From: Oscillospiraceae bacterium
GTDB lineage: Bacteria; Bacillota; Clostridia; Saccharofermentanales; Saccharofermentanaceae
Direction of reading: 5' to 3'
Length of the DNA: 64,000 bases
NCBI GenBank assembly: GCA_902780785.1
Contig: CACZGS010000001.1
Span: 248,001 to 312,000 of the forward strand
Part shown: in pieces, positions 1-64,000 of the stretch
Position numbering within the stretch: position 1 is the first letter of the stretch
Layout of the letters: every line of letters begins with the position of its first letter
Position numbers and translations under genes: made by a program
Notes under the pieces: generated by a model
What the model saw: only the letters and a program-made list of their open reading frames with translations
Told to the model about the DNA's origin: nothing
Database searches by the model: none

Positions 1-135
1 GGAGCTGATTTTAAGCGCCAGTTTGATCTTGATTCTTATAAGGAATTCTTTGAGAAAAAGGGCTTCAAAGACGTTGAATACTATGTCGTTGACGGCAGGA
101 TGCCCTGCGCCATTGCGGTGATAACAAAGAAATAA
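1..135 (+). CDS. C-terminal end of a possible SAM-dependent methyltransferase (partial)
   Basis: An open frame enters from the left edge and ends at TAA 133-135, giving 44 residues that finish in VDGRMPCAIAVITKK. The FFEKKGFKDVEYYVVDGRMPCAIAVI pattern (read in pieces) is the helix-strand-strand ending seen in many class I methyltransferases, where the last strand closes the Rossmann-like sheet. The rest of the gene lies outside the window, so no catalytic motif can be seen and the family call is tentative. The next gene begins about 50 bp downstream on the same strand. Confidence 0.4.
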   Translation, partial: GADFKRQFDLDSYKEFFEKKGFKDVEYYVVDGRMPCAIAVITKK

Positions 136-187
136 AACTGTTGGGTTATAATAGGACCAGACTAGGAAAGAAAAGCAGAGTTTGGTT

Positions 188-1051
188 ATGTTTGATCCGA
201 AGACGAATAAGTATCCGTATCCGTTAGAGACAGACAGTCATTACCTTGAGATCCATAAGGACAGAGGTCTTGTCTTTGACGCAAACTATCCATATATCGA
301 TAAATCAGGCTGGTTTAAGTTCAAGCAGAACATGACCCGCATCTTCCTTAATGTGATCGTATTCCCGGTGGCAACAATACGTCTTGGCCTTAAGATCGAA
401 GGAAGAGAGAATCTCAAGAAGCACAAGGACGTTATTGACGGCGGCGTTGTCTCCGTCTGCAATCACGTGCACATGTGGGATTACATTGGAGTAATGAAAG
501 GGATACGCCCCAGAAGATCCGGCCTTCTTGCATGGGCGCCGAACATAAACGGTGAGAACGGAACCCTGATCCGTATGGTAGGCGGCATTCCGATCCCGGA
601 AAACACTGTCGCAGGGCAGAAAGCTTTTCTTAAGGCTGTCGGCGGACTCCTTAATGAACACGGCTGGCTTCACATCTATGCGGAAGGCAGCATGTGGGAA
701 TACTACAGGCCGATAAGGCCTTTCAAGCGCGGTGCTTCGCTTATTGCGGTCAGCAACGATAAGCCGATAATTCCGTTGGGTTATTCATACCGTGAACCGG
801 GCTGGATAAGAAAGCATATCTTCAAGCAGATCGCATGCTTCACGCTCCATATCGGAGAACCAATATTCCCGGATAAAACTTTGAAGCCTAAAGATCGCGA
901 AAAAGATCTCACGATACGTGCAAACAAAGCCGTTTGCGCGCTTGTAGGAATCGATCCCGATAAAAATATTTACGAACCTGAATTCAACGACTCGAAGCGT
1001 ATTGATTACTATACGACCGAATACGGTGTCGGATATAAGGGTTCGTGGTAA
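188..1051 (+). CDS. PlsC-like 1-acyl-glycerol-3-phosphate acyltransferase family protein
   Basis: This protein of about 287 aa has the two signature blocks of the PlsC/LPLAT family. The first is NHVHMWD, giving the catalytic H-x4-D near residues 93-98. The second is an EGS block (YAEGSMWEYYRP) in the place of FPEGTRS, followed by PIIPLGYSY. Family members move an acyl chain from acyl-ACP or acyl-CoA to lysophosphatidic acid or related acceptors at the inner membrane face. A hydrophobic segment (IFLNVIVFPVATIRLGL) before the HX4D block fits membrane attachment. ATG 188 was chosen. An in-frame TTG at 182 is possible and is slightly better spaced from AGGAAAG at 164-170. The true acceptor is unknown. 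An MBL hydrolase follows 9 bp later. Confidence 0.8.
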   Translation: MFDPKTNKYPYPLETDSHYLEIHKDRGLVFDANYPYIDKSGWFKFKQNMTRIFLNVIVFPVATIRLGLKIEGRENLKKHKDVIDGGVVSVCNHVHMWDYIGVMKGIRPRRSGLLAWAPNINGENGTLIRMVGGIPIPENTVAGQKAFLKAVGGLLNEHGWLHIYAEGSMWEYYRPIRPFKRGASLIAVSNDKPIIPLGYSYREPGWIRKHIFKQIACFTLHIGEPIFPDKTLKPKDREKDLTIRANKAVCALVGIDPDKNIYEPEFNDSKRIDYYTTEYGVGYKGSW

Positions 1052-1060
1052 GGAAATATA

Positions 1061-1693
1061 ATGAAATACAGTATTACACATATCAAAGGCGGAACAGACA
1101 ACTGCTATATAGTGTCGGACGGAAGCAAAGCCATACTTTTCGATACGGCAAGCAAAGAAAACCTCCAGATGGTGGAAGATGAATGCAGCAAATACGATCT
1201 TAAGCTGATCGTCTTATCGCATCCTCATTTCGATCACGCGGAAAACGCCGACGCACTGTCAAAGAAGTTCAATGTCCCGGTGGCTTATAACGAGAAAGAT
1301 GACGGAATATTCGACGACTATGATTCACAGCCTTTGCATTCATACGGACTTGTCGGTTTTGTGGTGCTGAAGGCTTCGCTTAAAGTACTGAGCCGGACTA
1401 AGGTCATAAGGCCTCAAAACCGTTTCTTTGTTAAGGAAGGCGATACGCTTGCAGAATACGGTTTTCCTGATATCAAGGTCGTTGAACTGCCAGGTCATTC
1501 AAAGGGTTCTATAGGTCTTCTGGTTGCTGATGATGCGTTCCTTGTGGGAGACGCTCTCGATAACTGGATAAAGCCCGGAATGGGACATCTTTACACAGAT
1601 CTTGAAGCAGAGAAAAAGACGGTTGAAAAGATACGTTCATTCGGTAAACGCACGTACTACTACGGTCACGGAAAGCCTACGGATAAGTTCTGA
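1061..1693 (+). CDS. MBL-fold metallo-hydrolase
   Basis: The 210-aa protein has the full metallo-beta-lactamase metal-binding set: HPHFDH at residues 54-59, the PGHSKGS histidine near 146, the LVGDALD aspartate near 164, and a C-terminal GHG near 203. This HxHxDH pattern with later H, D and H is typical of glyoxalase-II/RNase-Z-type hydrolases that bind two Zn or Fe ions. No signal peptide is visible, so it is probably cytosolic. It lies 9 bp after the acyltransferase with AAGGAAATATA before ATG 1061, so the two are likely co-transcribed. The substrate cannot be told from sequence. Confidence 0.85.
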   Translation: MKYSITHIKGGTDNCYIVSDGSKAILFDTASKENLQMVEDECSKYDLKLIVLSHPHFDHAENADALSKKFNVPVAYNEKDDGIFDDYDSQPLHSYGLVGFVVLKASLKVLSRTKVIRPQNRFFVKEGDTLAEYGFPDIKVVELPGHSKGSIGLLVADDAFLVGDALDNWIKPGMGHLYTDLEAEKKTVEKIRSFGKRTYYYGHGKPTDKF

Positions 1694-1779
1694 TAAAGCA
1701 GCGCAACAGCGCGTTTCTTGTTTTCGCGCAGCCCCACGGACATAATGGAGCTATCAAACAGAACAAAGGAGACAGACTT

Positions 1780-2229
1780 ATGGATACCAAAGATGTTTTG
1801 AAAAAGATCCGTGAAGATAACAATCTCACACAGGAAGAATTTGCAGAAAGAGTATTGGTTACAAGACAGGCCGTAAGCCGCTGGGAAACAGGCGAGACAC
1901 AGCCTAACACTGAGACGCTGAAGATCTTATCAAGAGAGTTCAACGTATCGATCAATACGCTTCTCGGAAGCCCAAGACAGCTTTACTGCCAGTGCTGCGG
2001 AATGCCGCTTAACGAAGACCTCAATATCAGCAGGGAGCCTAACGGAGACTTCAACGAAGATTACTGCAAATGGTGCTACTCAGAAGGCGACTTCGTCTAT
2101 GAGAGCAAGGATGACCTTTTGGATTTCCTGGTAGAGCACATGCCGAATCCGGAGAACTTATCAGACAGCGACAGACGTGCCCAATACGACGGATGGCTCT
2201 CTGAACTTAAGCACTGGAAAGTAGTATAA
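1780..2229 (+). CDS. XRE-family HTH regulator with C-terminal zinc ribbon
   Basis: Residues 5-62 form a Cro/C1-type helix-turn-helix (IREDNNLTQEEFAERVLVTRQAVSRWETG). A cysteine-rich block follows, YCQCCGMPL (Cys 70/72/73), with a CKWC pair (Cys 96/99). This matches the putative zinc-ribbon domain often found alone or after XRE domains in Clostridia. The ATG at 1780 follows AAGGAGACAGACTT. It is likely a cytosolic DNA-binding protein that may sense metal or redox state through the ribbon, but its target is unknown. A strong hairpin terminator lies 31 bp after the stop. Confidence 0.85.
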   Translation: MDTKDVLKKIREDNNLTQEEFAERVLVTRQAVSRWETGETQPNTETLKILSREFNVSINTLLGSPRQLYCQCCGMPLNEDLNISREPNGDFNEDYCKWCYSEGDFVYESKDDLLDFLVEHMPNPENLSDSDRRAQYDGWLSELKHWKVV

Positions 2230-2259
2230 GGCTAATAGGAATAGAACAAAGTAAATCAG

Positions 2260-2310
2260 GCATCTCCTCTTTGATATAATGTTTGAAATCAATTGAGGAG
2301 ATGCTTTTTT
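2260..2310 (+). terminator. Terminator-like hairpin whose right arm holds the SD of the next gene
   Basis: A perfect 10-bp inverted repeat (GCATCTCCTC at 2260-2269, GAGGAGATGC at 2295-2304) is followed by six T (2305-2310) and then directly by ATG 2311. It should end transcripts from the XRE gene. The GAGGAG of the right arm is also the ribosome binding site of the ProC-like gene, so a read-through RNA would mask it. Confidence 0.7.
2272..2280 (+). promoter_or_regulatory. Extended -10 promoter element in the hairpin loop
   Basis: TGATATAAT fits the extended -10 (TGnTATAAT). It lies in the loop of the 2260-2304 hairpin. An RNA starting near 2287 would lack the left arm and leave GAGGAG free. 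No good -35 is visible at 17 bp, which is common for extended -10 promoters. Confidence 0.6.
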
Positions 2311-3108
2311 ATGCGTGTAGGTATCATCGGTTACGGAAGTATGGGAAAGATGCTGCTCTGGAAGTTTTCCGAAGCTGCAAAGATAGCAAAACAGGACCTT
2401 TTTGTGTCCAACAGGACAGAGTCCAAGCTCGAAGACGCAAAGGATATCGCGCAGGTTGTAAGCAATAAAGAATTGGCGTCATCTTCAGATATCGTATTCG
2501 TATGCGTCCGTCCTTCAGATCTTAAAACAGTGCTTGAAGAGATCAGGGATTCCATTAACCCTGACGCTATGCTCGTATCCCTTAACGGAAGCGTCTCCTT
2601 TGAGTCCATCCGCAAAGTAATAGATATCAGGACCGCAAAGGTCATCCCGAGTCTTACGGCAGAGATCGGTAGATCTCAGACTCTTGTATGCTTCGATGAG
2701 AAAGTCAGCGACAAGACTGCGCTCAAGGACCTTTTGAGCTGTATCGGCGACGTCATCGAACTGCCCGAAAATGAGATGGGCATGGGTTCCGAGCTCGTAA
2801 GCTGCATGCCCGGCTTCATCGCATCGATCTTCGATGTCATCTGCAAGTCCGCAGAAGGCCATACATCGATTCCCAAGGAACAGATCGTCAAGATGGTTCT
2901 CTCGACCATGAGCGCCACGGGAGACCTCATGCTGCAGAAGGAAATGTCGTTTGAAGACGTTGTAACAAGAGTCGCTACTAAGGGCGGTATTACTGAAGAG
3001 GGTACAAAAGTCGTATATGAGGGATTCCCTGAGACGGCTGACCTTCTTTTCGCGAAGACCCTCGAAAAAAGGCGCCTGACGACTGAAAACGCGGAGAAGA
3101 ATTTCTGA
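2311..3108 (+). CDS. ProC/ComER-like pyrroline-5-carboxylate reductase family protein
   Basis: This protein of about 265 aa opens with a Rossmann NAD(P)-binding loop, VGIIGYGSMGKML. It also has VFVCVRPSDLKTVL, the MPGF region, and a C-terminal KGGITEEG in the place of the ProC PGGTT motif. It is shorter and more divergent than the canonical ProC encoded at 59516, so a ComER-like or other imine-reductase role is possible. ATG 2311 is preferred because GAGGAG (2295-2300) is 10 bp upstream. A TTG at 2293 in the same frame would lie inside the stem and is less likely. It appears to be monocistronic. Confidence 0.75.
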   Translation: MRVGIIGYGSMGKMLLWKFSEAAKIAKQDLFVSNRTESKLEDAKDIAQVVSNKELASSSDIVFVCVRPSDLKTVLEEIRDSINPDAMLVSLNGSVSFESIRKVIDIRTAKVIPSLTAEIGRSQTLVCFDEKVSDKTALKDLLSCIGDVIELPENEMGMGSELVSCMPGFIASIFDVICKSAEGHTSIPKEQIVKMVLSTMSATGDLMLQKEMSFEDVVTRVATKGGITEEGTKVVYEGFPETADLLFAKTLEKRRLTTENAEKNF

Positions 3109-3206
3109 ATTTCTGACCACCGGAATCCTTAAACTGTCCCATTAATCGCTTTGAATTTGCCTCGTAAAACCGTAAAATTAGAGCATAAAGTTTTCGAGGT
3201 ATGAGC

Positions 3207-6200
3207 ATGATCAGGTTTAAGACATACAGTGTAATAAGGCCGGTCTCACGCGAAGTAATAGAGGATGCATTCACAGGACTTAACGGCAGGGATATCATCT
3301 TTGTCGCGCCTGAATTTGCCAAGGCGCAGATCGAACGCGAGGTCCTTGCGTTTAAGGAGACACGCTCCGGAGGCGAAGGCTGTATCGACACGGGAGACGG
3401 CATTATCAATCTGTCTTCATCGCTCGTATCAGGCGACGTAATAAGCTTCAGGAAGCTTGCAGGCAATATATTAGACGACCTCGGCACCAATTATGTCGCC
3501 GAAGGCGGGGAGATCATGCTCCGCAATGCAATCTATAACATTCTTGCCAATAACAAGACCAGGCTCAAGGCATTCGGCACACTCTCATCCAGGATAGACT
3601 ATATCAACATGATGATCGCTCTTTTGGGCGACTTCTCGCGCTATGGCGTCGGTATAGACGATATCGGCGAAGCGATCAAGGCGGTTGACAATGCTTCGTC
3701 TACGGTGGCCTTCGTTAACAAGCTCAAGGATCTTCATCTGATAATGAGTGAACTCGAGCAGATGAATGACAGATACGGCTTGAACCTTTTGAGGGAGCCT
3801 ATTGCACTTGCCTGTGAGAAGCTGTCTTCCGTTGATCCTTCAATGCTGTCATCAAGAAGGGCAAGCGGCCTTACCGCTCTTCTGAAGTCCAAGGTCGTAT
3901 TCATCGGCTTTGGTGCTACGCGTATGCTTACGCCTAAGGAGATAAGGCTCATAACGCTTTTATCCGACTTGGGCTGCGATATCGAATTCAATGTTATTTC
4001 CGGTGATTCGGGCTCATCGTTCTCATCTGTATATAAGGCCGGTGAAGATTTTGCAGGCATGCTGGAAGCGCTTGGCGCGGCAGGTTCAGAACTTAAGATC
4101 AGGGATCAGGGAGACGTGTTAAGCCTCATCGTTAAGGGCTTTGCATCGGATTCGAAGCCTGAAGGAATAAGCTGTGACGGCAAGGTAAGGCTGGCTGAAC
4201 TTGCAGGGCTTGATGACAGGGTCGGCTATATCTTCAACGAAGTCATCAGTCTCACCAGGGAGCAGGGATACAGATACCGTGATATCAGGATCGTCTGCTG
4301 CAACGAGGACATAATGAACAGGATGAGGAGTACGGCTGAGCTATACGGATTAGATGTCTTTATCGACCGTAAGATCGCTTTGGGCGGTACCGTTGTTCCA
4401 TACATGATGCAGATAATCTTAGAGCTCCCGAGAGCAGGATTTACGCTTGAACTTATCATGAAGGCGATACGCTCCGGAATGCTCAGGATCCCGCCTTATA
4501 TAGCTGACGGTTTTGAGAATTACTGTTTTGCGAAGAATATCACCGACAGTGTTAGGCTCTTTGATGAGAATGCATATATCGATCCTGTTGACGACGGACA
4601 CAGGAGAAAGAACGGCTTCTGGGTAATGGAAGGCACCGTTCCGGGAGTAAAGGAAGGTTTTGTCGACAGCGGCAGGTTCTTCTATGAATATGTCGTCAAA
4701 AGGTCGCTGATCCCTCTTAAGAAAGCCTGCGAATCCATTTATGGTGAGAAGACTCTGTCCGGCAAGGCAAGAAAGAGCCTGGAATTCTTCAATGGCATGA
4801 GAGGCTTTATCGAGCCTTTGCGCGATGAGTTTATAGCAAGAGGCGATGATGCAGCAGCGGTAGCTCTCGTAAGAGGCTACGATGAGCTTATCGGCCTTCT
4901 TATGTGTTCCACACATGAGATGAATGACTGTGAGATAAGCCAGAAGGATTTCCTTTCCATGATCAGGACTGACATGAGGAACAGGACAGAAGGAACCATT
5001 CCTTTGAAGGTCGACTCGTTGGAGATAACAACGCCCGAGCATGCTTTTGTTACGCCCTGCAAGATCCTTTTTATCGTAGGCGCACAGAAAGATAATTTCC
5101 CCTATGTCCGTATGAGGGAAGGTTTGCTCAGCGGTATCGAACTTAAGAACCTGTCATCTGCCACGGAGAGTATCGAGCTTCCTGATAAGGCACAGAACAA
5201 GATGAGGGAAGAATTCGTTACATGCTGCCTTCTTTTAGGCTCTGCAACAGACAGGCTCTATATGGTCCATGAATACGGCAAGCCGAAGAGCCGCGTTTTC
5301 GAATATCTGGAAAACTTTGCTGGTGAGTATCACATCGTAAATACATTCAAAAATCCGATCGCAGGTGAAGCAGTAAAGTTCAGACACGATCCCGAGAAGG
5401 ACCAGATCCCTCAGGATGTAATGAGCAGGCTCCTTACTGTAAGAAGAGAGGACGGGTCTTCAGGAAAAGCAATCTATGCAAGCGTTTCATCCATTGAGAG
5501 CTTCAGGGAATGTGCTTTCCAGTACATGCTCAAGAACCAGCTCAGGATAGGCCCCAGAGAAGATAACACAAAGATCCAGGCTAATTCCTTCGGAAGCCTT
5601 ATCCACGGCATGTTTGAAGAAGCTTACAGGGCGCTTAGGGATGCGAGTGACAGGAATCCGGAGAAGTTTAAGAATATAGCAAATCTGCTGCTCGATAACG
5701 AAGACAAATATAATGAGTTCGCCGATATATGTTTAAGAAGAGCGTCTTCCGAGAGAGCCGTGTTCGGTTCTGTCGATAAGGAAGGTAATCCGGCAGACAA
5801 GGTTTTCGAGATGGATACATATGCCAAGCTCAGAAGGATGTTCACAAGGATGTTCAGAGGCGTGCTCACGGATTCCGTTGAGACCGGCTTTGTTCCTGAA
5901 GGCATCGAAGAGAAGATCGGCGGTGCAGATCTGGTACTCGATATTCCATACGAAGGCGTGGATCTGAAGTTTACAGGCTACATCGACAGATTCGACTTAA
6001 GGAAAGATGAATCAGGCAAGGTCCATTTGAGAACGATCGATTACAAGAGCTTCGAGAAAGACGTTGATGCAGCATCGCTTATAAACGGCACGCAGATCCA
6101 GCTGCCGACATATTCCGGTGCGATCCTTGATAAGTATTCCAAGGAAGGCGAAGCCGTAATCGACGATTACGGTTATGTCCAGGTCGGACTTAAGGCAAGT

Positions 6201-6647
6201 GATAAGGGCGAGCCTCTTACATGCGTTCCGAAGCTCTCGGGATACGATGAAGCGGCAATGAATATCGCCATAGATTATTCGAAGCACATCATCCGGGAAA
6301 GTGTAGATCAGATCACATCTGGCAAGGCAGATGCATTGACGGCCGAACCTAAGCTCAAGCTCTGCAATTACTGCAGTTACAAGGGCTACTGCGGCAACGA
6401 TCCGGCTGCTCCGAAGTACAGAAAACAGCCTGATCTTGGAAGCACGGGAAAATACGGGAAAATGGTATCTGACTGCGAGAAGTTTGCTGAGCCCACCAAA
6501 ACCGGAAAAGCCAGGAAAGATCCCGGATACGATGAAGTCACCAAGAAGATCGGTGCCGATAAGAGCATGAAGAAATCCGACAGGATCGCGATCCTCGGCA
6601 TGAAGGATATATTGGAAGGCTTAGATGAGAAGGGAAAGGAGGAATAA
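3207..6647 (+). CDS. addB: AddB, helicase-nuclease subunit of AddAB
   Basis: This protein of about 1146 aa is the partner of the AddA encoded 3 bp downstream. Its C-terminal part has the RecB-type nuclease (GSLIHGMFEEAYRALRD and RTIDYKSFEKD). It also has the AddB iron-sulfur cysteines: a first Cys in SIESFRECAFQYML and the cluster CNYCSYKGYC near the end. AddAB resects double-strand breaks to Chi-like sites and loads RecA. The N-terminus has no GxxGxGKT loop, whereas Bacillus AddB keeps one, so ATP binding by this subunit looks lost. ATG 3207 was chosen because CGAGGT (3195-3200) is 6 bp away. ATG 3201 abuts the SD too closely. Confidence 0.93.
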   Translation: MIRFKTYSVIRPVSREVIEDAFTGLNGRDIIFVAPEFAKAQIEREVLAFKETRSGGEGCIDTGDGIINLSSSLVSGDVISFRKLAGNILDDLGTNYVAEGGEIMLRNAIYNILANNKTRLKAFGTLSSRIDYINMMIALLGDFSRYGVGIDDIGEAIKAVDNASSTVAFVNKLKDLHLIMSELEQMNDRYGLNLLREPIALACEKLSSVDPSMLSSRRASGLTALLKSKVVFIGFGATRMLTPKEIRLITLLSDLGCDIEFNVISGDSGSSFSSVYKAGEDFAGMLEALGAAGSELKIRDQGDVLSLIVKGFASDSKPEGISCDGKVRLAELAGLDDRVGYIFNEVISLTREQGYRYRDIRIVCCNEDIMNRMRSTAELYGLDVFIDRKIALGGTVVPYMMQIILELPRAGFTLELIMKAIRSGMLRIPPYIADGFENYCFAKNITDSVRLFDENAYIDPVDDGHRRKNGFWVMEGTVPGVKEGFVDSGRFFYEYVVKRSLIPLKKACESIYGEKTLSGKARKSLEFFNGMRGFIEPLRDEFIARGDDAAAVALVRGYDELIGLLMCSTHEMNDCEISQKDFLSMIRTDMRNRTEGTIPLKVDSLEITTPEHAFVTPCKILFIVGAQKDNFPYVRMREGLLSGIELKNLSSATESIELPDKAQNKMREEFVTCCLLLGSATDRLYMVHEYGKPKSRVFEYLENFAGEYHIVNTFKNPIAGEAVKFRHDPEKDQIPQDVMSRLLTVRREDGSSGKAIYASVSSIESFRECAFQYMLKNQLRIGPREDNTKIQANSFGSLIHGMFEEAYRALRDASDRNPEKFKNIANLLLDNEDKYNEFADICLRRASSERAVFGSVDKEGNPADKVFEMDTYAKLRRMFTRMFRGVLTDSVETGFVPEGIEEKIGGADLVLDIPYEGVDLKFTGYIDRFDLRKDESGKVHLRTIDYKSFEKDVDAASLINGTQIQLPTYSGAILDKYSKEGEAVIDDYGYVQVGLKASDKGEPLTCVPKLSGYDEAAMNIAIDYSKHIIRESVDQITSGKADALTAEPKLKLCNYCSYKGYCGNDPAAPKYRKQPDLGSTGKYGKMVSDCEKFAEPTKTGKARKDPGYDEVTKKIGADKSMKKSDRIAILGMKDILEGLDEKGKEE

Positions 6648-6650
6648 GTT

Positions 6651-9600
6651 ATGAAGTTCTCGGCTGAACAGGAAAAGATAATCAACGCGGAACTTGGTAA
6701 CAACCTCGTTTCCGCATCCGCAGGATCAGGCAAGACGACCGTCCTTACTGCAAGGATCGGTGATGAAGTAATGAGCGGCAGGCTTTCGGTCGACAACATG
6801 CTCGTTGTAACTTTCACCGAAGATGCAGCCGCACATATGGCTGACAAGATCGAAGAGAAATTAAGAAGTCTTAGGAATGAGGCTGTTCTTAACGGAGATA
6901 ATGAGATGGCCGCAAGGCTCTCGACGCAGATAGATCTCCTGCCTAATGCTTATATCCAGACAATGCACGGATTCTGCTCACGAGTAATCAAGGAGAAGGG
7001 CTACCTTCTTGAAGATGGTCCGATGGCTGATTTTACGGATCCTTCATGCAGGATATTAAGTGACAGCGAGCAGGGTGTATTGCTCCAGACTGCAGTAGAT
7101 TATGCATTCAAGGGCATGTACGAAGAGTGCACCTCAGAAGATGATAACTTTATCAGGTTCACAAGAAGATTCGGCGACGGCAGGAGCGATGATTCTCTTG
7201 CAGGCATCGTAACGGGCACATATAAGACTTTGAGAAGTTTGCCGGATTATCTTGATGTCTGCGAAGATTTCGTAGCTGACAGGGAAGAACGTGACAGCAA
7301 AGACCAGATCATGTATTTCAAAGGTGAGAATGAGATACCGCGTGTTATCACCGAATATCTTGCCAACGTTAAGGCCATGATCGAAGACAGCGATTTTGAT
7401 TCTGTTCTTGCAGAGCACGATACATATCAGATCGTTGAAGAATATTCCAACGATGAGTTCATAAGCCTGGTTAAGAGCAGGATAGATAACGTTATTGAGC
7501 ACTATAAGACCCATAAGGGTGCTGATTTCTTCAGTTCGCTGATACCGCTAAAGGAACTTGGCGAGCTTAAGTTTAAGACTATCTTCAGAAATGCCGATCT
7601 TAAGGGCGACGATAAGCCTTTGCTTGCGATCGTTACATTAAGGCACTTCCTGACACCTGACAAGTGGGCTGATTCCAAATACGATAACCCCTATGACCTG
7701 CCTGAAGAGATAAGCAGTCTCATCGGGTTTACCGAAGAGCAGATCCTCGCAAACCAGAAAGAGGGAACCAAGGCCTGCAGGGCATTTGTCGATCTTTTGA
7801 AGAAGACTGACGAATACTATGCAAAGGTTAAGAATAACATGCACGGCATGGATTATTCGGACCTCGAACATACTGCATATGAGATCTTAAAGACTGAGGA
7901 AGCATCTTCGTTTTACCGTGAGAAGTTTACCGAGATCTTCGTCGATGAGTATCAGGACAATACGAGACTTCAGGATAAGATAATCGAGAAATTTGAGAGG
8001 CCTGAAGGCAATGTTTTCCGTGTAGGCGATATCAAGCAGAGTATCTATAAATTCCGTTTTGCGGATCCGAAGATCTTCGGCACGAGAATGAAGGAGATCG
8101 CTTCAGGCGAGCAGAAGGGAACGGTTCATTACTTAAGGGAGAACCACAGAAGCACATGTGAAGTCCTTGCCTTTGCCAATTATGTCTTCAATCAGATAAT
8201 GAGCGGTGAAGCATCCGAGATCGAATATGATCTGAGCCAGCGCCTGAGCAAAGCGGATGAGACACGTCACGGTGCAATACCGAGGATAATCGTTACTGAC
8301 AGCGCGGTCCCTGAAGAAGATGACGGCGATAAGACAAAGCCTGAAAGAAGGGCTGTCTTTGCAGCTGTTGAGAGCGAAGTCAGAAGATATCTGGAAGAGT
8401 GCACCAGAGTTGACGGAAGCAAGACTGAATTTAAGGATATCTGCATTCTTACGGCATCTAATAACCAGGCAGAGTCAATAGCGAGATATCTTAACGGATG
8501 CACGTTAAAAGACGGCAGGAAGATCGAAGCATCAGGAAGGTTTACGACTGATGTTTTCGAAGACCTGGATATCCACAGGCTGATCAATTTCCTCATCTGC
8601 CTCGGCAACGAATACAGGGACGAGTATCTCGCAGGCGTAATGCTCTCAAATTACAAGTTTTCGAATTTCACGGTTGCGGAGATCGCTGATATCCAGGCAT
8701 TTATCCACGAGCTTGAAGGCTTCCCGGTTGAGAAGGAACCTTTGATGTTAAGACTCAGGATCTTTGCCGAGAAATGCGGCAACGAACTTGCCTTAAGAGT
8801 CAGGAACTTCCTTGATGTTTTCGACAGGATAAGAATGAGTTCCATGGTATCTGATATCGATGACATCATCGAAATGATCTACCGTGAGACCGGCATCAAG
8901 GCTACTCTGGAGGCAAGAGAAGGTGACAGCAGCAAGTTCGATGTCTTTAAAGACTGGCTGTCAGAGAGCTTCAAATTAAGGGGTTCTGACCTCTCCGGTA
9001 TCGCAAGTGAGCTTGAGCAGATGAAGATCCAGATCAAGAAGGCTGACATCGAAGTAACTGATGCCAACAAGAATAAGATCACCACAATGACCGTCCATAA
9101 GAGTAAAGGTCTTGAATTCCCGTTCGTTATCCTTGTTGCGACAGGCGGACAGGACGAGAGAAAGGACACTCTTGCAAGCATAATGTTCGACCGTGACGAC
9201 GGCTTCATTACCGAGGATTTCAACTTTGAAGACATTACGAGAGCGCATTCTTTCGAGCAGTATATCTACAAGATGAAGATGCGGCTTGAGAGCAATGCCG
9301 AGACATGCAGGCTTCTCTATGTAGCACTTACACGTGCGGAAGAAGATCTGTCGATAATCACGAGCTGCGACATAGACGATAAGTCTAAGATGAGTCCCAT
9401 GAGAAAGGCCTTTACTCAGGCTATTGATTATAAGGATCTGCAGTTCGACAAGAGGCACTGGCTCGCAGGAGACATGAAGCTCCCGTATTGCCTTTTCAGT
9501 GCTCTTGCAAGAAGTGCTGACGGCGCAAAGTTAAGGGAGATCGCCGAATCCGGTGATCTCAAGGGAAGCAATACGGTTGCGTTCAAAGACCTGGATGGCA

Positions 9601-10445
9601 ATGAGACCAAGGGCTTTGAGGTAAGTGTAATTACGGCCGACAGGACAACTGAGCTCTATAATGCTCAAAAGCTCCAGGCCCAGCAGAATGCCGAGGAGGA
9701 AAGAGCAGCTGAAGATGACAAGGCTGCACCTGAGTTTGATCCCGATGGTAAGCTCGTTTTCCCTGACTACAAGTATCAGGAGAGCGTCAGCATTCCGTTC
9801 AAGGTATCCGTAACAGGCATTTCAGGTGACAGGAAGCCTTCCGACACTACGCATGTCGATCTTGAGATCAGGAGCGTTGATGATTTTGAGAGCCCCGGCA
9901 TATCAATGCTTACGGCTGCTGCCAAGGGTACGATACTCCACAGGATTATGAGATTTATCGATCTTGAGGGCATCAGGAGCGGAAAGGTCCGGTTTGAAGC
10001 AGAGATCGAATCGCTTATCAGCGAAGGCTATCTGAATATCTGCTCTGCTGATAATGCAAGAGACGTTGCGCTGCTTTTTAAGGACGGCATAACCGCATTC
10101 TGCAACAGTTCAAGATGCGAAGACATTATCAAGAGCTTTGCCGAAGGTACGGCACGGTCCGAGAAGCCTATTGTTTTCGCAGTCTATATCGAAGGCAATG
10201 AAGGCGATTCGGCGCTTGTACAGGGTATCATCGACCTGATCTACAAGACTTCCGAAGGGTATACGATCCTGGATTATAAGACTGACCGTCTGGAAGGTGC
10301 AGACGCTGATGAACGCGCCAAGGAAGCCAAAGAGAGGCACAGTCTGCAGCTTAACAGCTATGCTGCGGCATGCGAAGAAGAGGGCCTTAAGGTCTCTCAT
10401 AAGCTTCTTTATCTCGTCCGTTACGGGGAGTTTGTTGAGGTTTAA
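6651..10445 (+). CDS. addA: AddA, UvrD-type helicase and nuclease of AddAB
   Basis: The 1264-aa protein has all superfamily-1 helicase motifs: Walker A SASAGSGKTT (residues 21-30), FTEDAAAHMADKI, Walker B IFVDEYQDN, GDIKQSIYKFR, TMTVHKSKGLEF and LLYVALTRAEEDL. A C-terminal nuclease follows, with the catalytic ILDYKTDRL near residue 1210. It is the 3'-5' motor and one of the two nuclease centres of AddAB in break repair. The ATG lies 3 bp after the addB stop with GGAGGAA upstream, so the pair is translationally coupled. The 3' end overlaps convergent tadA by 4 bp. Length is normal for the family. Confidence 0.95.
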   Translation: MKFSAEQEKIINAELGNNLVSASAGSGKTTVLTARIGDEVMSGRLSVDNMLVVTFTEDAAAHMADKIEEKLRSLRNEAVLNGDNEMAARLSTQIDLLPNAYIQTMHGFCSRVIKEKGYLLEDGPMADFTDPSCRILSDSEQGVLLQTAVDYAFKGMYEECTSEDDNFIRFTRRFGDGRSDDSLAGIVTGTYKTLRSLPDYLDVCEDFVADREERDSKDQIMYFKGENEIPRVITEYLANVKAMIEDSDFDSVLAEHDTYQIVEEYSNDEFISLVKSRIDNVIEHYKTHKGADFFSSLIPLKELGELKFKTIFRNADLKGDDKPLLAIVTLRHFLTPDKWADSKYDNPYDLPEEISSLIGFTEEQILANQKEGTKACRAFVDLLKKTDEYYAKVKNNMHGMDYSDLEHTAYEILKTEEASSFYREKFTEIFVDEYQDNTRLQDKIIEKFERPEGNVFRVGDIKQSIYKFRFADPKIFGTRMKEIASGEQKGTVHYLRENHRSTCEVLAFANYVFNQIMSGEASEIEYDLSQRLSKADETRHGAIPRIIVTDSAVPEEDDGDKTKPERRAVFAAVESEVRRYLEECTRVDGSKTEFKDICILTASNNQAESIARYLNGCTLKDGRKIEASGRFTTDVFEDLDIHRLINFLICLGNEYRDEYLAGVMLSNYKFSNFTVAEIADIQAFIHELEGFPVEKEPLMLRLRIFAEKCGNELALRVRNFLDVFDRIRMSSMVSDIDDIIEMIYRETGIKATLEAREGDSSKFDVFKDWLSESFKLRGSDLSGIASELEQMKIQIKKADIEVTDANKNKITTMTVHKSKGLEFPFVILVATGGQDERKDTLASIMFDRDDGFITEDFNFEDITRAHSFEQYIYKMKMRLESNAETCRLLYVALTRAEEDLSIITSCDIDDKSKMSPMRKAFTQAIDYKDLQFDKRHWLAGDMKLPYCLFSALARSADGAKLREIAESGDLKGSNTVAFKDLDGNETKGFEVSVITADRTTELYNAQKLQAQQNAEEERAAEDDKAAPEFDPDGKLVFPDYKYQESVSIPFKVSVTGISGDRKPSDTTHVDLEIRSVDDFESPGISMLTAAAKGTILHRIMRFIDLEGIRSGKVRFEAEIESLISEGYLNICSADNARDVALLFKDGITAFCNSSRCEDIIKSFAEGTARSEKPIVFAVYIEGNEGDSALVQGIIDLIYKTSEGYTILDYKTDRLEGADADERAKEAKERHSLQLNSYAAACEEEGLKVSHKLLYLVRYGEFVEV

Positions 10446-10969
10446 TTGGCGGAACGCTTCTTGCCGGCGTCTCTTTTCCTTATAGCACGGAAGAAATCGA
10501 GCATCATTTGGGAGCATTCCTTCTCCATGATGCCGCCTTCGAATTCGACTTTGTGGTTGTGTCCGTGTGACACTTCGAAAATATCATTGCAGGAGACTAC
10601 GGCGCCGCTCTTTGGTTCGTATGCGCCGAAATAGACCTTGCGGATCCTGGACTGGATGATCGCACCCGAGCACATGGTGCAGGGTTCTAAAGTGATATAC
10701 ATGTCCATGTCTTCAAGACGCCAGTCGCCGAGCTTTCTGCAGGCTTTGTCTATGGCTATCACTTCGGCATGGGCTATTGCATTGCCTCTTGTGAGGCGCA
10801 GATTGTGGGCTCTTACGAAGATCTTGCCGTCCTTTACGATGACGCAGCCGATGGGACATTCACCGAGATCTATGGCCTTTTCCGCTTCCTTGATCGCTTC
10901 GAGCATGAAGCGTTCCTTGTCTGAGGAAGGCTTAAAGTCAGGATATAACTTGGATCTGGTCCTTGGCAC
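10442..10969 (-). CDS. tadA: tRNA-specific adenosine deaminase TadA
   Basis: The cytidine/adenosine deaminase zinc site is complete: AHAEVIAI (H, E) and LEPCTMCSGAI (PCxxC), with the TadA-typical VYFGAYEPKSGAV and the FMLEAIKEAEKA helix. TadA converts A34 to inosine in tRNA-Arg(ACG). The protein is about 175 aa with a short basic N-terminal extension and a basic C-terminal tail. GTG at 10969 is favoured because GAGG lies 8 bp before it. A GTG at 10978 would overlap the SD. The gene is convergent with addA, overlapping by 4 bp, and divergent from the next gene. Confidence 0.92.
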   Translation of the reverse strand: MPRTRSKLYPDFKPSSDKERFMLEAIKEAEKAIDLGECPIGCVIVKDGKIFVRAHNLRLTRGNAIAHAEVIAIDKACRKLGDWRLEDMDMYITLEPCTMCSGAIIQSRIRKVYFGAYEPKSGAVVSCNDIFEVSHGHNHKVEFEGGIMEKECSQMMLDFFRAIRKRDAGKKRSAN

Positions 10970-11048
10970 GGAGAACACCTCGCAATTGGTCTTTAGGACT
11001 GATAATACAGACGGGGAACGGAAAGTGTCAAGGTCGTGTAATTTATGC

Positions 11049-11077
11049 TTGACGATATAGAATTAGCATATTATAAT
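11049..11077 (+). promoter_or_regulatory. Sigma-A promoter TTGACG-N17-TATAAT
   Basis: -35 TTGACG at 11049-11054, a 17-bp spacer, and -10 TATAAT at 11072-11077. Start near 11084 would give a leader of about 130 nt for the gene at 11216. The leader holds a small hairpin (GCCGT/ACGGC, about 11120-11133) followed by CCGTTTT. Confidence 0.75.
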
Positions 11078-11215
11078 TTACGATTGCTATAAGTAGAACT
11101 ATGCCTGCAAGAGGGAATGCCGTATTTACGGCCCGTTTTCAACATTATCCCTGGATCAGTAGATGGCTGTTGTTTGCTTAAAGCGCATACTTCAAGACAA
11201 AAGGACGATTTTTTA

Positions 11216-11974
11216 ATGGCGACTAAACAAGGTATGTGCAAGAACTGCGGTTCTCTTGTTGTGTTTGATGACAGGGACGAGCTCTGCGAGTGCGTATTCT
11301 GTAACTGTGTTTTCCCTTCTGCGGAAGCGGCTAAGATTCTTGAGAATCCTGACGGAGTTGAGTTCAAGAACGAGAAGTTTGAGAAGAATACAGACGCAGG
11401 TGCCAAGCACTATTATTCAAATCCGGTAATGCCGGACATGGTTGAGAAGGCAGTTCAGAGGGATAAGACTTCCAAGTCACAGACAACAGAGGTAAAGCTT
11501 AAGCCCAATGAGTTCGAGATCTCGCCTAATGACGTTAAGGCTCCCAAGAAGCTCGTCATCGGTATGATCGCAGGTATCGTACTTGTTATCGGAATCATTC
11601 TTGCTATCGCATTCCCGCTTTATTTCCAAAGAAAGGGACTGCACGATTCTATTTCAGCTGATATCAATACCATCTACAAGACAGCCGGTTCTTCGGTTTC
11701 TTATGACAGCTTCGCTTACAAGCAGGCTAATATCTACGGTCTCAGCTGCCAGTACGTTAAGCTCGGTCTTTCAGACGAGATCGACGGCGATCAGGCAAAG
11801 GCTATTTACCAGAATTATTCAAAGCTTCGTGCCGACAAGCGCGGTTTTGATTCCGACGACGTTGAGATGTACATCTATACTCCCAGCACCGTTTACTTTG
11901 CAACAAAGGACGGCGTTACGACTGATGTACAGGAATCAGTAATGATCCTTGAACCTACAGAGACAACTAAGTAA
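11216..11974 (+). CDS. Zinc-ribbon single-pass membrane protein of unknown function
   Basis: This protein of about 252 aa starts with a zinc ribbon (MCKNCGSLVVFDDRDELCECVFCNCVF, cysteine pairs near residues 7-10 and 24-29). A charged linker follows, then one hydrophobic helix (LVIGMIAGIVLVIGIILAIAFPLYF), then a C-terminal region of about 110 residues that probably lies outside the cell. ATG 11216 has AAGGACG 8 bp upstream. An earlier in-frame start would add 33 residues with no SD. I do not recognise a named family. Proteins with a zinc ribbon plus TM helix recur in this window at 54740-59284. Confidence 0.75.
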   Translation: MATKQGMCKNCGSLVVFDDRDELCECVFCNCVFPSAEAAKILENPDGVEFKNEKFEKNTDAGAKHYYSNPVMPDMVEKAVQRDKTSKSQTTEVKLKPNEFEISPNDVKAPKKLVIGMIAGIVLVIGIILAIAFPLYFQRKGLHDSISADINTIYKTAGSSVSYDSFAYKQANIYGLSCQYVKLGLSDEIDGDQAKAIYQNYSKLRADKRGFDSDDVEMYIYTPSTVYFATKDGVTTDVQESVMILEPTETTK

Positions 11975-11982
11975 TCACGATC

Positions 11983-11998
11983 AGCCGGTATTTCGGCT
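11983..11998 (+). terminator. Weak hairpin after the zinc-ribbon membrane gene
   Basis: AGCCG/CGGCT (5-bp stem, 6-nt loop) followed by TTGTTA. It is short and without a clean T-run, so termination before rpoD is uncertain. Confidence 0.35.
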
Positions 11999-12047
11999 TT
12001 GTTACTTTAGCAGTTAACAATTGACAATCTATGAGGTGACCTATCAG

Positions 12048-13100
12048 ATGACAGATTTTGAGAAAGCACTGGCACAGGCAAAGAAATTCGCAGAGAAGAA
12101 CGAGAATCAGATTACCGAGACTGAATTCGAGGCAATCACTGATTCATATAAGATCGAACCCGATGAGATGATCAATCTCAGAGCAGAGCTCGAGAACGGC
12201 GGCGTTAAGATCAGTGATCCTGATCTCGACAACGACGATACAGATATTGATTCCGACGGCGAGGACGCCAATGTCGTAGACGACTCGGTCAAGATGTATC
12301 TCAAGGAGATCGGTAAGATCGAACTCCTCGATGCAGAGCAGGAAAAAGACATTGCACAGAGAATGGCAAAGGGTGACGAGGAAGCTAAGGTCCTCCTCAT
12401 CAACTCCAACTTGAGACTCGTTGTTTCCATCGCAAAGAAGTACATGAACAGAGGTCTTTCACTTCTCGACCTCATTCAGGAAGGTAACATCGGTCTTATC
12501 AAGGCTGTAGACAAGTTCGATTATACAAAGGGATTCAAGTTCTCAACATATGCAACATGGTGGATCCGTCAGGCTATCACAAGAGCTATTGCGGATCAGG
12601 CAAGAACGATCAGAATCCCTGTTCACATGGTTGAGACCATCAATAAGCTCACAAGAGTACAGCGCCAGCTCGTTCAGGATCTCGGAAGAGAGCCTACAAC
12701 TGAAGAGCTTGCTGAAGCTATGGGCATGGAAGTAGCCAAGATCAGAGAGATCCAGAAGATCTCGCAGGATCCTATCTCCATTGACAAGCCTGTAGGTGAG
12801 GAAGAGGACAGCCACCTGGTTGACTTCATTTCCAACGATGAGCTCGCAGCACCTGAAGAAGAGGTTGCAAGGATCCTTTTGAAGGAAGATTTGATCCAGG
12901 CTCTCAACGGCTTAACAGACAGAGAAAGAAGAGTTATCGAATTAAGATTCGGCCTTAAGGACGGCGTTCCGATGACGCTCGAGCAGGTTGGTAAGAAGCT
13001 CGGCGTTACACGTGAGCGTATCAGACAGATCGAGGCAAAAGCAATCAGAAAACTCAACAGATCGCCTAAGTCAAAGAAACTCGAAGGTTATTCCGACTGA
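12048..13100 (+). CDS. rpoD: Primary sigma factor RpoD/SigA
   Basis: This 350-aa protein has the complete set of primary-sigma regions: 1.2 ([17 protein letters not shown]), 2.1-2.4 ([26 protein letters not shown] and [18 protein letters not shown]), 3, and 4.2 ([26 protein letters not shown]). It recruits RNA polymerase to -35/-10 promoters of the type seen throughout the window. The N-terminal 1.1-like segment is short and acidic and there is no long non-conserved insert, as usual in Firmicutes. ATG 12048 is chosen because GAGGTGA lies 8 bp upstream. A TTG at 12021 has no SD. The Rnf-like unit begins 45 bp after its stop. Confidence 0.96.
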
Positions 13101-13145
13101 TAAGCCTGTCAGCTTAAATAACCTTCCTTTTCGGGGATAATAATA

Positions 13146-14666
13146 GTGGCAGACCGAAGACGATATTCATTTTACAGAGGACTTTTTACAGGGGACGTTT
13201 TGAATTTTTCGAAGCGTTCCCCTTTTGTCAAGGAGATCATGTTCGAGAGGATCTATCCTGCGAAGATAATCCTCCCCATGAAGATGCATTACGGCGTTCC
13301 TGCAATCCCGGCTGTTAAGGTCGGCGATTATGTCAGGATCGGCCAGTGCGTCGGTGTTCCTCCCAAAGGTTCATTCTCCGTTCCGGTACACAGCGGTATC
13401 TCGGGCAGGGTATCGGACATTTCCGAGATAAGGCTTCCCAACGGCATTATCACGCCTGCAGTTACCATCATTAACGACATGAAGCGTAATAGACTTGAGT
13501 CTGTCAAACCCAGATCAGGTTTTAAGATCAGCGCAAGTGAGACCATAGGCATCATAAGAAATGCCGGCATTTGCGGAATGGGCGGAGAAGGTATCCCAAC
13601 GGCAGCAAAGCTTAAGAGAGCAAGGAATGAAGCCATAAAGGACTTCCTTGTAAACTGCCTTCAGAGTGAGCCTTATTCCACATGTGACCTGGTGGCCATA
13701 ACAGAATATCCGGATTATGTCGTTCTCGGTGCATGTGCATGTGCGAGAGCCGTAGGAGCCTCAAGATGCGTTTTCCTTATTTCCGAGAACAGAAAAGAAC
13801 AGAGAAAGGCTCTTGCCAACTCGATAGATAAGATCAAGGCAGACTTCAAGGACCTTGAATTCGACATAAAGCTTTTCAGGGAGCGTTTCCCTCAGGGTTA
13901 TTACAGACTTGTCGCAAGAGCTTTGTACGGCAAGAATCTCCTGCTCGGCGAGACGCTCGAGAAGACATGCAAGGCAGTTCTTTTCAACTGCTCTACGATG
14001 CTCGCATGCTGGGAAGCTCTGTCAGATAACATCCCTATGATGAGCAGGATCGTATCTGTCACCGGAGATGCTTCCGGCGGACACAATATGCTCGTTCCGA
14101 TCGGCACGCCCGTATCCGAGCTCCTTGTAAATGCACAGGATGTAAGGAACGGAAGCGACAGGATCGTATGGGGCAACTGCCTAACCGGTATCGAGATCAA
14201 AGATACCGAGCATACGCCTATTGTTAAGACCACTTCGGTAATCTCTGCGATCAGAAGAACTGAAGTTCCTAAGACACCCTGTATTCATTGCGGCCTTTGC
14301 TCTGAATGCTGCCCGATGAACCTCTCGCCCAATACGATCTACGAGATGCTTAATCAGGGCTTAAGACAGAAGGCCTCGGAAGAGGGAGCAAGAGACTGTA
14401 TTGCATGCGGATCCTGTTCTTATGTATGCCCGGCAGGCATCAACCTTACGACAGCCATCGCAAGCTTTGCAGGTGAGGGCAGGATCATTGAAGTCAATTC
14501 GCTTCTTGATAACAGCGGTCTTGATGACAGACTCCTTGATGATTACGATGCTCCCGATGTCGGCGGAACATCGCTTCTTGAAGACTATTCTGATGACGAT
14601 GATAATAATGACAAGAAAGCAACGGATTCCATTACGCTTCCGTTCGAGAAGGATAAAGAAGTATGA
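13146..14666 (+). CDS. rnfC: RnfC-like electron-transport subunit
   Basis: This 506-aa protein has the RnfC order: an N-terminal barrel-sandwich part (YRGLFTGDVLNF, IILPMKMHYGVPA), the nucleotide/FMN domain (GICGMGGEGIPTAAKL, SEPYSTCD, RIGTPVSELL), and two [4Fe-4S] motifs near residues 379-389 (CIHCGLCSECCP) and 418-428 (CIACGSCSYVCP). In Rnf complexes RnfC takes electrons to or from NAD(H). Some usually conserved blocks differ: the AECEPY-type block reads LQSEPY, and the GGPMMG-type block reads GNCLTG. The start is GTG 13146 after CGGGGAT. It overlaps rnfD by 4 bp. Confidence 0.85.
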   Translation: MADRRRYSFYRGLFTGDVLNFSKRSPFVKEIMFERIYPAKIILPMKMHYGVPAIPAVKVGDYVRIGQCVGVPPKGSFSVPVHSGISGRVSDISEIRLPNGIITPAVTIINDMKRNRLESVKPRSGFKISASETIGIIRNAGICGMGGEGIPTAAKLKRARNEAIKDFLVNCLQSEPYSTCDLVAITEYPDYVVLGACACARAVGASRCVFLISENRKEQRKALANSIDKIKADFKDLEFDIKLFRERFPQGYYRLVARALYGKNLLLGETLEKTCKAVLFNCSTMLACWEALSDNIPMMSRIVSVTGDASGGHNMLVPIGTPVSELLVNAQDVRNGSDRIVWGNCLTGIEIKDTEHTPIVKTTSVISAIRRTEVPKTPCIHCGLCSECCPMNLSPNTIYEMLNQGLRQKASEEGARDCIACGSCSYVCPAGINLTTAIASFAGEGRIIEVNSLLDNSGLDDRLLDDYDAPDVGGTSLLEDYSDDDDNNDKKATDSITLPFEKDKEV

Positions 14667-15646
14667 GTACTGACAACAGACAACTTGCGCCCTTTATCCA
14701 TACGGAGAAAAACGCTCCGTATATCTATATCACGATCCTGGTATCTCTGGTTCCGTGTATCTGCTGCGGAGTCTTTTATTACGGCCTCAGGGCATTGATA
14801 CTCATACTGTTCTGCATGGCTGCGTTCGTATTATCGGATACTCTTTGCGTGAGGATCACGGGAAGAAGATCCGGCGGAGACTACTTCGATCTCAGTTCGC
14901 TTGTTGAAGGCCTTTTGATAGCTCTCATGCTTCCTCCGGATACGACGCTGGTCACGGCGCTTACGGCAGTTCTTTTTGCTTCCATCGTTACGAAGCAGGT
15001 TTTCGGAGGCGCCGGAAGCAATATCATAAATCCTGCATGTGCGGGACGTTTGTTCATTGAACTCGTTATGCCAAACGGCACACAGGGCCTGTCTTATGGC
15101 GAAGATAATTCGAGACTTCAGTTAATGAGCCTGATCGTTCAGAAGAAACCGGGCGCTCTGCCTGATCTGACCAATCTCTCATTTGCCGAGCTCTTAAGCG
15201 GAAACTATCCCAGCATGATCGGCACGGCGTGCTTTGTATGCATACTGGTCGGCGGATTATTCCTTACGCTCAAGGGAACGATGCGTCTTTATTCGCCGGT
15301 TTCCTACATTCTTACAATGTTCGTTTTATATCCCGTCGCAACCATTCTTGAGACGAGGACATTCTCCTTCGACGGTCTTATCGTATATTTCATGTCCTCA
15401 GGCGCTGTGTTTGTCGCAGTATTCCTCCTGGGCGATATGACTACGATGCCTTCGAGATTTGCAGCGGGAGTATTTGCCGGCATTGTGTGCGGCATCCTGA
15501 CGCTGGTCACAAAACCGTTCTTATCGCCCATGGTATCGCTTCTGGCACCGGTCATGGCAGTTAACTTCCTCTCGTTCGTTTTGGATTTCTTCTCGAAAAC
15601 CCTGACCAGAAGGAAGATCCGTTCCAGGGAGGTGGATGTATCATGA
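14663..15646 (+). CDS. rnfD: RnfD-like membrane subunit
   Basis: The 327-aa polytopic protein shows RnfD/NqrB hallmarks: SSLVEGLLIALMLPPD, FGGAGSNIINPACAGRLF, SFAELLSGNYPSMIGTACF, and a C-terminal GDMTTMPSR in place of the usual FMATDPVTSP. In typical RnfD a SGAT/SAT-type threonine just before the LxxGN block carries covalent FMN. Here the equivalent stretch (about residues 150-170) has no SAT or GAT motif, so covalent flavin is doubtful. The start ATG overlaps the rnfC stop (ATGA), and the end overlaps rnfG by 4 bp, indicating a tightly coupled operon. Confidence 0.85.
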   Translation: MSTDNRQLAPFIHTEKNAPYIYITILVSLVPCICCGVFYYGLRALILILFCMAAFVLSDTLCVRITGRRSGGDYFDLSSLVEGLLIALMLPPDTTLVTALTAVLFASIVTKQVFGGAGSNIINPACAGRLFIELVMPNGTQGLSYGEDNSRLQLMSLIVQKKPGALPDLTNLSFAELLSGNYPSMIGTACFVCILVGGLFLTLKGTMRLYSPVSYILTMFVLYPVATILETRTFSFDGLIVYFMSSGAVFVAVFLLGDMTTMPSRFAAGVFAGIVCGILTLVTKPFLSPMVSLLAPVMAVNFLSFVLDFFSKTLTRRKIRSREVDVS

Positions 15647-16998
15647 TGACGCATACACAGCTGAAGACGCTCATTACTGAAGCAGTTCTTCTTTTTATCT
15701 TAAGCATTGCTCTTGTTATCGGAGGCTATTTCATTTCCTCCGAGAATGCCAATAAGCGTCTGCAGAATCTGTACCATTCGAGATTTGATGTGGTCATGGA
15801 TTCCGCTTCTTATGAGAAGGTAAACAGTAAGGCTTTGAACAGCTATCCTGAGATCAAGGGCTTTTATATCGGTTACGATGCCGACGGTGCACCAGACGGC
15901 TATGTTGTCGACCTGACAGTTAAGTCTCTTTACGGACAGGATCTTAGCATGCTCGTGGCATTAGACTACGAGAATACAAGGATCAGGGGCCTTGCCTTAA
16001 ATGACAACGACGATGAGAATGCTTTTGTCATCAGCAACAGCGACATGGATATGATCAAGGAAAAGCTCATCGGAAAGCAGATCCCGGTAGCCTTCGTTAA
16101 GGAAGAAAAGACTGACAATGACGACAGCGACAAGATAACGGTTCCGGGCTTAAATGACGGTGTTTACTATGCACAGCGCCTTTACGACGACAGAAGCCGC
16201 TATATCGACTATGTCGAGATGGAGATAAAGAACGGTGTAATTAAGAAAGTTAAGTGGGATGCCTTCAGTACGGATAAGACGAATCAGGACAGGAGCGAAG
16301 CTTCACTGAGAGGCGCTTATCTGGTCTCAGGTCTTGACTGGGCCACACAGTCCTATAACATTTGCCACGCGCTCCTCGAGTGCCAGGATCCTGACAGACT
16401 GGCCATGAAGTCTGACGGTACAACGGATATCGTTAAGGGCGTTACATGCGATATCAGACCGTTCTACGAGCTTGCGATGGAATGTATCGCGAATTCCCGC
16501 GCCGGCTATGACAAGGATAAATATATGATCGGTCTTGATATGATCCTGCTGCACCTTTATCAGAAAGACTCAAAGGATCTCGAATACCTCAATGACGACG
16601 GACATGTCGTATTCTCTTTCGAGGAAACTCCTGAGATATATACCACATATAATGACGATAATGTGGTTACAGGCTATCTGACCGTCATGCAGATCGAAGC
16701 CAAGCTCAGGGGCAATACGATCCCTGACAGCAATAACAACGACGATTCCAAGGATAAAGACGATAATAACCAGAACAATGGATCCATAGATTACGATGCA
16801 AGTGAAGACGGTCTGAATTCAGGTAATTCTTATGACGACCAGATCATCACGAACAGCTTGGATGACCTCCCGATGAGCGAAATGGCTTCTTTCATCGAGG
16901 CTGTCCCGGAACGCTACGATCAGACCAGAACGGTAGTTAAGGCATGTAATACCTGTTACAAGTTCCTCAAGGAATACCTGAATTGGAAGGTAACATAA
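15643..16998 (+). CDS. rnfG: RnfG-like protein with FMN-binding-type domains
   Basis: This 451-aa protein has one N-terminal membrane anchor (LLFILSIALVIGGYFI, about residues 15-31) and an extracytoplasmic part. The part begins with an RnfG-like segment (GYVVDLTVKSLYGQDLSMLVALD) and continues with a second FMN-binding-type domain (VEMEIKNGVIKKVKWDAF). Where family members have the flavinylation motif (S/T)GA(S/T)x(S/T), this protein reads KGVTCD at 265-270, so the Ser/Thr acceptor is replaced by Asp. A different candidate, SG followed by WATQS at about 229-237, is less well placed. A low-complexity Asp/Asn linker lies at about 365-390. It overlaps its neighbours by 4 and 1 bp. Confidence 0.75.
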   Translation: MMTHTQLKTLITEAVLLFILSIALVIGGYFISSENANKRLQNLYHSRFDVVMDSASYEKVNSKALNSYPEIKGFYIGYDADGAPDGYVVDLTVKSLYGQDLSMLVALDYENTRIRGLALNDNDDENAFVISNSDMDMIKEKLIGKQIPVAFVKEEKTDNDDSDKITVPGLNDGVYYAQRLYDDRSRYIDYVEMEIKNGVIKKVKWDAFSTDKTNQDRSEASLRGAYLVSGLDWATQSYNICHALLECQDPDRLAMKSDGTTDIVKGVTCDIRPFYELAMECIANSRAGYDKDKYMIGLDMILLHLYQKDSKDLEYLNDDGHVVFSFEETPEIYTTYNDDNVVTGYLTVMQIEAKLRGNTIPDSNNNDDSKDKDDNNQNNGSIDYDASEDGLNSGNSYDDQIITNSLDDLPMSEMASFIEAVPERYDQTRTVVKACNTCYKFLKEYLNWKVT

Positions 16999-18146
16999 TG
17001 GGACTGTTTACTGAGAAATACAACACGCCTTTCGATAACGAGCAGATGAGAAGACCCGTGGATGAGAAGTTCACGGCATCTCACATAAGGCCCGCGAAAT
17101 ACCTTTCCACAAGAGCATCTCTGCTTTTGGGTTATACCATGGTATCTCTATGCCTGGAATTCATGATCTCCGGCAATGCCATCTGGTGGCCTGTCGCATG
17201 TTCATTCGTATGTCTTCTTGCATGGGCAATAACCTTGAGGTTCTTCATGCCGAGAAACCTCTCAGTTATTACTTTCGCGTTTGTTCTGGCGCTTTTTATA
17301 GCGGTCGGAGAATACTCATACCAACTCGGCTTCTGCGTGCCTCATGCGATTGCGGGCTTCATTCCCATGGCTATCGGCATCATGTCCGTAGCAAGATTTA
17401 AGGATGACGATAATGACAAGTTCACAAGGCCTGCGTTCGGCATCGAAGTAATGCTCCCTTACGCAATCGCTCTTGTCTGCTCTGTATTCGGTACGGTAAT
17501 TACTTATATTTTCGAGAAGAGGTATTTATTCGTATCGCTTCTCGCATCAGTAATGTTCCTCATTGTCATGAGCTGGGTGATATCGAAGATCTCCGGTGTT
17601 CCGAGATGTGCGACCTCGAAAAAGCTCACCGAATTCTGGGACATTCCCGTTGCCAACGTCTCTGAACTCAAGCGTTTCTTAAGCGCCAGAGGTGAGTTTG
17701 CGGCCGTTTGCCTTGTCTGCACGGCGGCTTTGTATGTCTTGAAGATCTTTACCGACGGAGATCTGTTCAGGCTTGCGGCGATACCTGCCGTTATGTTTGT
17801 GGTGCTCCTGATGGGCTCTATCATGGTCTATGCGGCAAGACATAATTACAGGAGCTCGATCTTCGGCCTCAGGTACTTTATCAGCGAAGTATCGACCGCA
17901 GCGGCCTTTATCTCGATATTATTCCTCGTAAATCCGGGCTTCCCGAAGATCTGGCATCTTCTGATAGCTCTCGCGTTGATCATATGCACGGACATCATAA
18001 TAACGGGTCTTCTTGCGGTAATAAGAAGAAGGCTGATCTTCGTTTCCAAGTCAAAATACATCGACGGTCTGCCTTTTTACCTTATTCTCATATCTTTAGT
18101 GATCATGTTAGCCGAGACCTGTCTTTATAGTATCCCGGGTTTGTGA
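16998..18146 (+). CDS. Unknown membrane protein (about 11 TM) of the Rnf-like operon
   Basis: About 382 aa, with about 11 predicted hydrophobic helices (for example LLLGYTMVSLCLEFMISG, SVITFAFVLALFIAVGEYSY, LFVSLLASVMFLIVMSWVI) and a cytosolic N-terminus of about 40 residues. The ATG overlaps the rnfG stop by one base, so it is the fourth gene of the unit, in the place where rnfE and rnfA normally stand. It has no RnfA/RnfE-type NCA cysteine motifs, and its length is about twice either. I do not recognise a family. Scattered Cys in or near helices (LGFCVPHA, LVCTAA) are noted. It may be a membrane partner that replaces the ion-pumping A/E pair, but this is inference. Confidence 0.7.
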   Translation: MGLFTEKYNTPFDNEQMRRPVDEKFTASHIRPAKYLSTRASLLLGYTMVSLCLEFMISGNAIWWPVACSFVCLLAWAITLRFFMPRNLSVITFAFVLALFIAVGEYSYQLGFCVPHAIAGFIPMAIGIMSVARFKDDDNDKFTRPAFGIEVMLPYAIALVCSVFGTVITYIFEKRYLFVSLLASVMFLIVMSWVISKISGVPRCATSKKLTEFWDIPVANVSELKRFLSARGEFAAVCLVCTAALYVLKIFTDGDLFRLAAIPAVMFVVLLMGSIMVYAARHNYRSSIFGLRYFISEVSTAAAFISILFLVNPGFPKIWHLLIALALIICTDIIITGLLAVIRRRLIFVSKSKYIDGLPFYLILISLVIMLAETCLYSIPGL

Positions 18147-18152
18147 TATAAT
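18144..18152 (+). promoter_or_regulatory. Extended -10 promoter of tRNA-Arg
   Basis: TGATATAAT sits 11 bp before the tRNA 5' end and overlaps the stop region of the preceding membrane gene. No clear -35 is seen. Confidence 0.5.
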
Positions 18153-18163
18153 CTCGTTCGCCT

Positions 18164-18240
18164 GATTGTGTAGCTCAGCTGGATAGAGCGACCGCCTCCT
18201 AAGCGGTAGGCCAGCGGTTCGAATCCGCTCACGATCACCA
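18164..18240 (+). tRNA. tRNA-Arg (anticodon CCU)
   Basis: A 77-nt cloverleaf. The acceptor arms GATTGTG (18164-18170) and CACGATC pair. The anticodon stem ACCGC/GCGGT encloses loop CTCCTAA with anticodon CCT at 18198-18200, and the T-arm is AGCGG-TTCGAAT-CCGCT. The CCA end is encoded at 18238-18240. It decodes AGG. Its 3' part is the integration target of the downstream island. Confidence 0.96.
18196..18240 (+). repeat. Left attachment-site repeat (attL, within tRNA-Arg)
   Basis: These 45 bp, from the anticodon loop to CCA, are identical to 24018-24062. The base before each copy and the bases after each copy differ, which defines the repeat ends. Confidence 0.85.
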
Positions 18241-18249
18241 GTAAAATCA

Positions 18250-18284
18250 AGGGGTTTGGGGATTTTCCAAACCCCTGTTTTTTT
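18250..18284 (+). terminator. Terminator after tRNA-Arg
   Basis: The 10-bp stem AGGGGTTTGG (18250-18259) / CCAAACCCCT (18267-18276) is followed by G and seven T. Confidence 0.9.
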
Positions 18285-18458
18285 GGCAAAAAGTGGCTGA
18301 AGATGGCTGAAGATTCTTGAAAACCCTTATTTTATGCGGTTTTCAGTCTATTTAGCTTGTTTTTGACGTCATCCACTTTTCTTCTGTCGCTGAAAGAATA
18401 ATGTTTTTCATTACTGGACATTGGTAGCCTGTTCGTGGGTGGTGTTTAGGGAATTAAA

Positions 18459-18602
18459 ATGAAAAATGACAAAAACACAGAAGTAGCGGATTCGTTGCCA
18501 TTCATGAAAACGCAACATTTGCAGGAGAACATCATCACACGTGAACTGTTCAGTCTGGTTGACTCTTGTCGACCAAAGTTGTATATTGGTAAACAAGAGT
18601 AG
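18459..18602 (+). CDS. Possible 47-aa ORF upstream of the repressor gene
   Basis: The frame starts at ATG 18459 with AGGG a few bases upstream and ends at TAG 18600-18602, giving 47 residues beginning MKNDKNTEVADSLPFMKTQ. It runs through the promoter and palindrome of the BlaI-type gene. It may be chance or a remnant of an element gene, and no family is recognised. The remainder of 18285-18626 holds GGCTGAAGA repeats and A/T-rich DNA with no other gene. Confidence 0.25.
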   Translation: MKNDKNTEVADSLPFMKTQHLQENIITRELFSLVDSCRPKLYIGKQE

Positions 18603-18607
18603 ACCAG
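18555..18607 (+). promoter_or_regulatory. Promoter inside a large palindrome, likely BlaI-type operator
   Basis: TTGACT (18559-18564), a 17-bp spacer and TATATT (18582-18587) form a good promoter. It lies within an imperfect 15-bp inverted repeat (18555-18569 CTGGTTGACTCTTGT and 18593-18607) with 13 of 15 matches, and an inner ACCAA/TTGGT pair. This placement fits autorepression by the BlaI-like protein encoded 20 bp downstream. Confidence 0.65.
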
Positions 18608-18626
18608 TACGGAGGAATTATTGTTA

Positions 18627-18980
18627 ATGCGATTAACTGATTCAGAATGGAAGATCATCAATTGTCTTTGGAAAAAACCTATGACACTAATGGAGCTTAC
18701 AAGAGCACTGTATGCTAAGACAGGCTGGTCAAAGCAGACGATCATAACTCTGCTTAATCGTATGGTTGAAAAAGGGATTGTTTCCTATGTACAAGAGGGA
18801 CGAACCAAATGGTTCAGTGCTACGATAGATAGAACCGAAGCTGAACTGGAAGAGACAACATCTTTTCTGGATAAGGTATATGAAGGCAATATCGGTCTGC
18901 TTATTTCCAATCTAAAGTGTTCAGATAAACTTACTAAAGAGCAGTTAGAGGAGCTTCGAAGGATAATCGACGAGGATTAA
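18627..18980 (+). CDS. BlaI/MecI-family transcriptional repressor
   Basis: This 117-aa winged-helix protein has the family pattern: RLTDSEWKIINCLWKK, MTLMELTRAL, WSKQTIITLLNRMVEKGIVSY and QEGRTKWFSATI, followed by a helical dimerisation tail. BlaI/MecI repressors bind their own operator as dimers and are cleaved after a BlaR1-type receptor is activated. The next gene, 1 bp downstream, encodes exactly such an M56 receptor. ATG 18627 gives the usual MRLT start. TTG 18621 is closer to GGAGG (18611-18615) and is an alternative. No beta-lactamase gene lies in the island, so the regulated target is open. Confidence 0.88.
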   Translation: MRLTDSEWKIINCLWKKPMTLMELTRALYAKTGWSKQTIITLLNRMVEKGIVSYVQEGRTKWFSATIDRTEAELEETTSFLDKVYEGNIGLLISNLKCSDKLTKEQLEELRRIIDED

Positions 18981-18981
18981 T

Positions 18982-21900
18982 ATGTTGCGTTATATCATTG
19001 GCATTACGATATTAACAATCGGCATTATTATTGTACGAGCTTTGTCGAACGGAAAAATACTCCGAAAGTATCAGTATGCTTTTTGGATTGCTATTCCGCT
19101 TTATATGATTCTAATACCGTTTGTAAAGGTAGATATTCCTTTAGCAGATATTTGGAACAACATGTTTGCTTCAAAAAACGAAACTGCAACATATGAAATT
19201 ATAGATAATGACTCCCCTATGGTCATAACGGAAGAGTTACAGATGAACAATGAAGTTCCTGATACTCAAACCGTTGCATTAGTCGATATTCAAAATGAAC
19301 AGGAAAGTATTCATGAACCCGAGCAGATACCTGTTAATCTTGTAGCGGTATCAAATGTAAAAGCAAATAAATCTAAAATAATAGAAACCGCATTAAAAAA
19401 ATGTAGTTATTGTGTTTCAGCTGTTCTTATAGTTGCGCTTATAGCATACAATATCGGTTTTGTTATCTTTTGCAAACGCAAAGGAAAATATGTTGGCAGA
19501 GATCCTTCAAACGGACTCAGGATTTATAGTATCAATCATAAAGAAACACCGTTCCTTTTGTTTAATAAAATATATATTGATGACTGTACTGAAAAGATAA
19601 GCGAATACATCATTTGCCATGAAGCCTGTCACTATAAACACGGTGATTATTTGTGGGTGCTTATCAGATATTTGGTTCTATTTCTTAATTGGTATAATCC
19701 GGTCATTTGGGCAGCATTTATTCTTTCTGGCCAGGATTGTGAATATGCATGCGATGAAGAAGTATTGAAAACTTATGGCGTTGATTCCTCTAAAGATTAT
19801 GCGAGAACACTGGTTGGAATATCCCAACAACAGTCAAATACAGCTATTTTTACCCTGTCAACTGGAATGAGAGGCGGATATAAAATGATGAAGAAAAGGA
19901 TCATCGGAATTAAGAGACCTGTAAATAACAGTCGAAAGGCGCTGGCATTAAGTATGGCTGCCATACTGTTATTAACAAGCTGTTCTTTTGTTAATACCTC
20001 TAAAAATGCCAAAAAGGTCAAGGCGGATGATCCGTGGTTTAACACACAAATAATCGATGTGGATACAGGAGCTGATGAAGGAAGAAATGTCGATTTTTCA
20101 CAGTTTTCCCTGAAGGGTTCCGACGAACAATATTATGTTATCTATACTATTGGAAGATATCAGATGAAGCCTGATGAAGGAATAGATTATTTTAATACTA
20201 TTGCTGTAGTTGACAAAACTACAAATCAAACGGTTGCTGTAATTGATCCGACCATTGGTTTTTCCAACTATGATCATGTAGATGATATTTATCTTTCAGG
20301 CGGAAAAATAACAGTTAAAGTATCTGGAGAGCATGATGAGGAGCGGTATTACGATCCTTCTACAGGTGTTCTTTTGGAAACGCGCCCTTTAAGCAACAAG
20401 AATAATGAAATGCTTACGGCCTCTGACAAATATTTTATAGGAGAGTATGAGATCGAGACGGTTTGTTACTTTATGGAAAATACTCCCCAAACCTATGATA
20501 TACAGATCAAAGCCCCAGATGGAAAAGTCACGACAACTGAATTTAAAGAACCCGGGAAAGACATTCATATTCAGGCTTTTCTTGCTTTGAGTGATACTGA
20601 AGTTCTTATTCCGGTTTCTGTCAATGGCGGGAAGAACGAATTATTTGAGTTAGATCTTAAGTCAGGTGAATTAACTCCTTTGAATGCCGATGACTATGCA
20701 TGGATGAATAAAAATCTGCGCACCGCAGTACAAGGTTCTGACGGTATGATGTATTTCCTGACAGGATATGGTATTTCGAGGATCAATGCCAGACTTAAGA
20801 CTTCGGAAGAAGCATTCAACTTCAGTTGGAGTGATCTTAACGGAGGATTCATGTATGAGTTTGAGATTGTTGAATGTTCAAATGACAGATTTGTGCTTTT
20901 AGGACAGTATGATTCCGGAAGTGTTTATTCAGGTAAGACTGCTGATAAAGTAGAGATTGTTGAACTTACCAGAGCGGATAAAAACCCGAATGCGGGAAAA
21001 ACGGTTCTTGAATTGTATGCTCAAAGAGGAGTTGGTAATGCAATCGACAGATACACGGGAGACGCAATTATATCTTTTAATCAGACTAATAAAAAATACT
21101 TTATCGAGGTTGCCAGCCGCTACGATTTGAACGAGTTTTATGATGATTCTGATGTTAATGTCAATGACGAAGACACAATGAAAATGGCTCAGGTTAGAGC
21201 ACAGGCTAGTATGAGCAATAAGCTTGCCGTTGATATTATGAATGGCGACGGCCCCGATATCCTGATAAATACCAGCGCATATGGTCAGTTAAACAGAGCC
21301 GAATATCTAGTCGATCTCTCTCCTTATGTAAAGGATTTCAGTTCTGATGATTACTATACCAATATTATTGAAGGTGCAAGAATTAACGGAGCAATCTATC
21401 AAATACCTGTCAGTTACAGTATCGAAGGAATTTTGACAAATGCAAAGTATGCCGGAAGTTCAGGCAAGGGTTTTACTCTTGAAGAATATACTCGATTTCT
21501 TGATAAGGCAGTAAACGGAAAAGATCCGATTTTGTATGGTCAGGCTATGTATTTTTCGATGCTCTTTAATAATATGAGCGATGAATTTATAAAAGATGGC
21601 AAGGCGGATCTTTCTGATCCGAGATTTGTTGAACTTGCAAAGTATGTCAAGGATAATGTCAATGAGAAAGGATCATCGCTTAATGGTTCCACTTCGTTAG
21701 AAATGCCTGCTTACTGTACGGGCTGCTATGGAATGGGCGGTTTTTGGCACAGGGTATATGAGGTAGAACATACTGACAGCAATATGACTATGCTAGGCTA
21801 CCCCTCTGTTGACGGAAGCGGTCCGATATACAGTCCAACCTGTTCTGTAGCAGTTTCCACTCAGGCTGCGGATGTTAAAGCATGTTGCGAATTCGTAAAG

Positions 21901-22263
21901 ATTCTCCTATCAGACGAAGTTCAAACCAGAATAGCTATGGACGATAATTTTGTATTAAACCGTAAAGCTTTCATATCCGGAGGAGCTGCCGGAATAGAGT
22001 ATTACAACCAAGGTGGGACCGGCTGTGACGGGGGTGCATCATTTGGTGTGTCGTTAGTTTTTGGAAAAGAATATACGATGCAGAATGTTTATGATGTCGA
22101 AAGCATTATTTTGAATTGCTCGAAAATGAAGTACGAGGACGCAGATATAAGAATTATCCTTATAGAAGAAATGCCACCATACTTCTTAGGTCAGAAGGAT
22201 CTGGATTCAGTTATTAATATTGCTCAAGATAGAATACAGAAAGTGTTAGATGAACGAGGGTAG
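18982..22263 (+). CDS. BlaR1-type M56 metallopeptidase fused to a solute-binding-protein-like sensor
   Basis: This 1093-aa protein begins with a BlaR1/MecR1-like membrane peptidase: helices at about 1-20, 33-50 and 140-165, the zinc site CHEACHYKHGD near 212-222, and EYACDEEVLKTYG near 253. A further helix with a lipobox-like LLLTSC (Cys 334) is followed by a region of about 330 residues and then a family-1-type extracellular solute-binding domain (about 670-1090: FNQTNKKYF, GDGPDILINTS, EYLVDLSPYV, MLGYPSVDGSGP). The last two parts are paralogous to the lipoprotein at 26438. Known BlaR1 sensors carry a penicillin-binding domain instead, so the ligand is probably not a beta-lactam. It pairs with the BlaI-like gene 1 bp upstream. 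Confidence 0.85.
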   Translation: MLRYIIGITILTIGIIIVRALSNGKILRKYQYAFWIAIPLYMILIPFVKVDIPLADIWNNMFASKNETATYEIIDNDSPMVITEELQMNNEVPDTQTVALVDIQNEQESIHEPEQIPVNLVAVSNVKANKSKIIETALKKCSYCVSAVLIVALIAYNIGFVIFCKRKGKYVGRDPSNGLRIYSINHKETPFLLFNKIYIDDCTEKISEYIICHEACHYKHGDYLWVLIRYLVLFLNWYNPVIWAAFILSGQDCEYACDEEVLKTYGVDSSKDYARTLVGISQQQSNTAIFTLSTGMRGGYKMMKKRIIGIKRPVNNSRKALALSMAAILLLTSCSFVNTSKNAKKVKADDPWFNTQIIDVDTGADEGRNVDFSQFSLKGSDEQYYVIYTIGRYQMKPDEGIDYFNTIAVVDKTTNQTVAVIDPTIGFSNYDHVDDIYLSGGKITVKVSGEHDEERYYDPSTGVLLETRPLSNKNNEMLTASDKYFIGEYEIETVCYFMENTPQTYDIQIKAPDGKVTTTEFKEPGKDIHIQAFLALSDTEVLIPVSVNGGKNELFELDLKSGELTPLNADDYAWMNKNLRTAVQGSDGMMYFLTGYGISRINARLKTSEEAFNFSWSDLNGGFMYEFEIVECSNDRFVLLGQYDSGSVYSGKTADKVEIVELTRADKNPNAGKTVLELYAQRGVGNAIDRYTGDAIISFNQTNKKYFIEVASRYDLNEFYDDSDVNVNDEDTMKMAQVRAQASMSNKLAVDIMNGDGPDILINTSAYGQLNRAEYLVDLSPYVKDFSSDDYYTNIIEGARINGAIYQIPVSYSIEGILTNAKYAGSSGKGFTLEEYTRFLDKAVNGKDPILYGQAMYFSMLFNNMSDEFIKDGKADLSDPRFVELAKYVKDNVNEKGSSLNGSTSLEMPAYCTGCYGMGGFWHRVYEVEHTDSNMTMLGYPSVDGSGPIYSPTCSVAVSTQAADVKACCEFVKILLSDEVQTRIAMDDNFVLNRKAFISGGAAGIEYYNQGGTGCDGGASFGVSLVFGKEYTMQNVYDVESIILNCSKMKYEDADIRIILIEEMPPYFLGQKDLDSVINIAQDRIQKVLDERG

Positions 22264-22343
22264 TTTTGAAACATAAGCAGAATAGTACGGATGACTGAAT
22301 CCGACTATAGAAGGATTGAATAAGTCCTTCGAACATAAGAACG

Positions 22344-22390
22344 CAAGGTCCCAACGAAAGGAGTGTCCCCACACTTCGGGGCCTTGTTTA
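22344..22390 (+). terminator. Terminator after the receptor gene
   Basis: CAAGGTCCC (22344-22352) pairs with GGGGCCTTG (22378-22386) through one G-T pair, enclosing smaller hairpins, and TTTATTATT follows. The 434-bp gap 22264-22697 otherwise holds a small AAGGA/TCCTT hairpin, repeat copy A and the 23-bp repeats. No gene was seen in it. Confidence 0.6.
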
Positions 22391-22521
22391 TTATTATCTC
22401 GATTCATTAACGTTTTCTTCGTAGACAACAATCTGCCTCTGTTTTACCGGCTGATTATCCTCTATTTTGCTGAAATGAAGTAATATCATAGTGTTTTGGT
22501 GAACGAATGAAAGTAATTATC

Positions 22522-22612
22522 AAGTGGCCGAAGAGTGCCTTAAGAACGGAATGAGAAGCACGGAAACACTGTTCTTTCATTGTTTTAGCTGTTTTTGAAA
22601 CGCTTCTGAAAA
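22522..22612 (+). repeat. Diverged repeat, copy A (of about 90 bp)
   Basis: It aligns along its length with 23936-24026. Shared blocks include GAAGAGTG, CTTAAGAACGGAATG and GTTCTTTCA. It contains the GAACGG/CTGTTC hairpin followed by T-rich sequence. Where copy B runs into the tRNA remnant (GCTCCTAAGCGG), copy A reads GCTTCTGAAAAGC, which may be an eroded attachment site. Confidence 0.6.
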
Positions 22613-22620
22613 GCAATTAA

Positions 22621-22689
22621 ACTTCGGAATTTAATAACTATTGACTTCGGAATTCGATAATAGTAAACTTCAGAATAAGATAATTTGAG
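22621..22689 (+). promoter_or_regulatory. Three 23-bp tandem repeats with an overlapping promoter
   Basis: Three head-to-tail units of exactly 23 bp begin at 22621, 22644 and 22667, each starting ACTTCGGAAT or ACTTCAGAAT. TTGACT (22641-22646), a 17-bp spacer and TAAACT (22664-22669) form a promoter spanning units 1-3. GAGG of the last unit serves the ATPase gene. The layout suggests a multi-site operator. Confidence 0.65.
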
Positions 22690-22697
22690 GTTGGCTT

Positions 22698-23873
22698 ATG
22701 ATAGAACGAATAGCAAAACAGACCTTATTACGCTTGGCACAGCAATTCCCTGTAGTTGCCGTGACTGGTCCAAGACAAAGCGGAAAATCAACGTTGGTTC
22801 AGGAGACGTTCCCTGATAAACGTTATGTGACTATGGATGATTCATCTGCAAGAGAGCTTGCTTCTTCAAGCCCACGGGACTTCTTAAGAGCATTCAAGGA
22901 CGGAGTCATAATAGATGAGGCTCAAAAAGTACCGGAACTGTTTGATGCGTTGAAGTTGATCGTAGATAAAGATGAATACACACCCGGTAAGTATATTCTT
23001 ACCGGATCTTCACAATTCAAATTGAAGAAAAACATCAAGGAATCACTTTCCGGGAGAATCGGAATTGTTAATCTCCTTCCGATTTCTATAGCCGAACTTA
23101 ATCTTCACGGCAATCTCAGCGACGATGCATATGACTATGCTTTTAACGGATTCTATACTCCATTTTATGATGATAAAAAACATTATGTTCGTGAAGACTG
23201 GTTTGAGAACTATATTGATACATATATTGAGAGGGATGTAGCAGAAGAAATACGTCTCTCGAATCTCTCTCAGTTTAAGAAGTTTATTCAGTTTTGTGCG
23301 ATATACAGCGGACAGATGCTTAATATGGAGAGCATATCACGGGAAATCGGCGTATCAGCAAATACGATCAAATCCTGGCTCTCGATCCTTGAGAATTCTT
23401 TCATAATCCATTTATTGGAGCCGGATACTAATAATCTAGGCAGAAGCATCGTAAAGACTCCAAAACTCTATTTTGTTGATGTTGGACTCTTATGCTATCT
23501 GCTCAGGATAGATTCCAAGGAGGAATTGCTGTTATCACGCTATAAGGGTGCTGTTATAGAAACTATGGCAGTCTCCGAGTTGTTGAAATTGAGGTTCAAC
23601 AAGGGGCGTAAGGCCGAACTCACATATTTCAGAGACAGTAATGGATTCGAAGTAGATGTAATTGCAGATTGGCATAAAACATATGCCTTGGAAGTTAAGA
23701 GTGATTCAGAGACAGAGAAGAAACTGTCGTCGAATGTCCGCAAATACATAGAACTTCGCGAGACTGAAATTAAAGGGTATGTTTACTATCTTGGTGATAT
23801 TACATGCGAAATCAACAACATCAAATATGTTTCATGGAAAGATTGGGGAAACAACGAAGACTCTATAAAATGA
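22698..23873 (+). CDS. AAA-family ATPase with DUF4143
   Basis: This 391-aa protein has an N-terminal AAA_14-type domain with Walker A TGPRQSGKST (23-32), Walker B GVIIDEAQKVPEL and sensor YILTGSSQF. A DUF4143 C-terminal half follows, with a wing-like segment (SISREIGVSANTIKSWLSILENSFII) and a nuclease-like fold block (EVDVIADWHKTYALEVKS). Such ATPases occur in many copies in gut bacteria and archaea and are often linked to mobile or toxin-like modules, but the activity is unproven. It is the only gene between repeats A and B, which suggests a separate cassette within the island. The start ATG follows TTGAGG. Confidence 0.88.
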   Translation: MIERIAKQTLLRLAQQFPVVAVTGPRQSGKSTLVQETFPDKRYVTMDDSSARELASSSPRDFLRAFKDGVIIDEAQKVPELFDALKLIVDKDEYTPGKYILTGSSQFKLKKNIKESLSGRIGIVNLLPISIAELNLHGNLSDDAYDYAFNGFYTPFYDDKKHYVREDWFENYIDTYIERDVAEEIRLSNLSQFKKFIQFCAIYSGQMLNMESISREIGVSANTIKSWLSILENSFIIHLLEPDTNNLGRSIVKTPKLYFVDVGLLCYLLRIDSKEELLLSRYKGAVIETMAVSELLKLRFNKGRKAELTYFRDSNGFEVDVIADWHKTYALEVKSDSETEKKLSSNVRKYIELRETEIKGYVYYLGDITCEINNIKYVSWKDWGNNEDSIK

Positions 23874-23935
23874 TCTTTCAGTCGGAATCTCCAATAAGTA
23901 CTTGTAGATTAATCAGGAATAGCTATTGAACTCTA

Positions 23936-24026
23936 AATTGGCTGAAGAGTGGCTTAAGAACGGAATGTAAAGCCCGGAAACCCCGTTCTTTCAATGTTTT
24001 TAGATGTTCTTCGGACGCTCCTAAGC
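23936..24026 (+). repeat. Diverged repeat, copy B, with terminator-like hairpin
   Basis: Partner of copy A at 22522. It holds a perfect 8-bp stem AAGAACGG/CCGTTCTT followed by TCAATGTTTTT, which may end ATPase transcripts. Its right end runs directly into the attR tRNA remnant. Confidence 0.6.
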
Positions 24027-24062
24027 GGTAGGCCAGCGGTTCGAATCCGCTCACGATCACCA
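24018..24062 (+). repeat. Right attachment-site repeat (attR), tRNA-Arg 3' remnant
   Basis: Identical to 18196-18240. It contains half an anticodon arm, the T-arm, the acceptor 3' strand and CCA, but no 5' half, so it is not a functional tRNA gene. Confidence 0.9.
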
Positions 24063-24069
24063 TAAGATA

Positions 24070-24100
24070 AAGGGGCAGGAGTGATTCCTGCCCCTTGTTT
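24070..24100 (+). terminator. Strong terminator after attR
   Basis: The 11-bp stem AAGGGGCAGGA (24070-24080) / TCCTGCCCCTT (24086-24096), with loop GTGAT, is followed by GTTTGTTTTC. It was probably the tRNA's own chromosomal terminator before integration. It also faces the convergent XRE gene. Confidence 0.85.
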
Positions 24101-24119
24101 GTTTTCTTCAAATGGATCT

Positions 24120-24815
24120 TTATGCTTTCTTCTTCGGCGCCGGCTTGCCTTTGCAGCGCTCGATCATCTCGTCTGCATCCCTGTAGCCGCGTACCTTCTC
24201 AAATTCGTTCAGGGCGCTCTTGTAAGACTTGTTGGCAAAGAAATGCTTGCCTCTGCAGTAGATCTCAAAACGCTTAACGTTAGCAAGGCCCTCGTTGCAG
24301 AACTTGATAAGCTCAGAGGTAACCGGATCATTTAACTTGTTGCATTCTTCTATGGCCTGCTCGAAAAGGAGTTTTGCCTCATCTGCCGAAGCGAGCGTTG
24401 TCTTGTTGTTTAAGATCGTATTTGCCTTTTTAATGGATGTGACTATGCGGTTGTACTTGGAGTAACCGGGATAGATTTCAACGATGCGTCTCTTCTTTCC
24501 GCAGTTAGCGCATTCGCAGGTGCCGTCAAAATGGTTGTGTTTGAGTTCTCCGCCGCACATCTTGCAGTTCGTCGGGAGCTCGTCAGACTTAGGAGTCTCA
24601 GGAGCAACTTCAACTTCTTTTTCCAGTAATGTATCAACGGAGACCTCATAGAACTCCGCGATCCTTTGGATCATTATCTTATCAGGATATGCACGGCCTG
24701 CTTCCCATCTGTAGATATAGATATCCGGAACTTTTAAAGCGGCTGCCACAACCTCCTGAGTGAGCGAGTAGCTTTCTCTTAACCTCTTCATGTTTTCGGC
24801 AAGAATAGTATCCAT
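24120..24815 (-). CDS. XRE-family regulator with zinc ribbon and helical C-terminus
   Basis: The 231-aa protein has an N-terminal HTH (MKRLRESYSLTQEVVAAALKVPDIYIYRWEAG), a zinc ribbon at about 83-105 (CKMCGG and CECANCGKK), and a helical repeat-like C-terminus (SYKSALNEFEKVRGYRDADEMIERCKG) that ends in a Lys/Pro tail. The layout is like the 1780 gene with an added helical part. It is the last gene of a minus-strand group starting at 26287 and is probably co-transcribed with the 349-aa gene 24 bp upstream. The target is unknown. Confidence 0.8.
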   Translation of the reverse strand: MDTILAENMKRLRESYSLTQEVVAAALKVPDIYIYRWEAGRAYPDKIMIQRIAEFYEVSVDTLLEKEVEVAPETPKSDELPTNCKMCGGELKHNHFDGTCECANCGKKRRIVEIYPGYSKYNRIVTSIKKANTILNNKTTLASADEAKLLFEQAIEECNKLNDPVTSELIKFCNEGLANVKRFEIYCRGKHFFANKSYKSALNEFEKVRGYRDADEMIERCKGKPAPKKKA

Positions 24816-24839
24816 GTCGTGATCTCCTGTCTGATTATC

Positions 24840-25868
24840 TTATTTGGTCTGTTCTTTTTCGCTGTCTTTATCATTGCCGGAGGGAATAGCCGCCGATGCA
24901 AGATTTATTGCGATCGATACCGCTGTCGCGATCTGCTTTGTTATTACCGTAGACAAAGCATTGCTGATTATGGAATTGCCGATGACGGCAGACTGCATTC
25001 CGTAAACTTCGGCAACGAGCATCGATGCGTACATCATTCTCTTTTTCCTATCCATTTCGGAGTCCTTGAATCCCTTGAGATCCTTCAGGCGGGCCTCAGC
25101 CTCCAAAACCTCATTGACCAATGTGTCAGTGTCGATATTGGCGTTGATGAGGGAGCCCAAGACGATAAACTCGCTGTCCGTACCGAACTTGGCACCGCGG
25201 TCAGAAAAGGTATTGAAGATCCTTACAACCTTGTCGCATTTCTCTTTTGTGTCGCCGTAAGAGATAGCGAGCACCTCACATAAGCCCTGAACGGCATCGG
25301 AAGATGCCTTGACCTTACATGTCCTTTTCAAGTAATCGTATGCTTCATCAATATCTTTGATGATGGTATCGACGCTCTTCTCGGTAAGTGCAAGAAGCAT
25401 AATGAACGACGTGTCTTCGGTTGATGTAAGAACAGGATGTTCTTTATTCATAAGGCTCTTAATCTGCTCAGCCTTAGCGATCAGATCTTCAGCTTCATCC
25501 TGTCTTCCGAAATCGCATATGAGAACGGCGGCAAGCGCCATATAAGAATTCTCGAACTGCGTTCCCTTGTGGATCTTCTTATAGACATCTGAGACGTTTT
25601 TAATATACTTTTCGGGATCATCGGAAAGAGCCATCTTACTTAAGATGACCAGTTCGGGATTCGCCCTGAGGTTTGACAGGAGCCCGGTATTCTTCTCCAG
25701 GATCTTTTTGCATTCCTTAAGTCTGTCAGTATCTGCTTCCTTATCGGCAGACGCGAATATAAGGCCTGCCATAAGGGACAAAAGCTTGTCATTTAAGAAA
25801 TACTTCCTGTGAATTGCCGAACAGTTCTTCAGAAGAAGTTCGCACTTGTCATTCAATGCTTCGTTCAT
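24840..25868 (-). CDS. Helical protein, DUF4003-like (tentative)
   Basis: This protein of about 342 aa is almost fully alpha-helical by composition (LNDKLLSLMAGLIFASADKE, SYMALAAVLICDFGRQDEAEDLI, KKRMMYASMLVAEVYGMQ). It ends in a hydrophobic stretch (VITKQIATAVSIAINLASAAIP) that could touch the membrane. The repeated helix pairs and the FLNDKLLSLMA start recall DUF4003, but this is from memory only. ATG 25868 has AGGGA 6-8 bp upstream. GTG 25889 overlaps the TerB-like stop (GTGA) and is an equally possible coupled start. It sits between the TerB-like and XRE genes. Confidence 0.6.
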   Translation of the reverse strand: MNEALNDKCELLLKNCSAIHRKYFLNDKLLSLMAGLIFASADKEADTDRLKECKKILEKNTGLLSNLRANPELVILSKMALSDDPEKYIKNVSDVYKKIHKGTQFENSYMALAAVLICDFGRQDEAEDLIAKAEQIKSLMNKEHPVLTSTEDTSFIMLLALTEKSVDTIIKDIDEAYDYLKRTCKVKASSDAVQGLCEVLAISYGDTKEKCDKVVRIFNTFSDRGAKFGTDSEFIVLGSLINANIDTDTLVNEVLEAEARLKDLKGFKDSEMDRKKRMMYASMLVAEVYGMQSAVIGNSIISNALSTVITKQIATAVSIAINLASAAIPSGNDKDSEKEQTK

Positions 25869-25885
25869 TGTTTTTCCCTGATCAC

Positions 25886-26287
25886 TCACGAATTAAAGAC
25901 ATCGCCGAGTTTTCTGTAAGTATCGAAGATTGTCTTAACGCTGCTCTCTAATGTCTCTCTGACATCATCTGTTATCAAAAGGGCAAGGCAGACTTCGTCA
26001 AGGAGCTGCTTTTCCCTGTCATCGAAAGAAGTGTCAGCATAAGCAACGCCGTAAAGTTCGAAATAAACGATCTTACGGTCTTTTGCGCTGCTGCCGCTTA
26101 ATGTGCCGAGTTCTTTCTTAAGATCGATCTCAGATGCAACAGGATATTCAAATCCTGTGCCCATTTCCTCGTTATATTGCTCAAGGATAGACTCTTCTTC
26201 TCTTGCGCTTCCGTCAGATGATGCAAGCAAATTAGCTATATTCCAAAAGGCCTTTTTCTCTTCAAGTGTTAATTGATCAAGCAACAT
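25886..26287 (-). CDS. TerB-like domain protein
   Basis: This small helical protein of 133 aa has the TerB-type pattern of two acidic helix turns: NLLASSDGSAREEESIL near the start and YADTSFDDREKQLLDEVC near 95. TerB folds are named from tellurite resistance and often bind metals through these acidic residues. ATG 26287 is preferred because GAAAGGG lies 6 bp upstream. ATG 26293 would abut it. It is the first gene of the minus-strand group and divergent from the lipoprotein gene at 26438. The function is unknown. Confidence 0.6.
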   Translation of the reverse strand: MLLDQLTLEEKKAFWNIANLLASSDGSAREEESILEQYNEEMGTGFEYPVASEIDLKKELGTLSGSSAKDRKIVYFELYGVAYADTSFDDREKQLLDEVCLALLITDDVRETLESSVKTIFDTYRKLGDVFNS

Positions 26288-26437
26288 ATGCATCCCTTTC
26301 TTAATAAAAAGATTCCTGTCACATTATATCAAAGGACAATTGCTTTGTTGAACAGTGCACAAAAGCTTTCTTTAAGTGTAGAATTTATATGTATTTTGTG
26401 GGGACGATAGTATCGTTGCTTTTTTGGGGGAACTAAT

Positions 26438-28774
26438 ATGGGAAATAATAGGATTAAAAGATCTGTTAGTGTGCTTATTTCTATGCTTCTGGTTTTCGCA
26501 CAGATCATATCTGTTGCCGGATGCAATGGAAAAGATGAGGACGGAGTCAAAAGGGTATCCAGGGATTCCACCTGGTTTAATGCGAAAGTAACCGGGCTCG
26601 ATGGAAAGTACAAGAACAAGAAAATGGACAGTTTCTACTGTGATTTTCTCGGAGTATATAAGGACGGTGTTCTTATAAGGTCCGAAGGAGTAATTGATAT
26701 ATTAAATCAGAAATCTGACCCTGATAACCAGTTTGATAATATTGATTACTATAGTTTTTCCGGTGACCTGATATCTTCTTTCGATGCCCGTGAACTGCTA
26801 TTAGATAAAGAAATCGACGATGTTATTATCTGTGACACGGAAGTTGTCTTCAGAATGCATAAAAATGTTCTGCTTGAAGGTGAGAAAGAAAGCAAACGCT
26901 ATCTGCTAAGTATAGATCCTGAGACAGGGACTGTTGGCGAATTAAAAGAGATTGAAGGCGTTCCGGCAGGCACATTCAACGGCCTGGATGAGAATGGCAC
27001 TTTTTATGAAGGCACCTGGGTTATCGGAGATTATTCAGTTTCCCGGTACAGTTTACGCAGATCGGCATCATTTATTATTTCGAAAAACGGTAAAAGCAAG
27101 ATTGTTGATCTGTCGCAGGACCCTCAGTTTTCAGAAGTAAGTATCAGTGACTATATAATTGTTTCAGAAACAGAAATCCTTTTGGTTAATTTTTCCGATA
27201 AAGCCGCCTTTATCTCTTTGAACCTGGAGACGGGAGAAGTTAAGAATAAAGACGAAGAATACAAGTGGCTTAAGAAGATCCAGTATTTTACCAGACTGTC
27301 ATCGTTTGGCGGGAAGACATATGTTAAAGATGCTTACGGTGTGAAATATATTAATTTTGCATCGAAAGAATTGACAGAGGTTTTATCTTTTAACGATTGT
27401 AGCGTCAACAGAATAGATTTGACGCAATCGGATCTTCTTTATGTTAAAGATGAAAGGTTTGTGTTCGCACGAAAAACAAGTGATGAAGAACTGTTTTCTG
27501 AAGATCACAGGAAAACTAAAGATGTTCCTGAAATAATCATCCTTGAGAGAGCAGATAAAAATCCGAATGCCGGCAGGATAATCCTTTCGGCAGGCACAGT
27601 CGGAAGTTTTTATTTGGAATATTCTATCTGTGAAGCAGTCAGAGTATTTAACGAGACAAATAAGAAATACTATGTGCAGTTGGAAAACAAACTCAATATC
27701 CTTGATTATGTGGATTACAGCAATGCTGATAACAATGATGCAGTTAACGGAATCTTTTACAGCGGTTCTTCTGAACTCAGCAATCAGCTGGCCACGGACA
27801 TGCTCTCGGGCGAAGGTCCGGATATAGTTCTGTATGCGGGCGATTATAGACAGATCCATTCGGAAGAATACCTTGTAGACTTGAACAGGTATGTAAAAGG
27901 CAATAACGGGATCAATGAAGCAGATTATTTCTCGAATGTGATCGAAGCAGCTAAAGTTGACGATAAACTGTTATTTATTCCAATGGACTTTTCTGTAAAA
28001 GGCATATTAACCGACAGATCCAATGTCAGAGACGGACAGACAGGATTTACTTTCGATGAATACGTTAAATTCGTTTCTGAGGCATGCAACGGCGGCAATC
28101 CGCTGAGCGGGACGCAGCTTGAAGTCCTCACGACTTTGTATTCATATGCTGATGATTCCTGTATAAACGGGAAAACTGTTAACTTTGACAATGAATCATT
28201 CAGGGCTGTTTGCGACTATGTAAAGAATAATGTCAACGATAAATCCTTCAACATATCTCAAGACGCTGATGAAGCGTATTATAGCGGCCTGGATGATCTG
28301 TTGAGCCGTAACGGGTTAAAAGCAAAAAATCTGACGCTTTTGGGATATCCGTCAACAGACGGACGCGGACCGTTGATAGATATAGGTATTTCTGTCGGAA
28401 TTTCCGCTTCTGTGCCTTCAGTTGTTGCTGACGGTGCCTGGGAATTTATCAAGGTCTGCTTAAGCGATGATGTTCAGAATACAATTGGCAAGAGCGTCAG
28501 CAATCCGCTGAGCATTAAGGCATGTGAGTCACTCTCGAAAAATACGATCGAGAGTTTTAATAAAGCCAATCCGTCAACTAAAATAGATGAATCGATCATA
28601 GAATCCTACAAGAAGGTTCTTATGTCAGGGGCGGTAATCGATAATACAGATCCTGCGGTATTGATCGTAATAAGAGAAGAAGTTCCTCCTTATTTTGTTG
28701 ACCAGAAGAGCCTTGATGATATCCTGCCGATCATTAAAAACAGGGTGACAACGATATTGGCGGAAAGATCGTAA
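26438..28774 (+). CDS. Extracellular solute-binding-protein-like lipoprotein
   Basis: The 778-aa protein has a lipoprotein signal peptide (KRSVSVLISMLLVFAQIIS then VAGC, Cys near 29). A region of about 340 residues follows that resembles the middle part of the receptor at 18982. The end is a family-1-type solute-binding domain (FNETNKKYYVQ, GEGPDIVLYAG, EYLVDLNRYV, LLGYPSTDGRGP). Shared landmarks include ERADKNPNAG at the junction and EEVPPYFVDQKSLDDI near the end. It is not next to ABC-transporter permease genes, so a sensor or decoy role is possible. A short hairpin ACGAT/ATCGT with six T lies just before the GGGGG SD. Confidence 0.85.
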   Translation: MGNNRIKRSVSVLISMLLVFAQIISVAGCNGKDEDGVKRVSRDSTWFNAKVTGLDGKYKNKKMDSFYCDFLGVYKDGVLIRSEGVIDILNQKSDPDNQFDNIDYYSFSGDLISSFDARELLLDKEIDDVIICDTEVVFRMHKNVLLEGEKESKRYLLSIDPETGTVGELKEIEGVPAGTFNGLDENGTFYEGTWVIGDYSVSRYSLRRSASFIISKNGKSKIVDLSQDPQFSEVSISDYIIVSETEILLVNFSDKAAFISLNLETGEVKNKDEEYKWLKKIQYFTRLSSFGGKTYVKDAYGVKYINFASKELTEVLSFNDCSVNRIDLTQSDLLYVKDERFVFARKTSDEELFSEDHRKTKDVPEIIILERADKNPNAGRIILSAGTVGSFYLEYSICEAVRVFNETNKKYYVQLENKLNILDYVDYSNADNNDAVNGIFYSGSSELSNQLATDMLSGEGPDIVLYAGDYRQIHSEEYLVDLNRYVKGNNGINEADYFSNVIEAAKVDDKLLFIPMDFSVKGILTDRSNVRDGQTGFTFDEYVKFVSEACNGGNPLSGTQLEVLTTLYSYADDSCINGKTVNFDNESFRAVCDYVKNNVNDKSFNISQDADEAYYSGLDDLLSRNGLKAKNLTLLGYPSTDGRGPLIDIGISVGISASVPSVVADGAWEFIKVCLSDDVQNTIGKSVSNPLSIKACESLSKNTIESFNKANPSTKIDESIIESYKKVLMSGAVIDNTDPAVLIVIREEVPPYFVDQKSLDDILPIIKNRVTTILAERS

Positions 28775-28795
28775 AGCAGATGAGGAATTAACTTT

Positions 28796-29039
28796 ATGGG
28801 CAATAGATTTTCAAAGATATTCCCTGATGCTTTAGATAACGCAATGGTGCTGTTTTTCACGCCAAAGGGCAACTATGGTGACTTGTTTAATGAAGACGGA
28901 ACGGTAGCCGCGCATTATTCTTATCCGGGTTATTGATAAGGAGAACAGCCTCCCGCCGGAGAAAAGGTATCTGAGCGACGAACTTGTCAAAGAGTTGTCG
29001 AAAGTGGTCGAGGAATATAAATCTCTGAAGAGAATCTAG
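28796..29039 (+). pseudogene. Frameshifted small gene of unknown function
   Basis: ATG 28796 has GAGGAA upstream and opens a 46-codon frame ending at TGA 28934. The +1 frame then stays open to TAG 29037-29039 with a charged, plausible tail (DKENSLPPEKRYLSDEL, SKVVEEYKSLKRI). Joined near 28925 the two would make about 81 residues. One indel, real or from sequencing, would explain this. No family is recognised. The 28775-29143 gap otherwise holds only the TetR promoter and operator. Confidence 0.45.
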
Positions 29040-29070
29040 TGTTGATCAGAAGGCGGTATAGCCCTGTTTC

Positions 29071-29099
29071 TTGACACCGGTATCTTGCGGTGTTATATT
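29071..29099 (+). promoter_or_regulatory. Promoter of the TetR operon
   Basis: TTGACA (29071-29076), a 17-bp spacer and TATATT (29094-29099), giving a start near 29106, inside the palindrome below. Confidence 0.8.
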
Positions 29100-29104
29100 C
29101 CGTA

Positions 29105-29122
29105 TGAATGAATATTCGTTCA
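29105..29122. promoter_or_regulatory. Palindromic operator, likely for the TetR-family regulator
   Basis: TGAATGAATATTCGTTCA is an 18-bp palindrome with 16 of 18 symmetric positions. It overlaps the predicted transcription start, which is the usual place for TetR autorepression. Confidence 0.7.
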
Positions 29123-29143
29123 GCCAAAAAGGAGGAATTAGGG

Positions 29144-29722
29144 ATGCCGAAGACGGAAGAACAGTGCCAGCAGATCAGGGAAGATACCAGAAACAGGATA
29201 CTTAAGAAGTCTTCTCTCTATTTCGCGCGCAACGGATTCGGAGACACGAAGATAGGCGATCTGGCCAGGCACATAGGTATAGGGCAGGGAACGATATATC
29301 TTTATTTCAAGTCCAAAGAAGAGCTTTTCGAAGAGATAAGGAAGAGCGCTGAGAACCAGGATGAGATAAAGCGTTTGAAGATGCTTGCAAAACTCCCTGT
29401 CCCAGCTAAAACCAAGATTGAGAAGCTTTCTTCTGAGATGGAAAAGAAACTTAAAAACGACGAAGAATATGTGGTTAAGATCACTATATTGTCACAGCTT
29501 CTTTTGGAGCAGAAGGAAAACTTATACAAGAACGATCTTTATAAGATCCTCGCAGAGATAGTAAGGCAGGGACAAAAAGAGGGAAGCGTTGCAAAAGGTG
29601 ATGCTGTCTATCTTGCTGACCTATATTGGGGCACTGTCTATATGTATGCATTAAAAAAGCTCTTTGTGCCTGACTGCAAGATGGTAACAAAAGATACGTT
29701 GTCGCATCTCCTGGTGAAATGA
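29144..29722 (+). CDS. TetR/AcrR-family transcriptional regulator
   Basis: The 192-aa protein has the TetR DNA-binding domain: RNRILKKSSLYFARNGFGDTKIGDLARHIGIGQGTIYLYFKSKEELF (read in pieces). The ligand-binding C-terminus is divergent. ATG 29144 is chosen because AAGGAGG (29130-29136) is 7 bp upstream. ATG 29108 in frame would lie within the operator. The stop overlaps the SDR start, so regulator, SDR and acyltransferase-like gene form one operon behind the 29105 palindrome. Confidence 0.88.
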   Translation: MPKTEEQCQQIREDTRNRILKKSSLYFARNGFGDTKIGDLARHIGIGQGTIYLYFKSKEELFEEIRKSAENQDEIKRLKMLAKLPVPAKTKIEKLSSEMEKKLKNDEEYVVKITILSQLLLEQKENLYKNDLYKILAEIVRQGQKEGSVAKGDAVYLADLYWGTVYMYALKKLFVPDCKMVTKDTLSHLLVK

Positions 29723-30480
29723 TGAAAAGAATAGCAGTAGTAACGGGCGCGACCGGAGGCATCGGCGGGATGTTTGTTAAGAGGATCTGCCTGATGGACG
29801 ATATCGAGGAAGTATGGGCAATCGGCAGGAACAAAGATAAACTTGAAAGACTCCGCTCGCAGGATCAGAAGATCGTACCGGTAGCAGCAGACCTCAGCTC
29901 GGACGGAGTAGAGGCTATCTGCGGACTTATAAGTGAGAAATCACCTGATATAAGGATACTCGTAAATAATGCAGGAACAGGCTATATGGGGCCTTTTGAG
30001 AGGATGGAGAAAAAGCAGGTCGCAGATATCTGCAGACTAAACTGCAGCGTCCCGTCTGAACTGATATCAATATCGCTCCCATATATGCATGAGGGTGCGA
30101 GAATACTTAATATTTCATCGGCATCTTCATTTCAGCCAAATCCTTATCTTGCGATGTATTCAGCGAGCAAGGTCTATCTGAAGAACTTTTCGAGAGCGAT
30201 AAATGCCGAACTTAAGTCAAGGAAGATAACGGCAACTGCTGTCTGCCCCGGATGGGTGGATACAGGGATGCTGCCGAGAACAAAGGCCGGCAGCAAGATT
30301 AAATATGCCGGCATGATCGCCCCTGAAATAGTTGTAGACAAAGCACTTAAGGATAGTGCCAGGGGAAAGGACATGTCAGTGCCGGGAGTATTTGCAAAAT
30401 ACTTCAGGTTCTATTCAAAAATAACGCCTGCAAATATAGTAATGAGCCAGTGGATTAGGAGCATAAGGAAATACATATGA
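29719..30480 (+). CDS. Short-chain dehydrogenase/reductase
   Basis: The 253-aa classical SDR has cofactor loop VTGATGGIGG (about 9-18), ILVNNAGTG, catalytic Ser in NISSASS, YSASK (Y and K about 152 and 156) and CPGWVDTGM. It reduces or oxidises an unknown carbonyl or alcohol with NAD(P)H. The C-terminal stretch (VFAKYFRFYSKITPANIVMSQWI) is hydrophobic and may contact a lipid substrate, as in sterol or ketoacyl-type SDRs. It overlaps the TetR stop and the next start (4 bp each), so all three are coupled. Confidence 0.9.
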   Translation: MMKRIAVVTGATGGIGGMFVKRICLMDDIEEVWAIGRNKDKLERLRSQDQKIVPVAADLSSDGVEAICGLISEKSPDIRILVNNAGTGYMGPFERMEKKQVADICRLNCSVPSELISISLPYMHEGARILNISSASSFQPNPYLAMYSASKVYLKNFSRAINAELKSRKITATAVCPGWVDTGMLPRTKAGSKIKYAGMIAPEIVVDKALKDSARGKDMSVPGVFAKYFRFYSKITPANIVMSQWIRSIRKYI

Positions 30481-31667
30481 GATACAGGATCGATACTGAG
30501 AGAGTAGATCTTTTCGACGTGAATATAGTGATAACGATGAAAGTGTCATTTGATAAAGACATACCGTTTGAAGACGCGCAAAAAGCGTTTTATAAGGCGT
30601 GCAGCCTTCATGAGGTGCTTAATTCGAAGGTGGTCATTGAAGATTCCGGAGACGCTTTTTATGTCAGCTGCGATGAGCCTCATAACAGCATAAGCATTAC
30701 GGATCTTTTGTTGGAAGAACTGGTCATAGAAAACGAGAGAAAAAGATTCAGAGTAGATGAAGGCGAGTTTATCAGGGCTTTTTTGTCTTCCGACGGAATT
30801 GTCTTCATGATGCATCATTTAGGCGGAGACGGTAAGTCTTTGCTGTATTTTATCGAGACGTTTATGAAGTGCCTTTCAGGCCGGGAATGTGAATATCTTC
30901 CGTTCAGGTCGCTCGGATTATCGGACCTTCCAAAAGAAAGCAAGCTGCCTTTTTACTATGAGCTTTTATCCCGTTCGTGGAACAGGAATTGGAAAAAGGA
31001 CAGAAAGGTCTTTAGTTTTGCCGACCTTGACGATGCATATTCAGGATTTTGGAAAGACCGCAAAACAAAGATCGAACTTAAGCGCTATTCAAAAGACGAA
31101 CTGGACGTTCTCGTAAAGAACGCGAAAAATGCCGGAGTATCCCTTACGGCTTATCTTATTACTGACTTTATCAAGGATACTGATTCTTCTATGGATGTCG
31201 GCCTTGCAGTGGACGGAAGAACAGACGGCAACAGATCCATGGGAAACCAGGCTACGGGAATATCGGTCAAATACAGATACGACAAGAAAAAGTCTTTTGA
31301 AGATAATGCAAAAGCTGTCTTTAAGGCTATGCGTGAAAAGCTTGATGACGCCAGATCACGTTATCTTGTATTGCAGTTTATGGGGCTTTTAGATCCGACG
31401 CTTAAAGATTCTCTGAACATGGTTCATGCAGGATGCTTTGAAAGCAAAACAGCTTCTAAAGTCGCCGGTTTGCTTGGTTATGGAGATAAGGTCAAAGACA
31501 TCAGCATCACAAACCTTACCAGGGCGGATATTCCTTTAGATTACGGCGATGTCCGTATCCGGGAGATAGTTTTTGTTCCGCCCGTTGTTTCATATGCGAA
31601 AAATGTCATAGGCATCGTTACGACAGATGATGTCATGACTGTCGCAAGACATATATACAGCACTTGA
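30477..31667 (+). CDS. Condensation-domain / acyltransferase-like protein
   Basis: The 396-aa protein has the HHxxxDG signature of the chloramphenicol-acetyltransferase/NRPS-condensation/WS-DGAT superfamily at 113-119 (MMHHLGGDGKSLLYF). It also has a second-half VDGRTDGNRSMGNQATGIS block, which resembles the structural (D)FG-like region. Such enzymes join an acyl donor to an alcohol or amine. There is no carrier protein or adenylation domain beside it, so a free-standing transferase making an ester or amide with the product of the co-transcribed SDR is the best guess. The start ATG overlaps the SDR stop. Confidence 0.75.
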   Translation: MRYRIDTERVDLFDVNIVITMKVSFDKDIPFEDAQKAFYKACSLHEVLNSKVVIEDSGDAFYVSCDEPHNSISITDLLLEELVIENERKRFRVDEGEFIRAFLSSDGIVFMMHHLGGDGKSLLYFIETFMKCLSGRECEYLPFRSLGLSDLPKESKLPFYYELLSRSWNRNWKKDRKVFSFADLDDAYSGFWKDRKTKIELKRYSKDELDVLVKNAKNAGVSLTAYLITDFIKDTDSSMDVGLAVDGRTDGNRSMGNQATGISVKYRYDKKKSFEDNAKAVFKAMREKLDDARSRYLVLQFMGLLDPTLKDSLNMVHAGCFESKTASKVAGLLGYGDKVKDISITNLTRADIPLDYGDVRIREIVFVPPVVSYAKNVIGIVTTDDVMTVARHIYST

Positions 31668-31715
31668 TTTCCACTGACTTAAAACCGGTTTTAAAGCCGC
31701 TTTTATATTGCATTC

Positions 31716-31771
31716 AAAAAACTCTTGAAAACAATTTTTAATCATATTAGCCTAGTTTTTGGACGTCCAAA
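31716..31771 (+). promoter_or_regulatory. Candidate promoter region and palindrome before the serine hydrolase
   Basis: AAAAAACTCTTGAAAA (31716-31731) contains -35 TTGAAA. 17 bp later is TAGCCT, a weak -10. The same 16-mer forms the -35 region of the 37234 gene. TTTGGACGTCCAAA (31758-31771) is a perfect 14-bp palindrome between promoter and SD. Confidence 0.45.
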
Positions 31772-31794
31772 TCTTACTTTAAGAGGAGACTGAA

Positions 31795-32781
31795 ATGAAC
31801 AAAGAAGAGTTCCATGCTTTTGTTGCGGAGAGCAAAGGAAACGAGAGCAATATATGCCAGATATGCGCAATAAAAGACGGCGTTACCGTCTACGAAGACT
31901 GCTGGAGAGGCTTTAAGGCAGAGGACCCCGTTAACGTTAATTCCGTGACCAAGGGAGTCATGGCTCTGCTTGCCGGCATTGCTCATGACAAGGGCTGTAT
32001 AAGCGTTGACGATAAGGTTATGGATTACTTTGCTGATTATCAGGTAAAGCGGGGCGAGAAGACGATCTATGATGTTACCGTAAGGCACCTTCTTACGATG
32101 ACTGCACCTTATAAGGGCAAATCCGAGCCGTGGAAAAAGGTCTGCACTTCAGATGACTGGACCAAGGCGGCGCTGGACTTTCTCGGTGGACGAGTCGGCA
32201 TTACCGGTGAATTCAGATATGCGACTTTGGGGATCCAGATACTTGCAGGGATAATCGAGAGAGCAACAGGTGAGAAGTTGATAGACTTTGCCAACAGAAA
32301 TCTCTTTATTCCTCTGGGTATCCCTGAACATGTGATCCATGGTGACAGCAGTAAAGAAGACCAGTTCGATTTCTTCATGAACAAAGGCCCCAGAAAGAAT
32401 GAATGGTATTCGGACCCTCAGGACACGGTAACGGCAGGCTGGGGACTCTGTGCTTCCGCAAAAGACCTTGCATTGATCGGCGATATGGTGCTTAACAACG
32501 GACGATCCGGCGGCAAAGAGATCGTATCTTCTGACTGGATAAACAGCATGCTGACACCCTATCAGAAACTCGGCGAGAGATTCGGGAATATGTACTATGG
32601 TTATCTGTGGTATAAGCCTTATGAGGACAGGGAAGTATACGCTGCAATAGGTGATTGTGGGAACATCATCTATGTAAACAGGGAAGTGAATATTGCTGTG
32701 GGTGTGACAGGTACGTTCAAGCCCATGATATTCGACAGGGTTGAGTTTATTGAGAAGTATGTGCTCCCGCTTACAATGTGA
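31795..32781 (+). CDS. Serine hydrolase, beta-lactamase (class C/PBP4*) family
   Basis: The 328-aa protein has the SxxK motif SVTK at 50-53 followed by GVMALLAGIAHDKG, the second motif as YATLGIQ (YSN-like) and GDCGNIIYVN near the end. There is no signal peptide, so it is probably cytosolic, unlike true class C enzymes. Likely reactions are ester or peptide hydrolysis. The SD AAGAGGAG lies 8 bp before the ATG. It stands alone, with its own palindromic promoter region. Confidence 0.88.
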   Translation: MNKEEFHAFVAESKGNESNICQICAIKDGVTVYEDCWRGFKAEDPVNVNSVTKGVMALLAGIAHDKGCISVDDKVMDYFADYQVKRGEKTIYDVTVRHLLTMTAPYKGKSEPWKKVCTSDDWTKAALDFLGGRVGITGEFRYATLGIQILAGIIERATGEKLIDFANRNLFIPLGIPEHVIHGDSSKEDQFDFFMNKGPRKNEWYSDPQDTVTAGWGLCASAKDLALIGDMVLNNGRSGGKEIVSSDWINSMLTPYQKLGERFGNMYYGYLWYKPYEDREVYAAIGDCGNIIYVNREVNIAVGVTGTFKPMIFDRVEFIEKYVLPLTM

Positions 32782-32797
32782 TGATGTCAACTATTTC

Positions 32798-32806
32798 TGA
32801 TATAAT
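32798..32806 (+). promoter_or_regulatory. Extended -10 promoter
   Basis: TGATATAAT lies 36 bp before the start of the membrane gene at 32842 and is identical to the elements at 2272 and 18144. Confidence 0.55.
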
Positions 32807-32841
32807 TATTCTCAGGAATAAGTGAATAGGGGGTATTGTCT

Positions 32842-34029
32842 ATGAGATTCTATGAGGATCTTAGAGCTTACTATTTCAGCAAAAATCCGGAGACTGATGC
32901 GGAAGAACGTTCGCTCATTATCGAGCAGAGCAAAGAGTACGTTAAAGAGTATGTCGGAAACGTCTTGGGGCCTGAGGAGACTTTGGGAGGCAACGTTAAG
33001 AAATACCTGCCGATCGCCCTTTTTGGCATTGCGGTAATCCTGCTTATCATCTTCTCAATCAACAAGATGGTTCCTGCGCTTCTTTTTACATTCGGAGGAG
33101 TGTTCATTCTCTTCGGAATAGCTTTTTTCATTCCCGGCAAAAAAGTGGAACATCCGGAGCTCCCGGATACCGCTAAGATTCCGAAAGCAATCCCCGGCGC
33201 TGCAGCGATCGCGTTCGGCCTCGCCGTTATAGTGCCTGCGGCTGCTGCACCGGCTTTTGGCTATTCAAAGTCACTGGTAGCAGGCGGTGCGACATGGTTT
33301 GTGCTCGGCGGATTGTTCTTTATCGTTTATTCGATCATCGGGTTTGTCAGGTTTTCGAAGGCCTCGAAAAATACCGTGCAGGGTAAATGCATCGGTTATA
33401 TCAAGATGGTTGAAGGAAGCAATAACAGCAATGTCCGTCACCACAGTTATTACATTACCGGAGCTCCTGTTTTCGAATACAGCATAAACGGAGTTACTTA
33501 TCAGGCATTCCAGGAAAACAATATGAGGACAGGAAAGCTCACTCCTTATGTCGGTGATATAGTTGAGCTCGGAGTCCATCCTGATGATCCATATGCGGTT
33601 TTCTATCACAGGAATACCGGTGCGAAGATCTTTGCCATTGTATTATCTCTTGTCGTGCTCGCAGCAGGTATCGTTCTCTTCTGTCTGGTTCCTACTGTAA
33701 ATGACAACGGCGGTTTTGTGGTCAATACTATGGGCGGCCAGACTATGCTTGCCAAGGCCAAGTTTGACGACAAGACAATTGCGAAATATATTACCGGGGA
33801 TTACACGATCGAATATGTTACGGTTACTGCAGCATACGATCTTGACGGTTCACCGGTAGTCGAGCTTTCAAACGGCAAGGGCTTAAAGCTTAAGGAAGAT
33901 GAGAGGGACAAGTATCCGGTAGGTGCAGCTGTGTATGTTGTTAAGCCGGTAGACGGATCAGCAGGCCTTAACTTCAGAGCCGAAGAATGGGAGTATGCGG
34001 GAAGTCATGAAGTAACAGGGCTTCCGTAA
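32842..34029 (+). CDS. Membrane protein with DUF3592-like domain
   Basis: The 395-aa protein has about five hydrophobic helices (for example YLPIALFGIAVILLIIFSI, ALLFTFGGVFILFGIAFFI, AIVLSLVVLAAGIVLFCLV). A soluble stretch between the helices (GKCIGYIKMVEG, GAPVFEYSINGVTYQAF, VGDIVELGVHPDDPYAVF) fits DUF3592, a beta-rich domain common in membrane proteins of unknown role. ATG 32842 has AGGGGG 8 bp upstream. A TTG at 32836 is less well spaced. It is convergent with the GH115 gene across a shared terminator. Confidence 0.75.
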   Translation: MRFYEDLRAYYFSKNPETDAEERSLIIEQSKEYVKEYVGNVLGPEETLGGNVKKYLPIALFGIAVILLIIFSINKMVPALLFTFGGVFILFGIAFFIPGKKVEHPELPDTAKIPKAIPGAAAIAFGLAVIVPAAAAPAFGYSKSLVAGGATWFVLGGLFFIVYSIIGFVRFSKASKNTVQGKCIGYIKMVEGSNNSNVRHHSYYITGAPVFEYSINGVTYQAFQENNMRTGKLTPYVGDIVELGVHPDDPYAVFYHRNTGAKIFAIVLSLVVLAAGIVLFCLVPTVNDNGGFVVNTMGGQTMLAKAKFDDKTIAKYITGDYTIEYVTVTAAYDLDGSPVVELSNGKGLKLKEDERDKYPVGAAVYVVKPVDGSAGLNFRAEEWEYAGSHEVTGLP

Positions 34030-34042
34030 GTTATTACTTAAT

Positions 34043-34085
34043 AAAAAAATCAGGCTGTCTCATGTGAGGCAGCCTGTTTGTTTTT
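34043..34085. terminator. Bidirectional terminator
   Basis: The stem CAGGCTGTCTC (34051-34061) / GAGGCAGCCTG (34066-34076) has T-rich sequence on the right and an A-run on the left. It serves both the 32842 gene and the minus-strand GH115 gene. Confidence 0.88.
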
Positions 34086-36984
34086 AAGTCATGTAAGTCG
34101 GTTTAGGTCCTAAGTACGATTCAGGTATCTTAGCGCCTTCTTCGCATATCACGATCTTCTGCAGAACGAAGTTCGGATCGATCGAATAGATGCTTAAGGT
34201 ATTGAGTCCCTCATTCAGTTCGACCGTGAACGTAGTCTTTCTTACGTTGTCGAGAACACCCTGTGACCAGTACGGATTGCCGTCGCCTACTGCAAAGCCT
34301 TCAGGTATCATGTTGATCTTCTTGACCTTGCCTTCGTTGACGCTGATTCCGACCAAGATCTTCGGCTCACGGAAGTGCGGATTGCTGGGATTGGTATAGA
34401 GCGTCACATCGTATTTGCCTGCCGCAGGAACACTGATCTTGTAATCAAGGTGCGGAGCTTTCTTTACGCCAAGGACTTCATCCTGCGGATACGCCTTGAT
34501 CGCATCCATGCCGCGGCTGTAGTCCCTGATAACGCCGTAGGCTGCAAATGAAGGCGAAGAATATGCTTTGCTGTAGTCTAAAGGCAGGATGGAGATGTAG
34601 TTCATTCCGAAGGCGTGCTTTTCGACGGATCTGTCGAAAATATTGGCCTTGATGATGTCCTCGCCGTAATCCTTTCTTCCGACCCAGTGATGGACCTTCT
34701 CGCCCTTAAATGCGGATGCCCTGTTGAAAGGAACCTTGACGACCGTATATCCGTCGGCGCTTCTTATGCAGAACTCCGTGGAATCGCCGCGCTTGATCGC
34801 AGAGCGGTCGATCTTAACCTTAAGTTCTGTCAGTGTATAAGGCATAGCAACGCCTTCTTCAGAAGAGAAGCGCAATCCCTTGCAAGGGTTTTCTACGGAG
34901 AACTTTACGTTCTTATCGCAGGCTGTACTGAGGAACAGCGTAGCTTCATCACAGGAAGGATCAAGGAACTGGTCTAAAAGAAGAACGCGGCCTGTCCAGA
35001 ACTTGCCTTCAGTGGACTGGCATGAGCCCTTGATGACCGTTATGAGCCTTTCTTTGTTGGCAGGCTCGAAAGTGCTGATGACCGGGTACTTGCAGCCTTC
35101 TTCACACCAGTTGTTGAAGCCGATGTGCTCGGATAAGCCCATGCCGTACCACTTGCCGCCATGTATCGTGTGAAGCTCATCAACTATGATCCTGTCATAT
35201 GCAATACACTTGTTTATTTCCTTTGCGAGTGTCAGTGCGTAAGTACTGCCGAGTTCTGTGAAGGCATGATTCAAAGTCGTAAGAAGCCACATCCTCTGGA
35301 CATTGAGATTGGCTGTAAGAGGAAGCCATACGAGCTCGTAGAAGCTGAACTCTGCATTGCCTTCAAGCTTGCCTCTGAGTTTGTCGCACTTCTTCATCAG
35401 AACATCGATATCTGTAAGAAGATCGAAAGTCTCATTATAGTTAAATGCGTTATAAACGCGGCCGTTCATTGCTTCCGTGCGGCGCGCTGTTGTGATGCGT
35501 GTATAACCCAAGAGCATCTCGCGGATGGCACGCTTATCGGCAGGAGATACGTTCGATCCGAATACGCGGTCAACGATGAGCTTCGTATATTCTACTGCCG
35601 CATCGTGATTTGTCGTTCCCCAGCGGTCGAAGTCGTAAGCAAGATCGAGGAAGAATGACAGCGGATATTCATTGCTGAAGATATCGCCGACATTAACGAT
35701 CCAGAGATCTCTTATGCCGAAGTCATATGCTGTCGTCATCTGCTCCCAGGTCTTAGCGAGGTTCGATGTGTTGAACCACTCGAAAGATATCGGCAGGCCG
35801 TGATAGTCGAAGTGATAGTACATTCCGTAGCCGCCCTTGTGCCCCCGCATCTCAGGTGTGGGAACCGTACGGAGGTTGCCGAAGTTATCGTCGCAGAGCA
35901 TCAGCGTAACGCCGTCAAGCTCCGGATCACCCATAAGGCCCGGTGTCTTCTCGTCGCCGTAGAAATAAGGCTCGACTTCCTTATACAGAGCGAGCATTCT
36001 CGGTACGGAATCAAGATCCTTGTTTACGTATTTTCTTATGAGCTTGTTCTGTGTCTTTAAGACCTTGCGGAGCAGGTCGATATTATCCTTGAGAGTCGCA
36101 TCCTTGCCCATGATCGCGGTATCAGCCTCGCCGCGCATTCCGACGGTGATGACGTTCTCGAACTTGCCGCTTCGTTTAAGTCCGTCTTCCCAGAATCTCG
36201 TGATGCCTTTCTCGTTCTTGAGGAAGTTCCATGCATCGCCGTAGATGGACTTGGGACCTCTTAAATGCTTATATTCCTCGCCCTGTCTAAGGCACGGCTC
36301 GTGGTGGCTCATTCCCATTACTACACCGAGCTCGTCAGCAAGTTCAGCGTTTGCAAGGCCGGGGCCGTCGTCAGGGAAGATCTCTGCCCACATTGCAGGC
36401 CAGAGATAGTTACCTTTAAGTCTTAACAGGAGCTCGAAAACATGCTCGTACATCTTGGCGTTGAATCCGCCGAAGTTATGCATGCAGAAGTTGCCGAAAG
36501 CCGGCCACTCATCGTTGATGAAGAAACCTCTGTATTTTACTGAAGGCTCTTTTGAGACCATGCAGTAATCGGAGGGGATCTTGAAGGTCGACATTTTCGG
36601 AGGCTTAACATCAAGCCAGTCAATGAAAGGGGAGACGCCCAGCATCTCGGAGAGCTTGAAAAGTCCGTAGATGGCACCGCGCTTGTCGCTTCCCGTAATT
36701 ACAAGAGAAGAATCTTTTACTTCGATCTTATATACTTCGCGCTTGCCTTCGATATCGCTTACATCGATGCCGGCAGCCTTAATGAGCTTGTCGCCTGCAA
36801 GACCCACCAGGATGGGGTATTTGCAGTCAGATGAATCAACTACGGAAGGAGCAGCTCCGAATACCGCTTTGATATCGCCTGATACCTTGGAAGCGATCTT
36901 CCTGACACCTGATAAAGTGTCCTTGCCGCAAACGATCTCAATGTCCTTATTCTTAAGTCTTGTAGAAGAGATGATATAGTCCAT
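34084..36984 (-). CDS. Glycoside hydrolase family 115, xylan alpha-1,2-glucuronidase
   Basis: This protein of about 966 aa has the GH115 core: KYRGFFINDEWPAFGNF, KMYEHVFELLLRLKGNYLWPAMWAEIF, VMGMSHHEPCLRQGEEY, GMRGEADTAIM and SNEYPLSFFLDLAYD. A C-terminal beta-sandwich (ISVPAAGKYDVTLYTNPSNP) follows. The family removes (4-O-methyl)glucuronic acid from xylan or xylo-oligosaccharides. There is no signal peptide, so it likely acts in the cytosol on imported oligosaccharides. The ATG at 36984 has AAGAGG 7 bp upstream. A longer reading to 37020 lacks an SD. It stands alone, without xylanase or transporter genes nearby. Confidence 0.92.
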   Translation of the reverse strand: MDYIISSTRLKNKDIEIVCGKDTLSGVRKIASKVSGDIKAVFGAAPSVVDSSDCKYPILVGLAGDKLIKAAGIDVSDIEGKREVYKIEVKDSSLVITGSDKRGAIYGLFKLSEMLGVSPFIDWLDVKPPKMSTFKIPSDYCMVSKEPSVKYRGFFINDEWPAFGNFCMHNFGGFNAKMYEHVFELLLRLKGNYLWPAMWAEIFPDDGPGLANAELADELGVVMGMSHHEPCLRQGEEYKHLRGPKSIYGDAWNFLKNEKGITRFWEDGLKRSGKFENVITVGMRGEADTAIMGKDATLKDNIDLLRKVLKTQNKLIRKYVNKDLDSVPRMLALYKEVEPYFYGDEKTPGLMGDPELDGVTLMLCDDNFGNLRTVPTPEMRGHKGGYGMYYHFDYHGLPISFEWFNTSNLAKTWEQMTTAYDFGIRDLWIVNVGDIFSNEYPLSFFLDLAYDFDRWGTTNHDAAVEYTKLIVDRVFGSNVSPADKRAIREMLLGYTRITTARRTEAMNGRVYNAFNYNETFDLLTDIDVLMKKCDKLRGKLEGNAEFSFYELVWLPLTANLNVQRMWLLTTLNHAFTELGSTYALTLAKEINKCIAYDRIIVDELHTIHGGKWYGMGLSEHIGFNNWCEEGCKYPVISTFEPANKERLITVIKGSCQSTEGKFWTGRVLLLDQFLDPSCDEATLFLSTACDKNVKFSVENPCKGLRFSSEEGVAMPYTLTELKVKIDRSAIKRGDSTEFCIRSADGYTVVKVPFNRASAFKGEKVHHWVGRKDYGEDIIKANIFDRSVEKHAFGMNYISILPLDYSKAYSSPSFAAYGVIRDYSRGMDAIKAYPQDEVLGVKKAPHLDYKISVPAAGKYDVTLYTNPSNPHFREPKILVGISVNEGKVKKINMIPEGFAVGDGNPYWSQGVLDNVRKTTFTVELNEGLNTLSIYSIDPNFVLQKIVICEEGAKIPESYLGPKPTYMT

Positions 36985-37150
36985 AAGCCAACCTCTTATT
37001 AATAACTTCCATACAAGCATACAACACTTGTTAAAGTTATTCTATCTCAATTCTTAAGATTTATTTTATTAATATTCACCATATACATCAATTGGGACGG
37101 CCTTCCTGAGTGCGATTTCTATATTCGTGATAATTTTATTGAATAACGAT

Positions 37151-37188
37151 AAAAAACTCTTGAAAATCAAAAAACGCTATGTTAGTAT
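37151..37188 (+). promoter_or_regulatory. Promoter TTGAAA-N17-TAGTAT
   Basis: -35 TTGAAA at 37160-37165 within AAAAAACTCTTGAAAA (37151-37166), a 17-bp spacer, and -10 TAGTAT at 37183-37188. It drives the DUF2975 operon. Confidence 0.7.
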
Positions 37189-37233
37189 ACTGGACATAAG
37201 GCATGCTTTGATGTTTTCAAGGAGGAAAAACGA

Positions 37234-37686
37234 ATGCGATATGACGACGTGATCTTAAGATGGGCAAAGATAGCCACAGTCCTTTTTACCGCTATGGCTG
37301 TTGTTGCGGATGTCTTTGGTGTAGTCATTACCAAATATATTGCGTACTGCTGGGCTGGGGTTTTCGATCTTCCGAGCGTAATCGGCCTTACCACGGTTTT
37401 TTATATAGGTACGGTAGGCGGATATCTCGTCCTTATTCCTCTCTTCCTTATGTTATCCAATATGAGCAAGGACAAAGTCTTTGACAGGGCAAATACAAAG
37501 CTTATGGCTATAATCACACTGGCACTGGTCGGTATTGCCGTTGACTGCACAGTGGGCGGCTTTATCTGGAACGGCGCGTGGATCCTTGCTATCGTGGCAT
37601 TGTTCATGGCTCTTGTGGTCCTGAGCATCAGAGTCGTATTTGCCAAGGCGATCACAATGAAGGAAGAAATGGATCTTACGATCTGA
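37234..37686 (+). CDS. DUF2975-like membrane protein
   Basis: The 150-aa protein has four hydrophobic helices (ATVLFTAMAVVADVFGVVI, VFYIGTVGGYLVLIPLFLML, LMAIITLALVGIAVDCTVGGFI, ILAIVALFMALVVLSIRVVF) and the loop SNMSKDKVFDRANTKLM, typical of DUF2975. In Firmicutes these proteins are regularly followed by a very small XRE regulator, as here 15 bp downstream. The role is unknown. AAGGAGG precedes ATG 37234. Confidence 0.82.
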   Translation: MRYDDVILRWAKIATVLFTAMAVVADVFGVVITKYIAYCWAGVFDLPSVIGLTTVFYIGTVGGYLVLIPLFLMLSNMSKDKVFDRANTKLMAIITLALVGIAVDCTVGGFIWNGAWILAIVALFMALVVLSIRVVFAKAITMKEEMDLTI

Positions 37687-37701
37687 GAAAGGAGGAGAGA
37701 C

Positions 37702-37905
37702 ATGATCATAGTAAATCTTGATGTAATGATGGCTAAGCGTAAGATCTCCTCCGGCGATCTGGCTGCAAAGGTAGGGATCACTCAGGCGAATCTGTCGATC
37801 CTTAAGAACCAGAAGGCGAAGGCCGTAAGGTTCTCAACACTTAACGATATCTGTAAGGCATTGGATTGCCAGCCCGGGGACATCCTCGAGTACAGGGAGG
37901 ACTGA
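37702..37905 (+). CDS. Small XRE-family HTH protein (YozG-like)
   Basis: At 67 aa it is essentially just a Cro/C1 HTH: MAKRKISSGDLAAKVGITQANLSILKNQKAKAVRF and TLNDICKALDCQPGDILEY, read in pieces. It is the usual partner of DUF2975 proteins and probably represses this operon. AAGGAGGAG lies 8 bp before the ATG. The next membrane gene starts 6 bp after its stop. Confidence 0.9.
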   Translation: MIIVNLDVMMAKRKISSGDLAAKVGITQANLSILKNQKAKAVRFSTLNDICKALDCQPGDILEYRED

Positions 37906-37911
37906 TCACAA

Positions 37912-39261
37912 ATGGACAAAAAAGTAATAATGCAGAGGCTGGGAGTAATCCTTGCCTATCCCTTAGCATACCTTTATTTAAGGCTTCTGGTATCTTTTTC
38001 GGAAGAGTTTTATATACCCGTAACTATCGGGTGTGGCGATTTTAAATACAATATTGCATACCCTGTCTTCGCACTGCTCTTTATTGTGGTTAACGAGATA
38101 GTAAGACGCGGAAGGAGAGGCTTTGATTCCAAGCCTTCTTCAGGAACCATCTTCTGGTATGTCATTACGTTCCTTGCAGGACTTACGGCTACCATCGCTT
38201 CCGAGGAAGTATTCGGTGATATTGAGGTAGTCTCGGTATTTGCGATGCACCTTGGCGCAGTATATTCAGTATTGGTATCCAATGACCTCCTGCTCGGCGG
38301 AAAGACATCCGGATTCATACCCGCAGACCTTATTCACGGTTTCTATGTAAAGTCTTTTGCGGGCTTCCCGAACTTTATCGTTGACTGGAAGAGCTTTGCA
38401 AAGCCTCGAAAAGAAGACGGAACGGAAGCTGAACCGGCACCTAAGAAGAATCCTTTAAGCGCGATAATATTCATCATAATAATGTTCGTCCTGATGATCA
38501 TCTCGCTTGCACTGATGGCTTCTATCGATAAGGATATCGGTGTATTCCTGGAAAACTGCTTCTCCGGTATCGACCGTTATCTTTATAACTTAAAAGCAGA
38601 TGAGATCATCGCACGCCTTATCTTCGCGGTTCCCGTATGCTTCTACCTTTACGGACTCATGGCCAGGAGTGCAAAATCCGACGGTGAAAGAGAGAAGAGG
38701 TTTGCTTCAAGGCTCCTTAATGTCAAAGGCAAGGGCAAGACGGTATCGGCCACTCTGGTATATGTTGCAGCAAGCATCTTTGTAGTCGGATATATACTTT
38801 TCTTTATTAAGAGACTTACTTATATGCTGGGCGGCTTCGCAGGTGATGTTCCCGACGGCATGCTCGTATCACGTTATGCGCAGGAAGGCTTCTGGCAGAT
38901 GGTCGGAATCGCAGCAGTAAACATGTGCGTTTACATTGCGATCATCCTTCTCGGTAAAACAGATTCCGACGGCAAGTTCGCTCTGCCTGCAAAGATCCTT
39001 GTTACGCTTCTCATGATCGAGAACATCATCTTCTCAGTCATCGCAATGAGCAAGATTGGCCTTTACTACAGCATTTACGGATACACTCCCAAGAGGATCC
39101 TCGCTATGTGGGCAACGCTCTCTTTGGGATTTGCGGCGCTTATGACCATCATCACGGTCCATCGCGGGAAGCCGCATTTCAGGGCAGGCATCATCTTCAC
39201 GACGATCTCTTATATCGCGATCTGTATCCTGTCGGCAGTACTTGTCGCGATCGGAGCTTAA
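37912..39261 (+). CDS. Polytopic membrane protein of unknown function
   Basis: The 449-aa protein has about ten hydrophobic helices (GVILAYPLAYLYLRLLVSF, IIFIIIMFVLMIISLALMA, VYVAASIFVVGYILFFI, AGIIFTTISYIAICILSAVL) and a cytosolic loop with EDGTEAEPAPKKN near 165-180. It is co-transcribed with the DUF2975/XRE pair (6-bp gap). The size and helix pattern recall DUF4153/DUF4173 proteins, but no diagnostic motif was found. A very strong terminator follows. Confidence 0.7.
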   Translation: MDKKVIMQRLGVILAYPLAYLYLRLLVSFSEEFYIPVTIGCGDFKYNIAYPVFALLFIVVNEIVRRGRRGFDSKPSSGTIFWYVITFLAGLTATIASEEVFGDIEVVSVFAMHLGAVYSVLVSNDLLLGGKTSGFIPADLIHGFYVKSFAGFPNFIVDWKSFAKPRKEDGTEAEPAPKKNPLSAIIFIIIMFVLMIISLALMASIDKDIGVFLENCFSGIDRYLYNLKADEIIARLIFAVPVCFYLYGLMARSAKSDGEREKRFASRLLNVKGKGKTVSATLVYVAASIFVVGYILFFIKRLTYMLGGFAGDVPDGMLVSRYAQEGFWQMVGIAAVNMCVYIAIILLGKTDSDGKFALPAKILVTLLMIENIIFSVIAMSKIGLYYSIYGYTPKRILAMWATLSLGFAALMTIITVHRGKPHFRAGIIFTTISYIAICILSAVLVAIGA

Positions 39262-39297
39262 AGCAAAACAGGCTTAAAGGAATAGGGAATAATGATA

Positions 39298-39330
39298 AAA
39301 GGCTGTCCGGGATTATCCCGGACAGCCTTT
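39298..39330 (+). terminator. Strong terminator after the DUF2975 operon
   Basis: The perfect stem AAAGGCTGTCCGGG (39298-39311) / CCCGGACAGCCTTT (39317-39330) has loop ATTAT, followed by an A/T-rich tract. Confidence 0.9.
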
Positions 39331-39445
39331 ACTATATACTATAATATAATATATAATATATTAAGAAATGTTCTTGTAATAGTTATTTTCGAAGAAATGT
39401 AATATTACAAAACCCAACATGTAGTAAAATGTCACATAAAATCTG

Positions 39446-39474
39446 TTTACATAACCAGGTCTTGGTGCTATGAT
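39446..39474 (+). promoter_or_regulatory. Promoter TTTACA-N17-TATGAT
   Basis: -35 at 39446-39451 and -10 at 39469-39474, about 70 bp before the gene at 39548. Upstream, TGTAATATTACA (39398-39409) is a perfect 12-bp palindrome that could be an operator. Confidence 0.6.
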
Positions 39475-39547
39475 TACTCCATAAGAATAACATACATTTG
39501 TTCGTTTTTGACAAGTGTATTTTCGGTTTTTTTAAGGAGATATTAGT

Positions 39548-40129
39548 ATGGTTGAGTTTAATTGCACAGTGAAGGACATTTTCAGAAGACCGAACATGAT
39601 CGACAAGGCGGTAAGGGATCTCGCGGATAAGGGATATGCAGAGCACGCCGTTACTTATACCGGATTACGGGACAATATCTTTAATGCGCTCGCGTATGCG
39701 GCAGGCAGGATGAAGGATTACGAGTATGACGTGGCGATCGGTTATCTGGAATCCAGACATTCCGAGCAGACCATCGCGAAGATGACTTACTATACCCACA
39801 GGACTATCAGACGTTATGTGCGTAAGGCATGCGACCTTATAAGCGAATACTATCTTAATGAGATGGGCATAAAGCTCCTGCCCGTAGATACGAGATCCGT
39901 TAAGTGTAATATCACCGCAGGAACTTTCTGGGATAAGGTCGATTCACTGATGCATGACAGCATCGAGAACGCGTGTGTAGTCATTCTCTGCTGTTATGAG
40001 AAGAAGTCAGTCAATTACGTCTGCAGCACATATTCGATGGGCAGCGATAAGGTTAAGAAGATCGTCAGTTCATTTGATTCCGTACTCACGGTCTATGACA
40101 TTCCCTCTGAGGCCCGCAGCGTAGTTTAA
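39548..40129 (+). CDS. HTH-like protein of unknown function
   Basis: This basic 193-aa protein has a central part (YDVAIGYLESRHSEQTIAKM and THRTIRRYVRKACDLI) that reads like a sigma-region-4 or phage late-regulator type helix-turn-helix. A second helical pair (YEKKSVNYVCSTYSMGSDKVKKIVSSF) near the C-terminus has a similar rhythm. No named family is recognised. AAGGAGATATT precedes ATG 39548. It has its own promoter and stands alone between strong terminator-like structures. Confidence 0.65.
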   Translation: MVEFNCTVKDIFRRPNMIDKAVRDLADKGYAEHAVTYTGLRDNIFNALAYAAGRMKDYEYDVAIGYLESRHSEQTIAKMTYYTHRTIRRYVRKACDLISEYYLNEMGIKLLPVDTRSVKCNITAGTFWDKVDSLMHDSIENACVVILCCYEKKSVNYVCSTYSMGSDKVKKIVSSFDSVLTVYDIPSEARSVV

Positions 40130-40150
40130 GGTGTTTTTAACCTCCGTATG

Positions 40151-40204
40151 CATTAAGACAGAGTGTTCACTTAAGACGCGAATACTCTGTCTTAATGTTA
40201 TAAT
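40151..40204 (+). promoter_or_regulatory. Long hairpin/palindrome joined to an extended -10
   Basis: The perfect 14-bp inverted repeat CATTAAGACAGAGT (40151-40164) / 40184-40197 extends to about 18 pairs with one G-T. TGTTATAAT (40196-40204) begins at the last bases of the right arm. There is no T-run, so it is more like an operator than a terminator. Confidence 0.6.
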
Positions 40205-40249
40205 CTTAACTGCTTAAACCTTACGCAAAGCATAATGGAGGATCTTTAT

Positions 40250-40735
40250 ATGACCATTACTTTCGATAAGCTTCCCGGAAATGTTGAAGAGCTTAAGGCG
40301 ATGTCCATCGCATCTTTGAACGAGCCTGAATATGGCGCAGCTCTCTTTGTAGCAGCAATGATGCACTATTCCGTAAATAAGGAAGAGACATTCGAGATGC
40401 TGGATTTCCTTAACGGACCTTATGAAGTAACTGCATACCAGAAGCAGTTTATCGCTGACAGGATGGCTGACGGCGACTATGTCGTACGTTCTTTCTTTAA
40501 CGGCACATCTCCTGATAACGATTACACACCTTCCATGCCTTATACGATCGAGACAGAGAGAGGTTTTGATCAGGAGACTGAAGGAAGGATGAGGATCCTT
40601 CTTACATCATCCGGAGCTGATACAAAGCGTTTTATCACGATGCGTCATAAGCCTTCCACCAACCAGTGGTTTGTTGAAGAGCAGATGATATTAGGCATGA
40701 TCAGGGCTCCCAAGACTGCTGATCCCTGGGCTTGA
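40250..40735 (+). CDS. Conserved hypothetical protein, DUF6935-like (tentative)
   Basis: This 161-aa soluble protein has landmarks ALFVAAMMHYSVNKEETFEML, FLNGPYEVTAYQKQFIADRM, YVVRSFFNGTSPDNDYTPSMPYTI and NQWFVEEQMILGMIRAPKTADPWA (read in pieces). I associate these with a small clostridial family listed as DUF6935. No active site is apparent. ATG 40250 is chosen because GGAGG lies 8 bp upstream, and ATG 40235 would precede the SD. The RlmI-type gene begins 15 bp later, so the two are likely co-transcribed. Confidence 0.65.
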   Translation: MTITFDKLPGNVEELKAMSIASLNEPEYGAALFVAAMMHYSVNKEETFEMLDFLNGPYEVTAYQKQFIADRMADGDYVVRSFFNGTSPDNDYTPSMPYTIETERGFDQETEGRMRILLTSSGADTKRFITMRHKPSTNQWFVEEQMILGMIRAPKTADPWA

Positions 40736-40750
40736 TAAGGTAGCATCAGC

Positions 40751-41965
40751 ATGAAGACAGAGAGAATCTTTCCTAAGGTTTCAATATCACAGAAGGCCGC
40801 AAGGTCACTAAAGAACGGTCATCCGTGGGTTTATGCGGATGAGATATCTTCTGATGCCGCGCTTACTGACGGCTGTATAGTAGACTGCTTTGAAGGCTCG
40901 AGCTGGCAGGGAGCAGGCTTCTATAATTCGAATTCGAAGATCGCCGTGAGGATAATATCACGCAACAGCAATGATGTCTTTGATCAGAAGTTCTGGTACA
41001 GGCGTATCCTTTATGCGGTCTCATACAGGAAGACTGTCATGCCCGGAGATGACTTTAAGTGCTGCAGGCTGATCCACGGAGAAGCTGACCAGATACCGGG
41101 CTTTACATGTGACAGATACGGAGATATTGTCGTAACGCAGATCGCATGCCTTGGCGTTGAACTAAATAAGGATATTATCTATAAGGCTTTGCTGGATGTC
41201 TTTGAAGAGATCGGCGAGCCTCTTAAGGGTATCTATGAGAGAAATGAGCTTGCCCTCCGTGAGAAGGAAGGCTTAGAGCTCTATAAGGGCTGGTATGACG
41301 GCAAGGATTTCCCCTGTGTTACCGAGATCATCGAGAACGGCATTAAGTATTCCGTTGATGTCGAGAACGGACAGAAGACCGGATTCTTTTTAGATCAGAA
41401 ATACAACAGGCTTGCTGCCGCCAAGATCGCCAAGGATAAGAATGTTCTGGACTGCTTCACGCATACGGGCTCATTCGGCCTTAATTGCGCCTATAACGGC
41501 GCCAGGCACGTTACGAGTGTCGACATATCTTCGCAGGCTGTTGAGATGGCCAGAGCTAACGCAGAGCGCAATGGGCTTGACGGTAAGATCGATTATGTAT
41601 GCGAGGATGTTTTCGAGCTCCTGACAAAGATGGCAGAGAAGAAGGATCACTCATTCGATTACATAATCTTAGACCCGCCTGCTTTCACAAAATCCAGAGA
41701 GACCGTTGATTCGGCCGGCAGGGGATATAAGGAGATCAATCTCAAGGCGATGAAGCTTCTTCCGAGAGGCGGATATCTTGCGACATGCTCATGCTCACAT
41801 TTCATGACGGATGAATTATTCAGAAAGATGCTCTCTTCCGCGGCAAGGGATGCGAGCGTCAGTTTGAGGCAGATCGAAGCAAGAACACAGGCGCCGGATC
41901 ACCCCATACTTTGGAACGTGCCGGAGACAGAGTATTTAAAATTTTACATTTTCCAAGTTGTTTGA
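40751..41965 (+). CDS. rlmI: RlmI-type 23S rRNA m5C methyltransferase
   Basis: The 404-aa protein has an N-terminal PUA domain (ARSLKNGHPWVYADEI), an EEHUD-like middle (DQIPGFTCDRYGDIVVTQ) and a SAM-dependent methyltransferase domain: VLDCFTHTGSFGLNCA, SVDISSQAVEMARANAERNGL, YIILDPPAFTKS and the Cys-containing YLATCSCSHFM. RlmI methylates C1962 of 23S rRNA in E. coli, and the same position is likely here. Length matches the family. A terminator follows. Confidence 0.9.
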   Translation: MKTERIFPKVSISQKAARSLKNGHPWVYADEISSDAALTDGCIVDCFEGSSWQGAGFYNSNSKIAVRIISRNSNDVFDQKFWYRRILYAVSYRKTVMPGDDFKCCRLIHGEADQIPGFTCDRYGDIVVTQIACLGVELNKDIIYKALLDVFEEIGEPLKGIYERNELALREKEGLELYKGWYDGKDFPCVTEIIENGIKYSVDVENGQKTGFFLDQKYNRLAAAKIAKDKNVLDCFTHTGSFGLNCAYNGARHVTSVDISSQAVEMARANAERNGLDGKIDYVCEDVFELLTKMAEKKDHSFDYIILDPPAFTKSRETVDSAGRGYKEINLKAMKLLPRGGYLATCSCSHFMTDELFRKMLSSAARDASVSLRQIEARTQAPDHPILWNVPETEYLKFYIFQVV

Positions 41966-42000
41966 TCTGCCGGTTTTCCGGATAAGCGAAAAATCCCTGA

Positions 42001-42034
42001 AACGCCCTGAGAATATAGCTCAGCGGCGTTTTTT
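42001..42034 (+). terminator. Terminator after rlmI
   Basis: AACGCCCTGAG (42001-42011) pairs with CTCAGCGGCGTT (42019-42030) with one bulged base. A T-run continues to 42034. Confidence 0.88.
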
Positions 42035-42158
42035 ATTGATCGCCTTCACACAGTTTAGCCTATCTTTTCTCACAATCTTGTTGTCGTTTTGATGCTGATA
42101 TGAAGATGATTTGAAAAACGGCCGTAATAACCTTGTATACAGAAAGCGAGGTTTGCTT

Positions 42159-43277
42159 ATGTGCAATGAGATCTTAAATGAACAGAATAACAGTTGTTTC
42201 GATAAGGACGCGACTCTGGTCATTAAGCAGGATGCGATCATAAACAACGTTAAATATATAAAGGAAAAGACAGGTGCGAAGATCATCGCAGTTGTTAAGG
42301 AGAACGGTTACGGATTGGGTGTAGCCAATCTTTACCACATCATCGAGGATCAGGGCATCTTCATGTATGCCGTTACTGCTCCCTGTGAAGCTATCGCATT
42401 GCGAAAAGAAGGATGCAAGGAAGATATCCTCATGCTGACTCCCATCTCCGATTTCAGCGATCTCGTAACGATGGTATCTTTAGGCGTCGTTATCGCATTG
42501 GGAAGTGAGAATCAGATCCCTGAACTTCTCGACGTGTATAAGCTCGTAGGAAAGAAACCGAGAGTACATATCCAGATCGATTCAGGACTCGGAAGATACG
42601 GATTTAATGCAGACGATATGCTCGACTTCAGCAAGATCAAGGACTGCATCTCCATAGAAGGATGCTTCTCACATCTTGCAGGAAGCACACACAACTATAA
42701 GAAGAGCGTTGAGAATCAGGTCCGTGTGTTCAATCTTGCATTAGAGAAGATAAAGGCAGCAGGCGTAGATCCCGGAATCTGCCACATCGCAAATTCCAAG
42801 GCTGCAATGACATTCGGTTCTCTGGGCTTCGAAGCGGTAAGAGTCGGCAGCGCCATCCTCGGCAAAGTTGCTGATAACAACGAACTCGAGGAAGCTGTAT
42901 GGCTTGAATCCAAAGTGTTTTCCGTATACGAGAGACTCGAAGGCGAACACATCGGATACAGCGGTGAAGCTTACTTAAAGAGAGACAGCTCTCTTGCGGT
43001 AGTCAGGATCGGAACAGGATGCGGAGTAGGATTGATCCAGAAGAGCGCAATGGATTTCTCATTCTTGAATATCCTCAAGAATATTCTCAAGAGGATCAAT
43101 GCGGATCCTGTCTTAAATGTGTGGATAAATGGAAAGAAGAGTCCGGTGATCGGCAGGATCGGTGTATCGCACATGACTGTCGATGTAACAGAAAACAAGG
43201 TAAAGGAAGGAGATATCGTTAAGATCGGTGTAAATCCTTTACTGGTTCATCCTTATGTAGAAAGGCTGGTGGTCTGA
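42159..43277 (+). CDS. Alanine-racemase-like PLP protein lacking the usual catalytic Tyr
   Basis: This 372-aa fold-type III protein has the PLP lysine in AVVKENGYGLG (K47), QIDSGLGRYGF, GCFSHLAGS and a serine/glycine phosphate site. In the C-terminal domain the VGYADG block, which holds the catalytic Tyr of Alr, reads IGTGCGVG, and the MDQ block reads SHM. Without the second acid/base residue, normal two-base alanine racemisation is doubtful. The protein may act on another amino acid, bind PLP, or regulate. ATG 42159 has GAGG 7 bp upstream. It is convergent with the glycosyltransferase gene. Confidence 0.8.
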   Translation: MCNEILNEQNNSCFDKDATLVIKQDAIINNVKYIKEKTGAKIIAVVKENGYGLGVANLYHIIEDQGIFMYAVTAPCEAIALRKEGCKEDILMLTPISDFSDLVTMVSLGVVIALGSENQIPELLDVYKLVGKKPRVHIQIDSGLGRYGFNADDMLDFSKIKDCISIEGCFSHLAGSTHNYKKSVENQVRVFNLALEKIKAAGVDPGICHIANSKAAMTFGSLGFEAVRVGSAILGKVADNNELEEAVWLESKVFSVYERLEGEHIGYSGEAYLKRDSSLAVVRIGTGCGVGLIQKSAMDFSFLNILKNILKRINADPVLNVWINGKKSPVIGRIGVSHMTVDVTENKVKEGDIVKIGVNPLLVHPYVERLVV

Positions 43278-43311
43278 CATGAAAACTATGGAACAGAAGA
43301 AAAAGTTCAGT

Positions 43312-44859
43312 TTAGGCTCGTTTGTAAAGTCTGTACCCGTCGAGAGCTTTCTCGCCGGTGTAGTCAACGTAAGTATCTGCTTCCTCTCTGACGAGAACAT
43401 AATTATCCCAGTCACACGTACAGGAGTAGGAAGTGACGATGTAGTCGAAGAATCCAGCTTCGATCAGTCGGTTCTGCTCTTCAAGAATTGCAGGGTAGCT
43501 TGATTCGATATTGAGGTAGCAGAAGAATCTGTTTTGAGGAAGAAGGCCTGCAGCAGTGTAGAAGCCTGAATCCATAACATCGTAAGTAAGGATCCTGGCG
43601 TCAGGTGTCTGGTTGATCGTATCGGCATACCGGAACTGCGCCAGGAATTCTTTTTTCTCGAAGATGAGATAAGTATTCTTGTTCAGCAGTAAAGTAACTC
43701 CATAGAAGATGATCAGCACTCCTGAAATGAGTCCCTGCATGAATCCCGGATTCTGCCTGAAGGATTTCTTTATGAACGCTAAGCCCTTGCACAAAGGGAT
43801 CAGGGCAAGGCTGAAATAACCGGCCAGGATATAAACGTAATAGTAGATAAAAGAATTCTTTGTAAATGTAAGTCCTATAGAAAGGAAGAACGTAATAAGG
43901 AAGAGGAAGACTGTCTTCTTCCTGTACTTCTTTTCGATGAAGAAAAGAGATGCAAAAGTAAGGAGCAGAAGAGCGCCGAACTTGGGATATTTGATTGACA
44001 TCTTGCAGACGGCATATAACGGAATATAGATATTTCTTATTACCGGTATTGATGACAGAAGTGTCTTTGCTTCTCCGGAATGGTACAGGAAGATGTTGTT
44101 ATAGAAATATGCTTCCCAGAGAGAATCAAGAGCACCGTTTGCAGCAAAATAGAGCAGGACGGGAACCGAGAGGATCACGAATCCTGCGATAAATCTCCAG
44201 ACGAGAGCCCAGAGCTTTTTGAAGTCTTTGCGCTTGATCGAAAGGATCAGGATATATAAGCAGAAACCGGCCATGAAGCCGATGAAGGTATACTTTATCC
44301 AGAATAATGCAGACGTGATGAGACCGCAGAAAAGAGCCTCCTTTTTGGACGGGAGACCGTCGCCTTTTACGATGGATTTAAGACCGAAATACAAAGCGAT
44401 CGTAAGAAGAGGGAAGCACAGTTCTTCTGCGTTGCCGCCGAAGTTGAACAACCTTGTCGAATATGTGAGACCGATAAACAAAGGAACGAGCGCTGCAGCG
44501 AACTTCGGAGGTTCGGTAAAAAGCTTTACGATCTTCCATGAAAAGACCGCGAACAAAGAGGCCATGATACATTCCACTATCCATGCGCCGATAAATGACT
44601 TCTCTGTTATAAGAGCAGCCAGGGCATAGATGAAGTAGAGAAGAGGTCCTTTTTGTTCGTAGAGATCCCTATATGGAACAAGGCCGTGGATAATGCCTCT
44701 GCCTAAAGTGAAAAAGCAGTTTGCATCGTCCCAGGGATTGAACGGATAAAGAGGTGAACAGGTCGACACGACCGTTATCGTGACTATTGCCGATATTACC
44801 GGAATGGCAAGTTCGGTCTTAGTCAGCTTGTCTTTAACGTTCAATCCGTGAGTCTGCAT
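43312..44859 (-). CDS. Polytopic membrane glycosyltransferase (GT39/ArnT-like)
   Basis: The 515-aa protein has about 11 helices. The first extracytoplasmic loop holds NPWDDANCFFTLGRGIIHG and VPYRDLYEQKGPLLYFIYAL, the D-containing loop and YRDLYEQKGP signature of lipid-linked-sugar GT-C enzymes (PMT/ArnT/GT83). It probably moves a sugar from a polyprenyl carrier to an outer-surface acceptor. A soluble C-terminal part contains ILTYDVMDSGFYTAAGLLPQ. The SD before ATG 44859 is weak. No other cell-surface sugar genes are adjacent. Confidence 0.78.
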   Translation of the reverse strand: MQTHGLNVKDKLTKTELAIPVISAIVTITVVSTCSPLYPFNPWDDANCFFTLGRGIIHGLVPYRDLYEQKGPLLYFIYALAALITEKSFIGAWIVECIMASLFAVFSWKIVKLFTEPPKFAAALVPLFIGLTYSTRLFNFGGNAEELCFPLLTIALYFGLKSIVKGDGLPSKKEALFCGLITSALFWIKYTFIGFMAGFCLYILILSIKRKDFKKLWALVWRFIAGFVILSVPVLLYFAANGALDSLWEAYFYNNIFLYHSGEAKTLLSSIPVIRNIYIPLYAVCKMSIKYPKFGALLLLTFASLFFIEKKYRKKTVFLFLITFFLSIGLTFTKNSFIYYYVYILAGYFSLALIPLCKGLAFIKKSFRQNPGFMQGLISGVLIIFYGVTLLLNKNTYLIFEKKEFLAQFRYADTINQTPDARILTYDVMDSGFYTAAGLLPQNRFFCYLNIESSYPAILEEQNRLIEAGFFDYIVTSYSCTCDWDNYVLVREEADTYVDYTGEKALDGYRLYKRA

Positions 44860-44882
44860 CTGTGATCTAAAGCCTTATCTGA

Positions 44883-45242
44883 TCAAGCTTCTGCCTTCCA
44901 CAGACCGTGGAGATTGCAGTATTCGTAAGCTGCGATGACTTTCTCGTCAGCTGCGATAGTAAAGACTGCTTCAGGAGCAGCACCGGGCTTGAGCTGTCTT
45001 ACGATAGCGCCCTTGTCGGTCTCCAATGCGATGAATGTGATGTAGTGTGCATCCATCATGGGGTGAGCGACTTCTCCGACAGTAACGGTTACTTCCTGGC
45101 CGTTTACCTTGATAACGGGAACATGCTTCTCGCCTGCAGCATCAGTAGTATTGGGGATGAGCTCTTCAAGGGGACCACCTTCGCATTCGGTCTCGAAAAG
45201 CTTGGTTACTACAGTACCGCACTTGCCAATAAAAAACTTCAT
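44883..45242 (-). CDS. Superoxide reductase (desulfoferrodoxin-type)
   Basis: This 119-aa protein has the complete His4Cys centre II: H40 in EKHVP, H60 and H66 in VAHPMMDAHYI, C109 and H112 in EYCNLHGLW. It reduces superoxide to peroxide in the cytosol of anaerobes. The N-terminal desulforedoxin centre I, with four Cys in classic desulfoferrodoxin, keeps only C8 and C20, so an Fe(Cys)4 centre cannot form by the normal route. The length matches desulfoferrodoxin rather than short neelaredoxin. AGGAGG precedes ATG, with a candidate -10 TATAAT on the minus strand at 45281-45286. Confidence 0.92.
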   Translation of the reverse strand: MKFFIGKCGTVVTKLFETECEGGPLEELIPNTTDAAGEKHVPVIKVNGQEVTVTVGEVAHPMMDAHYITFIALETDKGAIVRQLKPGAAPEAVFTIAADEKVIAAYEYCNLHGLWKAEA

Positions 45243-45444
45243 AACTCCAAATCCTCCTACTGAATTTAATTAGTAAAACCATTATAACATTTTGCCCGCG
45301 CAAAGGTCCTTTTCGCGTGAATTGAAAATCATTATGGTGGCATTATGTATAAACGAGATTAAAACTTAATGGAAACAACACAAGAGTGACGGAAATTGCT
45401 TAAAAAGAAAGAGTTTTTGACTTAATGAGAACATAGCGCTTTTG

Positions 45445-45450
45445 TATAAT
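45445..45450 (+). promoter_or_regulatory. -10 element before the 45506 SDR
   Basis: TATAAT lies 56 bp before the start. TTAATG at 17 bp upstream is a poor -35, so the assignment rests on the -10 only. Confidence 0.4.
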
Positions 45451-45505
45451 TTCCTTGGAGTTAAGAAGTACTCCGGCCAAAAATATCAGATGAGGTGGAA
45501 TGGAT

Positions 45506-46279
45506 ATGGCTAACATTTTTGATTTTACGGGTAGAGTTGCTGTTATTACAGGCTGCTCCACAGGACTCGGTGTTCAGATGGCTAAAGCTCTTGCAAATCA
45601 GGGCTGTGATATCGTAGCCATTGCACGCCGCCAGAATCTGCTCGACGAAGTTTGCGCAGATATTGAAAAGACTTATGGCGTAAAGACACTCGCTGTTAAG
45701 CTCGACATTACAGACACAGCAGCAGTTGACGCTGCAGTAGACGAGATCATTGCCAAGATGGGCAAGATCGACATCCTCGTAAACAATGCAGGCACAGGCG
45801 CTGTTGCTCCTGCAGAAGACATCACAGATGAGCAGTTCATGAATGAGATCGACATCGACCTCTTCGGTTCTTTCAGAATGGCAAGAGCTATTGCTAAGAA
45901 GGCTATGATCCCTGCAAAGTTCGGAAGAGTCATCAACATCGCTTCCATGTATGGTCTCGTAGGCAACAAGGTTGCTCCCGCATCTCCTTATCACGCAGCT
46001 AAGGGCGGTGTCGTTAACCTTACAAGAGCACTTGCTTCCGAGTGGGGTAAGTACGGCATCACAGTTAACTCTATCTGCCCCGGCTATTTCTACAGCCCTC
46101 TTACAAAAGAGACTTTGGATTCCGAGTTCTTCCAGGCTAATGCAAGAACAATGATCCCTCTCGAGAGATACGGCAATGACGGCGAGCTCGATACAGCTAT
46201 CTGCTTCCTTGCTTCTCCTGCAACAACATATGTAACAGGCGTAAATCTCCCTGTAGACGGCGGATATACAGCAATGTAA
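45506..46279 (+). CDS. SDR-family oxidoreductase (gluconate 5-dehydrogenase-like)
   Basis: The 257-aa classical SDR has FDFTGRVAVITGCSTGLG (cofactor loop), NNAGTGAVAPAEDI, INIASMYG with catalytic Ser, YHAAKGG (Y and K), ICPGYFYSPLT and a C-terminal YVTGVNLPVDGGYTAM. The F-(D/S)-L/FTGRVA-ITG opening is common in gluconate 5-dehydrogenase and related sugar-acid SDRs, but substrate cannot be fixed. ATG 45506 has GAGGTGG 7 bp upstream, and ATG 45500 is too close. Its codons favour the major forms strongly, suggesting high expression. Confidence 0.88.
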   Translation: MANIFDFTGRVAVITGCSTGLGVQMAKALANQGCDIVAIARRQNLLDEVCADIEKTYGVKTLAVKLDITDTAAVDAAVDEIIAKMGKIDILVNNAGTGAVAPAEDITDEQFMNEIDIDLFGSFRMARAIAKKAMIPAKFGRVINIASMYGLVGNKVAPASPYHAAKGGVVNLTRALASEWGKYGITVNSICPGYFYSPLTKETLDSEFFQANARTMIPLERYGNDGELDTAICFLASPATTYVTGVNLPVDGGYTAM

Positions 46280-46328
46280 TCAAGCTTCGCGGATGTGAAA
46301 TCGTCCGTGGCTTTTAACCAATATATAA

Positions 46329-46374
46329 CCGTGCAATTCTTTTATTTTTAATAAAGATTTGCACGGCTTTTTTT
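46329..46374 (+). terminator. Terminator after the 45506 SDR
   Basis: CCGTGCAA (46329-46336) / TTGCACGG (46359-46366), extended by A/T pairs, is followed by C and seven T. Confidence 0.88.
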
Positions 46375-46404
46375 GTTATGATATGCGTTGGAAGGGGTGA
46401 GTAG

Positions 46405-48267
46405 TTGGAAAAGCCTAAAGACAGCTTCGTTTTCTCCCGCAAAGATCTTAAGCGGGAAGCCAAGAACAACTTCAAGCATCATTATCTGATGTATGTTGTT
46501 GCCTGTCTTTTCTCACTCATAATCCAGGCAGAATTCTTCACTTCCGATAACCTTATCTCGGTAAGAAGACAGGTCGTTGCAGACGCTGTCGATGCGGTAT
46601 GCGAACTTACCGGAATAGATGACGTAAGAAGGATCGAGAAAGCCTATAATTCCATCGACGCTGATGCTGACTCCTTATACAAGGACGTCAAGCAGTACCT
46701 TTACAGCAAGACTCTGGAAAACGATGACGCCAACAAGGTCTTCGGAAGGACCAGGGGAATGCTTAACCAGGTGATAAATTACATCACTGAAGAAACGATC
46801 GTATCCAATCTCTATTCAGTTGTCGTCCAGTTCATAGCTTTCGGTAATGCCGGAAAGCTGTTGCTGATAATACTCCTTGCGGTAATAGCGGCATTCGCCT
46901 GGCTCTTTATCCGTAACCTGTATATCGCCGTAAACCGAAGAATCTTCCTTGAAGGCCGTGTCTATAAGAGGATCCCCTTCTCGAAATACCTTTTCTTCAT
47001 AAGAATGAAGAGATGGATCAGAGCATCATTTACGATGGCTCTGAGAACTGCGATCGAATTGCTCGGAATGTCGACTATCATCGGATTCCCGATCGTTCAC
47101 TACGGCTTTTTCCTGATGCCTTATATCATTGCCGAGAACCCTGATATCAAGCCTTTTGAAGCTGCGAAGCTCTCATGGCTGATGATGAGGGGAAATAAGT
47201 GGAAGCTCTTCTGTATGAGCATGAGCTTTATGGGCTGGTATGTCTTAGGAAGCTTTACTTTCGGCCTTTCCAATATCTTCTTCTCGAACCCTTACATGAT
47301 CTGCTGCTATTCCGAGTACTATGCGCAGATCAGAAAGTATGCAAAAGAGAAGGGCATAGCCGGAGCCGAATTGCTCAACGACGAGTATCTCTTCTTAAAA
47401 GCAGATTCAAATACTCTCATCGAGACTTATTCAGATGTTCTTTCAGAGCTCGAAAAGCCTGAGTACTCATTAGAGAATCTCGAAGGACGCCGTGAGAAGT
47501 TCTTCGCCAAGAACTTCGGTGTCATTCTCTGGAACAGCAAGGAAGAGATCGAATATGAGAACAGGCAGGCTCACAGGATGAGGATGCTCGCTTATGAGAA
47601 GGAGGCAAAGGGCCTGGTATACCCTTCAAGACTTTCTCCTATCCCTGAACAGCGCAGGATCAAGGCATTGGACAACATCCATTACATGAGGCATTATTCT
47701 TTGTCTTCTCTTGCGATGCTGTTCGTTATCTTCTCGAATTTCGGCTGGACATGGGAGCTTTTCTATTACTTCCTCATGAAGGGCCAGCTTATCAACAGAG
47801 GCTTTAACCACGGACCGTGGCTTCCTATCTACGGATTCGGCGGACTCATCGTTCTCATGGGGCTTCACCGCGTGCGCAAGAATCCTGTCATATTCTTCTT
47901 CTCGACGGTAATCTCATGCGGCGCCGTAGAGTACTTTACCAGCTGGCTTCTTGAAGTCGCATTCGATAAGAAATGGTGGGATTACAGCGGTTATTTCCTT
48001 AACCTCAACAGCAGGATCTGCGCTGAGGGCCTCTTTGTATTCGGTGTCTGCGGTCTGGCATTTATCTACGTCCTTGCCCCGCTCCTCGATAATCTTATCC
48101 GCAAAATAAACAGAAGGGTCCTCGTGCCTTTGGCCGTGACCCTTGTGTTGATAATTGCTGCTGACTTCGTCTATTCGAACTTCGTGCCCAATACCGGCTA
48201 CGGAATTACGGGCAATTTCGATAACGAGAACGATGTGACTGTCGAGACTGTCCTTGAAGAAGGTTAA
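46405..48267 (+). CDS. DUF975 - CmpB-like (PF06541-type) membrane fusion protein
   Basis: This 620-aa protein joins two families. Residues about 1-320 match DUF975 (SRKDLKREAKNNFKHHYLMYV, LYIAVNRRIFLEGRVY, FEAAKLSWLMMRGNKWKLF). Residues about 435-590 match the putative ABC-transporter-permease family CmpB (GQLINRGFNHGPWLPIYGFGG, CGAVEYFTSWLLEVAFDKKWWDYSGYFLNLNSRIC, read in pieces). Both are polytopic membrane domains of unknown activity, and no ATPase gene is nearby. The start is TTG 46405 behind GGAAGGGGTGAG. The small membrane gene that follows is convergent, 2 bp away. Confidence 0.78.
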   Translation: MEKPKDSFVFSRKDLKREAKNNFKHHYLMYVVACLFSLIIQAEFFTSDNLISVRRQVVADAVDAVCELTGIDDVRRIEKAYNSIDADADSLYKDVKQYLYSKTLENDDANKVFGRTRGMLNQVINYITEETIVSNLYSVVVQFIAFGNAGKLLLIILLAVIAAFAWLFIRNLYIAVNRRIFLEGRVYKRIPFSKYLFFIRMKRWIRASFTMALRTAIELLGMSTIIGFPIVHYGFFLMPYIIAENPDIKPFEAAKLSWLMMRGNKWKLFCMSMSFMGWYVLGSFTFGLSNIFFSNPYMICCYSEYYAQIRKYAKEKGIAGAELLNDEYLFLKADSNTLIETYSDVLSELEKPEYSLENLEGRREKFFAKNFGVILWNSKEEIEYENRQAHRMRMLAYEKEAKGLVYPSRLSPIPEQRRIKALDNIHYMRHYSLSSLAMLFVIFSNFGWTWELFYYFLMKGQLINRGFNHGPWLPIYGFGGLIVLMGLHRVRKNPVIFFFSTVISCGAVEYFTSWLLEVAFDKKWWDYSGYFLNLNSRICAEGLFVFGVCGLAFIYVLAPLLDNLIRKINRRVLVPLAVTLVLIIAADFVYSNFVPNTGYGITGNFDNENDVTVETVLEEG

Positions 48268-48269
48268 CT

Positions 48270-48527
48270 TCAGAACCAGGACTGTACTGATTCAACTGCT
48301 CCTGTTGCAAGAATGATAGCCAATGCCACGAGGAATACCACTAAGCAGATGATAGTGTAGCAGAAGTAAGATCTTGCGAAGTTCTTCTTGTTTACGTTCT
48401 TTGCGCCGATCGCGAAAACGATGAGGAAGATAAAGCCGATTACCGGAATCGAGAATAAGATCTCATATCCGAAGTAGCCCCACATCGATATCGGACGGTA
48501 CTCTTCAGGTATCTTCTGATTGTCCAT
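48270..48527 (-). CDS. Small conserved two-TM membrane protein
   Basis: 85 aa: a polar N-terminus (MDNQKIPEEYRPISMWGYFGY), one helix (ILFSIPVIGFIFLIVFAIG), a basic loop (KNVNKKNFARSYF) and a second helix (TIICLVVFLVALAIILATG). Proteins with this IPEEYKPISMWGYFGYE start are common in clostridial genomes and have no known role. GGAGGAT precedes ATG. Confidence 0.8.
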   Translation of the reverse strand: MDNQKIPEEYRPISMWGYFGYEILFSIPVIGFIFLIVFAIGAKNVNKKNFARSYFCYTIICLVVFLVALAIILATGAVESVQSWF

Positions 48528-48677
48528 TATTTAATCCTCCCTTATTCAAAAAGCACTAAAATCGTTGAAGAAAGCTTTGATTTTCTTCAAAAGTAAATAT
48601 AGCATAAATGCCTTGTATTTCATTTAATAAAATGTTAATTTACCTCATACTGATTTATAAGTAAGGGACGACAAACT

Positions 48678-49946
48678 ATGGAAAAGAAGCCTTTTGTAAC
48701 TAAGAGCCAGATCGATGAGATCGCAAGAACACACCATACGCCTTTCTATCTTTACGATGAGAAGGGGATCCGCGAGAACTGCGAGCGTGTAAAGAAGGCT
48801 TTTGCCTGGAATAAGGGTTTTAGAGAGTATTTCGCTGTAAAGGCAACACCTAATCCTTACATCATGGACATCATCAACGACTACGGATTCGGTTTTGACT
48901 GTTCATCCGAGGCAGAGCTTATCCTTGCAGACGCCGTAGGCGGCCCGATCATGTTCTCGTCAAATGACACACCCGCAAGAGAATATGCACTCTGTGCTAA
49001 CTTAGGCGGCATCATCAATCTTGATGACATTACGCACATTCCTTTCTTAGAGCAGATCTTAGGACCCCGGTTCCCTGAGGTAATGAGCTGCAGATACAAT
49101 CCGGGCGGAGTATTCAAGCTCAGCAACGGCATTATGGATAACCCGGGTGATTCCAAGTACGGCATGACAAAAGAGCAGCTTATCGACGCTTATACACAGC
49201 TCAAGGCTCACGGCGTAAAGAAGTTCGGAATCCACGCATTCCTTGCAAGTAACACTGTTACAAACGAGTATTATCCGACTCTTGCAGGCCAGCTTTTCGA
49301 GCTCGTCGTAGAGATCGCAGAGAAGGTAGGCATCGAATTTGCATTCGTAAACCTCTCCGGCGGTGTAGGTATCGGATACAGACCTGAAGATACACAGAAT
49401 GACATTATGGCAATTGGTGAGGGTGTAAGAAAGCAGTTCGAGCGCGTTCTCGTTCCTGCAGGCATGGGCGACGTTGCAATCTACACAGAGATGGGCAGAT
49501 TCATGTTAGCTCCTTACGGAATGCTCATTACCAAGGCTATACACGAGAAGCACATCTATAAGGAATATATCGGCGTTGACGCTTGCGCAGCAAATCTTAT
49601 GAGACCTGCCATGTACGGCGCTTACCACCACATTACGGTATTCGGCAAGGAGAACGAACCTTGTGACCATAAGTACGATGTAACGGGAAGCCTTTGCGAG
49701 AATAACGATAAGTTCGCAATCGACAGAATGCTCCCCAAGATCGACATGGGCGATATCCTCGGAATCCACGATGCAGGCGCTCACGGATCCGCTATGGGCT
49801 ATAACTACAACGGAAGACTCTGGTGTGAGGAATTGCTCTTGAAAGAGGATGGTTCCGTAGAGCAGATCAGAAGAGCCCAAACGCTCAACGATTACTTCGC
49901 AACATTCGATAACAGCAAGTACGCAAGAAAGCTTATAAGCGAGTGA
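48678..49946 (+). CDS. lysA: Diaminopimelate decarboxylase
   Basis: This 422-aa fold-type III PLP enzyme has the lysine in YFAVKATPNP (K55), FDCSSEAELILA, LSGGVGIGY, EMGRFMLAPYG, the substrate-side LCENNDKFA (catalytic Cys), and IHDAGAHGSAMGYNYNGRLW. It converts meso-diaminopimelate to lysine. The ASSEAEL-type and GRLW blocks are slightly unlike textbook LysA, and the gene stands alone, so a related decarboxylase is a lesser possibility. AGGGACG precedes ATG 48678, and a strong terminator follows. Confidence 0.85.
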   Translation: MEKKPFVTKSQIDEIARTHHTPFYLYDEKGIRENCERVKKAFAWNKGFREYFAVKATPNPYIMDIINDYGFGFDCSSEAELILADAVGGPIMFSSNDTPAREYALCANLGGIINLDDITHIPFLEQILGPRFPEVMSCRYNPGGVFKLSNGIMDNPGDSKYGMTKEQLIDAYTQLKAHGVKKFGIHAFLASNTVTNEYYPTLAGQLFELVVEIAEKVGIEFAFVNLSGGVGIGYRPEDTQNDIMAIGEGVRKQFERVLVPAGMGDVAIYTEMGRFMLAPYGMLITKAIHEKHIYKEYIGVDACAANLMRPAMYGAYHHITVFGKENEPCDHKYDVTGSLCENNDKFAIDRMLPKIDMGDILGIHDAGAHGSAMGYNYNGRLWCEELLLKEDGSVEQIRRAQTLNDYFATFDNSKYARKLISE

Positions 49947-49984
49947 TTTAGCGTATTCTGACTATTTGTCACATTGATTGTTTC

Positions 49985-50030
49985 AAAGGTCTCGTATTGT
50001 GCATTGTGCACAAAAACGAGACCTTTTGAT
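49985..50030 (+). terminator. Terminator after lysA
   Basis: The 11-bp stem AAAGGTCTCGT (49985-49995) / ACGAGACCTTT (50016-50026) has an inner TTGTGC/GCACAA pair. Followed by TGATTATG, so the T-run is short. Confidence 0.8.
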
Positions 50031-50156
50031 TATGCAATCTGTTTAACAAATCCATTGTTTGTGAAGGGGAGTAAGTGTACCATTTAGCTGTCCAAAGGAA
50101 AAGCCTTTGGGGATAGTAAAAAGGACAAACCAATACTTTTTAGGAGGTATGACATA

Positions 50157-50414
50157 ATGAAAGCATTTTATTTAGACAACATTGATGTTGCAACACTTAT
50201 GAAGGCACTTGACGAGTGCAAGGGAAACGTAATCCTTCTTACAGATGAGGGCGACCGTTTCAACCTTAAGAGCAAGCTCAGCCAGATCACAGGCATCATG
50301 AAGCTCATCGAAGGCGGTATCGTTTGCAATGCAAAGATCTCCTGCTCTGACCCTGACGACGAGGCAATGCTCTTCAGACTTAACCTTTTCGGAAAGGTTG
50401 ACGAGGAAGCTTAA
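50157..50414 (+). CDS. Small conserved protein of unknown function
   Basis: 85 aa, soluble and acidic, with MKAFYLDNIDVATLMKALDECKG, a NVILLTDEGDRFNLKSKLSQ strand-helix and ISCSDPDDEAMLFRLNLFG at the end (read in pieces). I do not recognise a function. GGAGG lies 9 bp before ATG. The 200-bp leader holds a hairpin CCAAAGG/CCTTTGG (50092-50110). Good SD and biased codons suggest strong expression. Confidence 0.75.
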   Translation: MKAFYLDNIDVATLMKALDECKGNVILLTDEGDRFNLKSKLSQITGIMKLIEGGIVCNAKISCSDPDDEAMLFRLNLFGKVDEEA

Positions 50415-50450
50415 TTCCAGCAATAACCAACAGTAAGTTTTTAGTTTCTC

Positions 50451-50478
50451 AAAGAGGTTGCCTTAGGGCAGCCTCTTT
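50451..50478. terminator. Bidirectional terminator
   Basis: The stem AAAGAGGTTGCC (50451-50462) / GGCAGCCTCTTT (50467-50478) with loop TTAG lies between two convergent genes. Confidence 0.8.
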
Positions 50479-50482
50479 CCGT

Positions 50483-51190
50483 TTAATCAATAGCATCCGG
50501 CCAGCAGCCGACCATATCTCCGGTTTTCGCATTTATCAATATAGTGTTGTTTTCCAGATCATTACCGCAGTCGTACTTGAATTTATATACGAAAGGGCAT
50601 TCGTTGTTTCCTTTGCCTGAGAAATAATAGAGTTTTTCCAGATATTTGTATTCGCGGTCATCTTTATAGTTTCCGGCATATATCTTGAGCGCTTCATCCT
50701 TATCGATCACGTCGGTCGGATCAGCAAAAGTACATGTTAATACCGGTGATCTGCCTTCGCAGATAGTACCGTCAGTAAAAGTTATGACCGTGAATTCAGC
50801 GTTCATGACAATAAAGTCTTTGTAGCTTAATGTGAACTCATACCACATATATGCGCCGGGGTCGTTTTCTGATGTATCTGTCAGTACGAATTTGAAATCC
50901 TTTCCGGGAAGCTCAACGCAAGTGTTCAGATATTCTAAAGCCTGGTCTTTGTTTGTAAGGACATCGTCAGAACGCTTTATCTCGTAAGGTCTGTCTGTGG
51001 ATGCCTGGGAAATAGAATAGCCGTGATTGAATGTGCCTGTTGTTTCAGTCACGGATCCTTCTGTTGTTTCTGTCGTGTCCCGGGCGGGGGCTGAACTTGT
51101 TGATTCTGTATTGTTTGCGTTGCATCCGGAAAATAAGGCTGCGGCTGCCAAAGCAACAGCAATTGACCTTAAGAACTTATTTCTGCGCAT
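50483..51190 (-). CDS. Lipoprotein of unknown function
   Basis: 235 aa: a signal peptide (RRNKFLRSIAVALAAAALF) with lipobox LFSGC (Cys near 23), a Thr/Ser/Glu-rich linker (TSSAPARDTTETTEGSVTETT, read in pieces) and a C-terminal domain with two similar halves. Each half has an ALEYLNTCV or ALKIYAGNY helix and an aromatic strand, loosely like PepSY. It ends NAKTGDMVGCWPDAID. It is anchored outside the membrane. No partner genes are evident. Confidence 0.75.
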   Translation of the reverse strand: MRRNKFLRSIAVALAAAALFSGCNANNTESTSSAPARDTTETTEGSVTETTGTFNHGYSISQASTDRPYEIKRSDDVLTNKDQALEYLNTCVELPGKDFKFVLTDTSENDPGAYMWYEFTLSYKDFIVMNAEFTVITFTDGTICEGRSPVLTCTFADPTDVIDKDEALKIYAGNYKDDREYKYLEKLYYFSGKGNNECPFVYKFKYDCGNDLENNTILINAKTGDMVGCWPDAID

Positions 51191-51277
51191 GGTTATCCCT
51201 CCTGATAAGCGATTCTGAACTAAATACAGATGATAGAGAGATAATGTTGCAAAAACGGTGAATTACAGCCAAATAAT

Positions 51278-51308
51278 AAGCCCGCCAAGCAAAATGCTCA
51301 GCGGGCTT
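51278..51308 (-). terminator. Terminator after citrate synthase
   Basis: Inverted repeat AAGCCCGC/GCGGGCTT with inner AGCA/TGCT pairing. Read on the minus strand it is followed by ATTATTTGG. Confidence 0.75.
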
Positions 51309-51327
51309 GGAAAAACAAATCGATATC

Positions 51328-52692
51328 TTATCTCTCGTCGATCGGATGGTACTCGACTCTTTCCTGAACGCTCTTGTAGGCAGGTCTGATGATCTTGCCC
51401 TTGCCGTTGAGCTCTTCGATCCTGTGCGCGGACCAGCCGGAGATCCTGGCGATCGCAAAGAGGGGAGTGTAGAGTTCCATCGGGATGCCGAGCATTGAAT
51501 AAACAAAGCCGCTGTAGAAGTCGATGTTGGCGGAAACGCCCTTGTAGATCTTTCTCTCGGCTGCAATGAGATCGGCGGAGAGCTTCTCTACTCTCTCATA
51601 GAACTCGAATTCCTTTGTGCGGCCCTTCTCTGCGGAAAGATCCTTTACATAACGCTTGAAGATCTGGGCTCTGGGATCGGAGATCGAATAGATCGCATGA
51701 CCCATGCCGTAGATAACGCCGGAACGGTCGAAAGCATCCTTATGCAGGATCCTCTCGAGATATGCGAGGATCTCGTCGTTGTCTTCCCAGTCAGAGATGC
51801 TCCTCTCGAGCTCTTTGAACATCTTAACGACCATGATGTTCGCGCCGCCGTGCTTGGGACCCTTAAGAGAGCTCAGCGCAGCAACCATAGCCGCATAAGT
51901 GTCGGTACCTGAACTCGTAACGACGTGAGTCGTGAATGTGGAGTTGTTACCGCCACCGTGCTCAGCGTGGAGCATGAGTGAGACGTCTAAGATCTTTGCT
52001 TCGAGCGGTGTGAACTTATTGTCAGCTCTTAACATGTAGAGGAAGTTCTCTGCAGTTGAAAGATCCGGCCTTGGTCTGTGAACTACAAGAGAGTCACGGT
52101 CAAGGTAGTATTTCATTGCGTTGTAGCTGTGTACGGCAAGGCTCGGGAAGATGGAGATCAATTCCAGTGACTGTCTTAAGACATTGGGAATTGAAGTATC
52201 CGCAGCCTGCGTGTCGTAAGCATAAAGGTTAAGAACACCTCTCTGAATGTTGTTCATGAGGTCAGAAGAAGGCTTCTGCATGATTACGTCCCTGAAGAAG
52301 TTTTTGGGCATCTTGGAACGTGACTCTGCAAGAAGGCTTCTGAAGTTTCTTAATTCATCCTGCGTAGGGAGTTTTCCGAACAGAAGAAGATATGTGGTCT
52401 CTTCAAAGCCGCAATGCATCTCTTCGGGCTGTCCCTTGATCATTTCTTTTACGTTGATTCCGCGATAGAACAGTTCGCCGGGTGCAGGAACAGTCTTGCC
52501 GTCAACAACCTTTGTGGCGTTGACTTCAGATATCCTGGTAAGTCCTGTAAGAACTCCTTTACCGTTAATGTCTCTCAGGCCGCGCTTGACATCATAGGTG
52601 GTGTAGAGCTCAGGATCTATGGCGTTAGACTGGCAGATACCGGCGAGACGCTGGATCTCGGGCGTGATCTTGGAATAGTTGTTTGTAGCCAT
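51328..52692 (-). CDS. gltA: Citrate synthase
   Basis: This 454-aa protein has the citrate synthase blocks MHCGFEETTYLLLFGKLP, LMLHAEHGGGNNSTFTTHV (catalytic His), SLKGPKHGGAN and YGMGHAIYSISDPRA with the conserved His and Asp-Arg. It condenses oxaloacetate and acetyl-CoA, probably for glutamate synthesis in this anaerobe. The leader (52693-52750) contains a CGTGTC/GACACG hairpin, and GGAGAGGACTT precedes ATG. The gene has its own promoter and terminator. Confidence 0.95.
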   Translation of the reverse strand: MATNNYSKITPEIQRLAGICQSNAIDPELYTTYDVKRGLRDINGKGVLTGLTRISEVNATKVVDGKTVPAPGELFYRGINVKEMIKGQPEEMHCGFEETTYLLLFGKLPTQDELRNFRSLLAESRSKMPKNFFRDVIMQKPSSDLMNNIQRGVLNLYAYDTQAADTSIPNVLRQSLELISIFPSLAVHSYNAMKYYLDRDSLVVHRPRPDLSTAENFLYMLRADNKFTPLEAKILDVSLMLHAEHGGGNNSTFTTHVVTSSGTDTYAAMVAALSSLKGPKHGGANIMVVKMFKELERSISDWEDNDEILAYLERILHKDAFDRSGVIYGMGHAIYSISDPRAQIFKRYVKDLSAEKGRTKEFEFYERVEKLSADLIAAERKIYKGVSANIDFYSGFVYSMLGIPMELYTPLFAIARISGWSAHRIEELNGKGKIIRPAYKSVQERVEYHPIDER

Positions 52693-52751
52693 AAGTCCTC
52701 TCCTTTCTGAGGCATAGTGTACGTGTCCCCCAAAATGACACGACTCCTAAC

Positions 52752-52780
52752 ATTTTATATTCTCAAACGGGATAATTCAA
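52752..52780 (-). promoter_or_regulatory. Promoter of citrate synthase
   Basis: On the minus strand, TTGAAT (52775-52780), a 17-bp spacer and TAAAAT (52752-52757). It directly follows the end of the upstream SDR gene. Confidence 0.65.
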
Positions 52781-53485
52781 TTAAATGAGGTATCCGCCGT
52801 TTACTCCGATGATCTGGCCCGTAATGAATGAAGCCTTATCGGACTGAAGGAAAAACAGCGTTTCGGCGATCTCATCCGGTTCGCCGAGCCTGCCGACCGG
52901 AGTGTCTTCGCAGATGGCTCTTCTGTCGTCCTCACCGAAGCATTTCATCATGTCTGTCTCAGTTGCTCCGGGTGATACGGCATTGACCCTTATGCCGGAA
53001 GGCCCCAATTCCTTGGCAAGCGCCTTGATATACGAATCCACGGCACCTTTGCTGGCCGAGTATAAAGATTCACATGATGCTCCTGTCTGTCCCCACATTG
53101 AAGATACGGCGAGAATGACCCCGCGCTTTTTGCTGACCATATCAGGTATTACGGCATTTGCGAGATTGAAAAGACCGCCGAAATTAGTATCGATGACAGC
53201 CCTGTAATCATTGTATTTCATGTCCTGGGCAAGTCCCGTGACCGAAATTCCCGCATTGGAGATGAGAACGTCTACAGAGCCGTTCTTTTCGATGGCTTTG
53301 CTTACGCAAGATGCAACGTTCTCGAAATCCCTGATGTCGCAGGCATAGTAGTCAACGCCTTCGATGGCATCATCAGGCTTGCCGCTGCGGCTGAACGAAG
53401 AAACCTTATATCCCTGGCGCGCGAAAAGCTCCGCGCATGCTCTGCCGATCCCTCTGGTACCTCCTGAGATCAAAAGATGCGGCAT
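52781..53485 (-). CDS. SDR-family oxidoreductase (FabG-like)
   Basis: The 234-aa SDR has LLISGGTRGIGRACAELF, VDVLISNAGISVTG, AVSSMWGQTG (Ser), YSASKGAVDSY (Y and K), NAVSPGATETDMM and a GQIIGVNGGYLI end, the pattern of 3-oxoacyl-ACP reductase FabG. The gene is not in a fatty-acid cluster, so the substrate is open. ATG 53485 has GGGGGAT upstream. Frame-open codons up to 53530 are not supported. Confidence 0.85.
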   Translation of the reverse strand: MPHLLISGGTRGIGRACAELFARQGYKVSSFSRSGKPDDAIEGVDYYACDIRDFENVASCVSKAIEKNGSVDVLISNAGISVTGLAQDMKYNDYRAVIDTNFGGLFNLANAVIPDMVSKKRGVILAVSSMWGQTGASCESLYSASKGAVDSYIKALAKELGPSGIRVNAVSPGATETDMMKCFGEDDRRAICEDTPVGRLGEPDEIAETLFFLQSDKASFITGQIIGVNGGYLI

Positions 53486-53568
53486 TGTTTTATCCCCCTT
53501 AGATCGATTCCTATAGCAGATATTGTACACGATTCTGATTAACCTTGCAGACTTTAAGGGACTTTTGT

Positions 53569-53597
53569 TTTACAAGTGCGATCTTTATCTTTATAAT
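53569..53597 (+). promoter_or_regulatory. Promoter TTTACA-N17-TATAAT
   Basis: -35 at 53569-53574 and -10 at 53592-53597, 30 bp before the start codon of the acidic membrane protein. Confidence 0.75.
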
Positions 53598-53626
53598 ATC
53601 AGGGTTAAATCGGAGGATTCCTAGCT

Positions 53627-54655
53627 ATGAGCAAATCAAAGAACAAGAGCATTAAGCCTCAGGAAAATGAGATTAAAGAGATAGAAGAACTCGAAGCTGA
53701 CGCAGAAGAGACCATCGAAGCATCAGTCGAAGAGAATGCTGAGGAGATCACGGAAGAAGCTGAAGAGACTGTTTCAGAGGATATCGAAGCAGCCGAAGAA
53801 GATGAGACCGTAGAATCCGCAGAAGATGAAGCAGAAGAAGAGAAAGAGCCTGTAAAGGTCTCCAAGAAAAAGGCCGAAGTAAAGAAGGCCTCCTCATCAT
53901 CCAAGGAGGACGAGGAATTCAGACAGCTTCCCTTTGTCGAGAAGTGCAGGAAAGATCCCGTCATTCCCGTTTGCATCTTACTTGCGATCCTGGCACTGAT
54001 AGTTGCCGGAATCTATTTCATGCTTCCCAATCTGCTGACACCTTCAATGGGCATGACTCTTTCCGAATTCCAGTCAAGATATAATGACGGCCAGGTCTCC
54101 GCATCACTCATCAACAGCGGTGTGGACATTACTTTCAGAACACCGGAATACGTCGATATCACGGCTCAGCCGAGCATCCTGGGAGATAAGGCTGTAGTTA
54201 CTGCAAAGACTGCCTATGCTGATTTCTTCAGCGGCCCTTTCAAGTATTACTCCATCGGAGGTGTTGAAGGTGCTACAAGAAAGAGTGACAAGGCGCTCTC
54301 TTACATAAGGGTTTATGTCAATTACAGCGACGAGGATTTCAACAGCGTTTGGATGTATGCATCAAATACCATAAGCGCTCTTTATCCCAATCTTACCAGG
54401 TATCAGGCTATGGATCTCGGAATGAAGATCATGGGTGAATATGACGGTGATGAAAGATTCTATGTAAAGGGTGACTATGCATTCAGGCTCGTAGCAGTAA
54501 AGAAAACTGCTGACGGCGGCGGAGAACTCGTTTATATCGTCATCGACTGTGTACCGAGATCAGCAATCAAAGACTCACAGATCAGGGAAGAGGTTGCAGA
54601 TCCTGTAATAGGCGAAGGTGAGGAGACAACCGCAGCGAGCACGTCTACCACATAA
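53627..54655 (+). CDS. Acidic-tail single-pass membrane protein of unknown function
   Basis: 342 aa in three parts: a very acidic low-complexity N-terminus (residues about 10-75, Glu/Ala-rich) with a following Lys/Ser-rich patch, one helix (VIPVCILLAILALIVAGIYFML, about 112-134), and an extracytoplasmic part of about 200 residues (TLSEFQSRYNDGQVSASL, GPFKYYSIGGVEGATRKS) ending in a Thr/Ser tail. No family is recognised. CGGAGGATT precedes ATG. It is followed by the hairpin that precedes the zinc-ribbon array. Confidence 0.75.
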   Translation: MSKSKNKSIKPQENEIKEIEELEADAEETIEASVEENAEEITEEAEETVSEDIEAAEEDETVESAEDEAEEEKEPVKVSKKKAEVKKASSSSKEDEEFRQLPFVEKCRKDPVIPVCILLAILALIVAGIYFMLPNLLTPSMGMTLSEFQSRYNDGQVSASLINSGVDITFRTPEYVDITAQPSILGDKAVVTAKTAYADFFSGPFKYYSIGGVEGATRKSDKALSYIRVYVNYSDEDFNSVWMYASNTISALYPNLTRYQAMDLGMKIMGEYDGDERFYVKGDYAFRLVAVKKTADGGGELVYIVIDCVPRSAIKDSQIREEVADPVIGEGEETTAASTSTT

Positions 54656-54676
54656 TAATCTCAAGAGATATAGATA

Positions 54677-54739
54677 TTTACAAAACCCCCGTCAAATCTT
54701 ATTCTTTATTTAGGGACTAGATTTGCGGGGGTAGTTTTT
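54677..54739 (+). promoter_or_regulatory. Promoter nested in a terminator-like hairpin before the paralogue array
   Basis: ACCCCCG-T-CAAATCT (54685-54699) pairs with AGATTTGCGGGGGT (54719-54732) with one bulged T. Five T (54735-54739) and ATG 54740 follow. TTTACA (54677-54682), a 17-bp spacer and TATTCT (54700-54705) place a -10 in the loop. The right arm holds the GGGGG that serves as SD. Confidence 0.65.
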
Positions 54740-55762
54740 ATGGCAAGAGGCGGTTTCCACGGAGGCAGTACACATTCAGGCGGACACCATTCCGGTGGCG
54801 GCGGCTTTCACGGCGGCGGTGGCGGTCACTTTAGCGGTGGCGGTGGCGGCGGCCATTACGGTGGTGGTGGCGGCGGCAGTCATTACAGCTCCGGCGGCGG
54901 CGGTGGCGGTGATATCAGCGGCTGCGCTGTTCTTGTCGGTGCCATGATCTTCGGAACCATATATGTGACTGTCCAATTCTTTAAGGCGCTGACAGAGGGT
55001 GATATTCCAGGCCTTAACCTGATAAATCTCACAGTATTCGTTGTGGGCGCCTTTTTGTTCATTGCAAGTTTTAAGCATTCCAAAAGGACTTCCGCGCTTA
55101 TCGATCTCCGCAGCAACGGCACGTCAAAATCTTACGTATACAGTGATTCATATACCTGTGAGAGGATCGGAAGCAAGGAGACCTGGGCCGGGAAAAACGA
55201 CAAGAGCTACCGCATCGCATTCTATGGTATGGAGCAGGGCAATAAGAACTGCGCCGAAGTCCTTAATACCATGAAGAGAACGCCCAGGATCATCTGGATA
55301 AGACCGGGCACATGGCTCTGCATTTTCATTGCGATCTTTTTTGCGAATTTCTTTTTCTACGAATGCATAATTCCAATCTTCGAAAACATGATCATGAGCG
55401 ATTTTGCCTTTATGTTTTTCGATGAATTAACATTCTATCTGCCGTGTGTCATAGCGCTCGGATGTCCTATCTTAAGCCTTGTTTTCGTTAAGGTCAGAGA
55501 CAAGATCCTTCATGAGTGTGCGGTAAGGATAGCATCTGAGATCAAGACAGAGGAGAAGATCGTCGAGACGGAAACGTTCATTAAGAACGAGATCGGCAAG
55601 AAGTGGTATCACAATATCTGTCCTAACTGCGGAGCCAGAGCAACTGCATCTCTCAAGCACTGTGTCAGCTGCGGAAGCTCATTGGAAGTCATGGAAGGTG
55701 ACAGGAACCTGAATTCCATAAGGCACGTAAGAGAGGACGATCTTACTGACTTCAAGGGTTAA
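54740..55762 (+). CDS. Gly/His-tag zinc-ribbon membrane protein 1 (array member)
   Basis: 340 aa. The N-terminus is MARGGFHGGSTHSGG followed by about 45 residues almost only of Gly, His and Ser. Two helices come next (about 58-80 and 90-110), then a soluble loop with SKETWAGKNDKSYRIAFYG and MKRTPRIIWIRPGTW, two more helices, and a coiled segment (ASEIKTEEKIVETETF). It ends in a zinc ribbon, CPNCGARATASLKHCVSCGSSLE. The Gly/His part resembles a metal-binding or phase-separating tail. Function is unknown. It is the first of five related genes with a shared promoter region. Confidence 0.8.
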   Translation: MARGGFHGGSTHSGGHHSGGGGFHGGGGGHFSGGGGGGHYGGGGGGSHYSSGGGGGGDISGCAVLVGAMIFGTIYVTVQFFKALTEGDIPGLNLINLTVFVVGAFLFIASFKHSKRTSALIDLRSNGTSKSYVYSDSYTCERIGSKETWAGKNDKSYRIAFYGMEQGNKNCAEVLNTMKRTPRIIWIRPGTWLCIFIAIFFANFFFYECIIPIFENMIMSDFAFMFFDELTFYLPCVIALGCPILSLVFVKVRDKILHECAVRIASEIKTEEKIVETETFIKNEIGKKWYHNICPNCGARATASLKHCVSCGSSLEVMEGDRNLNSIRHVREDDLTDFKG

Positions 55763-55781
55763 CTGTTTAGCGGAGGCTGAG

Positions 55782-56837
55782 ATGGCAAGCGGCGGATTTC
55801 ACGGGGGAAGCACCCACTCAGGCGGTTTTCACAGCTCCGGCGGCGGAGGTGGTTTTCATAGCTCCGGATGGGGCAGCGGAGGCGGCAGTTTCCGCAGCTC
55901 CGGCAGCAGTGACGGCTACAGCAGTGATCGTGACAGCTTCAGCGAATATGGCCCGGTAAGTGAAACGGACCGTATTGTATACACTGTCATATTAGCTATA
56001 GGCGGTATCTTCGTACTTATTTACTTTTTTTCCCCCTTATTGAATCTTCTTGCATTTAGTCTTGTTACTTTGCCTGTTTTTATCGTATGTTCTGTTTTGC
56101 TTTTCTTTGGCCTAAAAGAGAGTAAGAGGACTGTATCTATCAGAAGGCTTTTGAAAAACGGTCCGACCAGAACACCGGGCCATGTATGGAGCAGGAAACA
56201 GAAGAATAAGGATGTGACTGACGGCAAGTCGTTTTACGGAGCGCGTAAGACGTATGATATCAATTTGTTTGACCCTGATTTCGGAGATGCTAATTCACAA
56301 AAGGTCTATGACATGGTAATAATGACTCCCGGGATCATCTGGATCAAGCCTGCTAAACTTCTCGGCGGAGCGGTAATCTCTTTTATTGTTAATATTTTCT
56401 TCGGTCCGATGGTTATATACGCACTTAAGGATTCGGTCATTATGAATCTGGGTTTCATTCGTCTTCTCCTGTTCTATTTACCTTCGATTGTATGCCTGAT
56501 CCTTTCCGCTTACAGCCTGATCGTAGTCAAGATCAAAGACGATCTTCTTTACAAGTGCGCGGTAAAAATAGTTGAAGACAATAACGCCAATAAGAAACAT
56601 GCGGATACCGTGAATAAGACTGCATACGCAGCAAGCCCGACATGGTACTACAATATATGCCCAAACTGCGGGACAAAGGCGACTGAGAGAGATAAAGTCT
56701 GCTCACGCTGTGATTCTTCCTTGGAGGCGGATTTTAAGAACGGCGGAAGACCGTCATCGTGTCACCGCGTATTTGAATATAACCCAAAGAAAAAGCCTGT
56801 TTCCGAAGGTGAAGTAAAGGAGAAGACGGACACATGA
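55782..56837 (+). CDS. Gly/His-tag zinc-ribbon membrane protein 2 (array member)
   Basis: 351 aa, starting MASGGFHGGSTHSGGFHSSG, with a Gly/Ser-rich stretch to about residue 45. Helices, the loop MVIMTPGIIWIKPAKLL (cognate to the RTPRIIWIRPGTW block of the others) and the C-terminal ribbon CPNCGTKATERDKVCSRCDSSLE follow. It is the most divergent of the full-length copies. It begins 19 bp after gene 1 with GCGGAGG as SD and overlaps gene 3 by 4 bp. Confidence 0.8.
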   Translation: MASGGFHGGSTHSGGFHSSGGGGGFHSSGWGSGGGSFRSSGSSDGYSSDRDSFSEYGPVSETDRIVYTVILAIGGIFVLIYFFSPLLNLLAFSLVTLPVFIVCSVLLFFGLKESKRTVSIRRLLKNGPTRTPGHVWSRKQKNKDVTDGKSFYGARKTYDINLFDPDFGDANSQKVYDMVIMTPGIIWIKPAKLLGGAVISFIVNIFFGPMVIYALKDSVIMNLGFIRLLLFYLPSIVCLILSAYSLIVVKIKDDLLYKCAVKIVEDNNANKKHADTVNKTAYAASPTWYYNICPNCGTKATERDKVCSRCDSSLEADFKNGGRPSSCHRVFEYNPKKKPVSEGEVKEKTDT

Positions 56838-57277
56838 AGAGATTTTTCAAATACTCGCATATCATAGGCATAATCGGTATAGTTGTTAACCTGATCCTGT
56901 TCATGACTAACAGGTACTATGAACTTGTGATCCCCTTCTTTGAGAATACGATGGAAGACGGGTATCTTTTCACATTTATCGATTACCTTACGTACTTAAC
57001 GCCCATGATCTTTATGGTTCTGTTCCTGGCGTATCTTATTGCCGGAAGGATCTATATGAGGAATCACAACCTCAAGGTCGAAGAACAGGAGACGGTAAAG
57101 CTCGTTGAGAAGAATAACGAGATCCAAAAGTCTTTGGACGAGAAGGCGGAGTTTCTTAAGCATAAGTATTACACCAATTGCCCGAACTGCGGAGCTGCAA
57201 GGCAGGAGAACAGGAATGTATGTGTTTTCTGCGGCGCTTCGCTGATAATCGGGAATAACAAAGACAAAAAAGAGTAA
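56834..57277 (+). CDS. Zinc-ribbon membrane protein 3 (short array member without tag)
   Basis: 147 aa. It lacks the Gly/His start and the first helix pair. It keeps two helices (IIGIIGIVVNLILFMTNRYYELVIPFF and FIDYLTYLTPMIFMVLFLAYLIA, read in pieces), a coiled segment and the ribbon CPNCGAARQENRNVCVFCGASL. It aligns with the C-terminal half of its neighbours, so it looks like a truncated but intact copy. The ATG overlaps the gene 2 stop. Confidence 0.78.
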   Translation: MKRFFKYSHIIGIIGIVVNLILFMTNRYYELVIPFFENTMEDGYLFTFIDYLTYLTPMIFMVLFLAYLIAGRIYMRNHNLKVEEQETVKLVEKNNEIQKSLDEKAEFLKHKYYTNCPNCGAARQENRNVCVFCGASLIIGNNKDKKE

Positions 57278-57297
57278 CCTGTTGACCGGAGGAGAAG

Positions 57298-58353
57298 ATG
57301 GCAGGCGGCAGTTTCCACAGCGGCAGTTCCCATTCAGGAAGCTATCACAGTTCCGGAGGCGGTTCTCACAGCTCCGGCGGCGGCAGCCACTATAGCAGTG
57401 GCGGCAGCAGTCATCACAGCAGCGGTGGTGGCGGCGGTGGTGGCGGCGGCTCCGGCGGCAGCAGTGGCGGAAGTGGCACCGGCAGCTGTTTGTTAGTGAT
57501 CCTCTTTTTCTTCACGCCGTTTTTGCATTTGATCATTCAATTTCTTTTCGCAGTATGTAATGAAGAGATTGCCGGCTTTAACGCAACAAATCTCGCTATT
57601 TTCGTTTTTACCGGATTCATGTTCATTCCGAGCATTATAGAGTCTAAAAGGACTGCTGCACTTGTTGAGCTGCGTCAGTCAGGCCAGTCAGACCGTTACG
57701 TTTACAGTGCTGTTAATACCGGCGACTGGAACGGCAGCAGGGATACCATGGCAGGCAAGAATAACAAGCTGTACCGCATTGCGTTTTACGGTACGGAATA
57801 CGGCTGGAAGAACAGCAGGGAAGTTTATAACACTATGAAGAGAACACCCAGGATCATCTGGATAAGGCCTGGTACGTGGGTCGTTATTTCAATCGTGCTC
57901 TTCATTGTGAATTTCTTTTACTACGAGTGTGTCATACCGGTCTTCGAAAGAATGATCATGACCGATTATGCCTTCAAGTTCTTCGATGGATTAACTTTCT
58001 ATCTGCCGTCGTTCCTGGCGTTCAGCTGCGCTGTCTTAAGCCTTGTTTTCGTGGGCGTAAGGGACAAGATCCTGTATGAATGCGCGGTGAGGTTAGCTTC
58101 GGAGATCAAGACTGAAGAGAAGAAGATCGAGACGGAGATGTTCCTTAAGACCGAGACCGGCAAGAAGTGGTATCATAATATCTGTCCGAACTGCGGGGCC
58201 AAAGCTTCTGCATCTCTTAAGCACTGTGTCAGCTGCGGCAGTTCGTTGGAAGTCATGGAAGGTGACAAGTATCTGAATTCAATAAGACGGGTCAGATATG
58301 ACGTTAACACCGGAGAAAAGACCGATCAGTCGACCGGAGGTAAAGATGGCTAG
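57298..58353 (+). CDS. Gly/His-tag zinc-ribbon membrane protein 4 (array member)
   Basis: 351 aa, close to gene 1: MAGGSFHSGSSHSGSYHSSG, a run of Gly/Ser/His to about residue 62, helices, SRDTMAGKNNKLYRIAFYG, MKRTPRIIWIRPGTW, ASEIKTEEKKIETEMF and CPNCGAKASASLKHCVSCGSSLE. Near identity of the last 150 residues with gene 1 points to recent duplication. GGAGGAG precedes ATG. It overlaps gene 5 by 8 bp. Confidence 0.82.
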   Translation: MAGGSFHSGSSHSGSYHSSGGGSHSSGGGSHYSSGGSSHHSSGGGGGGGGGSGGSSGGSGTGSCLLVILFFFTPFLHLIIQFLFAVCNEEIAGFNATNLAIFVFTGFMFIPSIIESKRTAALVELRQSGQSDRYVYSAVNTGDWNGSRDTMAGKNNKLYRIAFYGTEYGWKNSREVYNTMKRTPRIIWIRPGTWVVISIVLFIVNFFYYECVIPVFERMIMTDYAFKFFDGLTFYLPSFLAFSCAVLSLVFVGVRDKILYECAVRLASEIKTEEKKIETEMFLKTETGKKWYHNICPNCGAKASASLKHCVSCGSSLEVMEGDKYLNSIRRVRYDVNTGEKTDQSTGGKDG

Positions 58354-59284
58354 CGGCGGTTTTCACGATACCAGTACACATTCAGGCAGTTTCCACGATT
58401 CCGGCGGTTACGATTCCGGCGGTGGCGGCGGATCCGGTTTGGGTTTTCCTCCGTTATTTATCTCTTTGGATCTGCTGTTTGCCCTGCTTATTGTTTTAGA
58501 GAATTTCTTATCTGAACTTCCCTTCCACCATCTCATATCGATTTTGATCTTCGTTGCTGCATTTGCTTTGTTCATTCCCGGCTATAAGGAAAAGAACAGG
58601 TTTTATGCGATCAATAAGATCAGGAAAAAGGATGTTGAGATTTTCCGCGGAAGCGTCTGGAGTGCCGATTATTCCGATAACCGTGTCGGTAACGAATATG
58701 ACTGGTACGGTAAACTTGACAAGAATTACAGTATCTCATTCTTTGACAGGACATATGGAAGCGATAATGTGAAGACTGTCAGGCAGGCTGTAAAAAGGAC
58801 TCCGAGGATCATCTGGGTGAACACGACCACCTGGCTCGCCTGGGCAATTGTCTGCGCCGTATGCAATCTTTTCTTTTATAAACTTGTCATTCCGTACTTC
58901 GAAAGAATGTATATGACCGATGCGGCATTTGCATTTTTCGATTTCCTGATATTTTTCCTGCCTCCTGTACTGGCATTACTCTTTGCTTTCTTCAGCTTTA
59001 TATTTGTAAAAGCCAAGGACAAGGTGCTGTATGAGTGCGCTGTCAGGGTTGTTGCCGATAACCGCGCGAAAGAGCATAAATTGAGAACTGAAAGAAATAT
59101 CGACAGGAAACTCAGCAATAAGTGGTATTACAACAATTGTCCGAACTGCGGCGCAAAAGCTTCGGATTTTATGAAAAACTGTTCTCATTGCGGTACTTCG
59201 CTGGAGGTTAGTTCGTTTGCAGGCGGCACTGCAGGTGCTATCCACCGCCTGATCAAAACCGCGGATAACGAAGACAAACTCTGA
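58346..59284 (+). CDS. Gly/His-tag zinc-ribbon membrane protein 5 (array member)
   Basis: 312 aa, starting MASGGFHDTSTHSGSFHDSG with a short tag of about 30 residues. Then come two helices (LLFALLIVLENFLSEL, ILIFVAAFALFIPGY), VKRTPRIIWVNTTTWLA, two more helices and the ribbon CPNCGAKASDFMKNCSHCGTSLE. ATG 58346 has CGGAGG 7 bp upstream and lies inside the end of gene 4. It is the last gene of the array, followed by a terminator. Confidence 0.8.
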   Translation: MASGGFHDTSTHSGSFHDSGGYDSGGGGGSGLGFPPLFISLDLLFALLIVLENFLSELPFHHLISILIFVAAFALFIPGYKEKNRFYAINKIRKKDVEIFRGSVWSADYSDNRVGNEYDWYGKLDKNYSISFFDRTYGSDNVKTVRQAVKRTPRIIWVNTTTWLAWAIVCAVCNLFFYKLVIPYFERMYMTDAAFAFFDFLIFFLPPVLALLFAFFSFIFVKAKDKVLYECAVRVVADNRAKEHKLRTERNIDRKLSNKWYYNNCPNCGAKASDFMKNCSHCGTSLEVSSFAGGTAGAIHRLIKTADNEDKL

Positions 59285-59309
59285 TATTGGGACAAAAGTT
59301 GCAAGAAAA

Positions 59310-59341
59310 AAGGAGTTCTTGAATCAAGAACTCCTTAATTT
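59310..59341. terminator. Bidirectional terminator between the array and tRNA-Trp
   Basis: AAGGAGTTCTTGA (59310-59322) / TCAAGAACTCCTT (59324-59336) has AATTTTT on the right and AAGAAAA on the left, serving both strands. Confidence 0.88.
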
Positions 59342-59342
59342 T

Positions 59343-59417
59343 TGGCAGGGGAGACACGATTTGAACGCGCAACCGGCGGTTTTGGAGACCGCTGCTCTAC
59401 CGTTGAGCCACTCCCCT
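59343..59417 (-). tRNA. tRNA-Trp (anticodon CCA)
   Basis: On the minus strand the acceptor AGGGGAG pairs with CTCCCCT. The anticodon stem GCGGT/ACCGC encloses CTCCAAA with anticodon CCA. The T-arm contains GTTCAAAT and the 3' end is G-CCA, encoded as TGG at 59343-59345. It decodes UGG. Confidence 0.95.
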
Positions 59418-59430
59418 GTGTGCAACGAAC

Positions 59431-59459
59431 AGTTTAATGGTTGGTTTGCACTATGTCAA
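59431..59459 (-). promoter_or_regulatory. Promoter of tRNA-Trp
   Basis: On the minus strand, TTGACA (59454-59459), a 17-bp spacer and TAAACT (59431-59436), 14 bp before the tRNA 5' end. Confidence 0.85.
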
Positions 59460-59467
59460 GCGTAATG

Positions 59468-59496
59468 TTAAGATTGTTTCGACATATCTATATATA
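59468..59496 (+). promoter_or_regulatory. Candidate promoter of proC
   Basis: TTAAGA (59468-59473), a 17-bp spacer and TATATA (59491-59496), divergent from the tRNA-Trp promoter. Confidence 0.5.
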
Positions 59497-59515
59497 TAAA
59501 TAAGGAGTGCGCTCT

Positions 59516-60319
59516 ATGAAATTAGCAGTTATAGGTACAGGCAACATGGGCAGAGCCCTTTTGGGCGGTTTTGTTAACGGCGGAGTTATAAGCCCCTCTG
59601 AAGCCTGGTGCTTTGATGTATATACGGAAGCATGCGTTAAGTGTGCTGAGGATCTCGGTGTAAATGCGGCTTCTTCCATTGCCGAGGCGGTCGACGGAGC
59701 TGATTACGTGCTCATGGCCGTAAAGCCCATTCATTTCGACGGCGCCCTGAAGGACGTTAAGGAGAGTCTTAAGCCTGACGCTATCGTTCTTTCCATTGCT
59801 GCTGCAGTTACATGCGCAAGGATCGGCGGAATTCTTGGTGAAGGCAGAAAGTTCGTAAGGATCATGCCCAACACACCCGCACAGGTAGGTTTGGGAGTTT
59901 CCGCCGTATGCCCCGTCGGACTGAGCGATGAGGAATCAGAATTCGTTCTTAAGCTTTTGGGAACATGCGGAGAGACTATCCTCTGCGACGAGAATACACT
60001 GGACGCTATCGGATGCGTATCAGGCACAGGCCCTGCTTATGTCATGCTCTTCATTGAGGCTATGGCTGATGCGGCCGTAAGCCTGGGAATCAAGAGAGCT
60101 GACGCTCTTAAGATCGCTGCAGCTACAGTTGCAGGTTCAGGCAAGCTCGCACTTGAGACCGGAAAGCACCCTGCAGTATTGAAGGATATGGTATGCTCCC
60201 CCGGCGGAACGACTATTGCCGGCGTTATGGCTCTTGAGGAGAACGGCCTCAGGAACGCAGTTATCAAGTCCGTGACGGCAGCTTACGATAAGACTCAGGA
60301 GATGAAGGGCAACAAGTAA
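59516..60319 (+). CDS. proC: Pyrroline-5-carboxylate reductase
   Basis: The 267-aa protein has Rossmann loop MKLAVIGTGNMGRALL, VLMAVKPIHF, FVRIMPNTPAQVGLGVSAV, SGTGPAYVMLFIEAMADAAV and the active-site MVCSPGGTTIAGV. It makes proline from pyrroline-5-carboxylate with NAD(P)H. ATG 59516 has AAGGAG 8 bp upstream, and in-frame codons before it are not supported. It is probably the first gene of proC-rnhA-nudix-ftsK. A divergent relative is encoded at 2311. Confidence 0.94.
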   Translation: MKLAVIGTGNMGRALLGGFVNGGVISPSEAWCFDVYTEACVKCAEDLGVNAASSIAEAVDGADYVLMAVKPIHFDGALKDVKESLKPDAIVLSIAAAVTCARIGGILGEGRKFVRIMPNTPAQVGLGVSAVCPVGLSDEESEFVLKLLGTCGETILCDENTLDAIGCVSGTGPAYVMLFIEAMADAAVSLGIKRADALKIAAATVAGSGKLALETGKHPAVLKDMVCSPGGTTIAGVMALEENGLRNAVIKSVTAAYDKTQEMKGNK

Positions 60320-60337
60320 GGCCCTTATCCAGGTTAT

Positions 60338-60796
60338 ATGGCAGTTATCAGCGAAGTAACAATCTATACTGACGGAGCTTGTTCGGGCAATCCCGGACCC
60401 GGCGGTTGGGCTTCCATTCTTATGGCCGGCGGGGCAAAGAAAGAATTGTCCGGCGGAGAGCCTGACACCACGAATAACCGCATGGAACTGATGGCAGTCA
60501 TTCAGGGACTCCGCGCATTAAAGCGCCCCTGCAAAGTGGATATCTACAGCGACAGTGCTTATGTGGTCAATGCTTTCGAGCAGAACTGGCTCGAGAAGTG
60601 GACAAGAAACGGCTGGAAGAACAGCGCCAAGGCCGAAGTCGCCAACAGCGATCTTTGGAAAGAGCTCTTAAGCCTTACGACCATGCATAATGTTACTTTC
60701 CACAAGGTCAAGGGACATGCGGACAATGAATTTAACAACCGCTGTGACGAACTCGCCGTAAAAGAGTGGAAGAAGATCAGCGAAGGAAAAGGATAA
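60338..60796 (+). CDS. rnhA: Ribonuclease HI
   Basis: The 152-aa protein has the DEDD residues in order: D in IYTDGACSGNPGPGGWA (about 12), E in NNRMELMAVIQGL (about 50), D in IYSDSAYVV (about 72) and D in NNRCDELAVKEW. The FHKVKGHADNEFN loop provides the conserved His. It removes RNA from RNA-DNA hybrids. Length is that of the E. coli enzyme. It lies 18 bp after proC and 4 bp before the Nudix gene. Confidence 0.95.
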   Translation: MAVISEVTIYTDGACSGNPGPGGWASILMAGGAKKELSGGEPDTTNNRMELMAVIQGLRALKRPCKVDIYSDSAYVVNAFEQNWLEKWTRNGWKNSAKAEVANSDLWKELLSLTTMHNVTFHKVKGHADNEFNNRCDELAVKEWKKISEGKG

Positions 60797-60800
60797 GTTC

Positions 60801-61361
60801 ATGGGTAAGATCAATTGCACAGACGATATGCTTTTTGAGAAGACTATATCTTCAGAGACCGTCTTTGAGGGCAAGGTCTTTGATGTTGAGATAAAGAAGA
60901 TCATCACACCTGAAGGCAGGGAGAGCACCAGAGAGATCGTAAAGCACCACGGCGGAGCTTGCATCCTGCCTGTAGATGCTGAGGGAAACTGCTATCTTGT
61001 AAAGCAGTTCAGGAGCCCCTTTGAGAAGGTCATGCTCGAAGCTCCCGCAGGAAAGATCGAAGAGGGTGAGGATCCTTTGTACTGTGCTTCAAGAGAGATC
61101 ACGGAAGAGACGGGATTTGTTGCCGGCAAGATCGAGAAGGTCGGCGCCGTAACAGCCACACCCGGTTACTGTTCTGAAGTGATCACTCTGTTTATCGGAA
61201 CAGAACTTGATTCAGGCGATGCAAACCCTGATCAGAACGAATACATAGCTACCGTGAAGATGCCTCTTAAAGAGGCGGTCAGGATGGCTGATGCCGGTGA
61301 GATCGAAGATTCCAAGACATTGGTCTTGATATATAAAGCAGCCAGGAGGTTAGGACTTTGA
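60801..61361 (+). CDS. Nudix hydrolase, ADP-ribose pyrophosphatase type
   Basis: The 186-aa protein has the complete Nudix box [22 protein letters not shown] (read in pieces; GX5EX7REUXEEXG) and the ADP-ribose-pyrophosphatase features [12 protein letters not shown] upstream and [15 protein letters not shown] downstream, with the Pro about 16 residues after the box. It likely splits ADP-ribose to AMP and ribose-5-phosphate. The 3' end overlaps the ftsK start (TTGA), so the genes are coupled. Confidence 0.9.
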
Positions 61362-64000
61362 GCAGAGATACTTCACGCAAGGAAGCAGCGGGAATCGTTC
61401 TGTTCTTCGTTGCGATTGCGATAATCCTTATTTTCTATCTTCCTGTTGCATTGACAGGTATCATCGGAAGTGCAGTTAAGAGCTTCTTTTTAGGACTTAT
61501 CGGTGTTGCTGCATATGCCATTCCGGTCTATATCCTTTATGTTGCTCTGGATGTCTTTTTCGAGAAGAGACAGGGCGTATCAGGCATAAGAGTCAGGAGT
61601 ATTATCCTCCTTCTGGTATCCGTTTCAGCGCTTCTGGCGCTCATTACCATGGACATGACCCATTTCGAGGGCCTGTGCCAGAATACAGAAGGCAAGACAT
61701 CTGCGCTCAAGGCACTCTCGCTCTTGTGGGAGTCAGGCGTTGACGGAAGCCTTATAAAGAATGCTGCAACTAATTCGATCGTTCTCCCCGGCGGTATCAT
61801 CGGAGGATCCATCGCTGTTGCATTGTATGAAGTAACGGGCAACGTTATCGGAATACTCGCTATCGTTGTATTCCTTCTTACACAGATCATGCTCGTATTC
61901 AGAGTATCCCTGAAGGCTACGGCAAAGAAGACTGCCCATGCCATCAGCACGGCGTCCGGCAAGGTCTATAACTCGGTCGTAAGCCATAAGACACAGAGAC
62001 AGAATGATCCTGAATACCAGATCTATTCAGGCAATAACTATGCAAGACCTGAGCCCCAGCCTCAGAGACCGAGACAGAATGCCGGCGGCACTACATTCAT
62101 CACTTACGGCGACGGCGGCGTCATTCCGCCTTCAGCAACGCCTGAATATCCTGATTACGGCGCTTCACGCTTTGTCCAGAGTGAGAAGAAGGTCAAAGGT
62201 CCTTATTCCGATAAGCAGGGCCCGTTCATGACGAACCTTCCCATTGACGGACAATCAGGCTTTACTGATGTCGAGAAGCTTACGGGCGGACAGATCCATC
62301 CTGTACAGCAGGAGCCCGGAAAACTCGCATATAACGAGAAGGAATATGATGTATCAGGTTCGGCTGATAACGATGCTGATTTCGGATATATCACTGATCC
62401 TCTGAACATTCCCGGAGCAGCTAAGGTCAAGAAGGAGAAGAAGAGATTATCCTTCCTCGATCCCAAGAAGAAGGAAGATTTCTACGATTTCACTCCCGTG
62501 GAGACCAAGAAGGCACCGGAAGAGACTGATATCTACAGCGGATCTGAAGATCCTTATGAGATCAGGGAAGACAGCGAAGGTTCAGGCTACGATTATTCCG
62601 AACCTGAGAGAACCGTAAGAGAACCGAACATCGATCTCTCGATGTATGGAAATAAGGAGAGCGAGAAGGATCCTGTTCCCGCTGCGGTTAAGCCCGTTTC
62701 CGCTGACGGTATTACGATCAATGCCGAAAACGACAATACGGAAGGCTACAGCAGAACTGAAGGAAGGATCATCAAGACTTCTTCACGTGATGCTTCTGAG
62801 CAGAAGAAGCCTGATATCGAGTTTGCTGAAGAGACAAAGCAGCACGAGGCACAGCTCCGCGCACAGAAGAGAAAGCTCAGGAATTACAAGCCTGCACCGA
62901 CATCGATCCTTGCTCCCGATATCAAGCAGCGCGCAGATGCAGACCTTGAGAAGAAGCTTAAGGCAAAGGCTCACAAGCTTGAAGATGCATTACAGAGTTT
63001 CGGAATAAAAGCCGATGTCGTAAATATCACTCACGGACCTTCCATCACGAGATTCGAGCTTACGCTTGAGACAGGTACAAAGGTATCGAGAGTTACGAAC
63101 CTTCAGGATGACATCATGCTCGCAATGGCAGCTATCTCCATCAGGATCGAAGCTCCTATTCCGGGTAAGAGTGCCATCGGTATCGAGATACCTAATGACG
63201 TTCCTACGGCAGTCCAGCTCAGAGGTCTTGTCGAGACCAAGGAATTCAAGGCATCATCGCCTCTTACGGTCGCTTTGGGAAGAGATATTCCGGGCAGGCC
63301 TATCTATTGCGATCTTGCCAAGATGCCTCACCTCATGATCGCAGGATCCACAGGTTCAGGTAAATCCGTATGTATCAACTCCATTCTTACAAGTATCCTC
63401 GTTCATTCTTCTCCTGAAGAAGTCCGTATGATCCTTGTAGACCCTAAGGTCGTTGAGCTCTCCGTTTATAACGGAGTTCCTCATCTCATCATGCCGGTCA
63501 TCACTGACCCCAAGAAGGCAGCCGGCGCTCTTAACTGGGCAGTAACGGAGATGCAGAGAAGATATAAGCTTTTCGAAGAGGGCCAGGTAAGAGACATCAA
63601 GGGCTTTAACGAGAAATATAAGGATGACAGCCAGGTAGAGCACCTGCCTTTGATCCTGATCGTAATCGACGAGCTTGCAGAACTCATGATGGTTGCTGCC
63701 AAGGAAGTCGAGACATATATCTCCAGACTTGCCGCACTCGCAAGAGCTGCAGGCATCCATTTGCTCATTGCTACCCAGAGACCTTCAGTTGACGTCATCA
63801 CGGGCGTCATCAAGGCAAATATCGGTTCCAGGATCGCGTTTGCGGTCACGTCAGGTGTAGACTCCAGAACTATCCTTGATTCCTACGGCGCTGAAAAGCT
63901 CTTAGGTAAGGGCGACATGCTCTATGCTCCTATGAGCGCTCCGCAGCCTGTAAGAGGCCAGGGTGCATTCCTCAAGGATGAGGAAGTTGAGGCCGTTGTC
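61358..64000 (+). CDS. ftsK: DNA translocase FtsK/SpoIIIE (5' part, runs off the window)
   Basis: 881 codons are visible and remain open at the right edge. The N-terminus has about four TM helices ([49 protein letters not shown] and others). A linker of about 330 residues rich in Pro, Glu and Lys follows, then the motor: [26 protein letters not shown], Walker [13 protein letters not shown] near residue 663, VDPKVVEL, Walker [15 protein letters not shown] and [11 protein letters not shown]. The gamma domain lies beyond the window. It pumps DNA at the septum during division or sporulation. The start is TTG 61358 with AGGAGG 8 bp upstream, overlapping the Nudix stop. Confidence 0.95.

Follow-up and report, generated by a model that had tools for sequence, protein, structure and literature searches.

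Within the window (the whole 64,000-nucleotide stretch of DNA analysed here), open reading frame analysis places five tandem genes at 54740-59284 on the forward strand, encoding four long proteins and one short one (Table 1); all five reading frames of the array proposed in the first-pass annotation are upheld. The sequence features described there are present as well: a Gly/His tag shared from the first residue by the products of genes 1, 2, 4 and 5, the TPxIIW(I/V) loop of the four long proteins and, at the C terminus of all five, a zinc ribbon of the form C-x2-C-x10-C-x2-C (CPxCG...CxxC). Gene 5 begins at 58346 rather than 58298, at an ATG with GGAGG upstream that puts the tag at residue 1, and overlaps gene 4 by 8 bases. 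The start of gene 3 overlaps the stop of gene 2, and the remaining gaps are 19 and 20 bases. Orthologues of gene 1 occupy the same position in loci L043 and L044. Judged from the sequence, the five genes are one operon, with its own promoter, tightly spaced or overlapping genes and a terminator.

Table 1. Features of the five-gene array, in window coordinates
Feature	Position	Strand	Remarks
Promoter TTTACA-N17-TATTCT	54677..54705	+	TTTACAAA...TAT[AT][AC]T kept upstream of 21/33 arrays
Hairpin CCCCCG...CGGGGG, then TTTTT, just before first ATG	54685..54732	+	z -5.26
Long gene 1	54740..55762	+	340 aa: tag, 4 TM, TPRIIW loop, stalk helix, ribbon
Gene 1 tag (H7, H12, H17)	54740..54799	+	
Gene 1 zinc ribbon	55619..55672	+	
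Long gene 2	55782..56837	+	351 aa; own orthologue group with L043:8862
Gene 2 tag	55782..55841	+	
Gene 2 zinc ribbon	56658..56711	+	
Short gene 3	56834..57277	+	147 aa with 2 TM, a stalk helix and a ribbon; untagged
Gene 3 zinc ribbon	57179..57232	+	
Long gene 4	57298..58353	+	351 aa; structure model m838479e720ac
Gene 4 tag	57298..57357	+	
Gene 4 zinc ribbon	58183..58236	+	
Long gene 5	58346..59284	+	312 aa, corrected start
Gene 5 tag	58346..58405	+	triad is the sole three His in the tail
Gene 5 zinc ribbon	59138..59191	+	
Terminator-like hairpin closing operon	59310..59336	+	

By score alone, the TTTACA-N17-TATTCT promoter is no better than chance in its region. The related pattern TTTACAAA-N13-16-TAT[AT][AC]T occurs 24-48 bases before the first gene in 21 of 33 arrays, where shuffles average 0.003; because the arrays share ancestry, this recurrence represents conservation and not 21 independent events. 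In loci of the window type, CCCCCG within the promoter spacer pairs with a CGGGGG next to the start codon, with one compensated pair. The resulting hairpin and its T-run are likely the upstream gene's terminator, which overlaps the array promoter. This compact overlap is kept in eight loci. A regulon sharing the promoter-spacer motif was considered and rejected, as the array site is the only occurrence in the genome and no second site was found. A known RNA element in the leader was also rejected, the sole credible Rfam match in the region being a tRNA at 59346-59417.

None of the four ribbon cysteines varies among 50 long and 21 short relatives, and their two CxxC knuckles at fixed spacing predict a zinc site from sequence. 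Pfam Zn_ribbon_3, DZR and Zn_Ribbon_1 match all five proteins below threshold over some 20 residues, the best scores falling short of the curated cut-offs (24.3 bits versus 27 for Zn_ribbon_3, 23.5 versus 25 for Zn_Ribbon_1). No Pfam, NCBIfam or PADLOC family accounts for the array proteins, and literature searches found nothing on them. A role in anti-phage defence was rejected on the lack of any PADLOC model match at E <= 0.01, and carriage as plasmid or phage cargo was likewise rejected for lack of a match. The array proteins are a real, conserved family that corresponds to no described one, in keeping with the initial impression of an unfamiliar family.

Its most distinctive feature is the tag, MA-x-G-[GS]-F-H-x-x-[ST]-[ST]-H-S-G-[GS]-[FHY]-H. 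All 26 tagged genus proteins compared share G4, H7, H12, G14 and H17; the row set was picked in part by a pattern that fixes G4 and H7, which leaves only H12, G14 and H17 independent of the selection. Across the wider alignment the H7/H12/H17 triad is kept in 44 of 44 tagged rows (one with a one-residue offset), in tails of 31-93 residues bearing 3-14 histidines (median 7). In the poorest tails the triad supplies every histidine, and several such tails turn Asp-rich. Codon usage varies synonymously beneath this conservation (CAC/CAT 27/19 at H7, 9/37 at H12). A search of related genomes, as the first-pass annotation had suggested, recovered 46 sites in 21 of 59 genus genomes (reversed-pattern control, 0) and none in the phylum sample's remaining 397 genomes; elsewhere in the array's own 2.84 Mb genome the strict pattern does not recur, even allowing 2 mismatches. 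Since every readable tag-bearing reading frame in the genus is a member of the array family, a general sorting signal on unrelated proteins was rejected for the genus.

From triad conservation, synonymous codon change and restriction to the family, we infer that the tag is translated, constrained at the protein level and family-specific. The concern that it might go untranslated is thus answered by this constraint, and also by plausible ribosome-binding sites upstream. Low-complexity filler, retained solely through recent duplication, is a barely credible account of the tag: Gly-rich repeats readily drift and expand and the genes do lie in tandem, but the long copies belong to separate orthologue groups and yet keep the triad in every tagged row, while tail length, composition and codons all change around it. 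The even spacing of the three histidines (i, i+5, i+10) would be easier to reconcile with a defined binding motif than with a bulk metal sponge. The tag is missing from 38 of the 59 genus members sampled, which makes the system dispensable.

Gene 3 had been taken for a copy reduced to its C-terminal half, a reading that the phylogeny does not support. Short proteins form one clade with 100/100 support, apart from all long ones, and constitute a separate and better conserved class beside the long genes across the genus (mean column identity 69%, versus 35% in the long set), found in 28 loci. On the strength of its own clade, gene 3 is best read from these alignments as a distinct, old and highly conserved subunit and not a truncated copy; what looked like a truncated duplicate turns out to be the best conserved member of the set. 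Its product repeats the hairpin and ribbon pattern of the long proteins, with an outward-facing Y-E-x2-[IV]-P-x2-E...D, a stalk and a ribbon, and it has a basic N terminus and no tail. The proposal that tagged and short proteins belong together as unequal subunits gains from their co-occurrence: 26 of 33 tagged loci have a short gene nearby, versus 0 of 11 untagged ones (Fisher p 4e-6, ancestry uncorrected), which suggests that the tail acts in the proposed complex. Loci L049, L054, L056, L069, L074 and L079 are tagged and have no short gene nearby, which shows that some sites do without the partner. In three of these (L054, L056 and L069, ~8001-9038) the protein stands alone and carries a tag subtype, MS[TFS]GDFHGGDTH; beside it lie a second CPNCG protein and a small membrane protein, and in 2 of the 3 loci a tryptophanyl-tRNA synthetase-like gene follows.

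A GTDB-wide scan located 45 loci, under the names Saccharofermentans, Ruminococcaceae, Lachnospiraceae or Clostridia and mostly in metagenome-assembled genomes from rumen or gut. Full-length relatives are absent from the other sampled families of the order, and the family is, as far as sampled, confined to Saccharofermentans and close kin. In the tree, gene 2 and gene 5 sit in separate groups, each with orthologues from other species; genes 1 and 4, with their orthologues, share a third group and may therefore be the youngest pair. Serial duplication was envisaged at first; most of the long copies are old paralogues, and a recent tandem duplication as the source of the whole array is rejected by the tree. 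On these groupings the array, taken whole, is old. Untagged relatives of ~270 aa stand alone, one of them in the same genome as the array (L003); their nesting inside the tagged group, on a long branch, suggests that they lost the tag.

Arrays occupy two main chromosomal sites. The first, that of the window, lies between a coiled single-TM gene and proC; the second is flanked by a ThiT-aquaporin fusion gene on one side and a methionine-synthase-like gene on the other (the last two names assigned by inspection). The upstream protein at the window site (53627-54655) is kept beside arrays there and has a single TM helix, a highly acidic N-terminal half and weak similarity to MapZ, far below cut-off. 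Upstream of site-2 arrays, L046:5378-6769 and eight other loci encode the fusion of a ThiT-type thiamine ECF component (PF09515) to an aquaporin (PF00230). Elsewhere in the window (24120-24815, reverse strand) is a regulator with an HTH_3 domain followed by a CxxC...CxxC ribbon, homologues of which occur near array-family genes in L047 and L053.

Hydropathy predicts four helices in each long protein and two in the short one. Basic residues (K/R) of the long proteins are concentrated in the loop after TM2 (14-17) and after TM4 (15-19), with 0-2 in the outer loops; by the positive-inside rule and the structural model, this distribution would place the tail, the TM2-TM3 loop, the stalk and the ribbon in the cytosol (N-in/C-in), and supports the earlier supposition that the tag is cytosolic. 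An extracellular tail, as a surface or wall-facing feature, is very improbable. Gly/His/Ser low-complexity segments are common among surface proteins and the tail carries little charge, but this orientation would put the basic loop, the stalk and the Cys4 ribbon outside, contrary to the charge distribution; it also sits poorly with the basic N terminus of the short partner, and no signal peptide is apparent.

An AlphaFold2 model of the gene 4 protein has pLDDT mostly >90 for residues ~70-325 and <50 in the disordered tail. It comprises helices at 62-87, 96-128, 191-217 and 223-289 followed by the ribbon, with a small beta element that includes the TPRIIW segment between TM2 and TM3; the zinc ribbon of the long proteins is carried on a stalk of ~35-45 residues that continues TM4. 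The short-protein model is of moderate confidence and was left out of the fold search. Searches of solved structures turned up no convincing counterpart: no PDB entry reached E < 1 with Foldseek, and VIA-align scores went no higher than Z 6.8. At the sequence level, the matches of a profile to PDB entries were for the most part ribosomal ribbon proteins and low-complexity segments. Conservation is concentrated in the ribbon, the W-rich loop and the TM3-TM4 hairpin (Y209, I213, F216, E217, D223, F226, D230), of which the acidic E217, D223 and D230 lie near the outer face.

These acidic residues and the His-rich tails (median 7, maximum 14) would suit a metal homeostasis device, in which the tails act as cytosolic collectors of Zn, Ni or Cu and feed a membrane path formed by the acidic TM3-TM4 hairpins, for buffering, efflux or uptake. 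We consider this unlikely, given that several tails have just three histidines and are Asp-rich, and that the membrane helices contain no conserved His and a lone conserved Cys, C262, near the inner end of TM4. Nor do the proteins match a transporter family (CDF/ZIP types are absent among Pfam/NCBIfam matches at E <= 1), and no metal genes were recognised beside the arrays.

The reading we favour, with a little less than even confidence, is that the family is a membrane-anchored, cytosol-facing scaffold or sensor, in which long paralogues and a short partner would form a hetero-oligomer. Each long protein would be an N-in/C-in four-helix protein displaying a disordered Gly/Ser tail with the three His and a stalked zinc ribbon in the cytosol, and the long paralogues would assemble with the two-helix short partner. 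For the three-His tails the ligand may be a metal ion or a protein partner, which would make the scaffold metal-responsive or partner-recruiting; the ribbons may mediate assembly, and the acidic outer hairpin could read or stabilise the outer face. A more specific version, an undescribed complex of tailed four-helix paralogues around one two-helix core in which the three-His motif acts with the ribbons as a metal- or partner-gated switch, is doubtful. The family has a signature of its own among rumen and gut Saccharofermentans: a strict three-His N-terminal motif joined to one membrane core and a linked small partner. Were both the complex and metal binding true, the array would represent a new module at the bacterial membrane for metal reading or scaffolding in the cytosol.

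Several known systems invite comparison. Generic Pfam zinc ribbons have the same C-terminal C-x2-C-x10-C-x2-C knuckles, the rest of the array protein being unrelated to them. ExbB/TolQ/ZorA proteins have a loosely similar long-helix arrangement (VIA-align Z 4.4-5.6), but at an rmsd of ~10 A, with Z within the range of common helical arrangements and no sequence similarity, and they lack the ribbon and the tail; for the ExbB/TolQ/MotA core, Foldseek gave E > 3 and VIA-align Z up to 5.6 at that same rmsd. Mycobacterial GroEL1 has a His-rich metal-binding C-terminal tail (PMC10170517), which resembles the array tail in being disordered, rich in histidine and potentially able to bind a transition metal. 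The array tail differs in being N-terminal, in its i, i+5, i+10 spacing and in its place on a membrane protein, and its metal binding is putative.

The nearest working analogue is the YdjG/YdjH type of Bacillus subtilis, likewise membrane proteins that join zinc ribbons to low-complexity tails. The ribbon and TPM-domain membrane proteins of ydjFGHI are proposed membrane anchors and assembly aids (PMC8581546, PMC11237479), and YdjG and YdjH are required for recruitment of YdjI and PspA (PMC8581546). The array could by analogy encode an envelope-stress anchor that recruits a peripheral membrane-protecting protein, a reading that we rate as quite improbable. In its favour are the same ingredients (membrane proteins, zinc ribbons, Gly-rich tails) and the presence in the same genome of a canonical ribbon plus TPM pair with a GGGGGF tail. 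But the array proteins lack the TPM domain (no PF04536 match at E <= 1), have a different core, with four TM helices or two, and bear an N-terminal tail with a fixed three-His pattern, and their genome (97% complete) has no match to PspA/IM30 (PF04012), for which 9 of 14 control genomes are positive; membership of the PSP envelope-stress system was rejected for lack of PspA. The same genome also encodes a protein that combines a looser N-terminal G/S/H tail and TM helices with a weak TPM-like domain and a ribbon at the C terminus (L138:1141-2199, C5), which counts towards the anchor reading, and two sister genomes encode proteins of the same design (L125:799-1779 and L126:709-1854). The tail-plus-ribbon design thus recurs in the genus on more than one membrane core.
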